Shown: one piece after another, positions 1-37,119 of the stretch
How positions within the stretch are numbered: the first letter of the stretch is position 1
Layout of the letters: each line of letters begins with the position of its first letter
Assembly: GCA_943704525.1 (NCBI GenBank)
Contig: CALSCQ010001732.1
Location: 1 to 37,119 of the forward strand
Length of the DNA: 37,119 nucleotides
Reading direction: 5' to 3'
DNA from: Pigoraptor vietnamica
Lineage: Eukaryota; Opisthokonta; Filasterea
Program-made: the position numbers and the translations under genes
The notes under the pieces: generated by a model
The model's database searches: none
Seen by the model: the letters and a program-made list of their open reading frames with translations, nothing else
Told to the model about the DNA's origin: nothing

Positions 1-773
1 CCGCATCGTTCGTTCGTTTCGCCCGCGCGCCCTCTTCTCTACCGTTGAGAATGGCGCGTGGCGAACGACGGATGGTGTGGTAGGACGTAGGCGTTAGGTG
101 TTACGAGGTTTCGTGCGATTTGCGAATAGAGTGTTCTTCGTGGGAAGTAGTCCTCGCTTTCCCTCGCCAGTTAGCCCGCGTAGTTCTCTCGCGCGCAGCT
201 GCCGCCGAACGTGTGCGCCCTTTCCACGTTCTCTTGTGCGTACGCTCCTTTAGCGTTCGCCTCGCTCGAGCCCCGACGCTCCAGTCGACGCTCTAGCTCA
301 AGCTCGTCGTGCGCCCTGCGACCAGCTCTCCAGTATTCGTGCCCTGCGCATACCACTTCGTGCTCCACTTCGCTCCACTTTCTCTTCTTCACTTTCGTCG
401 TTCTTCCTCGCGTTCTACCTCCGCTACCGCCTCGCTCTACGTTCGCCTACGCTCCGTACGCGTCTACGCTTCGTTTCTTCGCATTTGCTTCAAGATTCGC
501 TTCGCCAAGTCCGTTTTCCCCAAGTCGATTTCCCCGTGCGTTCCACTTCGCGCGTGCATCACGACCGTCTGATCGATCCTTCCGAGTGCTCGCTAGCTTC
601 GCAGCATCGACGTTTCGCCTCGTAACAGGAAGTGTGGAGTAACATGTGTTGTTACAACATTCACACAGGCCCGGTCAAGCCGGCTCTTAGAGCCCTTGCA
701 CAGGGTTCAAGGGTGCACGTGTTAGCCAGGGATGTAAGTTCGCGGAAGCACGCAAGTAAAACAGTACCATCCT
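1..773. other. Upstream region with no supported gene
   Basis: I see no exon here that joins in phase to the AP5M1 start at 774. Positions about 200-600 are a pyrimidine-biased, low-complexity stretch rich in CGCTTCG, CTACG and TTCGCC words. It keeps a 143-codon frame open, but the frame starts at GTG and its product is only Ser/Arg/Phe/Ala-rich low complexity, so I do not call it coding. It may be promoter or 5' UTR of AP5M1, or the tail of an upstream gene. Confidence 0.5.
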
Positions 774-3512
774 ATGGCTGCCGACGTGTGCAGTCTGCGG
801 GCACTGTTCGCGGTGTCCACCGCAGGCGCTGTCGCATATGCAAGGTGAGCGAGTTTTTGCTTTGCGCCGGTCGTGTGGGTCGCAAACCATGCGTCTGACG
901 CAGCGCGATTTGTGAAGGCGGTACGTGGCTGTGGAACGGCGGGCGCGCAGGGACGGCGGCGAAGCATGTGCCCCAATGCCAGCGGATGCGGATTTCGTGG
1001 CCTTGTTGTTGCGCGAGTGCCGCCCTGATGGCGACTACGATACACTCCTGCAATTAGGGCGACCCAACCACCCGCCTGTGTACGGGCTTGGGGCGGACGG
1101 CTCCTTATGGCCCGTGCTTGTTGTGCAGAGGGTATGTCGCGGGTGTGCACAGTTCGTACTGTTGCGTGTGTGCGCCTGCGATTTAAGGGTCTCCGTGTTG
1201 CTCGCACAATACGACCTTGCGACGCCGCCTTGATCTCGTATTGAGTGCCGTCGACTCTGATATCTTCGTATCCCCAGAGGGGCTATTTCTACGTGGCAAT
1301 TCCGTACGTCGGAGCGCAATGCGCGAGTCCGCGTCCTTCCCTCGTTGAGCTGTGAGTGTGCAGTCTCACGTGGATGTTTATAATAGATATGATCGCCCAT
1401 GTGGCTGCGCTAACGTAACGTGTCGCCGCAGGCCCGCTGTGACAATGGCATTGGCCATTCTTCATGATGTTGCGAGTCTTGCGACGGGGCTTTTGTCCTC
1501 CGGAAATGTATGTAGGTCACTGCACGTGTCTTGTTTCATGAGTAACAGTGGTCGCCTATCTCCTCGTTGGTGTGTGAGTGTGCCCTTACATGTCGCTGTT
1601 TGGCGCAGACAACGGCTGCGTTTGACGAGCTGCACGACTGTCTCTCTCTGGCGATGCCCCTCGGGTCTCCCATCGACACCACCGGAAGCACCCTGCGCGC
1701 CGTGCTCCAGGCAAAAGCCATCCCGAACGCAAGCTCGGAAAAGGTGCAGATGCACGTCCCGTCGACCGTGCGTGTGACACAATTCGCTAACTTGTTCTTA
1801 TGCGGTTTGACCTCCTACGCACAGCAAGCGGTTGCAAAGCCATTGGTGCACAAGGGCAAGAGCACCATCTCGCTGTCGGTCACGGAACACATCCGTGCCG
1901 TCCAATACGACAAGCCGGACGTCGTCGACGTCTGGGACGTCTTCGGCGCGATCAAGTGCAAGGCACGTGTTGTGGAGCCTGTAATGGAATGCGGAAGCTT
2001 GTTGCTTGCGTGCGTGCGTGCGTGTGCGTGTGCTGCGTGTGCTTTACTGCGTGAGCGTTGGCGCACTTCATGGTGTCGTGTTGACCTATGCCCTTTGAGG
2101 TGTCGTGTTTAATGGCATGCTCATGACGCCGATGGTGCGCGCCCTCGTGCAGGCGGAAATTGTCGGAAACCCGGATGTGACGCTGACCATTGCAACGACC
2201 GTTGGCATCGACCGCCTCTCGACCCACCCGTGTGTTCAGTCCGGCGACCTCGGTGAGTGCGCGACGCACGTGATATGTCGCTTCTATGGTGTTTGCGCTT
2301 CAACGAGTCGTTCGTCGATCGTGCGATGAAGACGCACACTGAGCGTGCCCTTATGTACCGCGCGCAGGCCTCGCACTGCCGGGTGCGCGCAAACTGTGCT
2401 TCAACCCTCCCAACGGCCAATTTGACCTCTGCCATTACCGAGTCTCGGGCATAAAGGAGCTCCCATTGCGCGCCTTTTATCAGATGAAGGTGTGTGTGTG
2501 CGCGCGCGTGCATTCGTACTGGGTGCGTCGACATCATGGCACAGTGGTGCTGTTGCGCCAAGCGTTCGATATGCGCCTGTTGCCCTTTGGTCGCCCCTCT
2601 TCATCGAATGCCGTATTTACATTTGCATCTGTGTGCAACGCCGCAGGAAACGTCGCCAACGTCCATCAAGTTTCTCCTTCAGCTCAAAATGTACGAGAAG
2701 GTCCAGAACAGCTTCGAGTCGTGCGAAGTCCGGATTCCGTTCTTTAACAGGTGCGCGACGCGATGCATGTGCGCACCACCTTCCCCTTTTGGGGCGTATG
2801 TGTGCGCGGGGGGGGGGGGGCTGCTAAAATTGCTCTCTACTGAAACGCGTGCTCCCATGCAGGGGCCAAGTCGCTTCGTTTGACGCCTCGCCGACAACTG
2901 GCGCCGTGTCTCTTGCGCCAAATCGGCGTTGGCTGTTGTGGAATATCGGTGCGTGCGCATGCGCAACAGTGTGTTGGTGTTCAGAAATGGACGTTTTCGC
3001 GAAAGAGCGTGCAGCTCTGGTTCGACTAACATGCATAACATCGCCAACATGCAACATACACTCTTTCTATCTCCAGGTCAAAGATTCGCAGGAAGGAATC
3101 TCGAGGCTGCGTTGCCCGCGACAGTGCAATTCTCGCACTCGAGTGCCGCGGGCGGCGACGATACGGCAGAGGACGACCCATTTTGCGTCGGGTTGAACGC
3201 ATATGTGCAGGTGTGTTTGGGCTGAAAAGCACGAACATCCCCCCCCCTGCCCCCTCTTTCCACAATGTGCACGCACACTCCCCGTCCAAAACACGACGCT
3301 TACGGCCCCGCCTGCAGTTATCTTTCAAAATACCCGATTACACGATGAGCGGATGCGCCATCGACCCCCGCACGGTGGGCCTGTACCCCTCCGCGAAAAT
3401 CAAGGCAACATGCACGCGCGAATTCGTGTCGGCCGAGTATGTTGTGTGGAACACGTTCGGGGCCGCGAAAACGACCGTCATGCCGCAGTCTGCATTCGAC
3501 GAGGTGGCTTGA
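774..3512 (+). CDS. AP5M1: AP-5 adaptor complex subunit mu (mu5)
   Basis: This is the medium subunit of AP-5, the late-endosomal adaptor that works with SPG11/SPG15 in retrieval to the Golgi. Exons: 774-844, 951-1131, 1278-1351, 1432-1507, 1609-1743, 1825-1962, 2153-2252, 2368-2489, 2647-2750, 2863-2948, 3077-3210, 3318-3512. They give 471 residues ending in TGA; the human protein has about 490. The longin-like N-terminus carries YGLGADGSLWPV. The mu-homology domain shows ISLSVTEHIRAVQYDKPDVV, FDLCHYRVSGI, RAFYQMK, CEVRIPFFNR, LLWNIGQRF and FKIPDYTMSGC, each with a clear counterpart in human AP5M1 in the same order. Intron 5 (1744-1824) is 81 nt with no in-frame stop, so retention would add 27 residues. 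Intron 6 needs a GC donor. The start is the first ATG in frame with the conserved exon 2. Confidence 0.93.
1963..2152 (+). other. GC-AG intron (AP5M1 intron 6)
   Basis: The flanking exons are fixed by homology: AIKCK on the left and AEIVGNPDVT on the right align with human TCKCDLEGIMPNVT and must join at a codon boundary. The only well-placed donor is AAG|GCACGT. Nearby GT dinucleotides either break the reading frame or insert residues. At 190 nt it is longer than most introns in the window. Confidence 0.7.
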
Positions 3513-4027
3513 AGAGAGAGGGGGAAAAAAGTAACATTTTTTGAGGAAAAAATTACAAGTCAATGTTCGAGTGGAGCAAAACCGCAAACAGGGTAACATG
3601 TGTAACAGACACGGACACACATGCACACATGCACACACACACACACACACACACACGCGCGCGCGCGCACACACACACACCACACCACGCACACGCTCTA
3701 GATAAAAGCTCTCCTCCGACGTAAAAGAGGCTGCCAGACGTGTCCGTGTCACTCCAGTGAAACGCTCCAAGCCGGGTCACTGTTCGTCTTGCGGACCCCA
3801 ACGGCTCAGCAGTGGCAAACCGGGGGCATCCAGAAGACATCACTCTCTCAAACGGGGTCTCAAGGACGGTTTCGTTGTGTAGAGTGTGTGGTGAGTGTCC
3901 CTCTGAGGTCCAGACTATGTCGGCATGGTTGCTGGGTCGTAGGCCGACTCGGGCCGAACTGTGATGCGGCTGGGGCAAGTAACACTCAATCCACCTTCGC
4001 ATCTTTGTGCTTTTAGTCGCAGTACAC
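3513..4027. repeat. Intergenic stretch with a CA/GC dinucleotide tract
   Basis: The first 50 bases after the AP5M1 stop are A/T-rich and probably hold its 3' UTR and poly(A) signals. A CA-dominated microsatellite with a central CG run fills about 3613-3695. From 3700 to 4027 nothing is coding that I can support. A CGCAG acceptor-like site ends at 4022, five bases before the next gene's ATG, and a GTGAGT lies near 3891, so the RhoGAP gene may have a 5' UTR intron. Confidence 0.6.
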
Positions 4028-6273
4028 ATGGAGGCGAGCAAGGTTGCGTCGGCGGCGCACCGCAGGAACGTTATTCGAGGCGCTATTCGCCGCGCGTCGT
4101 CAATCACGAGGGCGGCGGTTGCGATTTCGATCGCGCCCACCTTTGCACTCCTATTCGTCGCAGTGGTGCTTTACCGCCTCCTCCTCGCGAGGGCCTTCAA
4201 GGTCTTTCTGAAGTTGGCCCGCTACGGTGCGTAATGTGCCGTGATGCTTTTGTGGCATCCGTTTGCTGTGGTTCGGCCCTGCCACATACGGTTCAAGCGT
4301 TAACAGAAGTGTCGAGTAACACGTTACACGCACCCTGTCGCAGTACCCTTTGGAGTCGCTCCTGCGCACAGCAACGACAGCGACGGCGCACACGGCGGTA
4401 AGTGAGTTTCCTTGCGCGTCTTCTTCGCGTGATTGGCATGGTTTGTTTCTAATCCATCGCGAAATGCCCCTGTTATCGCAGAAATTCCCCATAAGCGTTC
4501 GGCCTCTCCGTGCGCGTCCCCTGCGCCGAATGCGACTCGCCCGAGCCACGGTACGAAGCTTGCCTGTGACATGGCTTCTAATTTAAAGCCGTTTTTGCGA
4601 CAAACCCAATTCCGCTCACTTGTTACACTTTCGTTTTTTTCTCAGATGGAGGCGACATCAGCGCCGAGTTTGACCGCCGGCTTGCATGCGCGTTCGTCTT
4701 CACGCACGAGCTGCTCTCCTGGCCCCTTTGCGTCCTCTTGGGCATCCTCCAGAGTGTCCTGGAGCTCTTGCAAGAGATCACGCAGACTGTCGACATTGGC
4801 TTGGAGACGTCCCCGATGAACGCCGCTGGTGCTCACCAGGCCCCTCAAGTGATCGCCCGTCGCCACTCTACAGGCAGTCTGGGGAGCACGGCGCCTGCGC
4901 GCCCCTTCGCCAGGCGCCTGTCGCTCCCGGACATTCGCAAGATTGCCAATGGCTGTCAAGAACTCTTTGGACGCCTGCGTCGCCGTTCCGTGTCGCGCAA
5001 GGCGAGCGTCTCTTCACAGTCCAGCGCTCGTGCCATTCTGCGCGCAATTTTCTTCAAGGGCGCGGGCGCGGAGAGCGCTACCCCCTCAAGCACGCTTTCT
5101 CCGTCGTCATCCGCGACGTCCATGCCGTCCTCTTTGCAGACGGTGTCGAGCGGCGCAATCGAGTGGGCGCCTTCCCTCTCCACGATGCCGGTTGAGGACG
5201 CCGTGCACGCGGTCGCCCTGATTGCAGCGCTGCCTTACGGCCCCTCGGAGTCCGCGACGGTGGTTAAACAGGCACGGGCAGCCCTCAAGCCCCTCTTTAA
5301 GGCGGCCGCTATTTCCATGCCCCGCAAGCCAGCGCGGAGGCCGTGGTCGGTGACGAAGGGGTCGTTCCCTCTGTCGGACGCCAAGTCGATCGCGCGGCTG
5401 CCACTCGAGGCAGTCCTGGCGCGTGACGAGCCGTCCCTCGCAAAGTGCGTCACGTCCTTCGCGCGACACACGGCGGTTCCGAGGGGCTACAGAGCGAGCG
5501 ACGAGGGATCTCCGCGTCGTCGGGCATCGTGGGAGGCGTCGGCTGTCGTCGACATGGCGGCAGTTGGTGGGCTGGCCGCAAAGGGCGTCGCCGACATGTT
5601 CAAGAGCCTGCTGGGGCGCATTCACGGCGGACTGCTCACGGCGGATCTGTCGCCCTCCTTCTGCGCGGTGAACGGTGGGATGCGCACTTACTATTGTTGG
5701 GTTTGGTGTAACTTAAGACTGATGCACTTCCTTTTTTAAAAATGCAGATCTCCAAGGCGAAGAGCAGGGCGAAGCGCTCAGCCTTCTCGCAGCCCTGTTG
5801 CCCGCGACGCACGCCGCCGTGTTGCACGCGCTCCTCGCCTTTCTCGACGGCGCGCGCACGCAGCCAGAGTTCAACGGAATGGACTTGACGGCGGCCTTTG
5901 TTCCCGACCTCTTTGGCGCCAAGGTGTGCGCCGTCGCTCGGCAGGCTGACCTCGCTGCCGTGGTGCGGGCGATGATCTGGAATCGCGCGGCTCTTGCGGA
6001 GGTGGGTGCCGACTGATGGTCATCGTGCTGTCCTACATTGTGTGATACTGAGCACTGTCGTTTGCCATCGATCGCACACAGGCGCCCGGCGAGCTTCTCG
6101 CCCTCTCCCGGACGAGGCACGCGCGCAGGCAGCCCGCAAGCGGTCGTCTTGCGCGCATTGTGCGTGCCGCTTTGCATGGCGTACTCACTGTTCCCTCGCG
6201 CGCACAGACCTATGTCATTGGTTATGGGAACAACGGTGAGGCTGTTATTGCTGAGATGCCGGCCCTCGCCTGA
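4028..6273 (+). CDS. Putative membrane-anchored RhoGAP-domain protein
   Basis: Exons: 4028-4226, 4344-4397, 4482-4550, 4646-5674, 5748-6001, 6082-6273, giving 598 residues and a TGA stop. Near the N-terminus a hydrophobic segment (about residues 31-55, around TFALLFVAVVLYRLLL) and a second one (around WPLCVLLGILQSVLELL) suggest a membrane anchor or hairpin. A Ser-rich linker follows. From about residue 355 the order of motifs fits a divergent RhoGAP fold: LPLEAVL; GYRASDEG, in the place of the arginine-finger EGIFRVSG; VADMFKSLLGRIHGGLL, in the place of the K..LR.LPEPLL motif; LLPATHAAVLHALLAFL; and NGMDLTAAFVPDLFG. RhoGAPs speed GTP hydrolysis by Rho-family GTPases. The last 48 nt before the final segment (6160-6207) could be an in-frame intron. 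The fold assignment is from motif order only, so it remains tentative. Confidence 0.7.
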
Positions 6274-6664
6274 GGCGGCACGTGCCGGCGGCGGTGTGGA
6301 CTGGTATGTCCCTCTTGATTTTCTCTGATATCGCGGTGTTTGCGTGAGCGTTGAAAACGAACGAACCAGAACTACGACGACAATGAAATGTACATTCCAC
6401 AGTTCGCATTGCAAGCCGACGAAACAAACGACTGCACGCGCCGATCACAAGCTGAACGCGTCGGTAGCCCCATTCCGTGGACGTGCTTGCCGTCATGCTT
6501 CGACCCTCCACCATTCACATGATCGTGCACAAACGCGAGCGTGCGCAACACCACTCTGCTTTGTCGAAAGCCACTGTTGCCAAGTTGTCCTTGCGTGGGT
6601 CGGATGTGTGCGTGCGAGGATGCGGCGGCCAACAAGACTTGTGCTCTTCAAATCTCGCCCACAA
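6274..6664. other. Convergent intergenic region
   Basis: This lies between the 3' ends of the RhoGAP gene (+) and the ASCIZ gene (-). Short open frames on both strands have no recognisable product or splice support. It presumably holds the two 3' UTRs. Confidence 0.5.
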
Positions 6665-8099
6665 TCACGTCTGCGTGAAGTCGTCCGAGTAGAGATGTCC
6701 AAGCGACTGCGGCGTCAAAGCCGTCTTGTCCAGTGGCAGAATGCCCGTGAACACTGTCTGCGTCTCCATCGTCGCGTACAGCGGGTGGTATGGGGCCGTC
6801 TGGACGCCCACGGACATCGCGTCGTCAAACGCATCGTCGCCCCGCACTTGCGAGAGATAGGGCGCCGTCTGGACTGCCACGGACATCGCGTCGTCGAATG
6901 CACCGTTGCTCGTCTGCGTTTCCATCGTCGCGTAGGTCGGGTGCAAATAGAGCACCTTGACGCCCGCCCCGAAGGGGCCGCCGGCGGCGCCCGTCTGCGT
7001 CCCGTCGTCGGCATACACCGCGCGCTGGCCCTCAAGCCCCTCATCCCCGTCATCCGCAGGCGCGCTGGCGTCCAGGACATCGCTGCCCAAAGGAGAGTCG
7101 CCGCCGCATGCAAAGTCCACAGTGCGCCCGTCGACGAGGCGGGCGTCGTCGTGCGTCTGCTGCTGTGCGTCGCGCGAATGGGACCCGATCCCGGCCTCGG
7201 CCCGAAGCAGTTGCAGCGCCGTTTGCGAGTAGCTGTCCGACAGAAGGACGCCGCCCTCACCCACGCGCACGTTGCGCTGCGGTGCCGCAATGTACATCTC
7301 GTACATGGCGTCGACCGTCGTCTGCGTCTCGCGGCTCTGGTGCACGGGCGCAGCACCCACACCCGGCGCGGTCGACTTGCCGCGTCCGGACTGCGCCGCG
7401 GACGCAAGGCACAGCAGATCCATGGCCTTATCCGCGGTCGCGCTGCGAGGATTATGTTCATCATGAGCGCTTTACTGCAACCTGTAACAACGGGCAGCTT
7501 TGTACTCACGCTGTTACGCTGGTGTGGGCGCGCAGAGGAGTGTAACCGGCGCATTTCGTCCGCCGCGTGTGCGTGCGCAGACGATCTTTCGACGGGAACG
7601 ACTCCCCGCACGAGCATACCAGCGCAATGCCGCACTGGGCGACATGCCGCGCGTGGACGCTGGCGATCCCAAACGACGCGCCGCACCTCGTGCAGTGAAA
7701 CCTCTTCTCCCCGTGCACGCTCCAATAGTGCTGCTTCACGTGACCGAGGCGATTAAAAGGCGCACCGCCCCCTTCCGCGCGCTCGCACGACGGCACCGGG
7801 CAGAAAAAGGCGCGCTTCCCGTGCGTTGACGCCGCGGGCGGCAGCACGATCCCCTGATGCACGGCCTCCGTTTCGCCCGCCCAATGCGCCCTTTCGCGGC
7901 TGCCAGTCTTGTTAAGTGCCCCACGGGGGTTGAAGGTCGCTGCCGGCGCACCGTCGACGACGCGGTGGTGCCTCACGAGGTGCATGCGCAAGCACGAGGG
8001 GTTGGGCAGCACGCGATTGCAGCCGGGCACATCACACGCCACGGAACCGACAATGCGGAGGTCATCAATGGACGGCGTTGACGCCGCGGCGCTCTCCAT
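6665..8099 (-). CDS. ATMIN: ASCIZ/ATMIN-like zinc-finger protein with TQT motifs
   Basis: Two exons (8099-7510 and 7442-6665) joined across a GTGAGT...CGCAG intron give 455 residues and a TGA stop. The N-terminal half carries four zinc fingers that match ASCIZ in order and spacing: CDVPGCNRVLPNPSCLRMHL, then FFCPVPSCERA with FNRLGHVKQHYWSVHGEKR, then FHCTRCGASFG, then VCSCGESFPSKDRLRTH. The C-terminal half is low in structure and holds a ladder of dynein light chain (DYNLL/LC8)-binding style motifs: RETQTTV, DDGTQTG, METQTSN, VAVQTAP, VGVQTAP, METQTVF and a terminal DFTQT, plus SYSQTA. In animals ASCIZ is a transcription factor that drives DYNLL1 expression and is damped by DYNLL binding to its TQT sites. 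Both halves are present here, so the same feedback is plausible. An internal duplication contains YATMETQT and AFDDAMSV.VQTAPY twice. Confidence 0.88.
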
Positions 8100-8529
8100 C
8101 TCTACGGCGGCTTCATGGCGCGTCTGAGCGAGGAGTTGTGTGTGTGCGACTCAACATCTAAAACGGTTTGAAAGGTTCAAGAATGCACAGTAACATCGGG
8201 AACCCGTCGTGGTCGCATAAATTGAGCAAGTGTCGAATCTTGAACAATTTCCCCCATTTTTCAAATCAATGATAAGGATCTGTTACTACATCTCCACACT
8301 GCCATCATGATGACGTCAATGGAACTGGAGGACAGTCTGCAAGCCTTTCAGAACGATCGGCGAAATGCCTTCGTTTAAACGTTCCTTTGAGGTGTGTGGC
8401 TAAAGAGACAGCCCTCCTTCGCTCGCGTCCCGCATGCGCTCTTATTCAAATTGGGCTATTTTTCGCAAGTGCACGCCCACGTTCGCCGCGGGGACGTCGT
8501 GACGTCGTCCCTGTCGAATCGCTTCGAAA
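8100..8529. promoter_or_regulatory. Divergent promoter region with a TGACGTCA palindrome
   Basis: These 430 bases separate the divergent starts of the ASCIZ gene (-, ATG at 8099) and VTI1 (+, ATG at 8530). A perfect TGACGTCA (CRE/ATF-type bZIP site) sits at 8311-8318, and a one-mismatch TGACGTCG lies near 8500. I see no exon here. Function is inferred only from motif and position. Confidence 0.4.
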
Positions 8530-9821
8530 ATGTCGTCCGAGATGTTTGAGGCCCTCGAGGTCGATTTCACGTCGAGCTATGGGGCCATCAACCGAAAGAT
8601 TCAAGGCGAATTGCCAATGCTCAATGGAGGTGCGTGTGACAGGTGTGCGGCGTGTGACAGGGTGTACGGCCTGCGAGCTCGTAATGATCATGACTTATCC
8701 ATCGCAGAGCAACGAAAAGCTCTTGTGCGTAATCTCGAGCGAGATGTGCGGGACGCGGAGGATTTGGTACGGCTGCACTGCCTGCTTTCGTCATGTGCGC
8801 GAGTGTTGCGTGATGTTACGGCCTGGCTGAATGGCTGTGGTTGTGCCGCGCAGTTGCAACAGATGGAGGTAGAGCTGCGGTCGCAGCCACAGCCGTACAG
8901 ACAGAAGCTGCAGGGCCGCGTGCGCAATTACCAGACCGACATGGCCGCGTTGAAGAGGAATCTGGTGCGTCTTAGATTCAAGGTACTTGCGCGCGTATAT
9001 GGCGCTGGGTCTAATATGCGCGCTGTTGTTTGCACCAGCAACGAGCCGCGAACCCATCGCTATCCGCACGCGACGAGCTTCTGGGCGGTGGCGCGGACGT
9101 CGAGGCAGATCTGGAGGTTAGTGCCCGCAAACTGTGCTATTCCGCAGCGGCGATTGCTGGCAGCCACGAAGTCGTTGTCGTGTAATGTGAGAGAAATGTA
9201 ACGTGCGTCGTGTGCGTGCAGGGCGCTGCAACCGGCAGTAGAGCCCGGTTGTTGGCGAATGATGCGCGATTGGCTCGCACGTCAGAGCGCATTCAGAACG
9301 CGCAGCGAGTCGCCAATGAGTCGGGTGAGTGCTTTGATTTTTTCGAGAGATTTCGCTCCTCTTTTCGCTCCTCTTTTCAAATTGTTGTTCTCTGCGATGT
9401 ATTTCTAAACGGCGGCGTGTCCCATCGCCTCACAGAGCAAATTGGGACTGCCGCACTCGGAGATCTCTCTAGTCAACATGAAAGCCTCTTGCGTGCAACG
9501 GGACGGGTGAGTGTCTGAGAGGGCGTGCTCTGTGAATTTAGTAGCTGTATTCTGCCATGTGGGCCGAGGACGCCTTTTCTTACATTTTTTCGGTCGCTGC
9601 TAAGTTGCAAGATGCCGACGCGAACCTGAGCAAGAGCCGACGGATCCTGTACGCCATGCAGTGGAGGTGAGGTTGCGTTCACACGCGGCAGTGTTTATTT
9701 TATGCGAAATCAACACCATGCCTGCCGCAGGATTGTGACGAACAAGCTCATCATGTGCTTCATCATACTCGTGCTGACGGGAATCCTCGGCGTCGTCGTA
9801 TGGCGCAAGTTTTTCGCGTGA
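8530..9821 (+). CDS. VTI1: Qb-SNARE VTI1
   Basis: Vesicle SNARE for Golgi, endosome and lysosome/vacuole fusion. Exons: 8530-8629, 8708-8766, 8854-8964, 9039-9116, 9222-9324, 9436-9506, 9605-9666, 9731-9821. They give 224 residues with a TGA stop; human VTI1A has 217. The N-terminal three-helix region starts MSSEMFEALEVDFTSSYG. The SNARE motif runs from about residue 128 and keeps the zero-layer glutamine in ESEQIG. Its end, LQDADANLSKSRRIL, matches human LRETDANLGKSSRIL. A single C-terminal membrane anchor follows (around LIMCFIILVLTGILGVVVW), with a very short lumenal tail. Intron 6 ends in CTAAG rather than CAG, yet the join is fixed by the conserved reading frame. Confidence 0.95.
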
Positions 9822-10114
9822 AAAAAGCAGATGTAAATAGAGACACACACACACACTCTTTGTGCTGTCGCCGCTAATTCCCACCCTATGTTGATGGTAA
9901 CCGCTTGACCAAAAATGGAAAGGCCCTGGGCCATTTCAGAAATAGACTGCGCGTGCGTCGGTATCTCGGGTGTGCGTGTGTGGGAGTGCGTACCGTGTAG
10001 CGATTGTGACCCATATAAGACAGGCTGATCTTTCTTCTAGTGCTCAACGAAGAAGGCTCTTGCACAGGTGCACCTGAGGTCGATCGCTCGTCGCCTTGCT
10101 ATAAAACCGCAAAC
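9822..10114. other. Intergenic region upstream of the repeat-protein gene
   Basis: A short ACACAC run lies at about 9842-9856. A TATAAAA sits at 10100-10106, only about ten bases before the next ATG. If it is a real TATA box, transcription would start inside the coding frame called here and the first usable ATG could be a later one. No gene is seen. Confidence 0.4.
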
Positions 10115-10782
10115 ATGTTCCATCACCACCACCACCGCGATATTGTCGTCGTCGAGACCGGCGTCCCGATGGCGGTCCCTGTCGCAGTCGCGCAGCCCAT
10201 GTACCCGGGCTATCCCATGCAGCCGGCGTATCCCGCGCCTTATCCGCAGCCGTACGCTGCGCCCCCGCCGGCCTACGCGCCCCCGATGCCGATGGCGCCT
10301 GCGCCGATGATGGGTGGGTTTTTCTGTTTCGGAGTTTTGTTGTTTAGGTATTCTGATTCGAAGTCTTGGAGTTTTGTTGTTTAGGTATTCTGATTCGAAG
10401 TCTTGCTTGCGTTCGGGCATTTGTAGCTTGCGTGTGAGTGCGATCGGCGCGATCTCGTCTCTGATGTGGCGACTGATCTGCAGGTCCCTCTGTCGGCGTG
10501 GCCTATCCCAACGCTATGGGCGGAGAGACGTACGTGCAGCGCGACATGTACGGCAACATGACGGAGGTCAAGACGGGCGCCTTCGGACAGCGGGAAACCA
10601 TACGCGCCGATGCCTACGGCGACGTGAGCGTGACAAAGACGAACATGTTCGGGTCGGAGACAGTCACGCGCGACGCTTACGGCGACGAGATTAAGGTGAA
10701 ACGGGACATGTTCGGCAACGAAACGATTGTCGAACGCGACCGCTTCGGAGACGAGGTTATCATCCGCGAGCGCATGTGGTGA
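10115..10782 (+). CDS. Small protein of 11-residue repeats with a Pro/Tyr-rich head
   Basis: Two exons (10115-10313 and 10484-10782) give 165 residues and a TGA stop. I do not recognise the family. The protein opens with a run of five histidines, then a proline/tyrosine/alanine-rich, probably disordered head (residues about 25-66, of the kind GYPMQPAYPAPYPQPY). Residues 86-161 are seven tandem units of 11 residues (one of 10): RDMYGNMTEVK, TGAFGQRETIR, ADAYGDVSVTK, TNMFGSETVTR, DAYGDEIKVK, RDMFGNETIVE, RDRFGDEVIIR, then ERMW. Each has an aromatic-Gly-Asn/Asp turn followed by an alternating strand ending in a charged residue, which suggests a beta-hairpin or beta-solenoid. There is no signal peptide or membrane segment. 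The intron carries a 37-nt direct duplication. Confidence 0.8.
10331..10404 (+). repeat. 37-nt tandem duplication inside an intron
   Basis: Positions 10331-10367 and 10368-10404 are identical head-to-tail copies beginning GGAGTTTTGTTG and ending GAAGTCTT. They lie wholly in the intron of the 11-residue-repeat gene (10314-10483). Exact identity suggests a recent event. Confidence 0.95.
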
Positions 10783-11082
10783 AGAAAGTTGCGGCGTGCG
10801 GCGTTTGTGCGTGGCGTCCCAGTGTACATAAAAACGACAGCGACAAAATGGCCCTCGACGTCCATATGCTCACGTGAACCACCAACACTTCATTCACACT
10901 GAGAACGCGCGCAAGAGTGCCACAAAGGCTTGACCATCGATGGTACGCGATGGGCTACTCCTTAGCGCCGGCGACGCAGAGAATGCGCAGCGGCACCGCC
11001 GCAACAGCCGCTCAGCCACCCTCGGCCCAACTTAAGAGGGCCGCCCCACGGAAAGGGTCGCCGGCGCCGCCTGCGTGCGCAC
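10783..11082. other. Convergent intergenic region
   Basis: These 300 bases separate the 3' ends of the repeat-protein gene (+) and eRF1 (-). No exon or RNA gene is seen. Presumably it is 3' UTR for both. Confidence 0.5.
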
Positions 11083-14072
11083 TCACATGAAGTCGTCGAG
11101 GTCGTCCACGAAGTCGTCCTCGTTGACGTCCATTGACTGGAAGTCCACGCGATACCGGAGGAGCCCTGCGCCAGAGGGCTCAAACAGATCAGAATCACCG
11201 GTGCACGTGAACTCAGCATTGAGGGCAACGCCTTTCACCGCCACCAATGACACGAACGACACGACGAACAAGAGAGCGTATTCTGACCCTCCGAACACGC
11301 ACAGGTGTGACGCACAACACGGATCCAAGAAGACACTGCTCCGAATGCCGTACGCCGCACGCACCTCCGATGCCACCAAAGCCCTTGCAGAACTGCGAGC
11401 CCTCCTGCGACTTGTCCGTCACAATCTCAAGAACGGCGCCAAACTTCTTGTAGCTGTTCGCCAGCCACTCGAGGAACGACACCTTCTCGATGAGCTCGAG
11501 CTCGGCGCCCGTCTCGTCCACAAACCGCGAGCGGTCCTTCTCCTGCTCCTTCGTGAGGTGCATTGTTTGTGTCTCTGCAATGGCGCCGCGCATTGGCACG
11601 TCAGCTACCGATTCGCAGACGGGAGGCGAGCAGTAACCAAGTTCACATAAAGTGCGCGGGTCAATCGGAGAGAAAGTCGTGCGTCACTCACCGCCGCTCG
11701 CGTTGTTCTTCATCGTGTATCGGTTCACGTCCAAGTTCTCCCACACGATGAGCGTTTCAACAGCACCCATCTCGAGACCCTACAGTTTACGCCATGCATA
11801 TTAGGACACGCACACGCGCACGCACGCACATGCACCCAGACGCACACACACACGCACGCACACACACACGCGCACACAAACCACAGGACGACAGCACGAC
11901 GAAGCAAGACGACGCACCTTCAGCGTATCCTCCACGCCAAAGCAATAGCGCCCCGTGTCTTGCGAGATCTCCTCGAAGAACTTGAGAATGAGCTTCTTCT
12001 CTTGGATGAACTTGACGTTCAGCAGGCACTCTTGCGACAACTCAATGGCCTGCGCAGCGACGTACATCAACCGCCACTCTCCTTTCGCGCTAGGACAGAC
12101 TCACGCAGTCTTCGCAAGCGTGAACAGCGTAACAATCCGCCATCGCCCCCTCGCATTCAGACACAAGAGATGCGGCGTGAAAAGGGCGCAACCACGACAA
12201 CCGCGACACGTACCTGGTTGAAGCCGCTCTCTCCTCCGTACGAAACGTCGACAATCTTGATAATCTTGGGCACGAGGCGCTGGTCGAACATGTCCGACTG
12301 GCTGAGCTCCGTCTTGAAGTCGGCCGAACCCGCAAGGATGAGGCCCGCCACGTTCGGCTGCACGCGCACGCATCACAGCAGCACGGTGAGCCACAAGGGG
12401 CGAGAAGTGCGTTCGTTTGATCCATTCGTTTTGACAGGGTCATCGTTAGGAGAGCTCGACCGCACGATGAACACAAGACAGCACGCGCACGCAGGATGCA
12501 CACCTTGTCGTTCGTGATGAAAATCTGTGTGGCCGTCTCGGCGACCTTGCGCACGTAGTTGTGACGACGCTCCATGCGGAGACGCGCAAAACGGAGAGCC
12601 GACTGACCACCACGACCTGCGGGACAAGCAGCCATGCGCGCAAGGTCAGCACGCGAATTGCAGACCGCACGGGGCTAATGGCTGATGACAACATGCACGG
12701 AAGGCGAGCACACCCATGCAGACCGCACGGGACTGCTGAGGGTCTGATAACAGTTGCGTACGCACCGTGCTTCTTCGGGAGCTCGACATTGAACTTGTGG
12801 ATAATGTCGCGCGTGTTGCCCGAGAGCGTGCCGAAGAGCGCGCCGTTGCCGTCCATCACGATGAAGCCAAACTTGCTGTCGTCCTCGAGGAGGTCGTTCA
12901 GCGCCTGCACAGACGCAGAGAGTGAGCCATCCGCAGAAACACGCCGAGAAACAGTTCGAACGATATAAGCAGGCACACGGTTTTCCACGTGAAATAGTGA
13001 AGCACTGAGGCCGGTGGGACTCCACCTCCGAATTGAGAGGGCCACAAACCAAGGACCAAGGGGACTGTCCATCTATTCAGCTGTCATCGGTCGAACCGTT
13101 CGAGGCTGACCCTTGACACCGCCCGAACAAAACCGGGCGCAAAGATACGAGAACCGCGCTCACCTCTGTGTGGAACTTGTTGTCGCAGAGGTACAGCGAC
13201 GTGTTGATCGGCTTAAACGGCTCAAAGTCGATGTTGACCATCTTATCCTTGCCGTCTTCCGTGATGATCGTGCCGCAATATATCACAAGGCCGTTCGTGG
13301 GCACTGCAGCGCGAAATTTGAATGGTCAGACACTCGGCAACGTGCGACGGGAGCTTCACGCGTACTGTGGCGGGGAACGTGCGATATTTGAACTCGCAAC
13401 ATAACAGTCGCCAAGAACAAACACCAGCCTCGAATTGCAAGTCCCAGGACCCACCCTGGTTGTAGAGCTTTAGGCGGTTCTGCACCGACACAATGGCCGC
13501 AAGCACCGATTGCCTGCACACCGGCAACACAAAACAGTCAGACCATCGCTCGCAATGCAACGATCCAGACACACAGCGGCCAATGCTGACGCGGCACTCG
13601 AGACCACACTCGCCTGTTCACTCTGTTCTTGATGTTCGACGCCGTGCCGTACTCTTCGGCAAGCATCTTTGCCACTCGCGAGATTTGATCGCGAGGCGGA
13701 ATAATGAGGGAGATCATGCTGGTACCATCGCTGCACCCCGTCCACACCACATAGTAAGCACATAGCACAATACAACACTGCAGCCCCGTCCGCACACCAT
13801 GCAGTGTGCACAAGTGGACAGCACAAGCGGCAACAAACGCCCTCAAGCCGCATCTCTACTCTCCACAATGTACAAACGCACCCGCGCGCAGCTTCAAGGA
13901 TAATGCACAAACGCACCCGCGCGCAGCTTCAAGGCTAATGCACAAACGCACCCGCGCGCAGCTTCAAGGCTAATGCACAAACGCACCCGCGCGCAGCTTC
14001 GAGGCTCTTAATGAGCTTCTTGATCTTCCACATCTCGACATTGCGGTCGGCCTGGTCTCCGGGCTCCGCCAT
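11083..14072 (-). CDS. ETF1: Peptide chain release factor eRF1 with NIKN motif
   Basis: Class I release factor that reads all stop codons in the ribosomal A site and triggers peptide release. Exons (minus strand): 14072-13987, 13730-13614, 13513-13455, 13303-13164, 12904-12766, 12616-12504, 12357-12214, 12049-11918, 11779-11692, 11574-11365, 11165-11083. They give 436 residues (human 437) and a TGA stop, colinear with the human protein. Domain 1 has TASNIKN at residues 58-64, where almost all eukaryotes have TASNIKS, while YLCDNKF is intact. Domain 2 has [14 protein letters not shown] with the catalytic GGQ. Domain 3 has [31 protein letters not shown] and an acidic tail ending DDLDDFM. Intron 2 uses a GC donor. 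Intron 1 contains tandem copies of its own 5' splice site, and intron 8 holds a CA tract. Confidence 0.97.
11805..11882. repeat. CA/CG-rich microsatellite in eRF1 intron 8
   Basis: An interrupted (AC)n tract with GC steps on the plus strand, read as (GT)n in the transcript. It lies entirely between exons 8 and 9 of the eRF1 gene. Confidence 0.85.
13514..13613 (-). other. GC-AG intron (eRF1 intron 2)
   Basis: The exon before ends GTGAACAG and the exon after begins GCAATCGG. Only a phase-2 join (AG plus G) yields the conserved RVNR followed by [17 protein letters not shown]. The intron therefore begins GCGAGT, a strong match to the AG|GC(A/G)AGT class, and ends TGTGCAG. A GT three bases downstream would be out of frame with every nearby acceptor. 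Confidence 0.85.
13876..14000 (-). repeat. 35-nt tandem array duplicating the exon 1/intron 1 donor of eRF1
   Basis: The 20-mer ACGCACCCGCGCGCAGCTTC (plus strand) starts at 13876, 13911, 13946 and 13981, exactly 35 nt apart. The last copy is the true end of exon 1 and its GTGCGT donor. The other three are near-identical copies inside intron 1, each with exon-like sequence followed by a full GTGCGT donor. Confidence 0.95.
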
Positions 14073-14660
14073 TTTCGGGCGTGTCTGTAGCGCACGACGG
14101 CGCGCGCGTCACACGGGAATGAACGTGCAGAGCAACCGATGCAGTCCGCCTCGACTTCAACGGGCGATTCGCCACCAAAGTCCTTCGATCTGCTACCCAC
14201 AGAGAGATCGCGAGCGACGGCACTCCGTCCTCGCACTTCCGCTGACGCCGTTCGCGGGAAATGGGCGTGATGCAAGAGATAAAAAGGCCCTTTTTGCACA
14301 GTGTCGCAATGGGAGTGAAACATCGACGCATGCGCCAAACTTCGGAGACCCGGATGCAAGGTGCCACGTGCTTGGGAAATGTCACCTAAAATAGTAAAGT
14401 TTGCGTCTTTGATAGACATATCAGTACATAAAAGACATTCTAAGCCTTATTAGTGCATACATGCGCATGAGATCTCATAAAGGTAATCTATTCCCGATGA
14501 AGAATCTCCTACCTGGACAAAGCCGGTTGTAAATATTGCCTGGGAGACTCCCTTCACGCACCAGCACGAAAACAGTGCCACTGTAGCGTGTTTAGGAGGA
14601 CGCCTTGACCAGAAGAGAGTGCGTCTTCGGATATTGGGATCTCTGTCCCTGCGTGCTGTG
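14073..14660. promoter_or_regulatory. Divergent promoter region between eRF1 and the LIM gene
   Basis: These 588 bases separate the starts of eRF1 (-) and the LIM-domain gene (+). I see no exon. Short inverted repeats are present: ATGAGATCTCAT at 14467-14478, and AAAAAGG facing CCTTTTT around 14281-14296. No specific regulator can be named. Confidence 0.4.
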
Positions 14661-16811
14661 ATGGATAGCGTGTACTGCACTCCGCAGGACGCCCTTCGCG
14701 TGTATGACGACGACGGGGATGTGTACGATGACCCGCAGGAACTCACGGGACTGCCGGTAGGTGCTGTGTGTGACAGAGGGTATTGCGTGACAACACAGCA
14801 TTTGCTTGCTGCGAATCTGCCTTTTCGGTCGTCTTAGAATGCGTGGCCTACTTCTCACCTTGCCTCCCGCCGTTGCAGCAGCGGCACATGCGCTCCGACA
14901 GTCATGTGTACGCGTCGCTGTCTCTCATTCGTGGTGACCGCAAGCGCTCCATCTTCGACGAACCTATAGATCCAAGCCTCAGACGAGGTGTGCGATCTCT
15001 TGGCGACCATCTCTTCTTTGTCGTTGTATGTTGTGTTGATAGGCCGTGAGTTTTGTGTTTACAACACGTATTGCCCAAATATGTCAGTAATCGAGGGACA
15101 ACCCGCAGGATCTCGCACGGCCTCGTATGCATCACTGCAGGGCATCCGAGAGGGCGACGATGACGTCGACGCTCGCAGCATTTCGCACAACGTGGGTTGA
15201 TAGCCGCGCGTGATCTTTTCTGGCAGACGTCGCTAAGTTTGCGTGTGGGGATGGCATTTGCGCAGTATGCCACGCTCACTTTTGAGCGGAGCACACCCTC
15301 CGATTACGACGCGCTCCGACGACGGAAGCCGTCCGCAACAGAATATGACACACTGCGGCGGGTGAGCGAGGCGGAGGCGCCCGCACCTCCCTCGGACGCC
15401 CCTCCCGCGTTGCCCCAGTACGCCAAGCCCATTAGTGGGTCCCCTCGTCTCTTGCACGCAAACTGGCTGCTGCGCTTTTGGCGAGCTGGTCCCTCGTGCT
15501 TTGTGGGCGAGCTGGTCCCTCGTGCTTGTGGGCGAGCTGGGTCCCTCGTGCTTGCACGCAACTGACTACTGTGCTTTGCGAGCTGGGTTCCGCCTGCATT
15601 GCATGAACTGACTGCTGCGCTTGGTGCAAGTGCGCAACTTTGTTAGTTGCGGCCACGTCTAAGTTGTTTATTCTTCCTGGCGCTGCAGAGAAGCCCAAAA
15701 ACTTCGACCCTTCGATGACCACTTTCTCGTGCGTCGGTGGGTTGCGCATTTCATCACTCGTTTGCACGCGCACATGCACGCACGAACACACACACACTCT
15801 CACACACACATTTTGCAAACCCGCGGTCTTCTGCTGCTGATACCACGCGCGCTGCAGATTGCGATGCCATTTTGGAGCAGTACTATGTCAAAGATGGGGC
15901 CGTGTACTGCCCCGACGACTACCGCAAGCGGTGGGGCGCCAAGTGCGACGGGTGCGGCCAGTACATGGACGAAGGCGGATATGCCGCCGGCGGCAAACAG
16001 TTTCACGCCGACTGTCTGAAGTGCGTATGGCGCGGCCGTATCTGCCACCTGTTGCTGTCTGAGGCCGTTAGAGAGTCGTGCTAACGTCGCATTTTCGCAG
16101 ATGCGCGACATGCTCCGTCAAAATATCGCCGACAGACGGCGTGTTTGTTGGACCGCGGGGCATCGAGTGTTCCAAGTGCATTCGCGCGGGCGTTGGTGGT
16201 AAGTGACCGCGCCTTGTTTCTCGCAGGACGTTCTCGTGGCGAATGACGAGGTGGATCCATTCAATTCGTCTCACTCTGTTGGGCACCTTCCATCGCGCAC
16301 AGACTGCAAGCGGTGCGGAGGGCACCTGGAGGGCGAGATAGTCAAGTCCGCGCTCGGCTGCTTCCATGTCGCGTGCTTCACGTGCGACACGTGCAAGGTG
16401 CGTTTGCATTGTCCGCGGAATGCTCTTCGACACTTTGCTCACGTGTCGCCCACGCAGAAAGCAATCTCGGGCAACCATTTTGGCGTCGGTCCCGCGATAA
16501 TCTGCGAGGCCTGCCACACAAACGCCGCCGCAAAGTGCGCCCAATGTCGCGAGCCCATCACGGGGCGCTACACGCGCGTCGGCGAGGGGCAGTTTCATCT
16601 CCACTGTGTCAACTGCTGCATGTGCACGAAGCGGATATTCGCCGACGACGGCAGCAGCCTGGATCCATCCCTCGGCGCGTTGCTCGTCACCGATGGCAAG
16701 CCCTGCCACGCGCAGTGCATGGCGTGCCGAAAGTGCGGAAAGGTTTTTGGGGCGGGGGAGCAGATTGGCCGCACGCCGGACGGGGGCCACCTGTGCGTCG
16801 CGTGCCTGTGA
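14661..16811 (+). CDS. LIM-domain adaptor with N-terminal YxxL/YDxP motifs (paxillin/zyxin-like layout)
   Basis: Exons: 14661-14756, 14879-14987, 15109-15191, 15266-15434, 15689-15736, 15858-16020, 16101-16198, 16303-16397, 16458-16811. They give 404 residues and a TGA stop. The first about 145 residues are low in structure and rich in tyrosine motifs: VYDDP (Y22), then YASL (Y43), YASL (Y75), YATL (Y97), YDAL (Y110) and YDTL (Y123). From about residue 150 come LIM zinc fingers: a half-domain (FSCVDCDAILEQYYV) without the usual first Cys/His set; a domain from KCDGCGQYM to IECSKC; one from DCKRCGGHLEG to IICEACH; one from KCAQCREPITG to CHAQC; and a final finger CRKCGKVFGAG to LCVACL. LIM domains bind proteins, often at actin or adhesion sites. 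The layout resembles paxillin, but orthology is not shown. Confidence 0.85.
15481..15556 (+). repeat. Intronic minisatellite, three 25-26-nt units
   Basis: Units starting GCGAGCTGG at 15481, 15507 and 15532 share GCGAGCTGGTCCCTCGTGCT. They lie in the long LIM-gene intron 15435-15688. More diverged copies (GCGAGCTGGGTTCC, near 15578) follow. Confidence 0.85.
15766..15812 (+). repeat. CA microsatellite in a LIM-gene intron
   Basis: An interrupted (AC)n tract with ACTCTC lies in the intron between exons 15689-15736 and 15858-16020. Confidence 0.8.
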
Positions 16812-16874
16812 TTGCATTAAAGCGGTCACAGTCTGAGTTTCAGAGCGAGCCAAAATTTATGGCGCATTCGTCCC

Positions 16875-18902
16875 TCATTGGGAGATGCCGGCGGATTTCT
16901 CGTCAAACAGCTTGGACACGTTCGTCCACACGGGCGCCGTCGCGTACTCCTTGAGCTGGAGGAACGACGGAAGCATGTCGTCGGCAAAGCGGCCGCTGCT
17001 TTCGAGGGGCAGGAGCGTCGGAAGGTGATCGATGGCCACGAGTTCAAGTTCGGGCTTGTTCCTGCGGGAGGACAGAATCGTTAGTGCCACGAACACGCAA
17101 AACGCCGTTGCAAGAATAGTGCCGCAACTCATCGCGCAAGCGACAAAGCGACTCACTTGGTGGGCACTGTGAGGGCGGGGCTGTCGAAGGTGGTCGTGCG
17201 GTTGTAGATAGGGATGGGGTTGTGCGGGTTCGTCGTGTCGCAGCTGACGTCAACGATGACGGAGAGCTGACGGGAGGCGGCGCTGTCGATGACCTCGCGC
17301 GTGATGAAGGGGGGGATGGGCGACGAGAGGTAGATGCAGTTGACCATGATGTCATGGGCAAGGATCTCGGGGAAGGGACCGCCCGCGCGCGTCTCCGCCA
17401 TGTCCCAACGCACAATGTTCTCACTGCAAGAGCGTGGCGTATTTTGTCAACGAGCGCACTCAGACGTGCTTGCTTGAACGGGTGCACGGCACAGGTGCTC
17501 GGTGTCCAAGGCAAGTGCAATGTGTGTTTTGTAAGGGGCTGCCACTCACGTGGGAATGCCGGCCGCGAGGGCAAAATCGACCGCCCCCGACCCGCACCGG
17601 CCGAGTGCGCCAATCACAATGATGCGCGGCAATTGGCCGTTATTCTCTGCGGGTGCGAAATGGGGCAACAGTGAGTGGGTTGGTGTTCGAGTGAGGAGGT
17701 TTGTGAGTCGATTTAACATGACGCGACGGGCACAGCAACACCAGTCGCCACAGGCGTCGCTGTCGGTGGTATGCAACAGAAACGCGGCTTTTCGGCACAC
17801 TCACTCGCACGCGCCAGTTCCAGCTGCCCCTTGATGCACGCAATGAGCGAGGCGTCGTTGGGATATGCCGAGATGGTGCCGAGGGGAGTGCCGGGACTGC
17901 GAAATAGAGCAAACGGTCAGACCGGCAATCGCCTCAAACGCTGTTCAGCCCAAAATCACCGGGACAGCAACAGCCTCTCTCCAATGCTCACACGCCGACA
18001 GCGTGATATCGCACGACACAACTGACAACAGGCAAACAAAAGCCGCACGCACTTGAGACGCTGGTGGGCCCACAGCTGCAGTCCAACGGCAGAGCCCGCA
18101 AACCCCGCCATGTAACCGAAAGCGGCAACACGACGGCCTGAACAATAACTCGGGATTAGAACGCAGTTGGGATAAGACGCTTGTGACAGGCGGCAAAACG
18201 CGCACCCACCCTTGTCGTCCATCAGAAATTCCATGTCCAGGAGACGCCCACCGCCCCTCACAAAGCGGCCCAGCAGTTGCCTGGGAAGGAAATGGCGGCG
18301 CAGTCGCGCTTAATATGGCGACATTGCAAAAGTTCGCGCAACACGCGCCCGCATTGCGCACAACGCCCTTGGCAAGAAAGCCAGTTGTTCCCCACCTCCA
18401 TCCCTCCTGGTTCTTGTACGCGTGTCCAAAGTAGATGTGTCTGTGGCGAAGCGGCGCGCCGCTTTCCGGCAGCTCCTTCAGGCCGACGATGAATGCGTCC
18501 GCGGGCGCGTCCGTCCACGTCCCGGCGGGCACAATTCGGCACCCGATCCTGCACCGCTATGCGTGTGAGCGGAGGGCTTCGAGTGCAGACACATGAAGAG
18601 TGCTACTTTCAGCGACACTCACTTTTCGTACTCGGACTCGGGAACGATCCGGTCTTGCGACCGTTCCACCGTCAACTCGAACCCTACACTCCCAAGAGAA
18701 ATCATCGTAAGAACACCGGTAAACGACAAGCAATTGAGCCATGACATTGCGTGGCAGCAGCACGACTATCGGGCGAACGTGACAGAGGCCACTACGCAGC
18801 CAACGCACCCTCTGCGATGAGCTTGGCGCAAGTGGCGGGCGTGAGGGGTGTGCGGTGTTCGTGGGGCTTGACCTCCGCGCGCAGCCAAAGGTGTGGCGCC
18901 AT
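16875..18902 (-). CDS. LYS1: Saccharopine dehydrogenase (NAD+, L-lysine-forming)
   Basis: Last step of the alpha-aminoadipate route to lysine: saccharopine plus NAD+ gives lysine and 2-oxoglutarate. Exons (minus strand): 18902-18809, 18683-18623, 18548-18396, 18280-18210, 18137-18053, 17896-17805, 17646-17550, 17423-17157, 17061-16875. They give 368 residues (yeast Lys1 373) and a TGA stop. Colinear matches to yeast Lys1 include [27 protein letters not shown] with the catalytic Lys (K76), [14 protein letters not shown] with the catalytic His (H94), [15 protein letters not shown], the nucleotide-binding [42 protein letters not shown] and [13 protein letters not shown]. It is a stand-alone enzyme, not the fused LKR/SDH used for lysine breakdown in animals and plants. 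The short C-terminus lacks a peroxisomal SKL-type signal. Confidence 0.95.
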
Positions 18903-19047
18903 GGTTGCAGGGCGAGAAAGTACGGGTAAAGCGGACGAACGCGTGCGCGGGTAGGGTGCGTTGGGCGACTTCTGTAGAGGAAGATGTCGGCCCTTCGTGC
19001 GTTCTGAGCACTCCACGTGTGGACTCATCGATTGCAGCATCAAAACA

Positions 19048-19055
19048 TGACGTCA
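19048..19055. promoter_or_regulatory. TGACGTCA palindrome upstream of LYS1
   Basis: A perfect CRE/ATF-type bZIP palindrome lies about 146 bases upstream of the LYS1 start codon. GGACTCA, one base from the Gcn4 site TGACTCA, lies at 19021-19027. Fungal Gcn4 can bind both site types and controls lysine genes. Any such control here is inference. The same 8-mer also occurs inside two exons of this window. Confidence 0.35.
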
Positions 19056-19827
19056 CACAATTCAGTGGGGAACCGGGTTCGACCCCAATCACAGGCACTT
19101 TAGCGCCGGCGGGCCGGTGCCGGCTGCCGGCCTCAGTTGCACTGCAAGTCTCGTGCCAAGAGCACGTTGGCAACTGTAACGCCCACACTCGAATGCCACG
19201 ACATGGACACAACATTGCGGATGGTGCATGAGTCCCCACTGACCATTGCCGGCACACTGAACTGGCACAGCCGGGCCTCAGTACTCTCCGGCCGTGCCCG
19301 GACAGGAGCGACAAGGTGGAGAAGGAGTTGGGAACCACACGCATGGGCGTGCTATACCATAATGCAGTGCCAGGGATCCCCGTGCACTAAGAACACTGCT
19401 CTAGAATCTCAATGCCCCGACTGACGGTGGCCGGCCCACCAGCACATCAGCGGCGGCTGACGCCGGCGCGGCCAACAGTGACTGTCAATTATCCGACTGG
19501 CGACTCTACATGTAACGTGTAACTCGGCATGTTATTACCACCCTCTACCGCGTTCTTAAAGAGGAGTATGTGGGGCTGACGAAGCTCCTCCACATCGGCA
19601 CACTAGCAATGAACCCGGCGGCCGGCGCCGGCGTTGGCATGTTCAAGACTGGCTATCTGAGTCTAGGGGTCCTTGTCAAATTTACATGCACAGCAGCAGC
19701 TTCTGCTCTAACGTGTATGTGCATGCATGATGTGCGTGCGTGCAACAACTGTGCGCCGCACTCCGCCCTATTACTCCCCGCCGTCCGGCATCAGAGCCGG
19801 GTCGGTTAGGCAGGTGTGCCGTAATGT

Positions 19828-20022
19828 GATGCGTGTTTGTGTACCGCGTCCGGCGATGTGTGTTTGTGTGCGCGCGCACTTGTGCGTGTGCGTGTGCGTG
19901 AGTGCGTGCGTGTGTGCGTGTGCGTGTGTGAGTCTGATGTGCGTGTGTGTGCGTGTATGTGCGTGTCAATGTGCGTGTGCGTGTGTGTATGTGCGTGCAA
20001 CGTGCGTGCCAGTGTATGCGTG
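19828..20022. repeat. Interrupted TG/TGCG microsatellite
   Basis: About 200 bases of GTGTGCGTG-type dinucleotide repeat with scattered interruptions, on the plus strand. The long open frames across it on both strands are artefacts of the repeat. Confidence 0.85.
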
Positions 20023-20448
20023 CGGTTGACTGGGGCGAGTTGTATGCGTTCAGCCGTGTGTTTGTGGCTGAAGCGCGCCGAATATTCACGCCGTGTCAGA
20101 CGCAACACGTTTTGCGTTTTACGACAAAAAAAAAATTCAATCCCGGCGAGAAGTGGTCTCGAGTAATTACTTGAAGAGGACTGGATATTTTGCAAAAATT
20201 TGGTGGTTGTCAAATTATTTGACATGTTACCTCGATCAAGCGCAGAGCAAACGCATTGCGTTACAGCTGAGTGTGCGTGCGTGCGTGTCACTCTGCGTGT
20301 CGGCGGAGGGAAGAAGACTTGCGAAGAGGCCGTTCTGTGCGCAAACGCTATCCTTATGCTTTTCGCAAGTCTTTTTCAACGCTCTCCCTTGTGCTTTTTT
20401 CCCTTTTTTTTTCTTTTTTTCTTTTTTTTTTTTTTTTGTAACAGGCCC

Positions 20449-21237
20449 ATGGGGCGTGACATCATCTTCGTCGTGTACAAGACGGCCCTGGCGCCCCCCT
20501 CCGACGCAGCCTCCAAGGACGACACGGCAGAGAAGGACTGTAACGCTGCGAATGGCGATCTTTCTCCTCCCCTCAAGCGCCAGAAGACCGGGACAGTCGA
20601 AGGGGAATCCGGCGCCATCGACACGGGCACTGCCACCACCGACGCTGCGAATGAGACGTCGGATGTCGACTCAGAGGAAGAGGACGACGGCGTGTTCAGC
20701 GTTTCTTTGGGCTCTGGCGACGCGTGGCCCTATTACTGGCGCTGGCTGTGCATTGCCGCGTACCGCCGCGCTCAGTCTCTCCCCGGCAACGCAGTCGGAC
20801 GGCTGTCGAAGACGCACGTGCTGCGCTGCATCGAGGACGTGTGTGGTCCCCGTACGAGGCCGATGCCTATCTCGCGTAGTCGCGCGTACGAATCGTGCGC
20901 GATCCACATTTCGCTGCTGACGTCTGCGTCTTTCGTCCCCGCCATCTGCGCGGCTGGGCTCGGACCGCTCGTTGGCTTTGCGCACGTGCACTGGCACGCG
21001 TCGCTGAACGGCGAAATGGGCACGTCGTTGTGGCCCGATCTCATTAGGGATGCGGTGGTGATGTTTGAGCTGCTGATGCCGTACCTGGCAAGGTGTGAGG
21101 ACGACCTGCAGGGGACACCGTTTGACCGCGACTGTCACCATAACTGGACGAGGCGCGACGACACGCGCATGGACAAGCTTCTAGAGGCGTTCAAGAAGGC
21201 GGCAGCAATGCCTCACGTCACTGCGCACATTGAGTAA
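20449..21237 (+). CDS. Unrecognised protein with nuclear-localisation-like and acidic segments
   Basis: A single open exon of 262 residues ends in TAA, the only non-TGA stop among the eleven confident genes. I do not recognise the family. The first about 85 residues look disordered, with PLKRQKTG resembling a nuclear localisation signal and an acidic stretch DVDSEEEDDG. The rest looks folded, with WPYYWRWLCIAAYRR, HISLLTSASFVPAICAAG, GFAHVHWHASLNGEMG and a helix-rich, charged end. The ATG follows a long T tract and TAACAG, so an upstream exon is possible: 20224-20270 (starting MLPRSSAEQ, donor GTGTGC) would join in phase to 20445 and add a few residues. The 3' end lies in a 100-bp tandem duplication. 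Confidence 0.65.
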   Translation: MGRDIIFVVYKTALAPPSDAASKDDTAEKDCNAANGDLSPPLKRQKTGTVEGESGAIDTGTATTDAANETSDVDSEEEDDGVFSVSLGSGDAWPYYWRWLCIAAYRRAQSLPGNAVGRLSKTHVLRCIEDVCGPRTRPMPISRSRAYESCAIHISLLTSASFVPAICAAGLGPLVGFAHVHWHASLNGEMGTSLWPDLIRDAVVMFELLMPYLARCEDDLQGTPFDRDCHHNWTRRDDTRMDKLLEAFKKAAAMPHVTAHIE

Positions 21238-21406
21238 CGGATGCAGCGGCGTGGGACCGACGGCGTCTGGCATGCGACTCAACGGCATCAAGACCCTCCG
21301 TCCGCTATTGCTTCACGTCACTGCGCACATTGAGTGGCGGATCGTGCGATACGGCGACGGCATGCGATTCCGTCGGAGACAGTCCTTCCGTGCGCTATTG
21401 CCTTAG
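21211..21406 (+). repeat. 100-bp imperfect tandem duplication over a gene's 3' end
   Basis: Copy 1 (21211-21310) holds the last eight codons and TAA stop of the preceding gene. Copy 2 starts exactly 100 bases later. Both begin with C(C/T)TCACGTCACTGCGCACAT and end near CGCTATTGC, with the middle diverged. In copy 2 the stop is replaced (TTGAGTGGCGG). Confidence 0.85.
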
Positions 21407-22604
21407 TGCCCATTGTTTGATTGCATGGCTTGTCTTTGTCAGTTTGTATGGCTCGTTGTACTGTTCGTTTGCTCTGCCACTGAGCTTCTTCACCTTCTCT
21501 CTTTGTGCGTTGAAATGGTTTTCAGCGGCCCCTATAGTGTCGTTCTGCGTGTGTCCATGCCAGCGGGCATCTGTTGTCAGTTCTATTATCCCCCAATAGA
21601 CCTCTGTGCTTGCAGTAAAACGCTTCGGTATGTTGACTCGATACGACAGCACCCGCGAACACACGCAGGAAAAAAAAAAAAATCCAACATAATTAAATTT
21701 GCAGCCTCCGTCTATATACCACAAATAGACGTTGAAGAATGAAGAGGAACAAAGGAAGTCGCGGCACTTCCACTAGCAATGCAACACAAACATGGAGAGA
21801 CGAAGGAAGTTCGACACAGTTGACCGGAAGGCAGGTCACGTGCCTGGTTACCATGGCCCCACGTTCAGCCGGCAGTTCCGTGGCAACGGCGGACTTTGGG
21901 TATCAACCCGCGCATTTAGATTGCATTTTATCCAATTTTTCCAAAGGTTTCAGGCCGTGTCTCGAATGTCCGGACCGCCGAGTCCCAACTCTGGCTTCCT
22001 GGGTGACCATTGAACAAGCCGCGGAAAAAGGATGTTAAAATTGGGTCGTAGTCCAATGTCCGTCGCCCGGGCCACGGCACCCTTGTGTCCTAACAATACT
22101 GGCTGCGACCGGGCAGCTCGAAAGAAATCACTCTTTGTGCGAGGCCGATTGCATTAGACGAAGCCTCGCTGGCGTGCGTGGGGGCGTGTGTGAGTGAGAC
22201 ACGTGTGTGTGGGTTGCCGGTTCGATCACAGCGACCGCGGAGGCTACACTCTTCCTCAACGAGTTGTGTTTGCGTGTGTGCGTTTTGAGCGTGTTGTGGA
22301 TTGGGCCGGCGGGCGAACGCCTTTGCGACGCCTCAGTTGGAGCTTGGAAATGCTGTGACAGTGGCGGACTCAACGTGCGAGTAGCTGCGCGGTGGGCGCG
22401 AGGAGGTGCCTTCCTCTCTGGCGTGAGGCATCCGCGCACTGCGCCCGATCACACGCGCATGGAGCGCCACGGAGAATGACATAGAGCTGGACGCTTCGGC
22501 TTTGGGTGCGTAATTGCTGCCGCGGCTCTTCAAATGTCCAAGCGCTGGCGGTCTGTGGCACTGATGATTCGTGCACGTGACATCGCTCGCAGCCCGGACG
22601 CACA
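21407..22604. other. Gene-poor region upstream of the adenylyl cyclase gene
   Basis: Base composition is lower in GC than in the genes. It contains an A13-type run near 21670, a TATATA at 21713-21718, a weak ORF (21739-22038) described separately, and the presumed promoter of the cyclase gene. I see no exon that joins in phase to the cyclase start. Confidence 0.45.
21739..22038 (+). CDS. Weak hypothetical ORF of 99 codons
   Basis: An ATG-initiated frame ending in TAA starts about 20 bases after TATATA. The product (beginning MKRNKGSRGTSTSNATQTW) is basic and Ser/Thr-rich with no recognisable domain. A second ATG frame (21792-22013) overlaps it in another phase, and codon use differs from the confident genes. 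It could be a small single-exon gene, mobile-element debris or chance. Confidence 0.15.
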   Translation: MKRNKGSRGTSTSNATQTWRDEGSSTQLTGRQVTCLVTMAPRSAGSSVATADFGYQPAHLDCILSNFSKGFRPCLECPDRRVPTLASWVTIEQAAEKGC

Positions 22605-25600
22605 ATGGAGGGGTTCGTGTGTAGGCTTCTGCAAAGAAGCTACGCGGCGGGCGGCGGCATCACGCCACCGGTGAGTCTGCGGAACGTGTGCCGACAGCCG
22701 TGTCTCGCACTGTCCTGTTGCGAGAGCAATTGCCCCGCCGTTGCGTCACGCGATTTTTGCCTTGGCCTCTCGCATCTGAGACGGGGTGTTCGTGCAGGTC
22801 GTGCATCGCCACAAGGCGGCGGTGCTCGTGGCGGACCTCAGTGGCTTCACGAAGTTCACGGAAACAATAGCGCGCGACGAGCAAAATGGCACTGAGAAGC
22901 TCATGGAAATTCTCAACCGCATCTTTGCGATTGTTATCTCGTGCGTGTACGGCGAGGGCGGCGACATTCTGAAGTTTGCCGGCGACGCATTCCTCGCCGT
23001 CTTTCCCTATGACACCGACGACGGGCTCGAATGGTGCGTGGGGATATGCACCGTGTCTTTTGGTTGCACAGGGATGGCATGTGGCGCGGCGTAGTTCTGA
23101 CGGCGCATTTCCGTGCCCCAGCGAGTCAATGTCGGAGGCCATTTGCTCGGCGCTCTCCGCCGGGCTTGCGCTTCAGTCGAAGCTGGGCTCGTCGCAGGTC
23201 GGCGAAGTGCAGCTCCGATTACGTGTTGGCGTCGCCGCGGGCGAGTTCCAGGTAGGGGCTATACTGGCGCCGTCGCAGCGGCACCTGTCCTTCGTGGCCT
23301 GCGTGACGTGCGTGAGAGAAGCTGTGTCCTGACGCTCGCGATGCGTTTGTCGCAGGTACTGCATGTGGGCAACAACAGTGCGATGGAGATGGTCATGAGT
23401 GGGCCGGCTATTGAGGCGGCGAAGAAGTGCGAGGGCTCCGCCGAGTCGGGCCAGGTGCGTCTTGTTTCATTTCACGTCCTAATGCTTTGTGTTGGATTCG
23501 CGGAATCGCCCGCGTGGGTGCACGTCGTGACGTCTTCGCTGCTGCAGGTGGTTGCGGACAAGGACACGTGGGAGTGGGCATCGAGCAAGGGCGTCGTTAT
23601 TGGAAAGCAGGGCAACGTCGTGAACGGCGCATTGCGATCGTCGAACAACATGACGACGTCGCGCGGCGGCGTTCCCAATGGCCTCAGCAACAGGCGCACG
23701 AGCGCGATCCCCTCTCGGCCGCCGGGGCTCATTGCGAGCGGCTCGTGGGCGATGGCGGCGTCGAGCACGTCCGTGCACAGGAAAAGCATCGCGCAGAATT
23801 CGGACTTTAGCGGGAAGGTCACGGCGACGCAGAACGTGCTGATCAGCAGGCGGCGGTCGATCGTGGATCGCCTTGTCACGATGATCCGACCCGCGAGCAG
23901 TCGCTCGTCGCTCTCCAACGAAAAGTCCTCCGGCGCTGTGTTTAGCTACCTTGCGCCCACGCTCCCAGAGCTCGGCACTGGTCGCCGCAGTCGGTGGGTT
24001 CCCATGCAGCAAGCAGTGCTCACTCTGCACACACTGTGTTGTGGTACGGAACGCGCGCTTTGTTGGTGAATCTCACTCGTGGTTGCCCACTGTGCGCAGC
24101 GACGCAAATGCCCTGGACGACAGCGTCATGCGGCGCTATGTGCCGAAGCCGGTGCTCACGGCGCTTGATGCGAACCAGGGCGACATGTGGGTGTCGCACC
24201 TCCGCATTGTAACGGTCGTGTTCATCAAGATCGACCGAAAGCTCGACTTCACAGGTGAGGCGTCGCGAACTGCCGTTTGTCCAAATTGCTCTGTGCAGCG
24301 CTGCGTGTTGAAAGGACGAATCAGAGAGAAGGGAGCGGAATGCATACATTGTGGTGCCTGTACGCTCGCCGAGGAGAGGAGGGGGGGGGGGGGGGGGTTC
24401 CTCGGCGGCACGAGTGTGCGGGAACAGCGGGCTGATTTCTTGTTGCGCAGACGAGGAGACGCCCCGGCTGCTCCAGGGCGCGTTTGAGACGGTCTATCAG
24501 ACGACGACGGCGCTCGAGGGCCAGGTCAACAAGTTTGTCTGCTTTGACAAGGTGCGCAAACAGTGGCCTTTGTCAGCGGGTGGTGGTGGCGACCAACTGC
24601 GGCTGACTCTTCGTAAAAACAGGGCCCGACATTCCTCGTGGCGTTTGGCCTCCCGCCGCACAAGCACGAAAACGACGCGTTCCGCGGGCTCGTCGCTGCC
24701 GCCGGCATCCAGCGAGCGCTGCTCCTGCAGGGGCTTCCCTCGTCGATTGGCGTGACAACAGGTGCGTGCCAATTGTCGTGGCCGCGACAACGGTGCCCGC
24801 GCGGTGGAGTGCATTGCCTTTCTGACATGGTGGTGTGTGCGTGCTCGCAGGGCGCGTCTTTTGCGGCGTGCTCGGCAGCAGCCTCCGGCGCGAGTACACG
24901 GTGATTGGCGATTCCGTGAACCTTTCTGCCCGCCTGATGGTGGCCGGCGACGGGCACATTTTGTGCGACAAGGACACGCAGGAGGTGCGGGGACCGGCTG
25001 CTTGGCCCTCTGTTGTGGTTGCGGCGGCGGGTAGACCGTGTGATGGCATGTGTGCGTGCGTTTGCTCAAAGCGCCCCTCTTGTTTTGTTCCCGCGTGAGC
25101 AGAAGAGTCGCATGCCTGGCCTTGAGCGCAAGCCGGGCGTCCGTGTCAAGGGAAAGCGCGACGAGATTGAGGCGTACGTCATGCACAGCAACAACGAGAC
25201 GGCCATGAACGCATTCCCGGCCACCGACGACCCCAACCGCGCCAATGTGAGTGCCTCGCCGTTCTGGCCTGTGCGCATGTGCGTTGCACTCCCCACAGCC
25301 ACGGTGCTGACGTGGTTCCCGCACTGCAGCGCTCCGTGCGGCCGTCGCTCGCCGTGGCCGAGGACGACATGTCGGCGCTGAACAGCATCACGGGCCGCCG
25401 CATCTCGATGCTGTCTTCGTCTTCCGTGGAGTCGATGGTGCGCGTCGTGCGTGTGCGGCTGCCGCTCTTTGTTGCTCGCAGAGAAAACGCGCAGCGCTTG
25501 CGCAATGTCGCGTCCTTGTCCCCGCCCCTGGCAGGACCTGACTCTATTTTCCGCGCGCGCAGATGTCCCGCTTGAACCTGGAGCACATTCCCGTACGCAA

Positions 25601-28600
25601 GAGCACGGTGAGCGGCAAGCACCCGATCCTCCTCTCTGGCATCGAGTCGTCGCAGCGCGCGGCTCTACCGCAGGTGTCCTCGGTCGAGGGTGACTCGCGG
25701 AAGGGGGGCGTGCAGAGCGTGCTCGTGGGCCGCACCGAGGAGCTCCTGACCATTGAGCGCTCGCTCGAGTACTTTTTGAACGAGAAGACGGCGCCGGTGG
25801 TCGTGATCGAGGGCGGGCCGGGCGTGGGCAAGACGGCCATGGCCGTCCACCTGCGCGAGTACATGCGGCGGCTCCCGTCGCACTTTGGCGTGCACATCCT
25901 GCAGGGGCACGGCAGCAGCATGAACCGGCGCAGCAGCCACTACCTTGTGCGCGCGGTGCTCAAGAACCACTTCCGCGCCATCGGAAAGCGGTCCGTTCCC
26001 GACCAGCAGGCGTACGTGCGCGAGCTGATCAGCGGGCAGCCGCAGCTCATCGACAGCATTCCCCTGCTGAACGACGTCGTCAACCTCCAAATTCCCCCGA
26101 CGGAGGTCTCGTCGTGCCTCGCGGGCGCCGCGCGCGCGGACAAGACGCTCGGCCTCCTGCTTGCGCTGCTCGGCGCCATCGGAGAGCGCCACCCGACCAT
26201 TCTCTTTGTAGAGGATGCCCACTGGCTCGACCCGACGAGTTGGCAGCTGCTCGCGCGCGCCGTGCAGGAGCTCAAGTCGGTGATGATGGTGATTGTGTCG
26301 CGGCCGGGGCCCTGGACCAAGTCTGGCGCGCTCACAGTCGTCCGCTCGGTCGCCAGCATGGGCTCGGAGGCGCGCGTCAACGCGTCTGTAAGCGCGGGCG
26401 CGGGCGCCATGAACACTGCGAACGCGGCAAACTCGGCTGCGCTTGCGGCCGCCGTGCACGACGAGACGCGGCGAGTGAGCTCTGACGAGGACGACCCGGC
26501 CGCGCGCATGTGCGCAGGGCAGATCCTGGAGAGCGAGCGCCTCATACGGATATCGCTGGGGCCGCTGCAGCCGGCAGACACGATCATGCTGATTGCGCGG
26601 CGACTGGGCGTAGACGCCGAAGAAGTGCCCGAGGCCGTGCTCGACTTTGTCATGACGCGAGGTGGGTGCAAGAGGGAGGGGGGGGGGCTGTCGGTTGCGT
26701 GTTGTGTTGGGTGTGCGGTAGTAGTGTTGGCTGTGCGTGTTGCATGGCATGCGCGGCGCGCCGCTGGGACGTGCGAGTCGTTCTCATGTTTTGCTCACAC
26801 GGCGTGTGCATGCACACAGGCGAGGGCCACCCCCTCTTCACGGAAGAGCTGCTGCAGGCGCTGCGTGCGGCCAAAGTGATCTCCGTGGCGAACGGGCGAT
26901 GCATTCTGAACGCGGACATCAGCAGCAACTCGTCGCTGCACTCTGAGTTGCCGACGACCATCGAGGGCTTGCTGACGTCGCGCATTGACCAGCTCGACCC
27001 CGCGGCGTCGCTGGCCCTCAAGTGCGCGGCGGTGATTGGGCGCGAGTTTCATCTTTCCATGTTGCAGGCGATCATCCCCAACTACACTTCGATGGACGAG
27101 CTCCGCGGGTTCATGGCGGCGTTCGAGACGCTCGACCTCGTGCACCCGTCGTCCGAGTCACCCATGGTGTCCGGGTCGGTGCAGGCGGCGGGCGTGGGCA
27201 CGGGGGGCCCGCAGTTCACCGGCCGCAGCCACGCGAACTCGTCGAGCAGCGGCGGCGCGACGACGAACAGCCAGCGCACGACGGTGACGAACAGCTTCAA
27301 GAGCATCATTGACAGCCGCAAGGCGATCGCGTCGGTGGCCGAAGAGGGGTCGAACCTGACGCAGATTGGCGAGCTGTCGCCGCACGCCCCGGATGACGTC
27401 GTCGAAGAGGACGAGGCCAAACGGGTCAGCAAGTCGAACGTGCCCGAGGTGTACCTGTTCAAGCACGAAATGCTGCGCGAGACGGCGTACAACCTCCTCC
27501 TGCAGGCGCAGAGGAAGCTCCTGCACCGCAGCGCCGCCGTCTTCCTCGAGACGCACACGACGCAGCAGAGCCAGGCCCTCCACGCCATCGCGGCGTTTCA
27601 CTGGATCCAGGTGCGTGGCCCTTTGTTGGCGTTGCGCCGTGCGTTGTTCGCGCGCTGACCCCTACGTGTTTTGCCCTCGAAAACAGGCCGAGATGAAGCG
27701 GAACGCGCTGCCGCACCTGCTCGAGGCGTGCGAACTTGCGACGCGCAAGCACGCGTGCGTCGAGGCGATCATTTTCATCAAGGTGTGTGTGTGTGCCGAC
27801 AGATGTGATCGTCGTGGTTGTTTGTGGGATGTCCGCACGTGCGCACGTGACGTGCTCACGCCTTTTCCCGTCGGTCGTAGGACGCCGAGGCGATCATCGA
27901 GGAGGACGTCCAGCTCCGCGAGAAGCGCCCACTCAAGGCGAACCTGCGGCACAAGCTCGCCGTGCTCTCGCTCAACATGGGCCGCGTGAAGGAGTCGCTC
28001 GATTACCACGTCGAGGCCGCGCGCCTCCTCGACGGCTTTCCCAACACGCGCTTTGCGCGGCGGTCCAGCTGCGTGTTTGAGATGGCCCGCCTGTTGTTGC
28101 GGTGGCGGCCGTGGAGCGACCCGATCCTCTTCGGCAAGACGCGCGACGGGCTGCCGACGAAGGTCGACCGGTCCGGGGCGAGCACGTCGGAGACGAGCGG
28201 CTCGCTCATCCCGTTTGAACGCCACGGCACGAAGGCACGGGCGACGCGGCGGGAGCTCCGGCTTCGCCTGGACGTGTACACGACGTTTACCATGGCGGCG
28301 TACTACGCGAGTCGGAGCGACACGTTCTCGCTGTCTGTGCTGCGCTCCGTGAACATTATCCGGAAGCTGAAGGTGACGGACCCGCACTCGATTGCGGTGT
28401 ACTCTATGGCGAGCCTCATGTTCCAGCTGATGGGGTGGGACAGCCTCGCCGAGCGGTACCTGTCGGTCGCGCAGAAGGCGTCGGCGTCTATGGGCAACGG
28501 CTCGCAGGTAAGCGTGCTGAACTGCTGTGCGCGGACTGGCTCTCCCGTCGATTGTGTCGCCTGTTCCATGTTCAATGTCCCTTCGATTGCCGTTCCCACC

Positions 28601-30106
28601 TTCGCGTGGGGCTCGTCTACCCACCGCCCCACATTATTTTTGCCCGTTGCTCTTCGAAGTGCAACTGCGTGGGGGATTGCTCGTTCCGTGCCCCGTGATT
28701 GCCTGTGCTCACCACGCCGTGTGCTGTGCAGATTGCGCTCGTGCACTTTATCTGCGCCGTCGTCGTGTTCAACATGACGCGGCACCGCGACTGCAACGAC
28801 ATTTGCGAGAGGGGCCTCGCCGTCGCCGACGCCATCGACGACCGATTCCGCCAGGTGCGCCCCATTGACTCGTCTTTGTGATGCCGTGCGCGTGACCCGT
28901 GTCCGACTGCGCGCTAATGTCCGCTGGGGCTGGTTGCAGGTGGAGCTGCTGTACGTCAACACGGCGGCGCTCCTCCACCTGGCCGAGTACACGGTGGCAC
29001 GGGAAAAGTACGCGCGGCTCAAGGCGACGGCGGAGACGTCCATGGACGGACAGTTTGTGTACTACTGCAACTGCCTCGAGGTCGAGCTGCGCTACCAGAT
29101 GCCCGGCGGCCGCGACCACGCCATCACGCTGTTCGAGCACCTCCTCACCGACTCGCTCTTCCACTCGGACGACTGGGACCGCTTCGGAAAGAAGTGCGTT
29201 TACGCGCAGCTGGCTCGCGCGTACGCGCTGACGGGCAAGTACTCGCGCGCCCGCGAGATGCTCGTGCGCGCCGACGGCCTCGTCCCGAACATGAAGGCGC
29301 GCCACTTTTTGGCCATGTACGCCTTCCGCGCCCTGGCCGAGGCGTGGCTCATCATGGGCCTCGCGCACCCCGGCGACGTCGCGGTGGCCAAGTCGCTCAA
29401 GGACTCGTTTGCGCGCTTTGGGGACGCCTGCAAGCGCTTCAAGGCCGCCCAGCCGCGGCTGCTGCACTACGAGGGGCTCCGGCAGTACGGAAAAGGTGCG
29501 CTGTTGTTCGATTGTACCTGCGCGCTTGTGTTTTTATTTTTTTTTGCTTTTTTCTTTGGAGTCTCGTTGTGTGAGTGCTGACGCGACATCATTACGGGCG
29601 CAGGCAACAAGTCGGCCGCGTTGTCGCACCTCCGCCGCGCCGCGTCGTCCGCGCGCGCCCTTTCGATGCCGTTTGAGGAGGGGTGGGCGCTGATGCACGC
29701 GGAGTACATTCGCGCGGGCGGCAGCAACCAGGCCGCCACGGGGACGTCCAGCGCAAGCCTCACGGCCACCCCCAACCGGCGCGGCAAGAACAACAAGGTG
29801 CGTTGTCGTAACCAAAGTCCCGAAGGAACCGAGAAAGAAAGAAGGAAATGGAGATGCTAACGCGGCGTTTGTTTTTTTTTGTTTTTTTTTTTGTTTTTTC
29901 TCGCGCAGGTCCATCCCGCGGCTGTGGGTCGCACGCCGACAATCGAAGAGCTGCGCGACAGCGTGTGGAAGTCGCTCTTTGGGTCGCGCGACAAGCACGC
30001 CCTGCAATCGACGGCGCCAAAGCACATGCGGATCATGGCGGCGACGGGCTGCGAGTACCACAACCTGCTCGAAACCCACACGCACGCCGCCGTCGCAAGC
30101 ACCTGA
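22605..30106 (+). CDS. ADCY10: Soluble adenylyl cyclase (sAC/ADCY10 type)
   Basis: Makes cAMP from ATP; the animal enzyme is stimulated by bicarbonate and calcium. Nineteen exons: 22605-22670, 22798-23033, 23122-23251, 23356-23454, 23548-23993, 24100-24254, 24451-24551, 24623-24761, 24851-24984, 25103-25246, 25330-25437, 25563-26661, 26820-27610, 27687-27782, 27881-28507, 28732-28854, 28940-29495, 29604-29797, 29909-30106. They give 1,813 residues (human 1,610) and TGA. Catalytic domain C1 (about 25-200) has VLVADLSGFTKFTE with metal-binding D35, and GGDILKFAGDAFLAVF with K81 and D85. After a Ser-rich linker, C2 (about 355-540) has VNKFVCFDKGPTFLVAFGLP and EYTVIGDSVNLSARL with the Asn/Arg transition-state pair. 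The NTPase domain has the P-loop GGPGVGKT (about 670) and Walker B ILFVEDAHWLD (about 803). A helical, TPR-like C-terminus follows. No membrane segment is seen. Residues about 1065-1145 are a disordered insertion. Confidence 0.95.
24381..24397 (+). repeat. 17-base G run in a cyclase intron
   Basis: An unbroken G17 after GAGGAGAGGA, in the intron 24255-24450 of the adenylyl cyclase gene. A second run (G13, 2808-2820) lies in AP5M1 intron 9. Either could form a G-quadruplex or be length-variable. Confidence 0.85.
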
Positions 30107-30294
30107 CCCCGAGCCCCCTCGTCGCCCTAATCACTCGCATCCCGCACACAACACACGTGCGCGCGCGCGCGTACTCACACGCACATATGCACCAACTCGC
30201 GTTCACCCACCCGCGTGCGTCGTCACTAACAGCAAAGTATGTAAAATAGCCGCACACAAGGAACGAAACAAATTCAGGCCCAAAGGGACCCCCT

Positions 30295-31973
30295 TCATTG
30301 AGCGCCGGCGTCAATCTCCTGCGCAAAGTGCAGCGGCCCCCTGCCCGCAGGGTTCCACGCCTGCTTGATCTCGACCAGCCGCCGCAAGTTGCCGCCGTAG
30401 TACAGCTGCGTGAGGGGCAAACACCCGGTTACTCATTCAGTCGCACAACGGTGTTACTTATTTCGCACAACAGGGTTACTAGTACTCGCGCTCTCAACGA
30501 AAATGCACCGGGGCGGCCTCCCCGACATACGGACCTCCTTCCAGTGCGGCAGCGCCGGATCGATAAAGTTGACGTAGCTCCCCCGCGCGTGCGGCGCAAT
30601 GAGCGCCCACCACTCGTCGAGGAAGCGCGCGCCCGCGGCCTTCTCCGCGTCGCTCGTGTACCCGCACGACGCGTACACCATGTACTGCGTGCGCCGCCAG
30701 AAGAACGCCGTGTCGCCCTTTCCCACGTCGCCGATGGCGCCCCCAAAGTGGATGAGGTGCTGGTCGCAGGCGTCGGGCACCGCGACCGTCGCCATGGCGT
30801 CCGCAATGTCCGCCACCGACTCGACGAACGCCGTGCGCGAGACAAAGGGGTCGTCGTCGTACTCTTCGTACGCGTGGGCAACGGCAAACGCCTGGATCAT
30901 CTCCCAGAAGCAGTCGTAGCCCTTCATCGTCACGTTCGCGCCTCCTCCCGTCAGCGGGGCGATGGCGGCGAGCGTCTCGTCCCGCGGGCCAAGGTGCACC
31001 ACCCACAGGCACAGCCCGCCCCCGGGCTCCAGCACTGCGTCCACGTTCGTCGTCCCGGGCAGCGAGTCGGCGACGGCGCCGAGCTGCTGCAGCGCCGCGC
31101 GCGTGGCGTCTGCGCCGGGCGGATAGCACACTGTGCCCCACGTGTAGTCCTTGGGCCCCTCGTGCACCGCAAATTCAATGTCCAACACCACGCCAAAGTT
31201 CGACCCGCCGCCGCCCCGCAGCGCCCAGAAGAGGTCTCGGTTCGTGGCGTTGTCGGCGACGACCACCTCGGCGCCGTCGGCCGTTGCCATGGTGAAGCGA
31301 ATGACGTTGTCGATGGCCATGCCATACTGCCGCGCGCACGGGCCCACGCCGCCGCCCATAGTGAACCCCGCCACGCCGACGCTCGGGCACAGGCCGCCGG
31401 TGACGACCCACAGCCCGCCGTGCTCCTGGAGTGACCATTTTTTTGTGACAAACACGGGGTGAGTGAGGGACCGTGGCGACACAGCACACCACGGGGGGAA
31501 GGCGACAGCGCACATGCATGCCACTGACGAGGCGACGACAAGACAAGCACCTTGAAGGCGGCGTAGACGTCGCGCCAGCGGGCGCCGGCCTGAACGCGCA
31601 CGGTCGACGGGCCGGTCCACTCGACCCGCGTCATGTTCGCGAGGTTGATCATGAAGCCCGGGGCGGGCACGGACGAGTACCCGGCAAAGCTGTGCCCTCC
31701 CGCCTTCACAGAGACGGGGAGGCCGTGGGCGTCGGCGCACCGAAGCGCCCGCAGGACCTCGTCGTGCGTGCGAGGGAGCGCCACGAACGCCGGCAGATGC
31801 ACATTGTAAGCCGGGTTGGCGACGCGCGAGTAGTTGGAGAACGCGCTGTCCAGCCTCGATACCGCGAAATCGCCCAGCTCTGCGAGGCACGCCGGTGCGG
31901 CGCGCGCGCCGGCACACACACACGCGACGAGCGCGGCGAGCGCGAGCGCAACGCGCGCCATTGCAACGGCCAT
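30295..31973 (-). CDS. Secreted FAD-linked oxidase, berberine bridge enzyme-like
   Basis: Exons (minus strand): 31973-31551, 31425-30535, 30405-30295, giving 474 residues and a TGA stop. A signal peptide covers about the first 25 residues (core ALALAALVACVCAG). The FAD-binding PCMH domain has VSVKAGGHSFAGYS with H94, and GGLCPSVGVAGFTMGGGVG with C154. These are the His and Cys that attach FAD bicovalently in berberine bridge and glucooligosaccharide oxidases. ALRGGGGSNFGVV follows, and the C-terminal BBE motif is YYGGNLRRLVEIK with WNPAG. Family members oxidise sugars or alkaloids with O2, making H2O2; the substrate cannot be told from sequence. Intron 2 has a weak GTCCGT donor but its join restores the conserved BBE motif. 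A second in-frame ATG lies four codons downstream of the chosen start. Confidence 0.9.
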
Positions 31974-32279
31974 CCGGGGAACGGGCGCACTCGCGGGCCG
32001 GCGAGTCTTTGTATCGGTGCCCGTTTGATTGTGTGTGTGTGTGTTTGCGCGCGTGTGTGTGTTTGTACTTCTGGAACTGCTTTGGGCTCGAAGGGGGTTT
32101 TCCCCATGATGCAACCACTGAGCCTTTTTTTTTGTGCGAAGTCACGTGCAGGGTAACACGAATTGTGTAACAAAGCGTAACAATCACGTGATCCTCACGT
32201 CAAAACCGCCGTCGGTGAAAAAGTGAGTGGTACGGAGCCCCGCAGCACACCGTCTGTGCTCGTCGCGCACTCGCGGGCA
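31974..32279. promoter_or_regulatory. Divergent region between the FAD oxidase and TTC13
   Basis: These 306 bases between two divergent start codons hold a TG tract (32028-32063) and a T9 run near 32126. No specific element is recognised. Confidence 0.4.
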
Positions 32280-35200
32280 ATGGCGTCGCGTGTGCTCCGC
32301 GCGGTACTGTTGCTGGCGGTGGCCGCTGTGGCCGTGGCGCCGTTGGTTGCCGCTGCCGATCTCCCGTGCGCGACTGAGGTATGTGGTATGCCTGCAAAAA
32401 GTAGTCTTGTGTGCGGATCGTGTGCACTCACTCACATGGAATGCGCAGGGATGCACGCCATCGGAGGAGCAGATGCGAGAGTTTGTGATTGCCCAGCAGA
32501 GTGAGTCGCTGTTTACTTTGTTTCTCATTATGCGCTGTCCAGTCTGACGCTCGCTGTGCAGATCTCGGCACTGCGCTCGTCAACTCGAACAAGCTGGACA
32601 GCGCAATCGACACGTTCACGAATCTCCTTCGCTACGGCCCCCTGTACGAGGCGCTCGTTGGCCGCGGAACCGCGTACGCAAAGCGCGCTCTGCCGGTGCG
32701 TCGTCGTACGCTCGCGCTGAAGTGGCCGTCTTCTGCCGACTGCTCGTGCTGACTTGAGTGCTCGCAGGGCGACGTCCAGCGCGCTCTCGATGACTTTTCA
32801 GCTGCCATCCGGCTGGATCCGAATAACACGGAGGGCTGGCATAGGCGCGCAGAGGTAGGGTAGAGGAGAATGCGCGCACGTGGCACAAGTTTTGTGCGCG
32901 GCGTTTTTTCTAATTCGTGTTGCTGTCGACAAGGCAATGTCTGGCGCGGGCCAATATGAGGCTGCCCTCCGCGACATTACGCGCGCCATCGAGTTGCGCC
33001 CCGCAGTGGCCGCATTTCACCGCAGTCGCGGCGCCATCCACTTTTTCCTCAAGGTCGGTGGTGCACTTCCCAACGTGCGCGATGGCTGCGCACTCGCTTG
33101 CGTAGTGTGTTGCACACGCACCTCCTTAGTGTATGTGTCTGTGCCTCACCTGCGTGGCTCTTGCTCGTGTCCCGCAGGATCTCGCGGCGGGGCAGGCGGA
33201 CTTTGAGCGCTGTGTGGAGCTGGATCCCTCGGACATGGGCGCGCGGTACTACCTCGGCCTCAGCCTCTATCGCCAGGGGTTTCTCTCGGCGGCCGTCGCC
33301 GTGTTCGAGGCCGCGCTGAAGCTCGAGGCGCCCTCCCCCTCGGTGGAACTGCTGCGGTAATGCGGGCGTCTCCCGTGTCTGTCGCGGTCATCAAAGTGTC
33401 CCATTTTGGCGCCCGCTCACGTGACGCTCGTGCCGCGCAGCTACCTGGGCCACACGTACAAGCGCCTCGGACAGGCGGAGTTTGCCGAGAGCAGCTTTGG
33501 GTGGGGCGTTTGTGATACCGAGGGATACCGATATTGTGCGCGCGCTGACCGTATACTGCCGTTCGCCGCAGCCTCGCGCTTGCCATGGAGTTCCAGCACT
33601 TTCAGACGGGTCTCCAGCACGCGCTCGTGATCGAGTCCACGGGCAGGCTGTATGACGCCATAGAGTCGTTGCAGGTGGGCGTGTGCGGGGAAGAAGGAGT
33701 GCGTCGGGTGTGTGAAGTGCGTGCGTCAAGTCTCATTTTTTTGTTTTTCTTTTTCTCGCGCTCCGTAGGCGCTCGTCAAGTTGCACCCGCACAGCCTCAC
33801 TGCCCGGTACATGCTCGGCGCTGCCAACATGGAAGTCGGGCGGTTTTACGAGGCGACGCGCGAGCTGACGGCCGTGAGTGTCGCGCGCGCGCAGGCGGTT
33901 GCGCTGTCGTTGGGAAATGGGCGCCTCATGGCGAGTGCGCGCGGCCCCCTTCCTTCCCTCTCAACCCAACCCCCCCTCTCTCTGCAGGCTTTTGCCGAAC
34001 CGCTCGTGTACGACGACGAGGAGGCGCGACTGGACGAGCGAAAGGCGCGCTACCTGCGTGACGTCACGCGCTACCTGCAGAGCAAGCTCGACAAGCCCTT
34101 TCGTAGTGTGAGTCCATACAGCGCGTTCGATTCGGCGCGCAGCGCCGTCACTGACGTTGCAACCCCCCCCCCACACACACACACACACGCACACGCACAC
34201 ACCGATGCAGTTCAACATGGACGTGGACCTCGAGCCCCTCTTCCGAGAGCGGTGGGCGCGCGCGCTGCCGTTCCTGTCCGCGTCGCACCGCGCGTGGCCG
34301 GGTCTCCGCCCGAACACCGCCGACGTCGCGCGCCGCGAGTGGCAGGACCTGTCGCGGGAGGTGAGCGCCAAGATGTCCATCGCGAACTCGGTTGCTCGTG
34401 TTTGTGCGAGGCTGTACGCTGAGCAGCTGTCCCTCCAATGCTGTGCAGAGCCGCGAGTTGGTGTGCGCCGGCGTCGCCGTCGGCGTTGCGATTGAGCACC
34501 GAGTGGAAGGTGGGGTTTGTGGGGGGAGGGTCCCTTCTTTTTTTAATTCTTTGCCACCCTTCTTTTTTCTTTCTTGGCGGCGCCTGACCAAGCCTGTGAA
34601 CACGCCATCCACAGGCTTGCAAGCGAACGAGCGCGTGACGCGCGCCATGGGCTTTGCGTCGCTGGAGATTGCGCAGCACATTTCGGCGTACGTGGCGGCC
34701 GGCGTGTCCCGGAAGAGGGCAGGGGTACGTCTGACTGCATTTGCGCGCAGCCCCGTGCGTTGTCGTGCGCGTTGCCTTGCGGCAAGAGCGAGCTGTCCCT
34801 TTGGTTCTTTTGCCCGCCGCGCTGAGCGCATATCGCCTGGCCGCAGCCGGTTCCCGCGTGGAAGGACGTGATGGACATTGCCGTCCGCTGGCTGCGGGCC
34901 GCGCAGCTGAGCGAGCCGGTCACGTGGCTCGACTCGCTCCCGAAGGACATTTTCGCGTCTGGGTTCAACGCGCACTACCTGCTGCTCAAGTGAGTGGTGG
35001 TGCTGTCCCGTTTTCGTGTGCGCTGTCGCGATCTGTCCCGCTCTCACTTGCGGTCGGGTGTGAGTCCCGTGCGTGATTTCTCCGGGTTTTGTGCTACCCA
35101 ATGGCCCGGTGAGAATGGGGCCAATTCTGGAAGTGGAGTCGACGTTTGAGATTCGACCTCTCTCTCTTTTCTCTGTTCTCTTCATTTCCTCTTTGCTCTC

Positions 35201-37037
35201 TGGCGCATCATGACGGACGTTATCGGCGCGAGTGCAGGCGGCAAGAGTACGCGCCCCACACGATCCCCTACTTTGACCGGGCGTTCGACTATGTCAAGTC
35301 GCTGCTGCTGGACAACAGCTACGCGCCGTCGTGGGCGAGCAGCGAGGAGGAGTTTCGCGTCCTCGTGGGGGCTGCCGAGACGCCCCGCGACCTGCTCGGG
35401 TATGTCGCTGTTGTCTCTGACCGCGCAAGCATGCAGTCGCCTGTGCCATGCGCATTGGCGCTGACGTCCTCTCTCCTTCACCGCAAACGGGCGCAGCCAC
35501 ATGAGGAAGGGCTTTTTCGTGACGACGTTTGTCCCGGCTGTCACCGGACAGCACCAGCTGGAGGGCGTCATGCTCACCGTGTCCGGCGACTCAGGTTTGT
35601 CGGCTCTTATTTGAGCCGCTTTTTTGCTACCCAGTGGGACGTTTTATGAGAGTTGCGTCTCGCTTAAACAAGGCGCACCCCGCATGGCCTTGAGGGTACT
35701 AACCCCCATCATTTTGGTTTCCCTAATGAGGCGCATTTATTCCGCAGTCAAAGTTGACAGGGACGCCCATTTTTCCATCGACATTGCGATCAATGCCCAG
35801 CGCGCAGAAGAGTACGCGAAGGAGGTGCGTTGTCGGTGTGGCGCGCAGTCGGTGTGGCGCGCTGTCGGTGTGGCGCGCTGTGTGGTGACGTGCTGTCAGT
35901 GTGGCGCGCTGTCGGTGTGGCGCGCTGTGTGGTGTGGCGCGCTGTGTGGTGTGGCGCGCTGTGTGGTGTGGCGCGCTGTGTGGTGTGGCGCGCTGTGTGG
36001 TGTGGCGCGATGTCGGTGTGGCGCGCTGTCGGTGGCCATTGGGGCGCGCAGTGCGTCGGCGCCGCTGACGCAAATTTTGCCGCAGGTCCAGCACGTGTGG
36101 GGTCAGATTCTCCGCGAGCTGCGCAGCACGTCGCGCGAGTACGAACGCGTCGCGGATCTGGTTGGCGCGCTGGGGTTCTACCTCCTGCACATGTCGCCGC
36201 TCTCCAAGGGCTCGAGCTTGGCCGTACGGGTGAGGGGCTGCCGTTTGGCCCGCCGTCTCTTGTTCTGGAATGGTTTTGGGTTTGGCTTGCAGGGCGATTG
36301 TCTGACGCGCGCGCGCTGACCTGCCGTCTCCCCCTTGTTCGCACGCGGCATGTGCAGGCGACAATGCTGGGCCTCCTGATGGCCGCGGGGAAGGAGACGG
36401 CGCGGCCCTTGCCAAAGGTGTGGCGCGCGCAGCAACTGCAGGCGTGAGGCCGCGCAGCGGGCGCAAAATTTTCTGACCCAATGTGCGCGCCAATCGCGTG
36501 CCCTTTTTTGCCTCGCAGGATTTCCAGTTTGAGTTTCAGGCGTGGCTGTCGATGTCGGCGGGGGAATTCACCTCGGCGCTCGCGCCGCACTTTCTGGCGA
36601 TGTCCCCTCGGTCTGTCCCCTACTTCATGGAGGGGTGAGTTTGTGTTTTTTTTTTTATACCATTGGGGGCGGGGGTAGGGCGTCTGCTGCGTTTCTCTTG
36701 GGGGAGCCCTTTTGACGCCTCGCCGCGTGCGCGCGCGCAGATGCAAGCGAAAGCCGCGGGGTGCCATGCGCGACTACTGCGGGGACGCGCCGCCGCCCGC
36801 CAACTCTGCGGCGGGTGACGGGTGCGTCACCGGGCCCTGTTGCTTGTGGACTGTCCGGCCTTTCGTCCGTGCCTTGACTCTATTGCACCATTTTTTTTTC
36901 CCTTCTTTCCTGTGCAGGCGCCGCCCGACCCTCGTGCCCCTGCGCGCCCTGTTGCGCGGAATGCCGAGCATTGCCTCGGCGCTGCCCACGCTGCGCGCCA
37001 TGCTGGAGGTGCTCAACCTCCCGCCGCCAGACTGCCG
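32280..37037 (+). CDS. TTC13: Tetratricopeptide repeat protein TTC13 (3' end outside window)
   Basis: Secretory-pathway TPR protein of unknown biochemical role. Exons: 32280-32378, 32449-32500, 32562-32695, 32768-32854, 32934-33053, 33178-33356, 33441-33500, 33572-33674, 33769-33873, 33988-34107, 34211-34360, 34449-34509, 34615-34724, 34847-34989, 35238-35399, 35497-35594, 35748-35824, 36086-36229, 36358-36417, 36519-36634, 36741-36821, 36918-37037. They give about 793 residues so far (human 860). A signal peptide (RAVLLLAVAAVAVAPLVAAA) leads into TPRs, for example ALDDFSAAIRLDPNNTEGWH and YEAALRDITRAIELRP. The long C-terminal region matches human TTC13: WKDVMDIAVRWLRAA, WLDSLPKDIFASGFNAH, LSKGSSLAV, LLMAAGKETARPLPK and LPTLRAMLEVLN. 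The human protein ends a few residues after this point, so only a tiny last exon should be missing. Intron 4 ends in AAG. Confidence 0.88.
34166..34202 (+). repeat. CA tract just upstream of a TTC13 exon
   Basis: A C8 run followed by (AC)n occupies the pyrimidine-tract position of the TTC13 intron 34108-34210, directly before GATGCAG. Length changes here could affect splicing. Confidence 0.75.
35834..36034 (+). repeat. Intronic minisatellite of 16-17-nt units in TTC13
   Basis: Head-to-tail units of the form GCGCGCTGTGTGGTGTG (17 nt) alternate with GCGCGCTGTCGGTGTG (16 nt), about eleven copies, filling most of intron 35825-36085. The unit contains GTGTGG and GTGCG-like words close to donor consensus. 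Confidence 0.9.
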
Positions 37038-37119
37038 GTGGGTTTTTTTTCCCCCTCGCCCCTCTTCTATTCAGACCGGTCGTGTCTGTTTTGGCGTCCG
37101 CCCCGCGCCCCCGCCCCCC
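37038..37119 (+). other. Partial intron of TTC13 at the window edge
   Basis: It opens GTGGGT after the last exon and runs to the end of the window without an acceptor. The final coding exon of TTC13 should lie just beyond. Confidence 0.7.

Follow-up and report, generated by a model that had tools for sequence, protein, structure and literature searches.

The eRF1 gene and its surroundings

The window analyzed here, a stretch of 37,119 nt, carries on its minus strand a gene that, judged from its sequence, is a clear full-length eRF1 (Table 1). The spliced frame encodes 436 residues and ends on TGA, and all 11 exons (11/11) are open under the standard code, as the sequence-only reading of this DNA had held. 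The 10 introns range from 100 to 259 bases; nine are GT-AG, while intron 2 alone is GC-AG. This intron begins 11 bases after codon 64. A 35-base tandem repeat (13867-14006; 4.0 copies, 97% matches) lies mostly within intron 1, and its end crosses the donor of exon 1 and reaches into that exon, which gives several copies of the donor sequence.

Table 1. Positions of eRF1 features in the window.
Feature	Position	Strand	Remarks
eRF1 gene	11083..14072	-	ATG at 14072 to TGA at 11085-11083; 11 exons, 436 codons
Exon 2	13614..13730	-	Contains GTS, E55 and TASNIKN
Codons 61-64	13625..13636	-	AAC ATC AAG AAC, N-I-K-N; codon 64 at 13627-13625
Intron 2	13514..13613	-	GC-AG, GCGAGT...GTGCAG; inferred from the frame giving NRQSVL
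Exon 4	13164..13303	-	YLCDNKF (residues 125-131), same as human
Exon 6	12504..12616	-	Contains GGQ (residues 183-185)
Stop codon	11083..11085	-	TGA

Family membership was supported by both overall similarity and individual motifs. The predicted protein matched human eRF1 from end to end (phmmer, 751.9 bits), and scored 445.7 bits over residues 13-416 with TIGR03676, the aRF1/eRF1 family model, against a cut-off of 234.7. The GGQ peptide-release motif and the YxCxxxF motif (as YLCDNKF) are present; the NIK of NIKS is identical, with Ser replaced by Asn at residue 64, a site reported to be variable. A GILRY-like motif in the C domain, GGLLRY from residue 409, is predicted to bind eRF3. A search of the genome with the eRF1_1 domain family returned two matches, both of them exons of this gene, and thus revealed no second eRF1 copy. 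Since the gene is intact and no other eRF1_1 match was seen in the genome, it is not an obvious pseudogene.

Elsewhere in the window, domain matches were obtained for a C2H2_ASCIZ zinc finger (open frame 7509-8150, minus strand), a LIM domain (16203-16808, plus strand), AAA_16 (25542-26876, plus strand) and FAD_binding_4 (30457-32199, minus strand). Six of the 10 long open frames scanned were without a domain match, and the window contained no Rfam or tRNA match.

Asn64 in the stop codon-reading domain

Over the first 140 residues the alignment with human eRF1 is gap-free, which bears out the earlier assumption that the two share the same numbering; 116 of the 140 are identical, and Asn64 is among the 24 differences. 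The report of NIKN at residues 61-64 is confirmed by direct reading of the codons, the coordinates given for exon 2 are right (the exon runs on the minus strand from 13730 down to 13614), and YLCDNKF and GGQ, described as normal, are both intact in the translation. The statement that Ser is the usual residue at position 64 was likewise upheld. We compared 28 N-domain positions that we take to read the stop codon or to support its reading, a list drawn in part from the cited papers: 27 are equal to human, residue 64 being the sole exception. Unchanged elements include Asn61, Ile62, Lys63, Arg68, Glu55 and YxCxxxF. A single transition separates the codon at position 64, AAC, from AGC, which encodes serine.

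Profile scores were used as a rough guide to how unusual Asn64 is, given that priors soften differences and that one substitution each was scored at residues 61 and 63. With TIGR03676, Ser64Asn cost 1.6 bits, compared to 0.9 for Asp, 1.6 for Glu, 1.9 for Thr, 2.0 for Ala, 2.4 for Leu and 3.3 for Trp at the same position; at the neighboring residues, Asn61Ser cost 4.5 bits and Lys63Asn 3.0 bits. Ser64Asn cost 1.3 bits with PF03463, a family that we assume may also cover pelota-like N domains. By both profiles, therefore, Asn64 is a mild departure.

Archaeal aRF1 genes displayed variation at the same site. Among 77 readable genes (of 143 confirmed loci we retained 80, two of them truncated and one unreadable), the motif was NIKS in 69, NIKD in eight and NIKN in none, in a sample skewed by the query toward Thermococcus and Nitrosopumilus-type genomes, and with a pattern that demanded Ile and Lys at positions 62-63, so that variation was visible at 61 and 64 only. 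The eight NIKD loci (L081, L097, L102, L103, L104, L106, L112 and L119) are labelled as five Woesearchaeota, one Nanoarchaeia, one Thermoprotei and one further archaeon. Two scans of viral contigs yielded no eRF1 relatives, and a phage collection no eRF1 match.

The cited passages of PMC2613156 (BMC Evol Biol 2008) state that L, N or D at times replaces the S of NIKS. For N, they name SIKN paralogues from Paramecium and Tetrahymena and otherwise leave the species unstated; as these ciliate paralogues are the only ones named in those passages, NIKN with an intact NIK may be rarer than the statement suggests. The cited literature passages contained no NIKN in a named standard-code eukaryote, and the literature searches listed no paper, judged by title where any came up, that pairs NIKN with eRF1 or a release factor, or Ser64, S64 or position 64 with eRF1 and stop-codon reading.

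Stop codons at protein ends

We examined which stop codons end recognizable proteins in the genome (32.5 Mb in 1395 contigs, the window being contig C706). Thirteen ends were counted, with protein names and C-terminal signals assigned by our reading of motifs: five on TAA, three on TAG and five on TGA, including the TGA of eRF1 itself. None of the three standard stops thus appears to have been abandoned. Seven of 20 Ras-family 3' ends fetched, out of at least 90 matches, carried a prenylation-type signal; four of these end on TGA (CSLL twice, CVLL and CGSC), two on TAG (CAC and CGC) and one on TAA (CLIL). We left the remaining 13 out of the count, as they continued into introns, were ambiguous or lacked a stop; among them are YCSI (TGA), CCTIS (TAA) and CASCNT (TGA). 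Nine histone loci provided three secure ends, all on TAA (two GERA and one TSTK), leaving out two divergent H3-like loci (TGA and TAG), one H2B-like locus (TGA) and three without a stop. Two of five HSP70-family ends fetched were secure, TIEEVD with TAA and HDEL with TAG, and the other three were unusable. Judging from these sequences, genes of this organism apparently end on TAA, on TAG and on TGA.

The same genome contained 59 tRNA matches. Sixteen of them lie within about 15 kb on contig C295, a clustering that suggests a mitochondrial genome. Contigs C6, C754 and C892 have round lengths of 5000, 5000 and 50000 bases, perhaps an artefact of assembly or deposition.

In-frame stops and coding signal

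At least 246 matches to four conserved families (Ras 90, histone 13, HSP70 33 and Mito_carr 110) were inspected for in-frame stops, and 14 carried one: six Ras (five TGA and one TAG), one HSP70 (TGA), seven Mito_carr (six TGA and one TAA) and no histone. In 10 of the 14, the stop is among the five final codons of the match. As for the others, the stop of L139 lies 18 codons before the end of the match, inside the donor-like GGGTGAGTG; that of L145 is the first codon of the match, at an acceptor; that of L057 directly precedes an acceptor; and that of L142, the least certain of the 14, lies in an intron-like stretch. All 14 probably represent overrun at exon edges or introns, one less securely than the rest, and none is a clear sense codon. 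We therefore found no stop that is read as sense in these conserved proteins.

To see if coding signal extends beyond the stops, we also scanned 223 kb for coding bias (20 stretches taken from contigs C1-C18, together with the window), using 1061 training codons. At the middle threshold and 40 codons per side, signal was present on both sides of 0/9 TAA, 0/10 TAG and 2/54 TGA codons; at the loosest threshold and 60 codons, the respective values were 1/13, 1/14 and 3/64. The three TGA cases at 40 codons and the loosest threshold looked like coding-intron-coding by eye. In this small scan with its tiny training set, none of the three stops is conspicuous as being read as sense.

Interpretation of Asn64

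We consider this gene to be an ordinary eRF1 of a standard-code eukaryote that bears a tolerated Ser64Asn substitution, a reading to which we assign a probability of roughly 0.86. Because all three stops appear to end genes, Asn64 looks tolerated rather than indicative of a changed code. Weighing against this reading, NIKN was seen in none of the 77 archaeal genes and in no named standard-code eukaryote, and the widest setting of the scan left a few stops with coding signal on both sides. The sequence-only reading had raised the prospect of altered stop-codon discrimination; this is unsupported, as all three stops end recognizable proteins and we read none of the 14 stop-bearing matches out of 246 as genuine coding. 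Its appeal to the NIKD of Tetrahymena carries little weight, given NIKD in eight of 77 archaeal aRF1 genes, where we assume the standard code, and the residues that PMC2613156 lists at the site in its cited passages.

The protein would enter the A site together with eRF3 and read UAA, UAG and UGA as usual, with codon contacts presumably kept via Asn61, Ile62, Lys63, Arg68, Glu55 and YxCxxxF. Residue 64 is known to be more variable than its neighbors, and Asn is of similar size to Asp, a residue found repeatedly at this site in other lineages. Assuming an ancestral AGC, a transition to AAC was probably fixed as a near-neutral or mildly tuning change. In the simulations described in the cited parts of PMC5681627, Lys63 contacts the first uridine and Asn61 its sugar, Arg68 holds the loop, and Ile62 belongs to a hydrophobic cluster that surrounds the third base; the main text of that paper never mentions 'Ser64'. 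Since Asn61, Ile62, Lys63 and Arg68 are unchanged, we infer that the Asn64 protein keeps the loop and its codon contacts, and together with stop use in the genome this makes an omnipotent eRF1 most likely. Jmjd4 hydroxylates Lys63, according to the cited passage of PMC3991326, and the modification could in principle be affected by the neighboring residue 64.

Asn64 might instead shift the balance of stop efficiencies, for example by weakening release at UGA or at UAR, leading to context-dependent readthrough with no reassignment. We regard this as unlikely, since the ends of recognizable proteins use all three stops and the other 27 listed recognition positions are equal to human. The argument for such a shift is that residue 64 adjoins Lys63, the first-base contact in the cited part of PMC5681627, and that ciliate NIKS variants accompany restricted recognition, as in Paramecium, which has SIKD together with YFCDPQF; the Paramecium protein nevertheless bears further changes (cited passages of PMC12440015). 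If true, a retuning of efficiency by Asn64 would give termination assays a clean natural variant at a single residue. It is quite improbable, in our view, that Asn64 in an otherwise canonical N domain quantitatively retunes stop preference or eRF3 dependence in this lineage, as a natural intermediate on the ciliate path to restriction.

We see a slim chance that Ser is the usual residue and that the A at 13626 (read on the minus strand) reflects an allelic variant or an error of sequencing or assembly: the base comes from a single assembly and AAC lies one transition from AGC, but the remainder of the gene is clean, with 11 open exons and usable splice sites. A reassigned or dual-use stop codon is largely refuted, even for TGA, the candidate as the most frequent stop inside the raw family matches (12 of 14). 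All three stops terminate recognizable proteins, and of those 12 TGA codons nine lie inside donor-like GTGAG, one right after GTGAGT and one right before an acceptor, with the last (L142) falling in sequence that resembles an intron. TGA is also the stop codon of eRF1 and of four small GTPases whose ends are of the prenylation type.

Returning to an ordinary eRF1 with a tolerated Ser64Asn, the existence of a eukaryote that has NIKN and apparently ends genes with all three stops makes residue 64 a weaker marker of a changed code.

Comparison with known systems

The gene resembles human-type eRF1 in its full-length match, its motifs and its identity at 116 of the first 140 residues, and differs from it in having Asn64 rather than Ser, along with 23 other differences, none at the 27 recognition positions. 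With ciliate eRF1s it shares a substituted residue 64, found in the cited passages as NIKD and SIKN in Tetrahymena and as SIKD, SIQD and SIKN in Paramecium. In contrast to the ciliate NIKS variants, Asn61 and YLCDNKF are unchanged here, and proteins still end on TAA and on TAG. Amoebophrya species with the canonical code carry RIKS, as described in the cited passages of PMC12005148, and thus likewise combine a NIKS variant with a canonical code, although residue 61 is changed there and residue 64 here. Archaeal aRF1 with NIKD (8/77) also lacks Ser at residue 64 with NIK intact; the residue is Asp there and Asn here, and the archaeal factor works without eRF3, which is missing from archaea according to the cited part of PMC2613156. 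Set beside these systems, the Asn64 case is a fresh example of an already known kind of variation.
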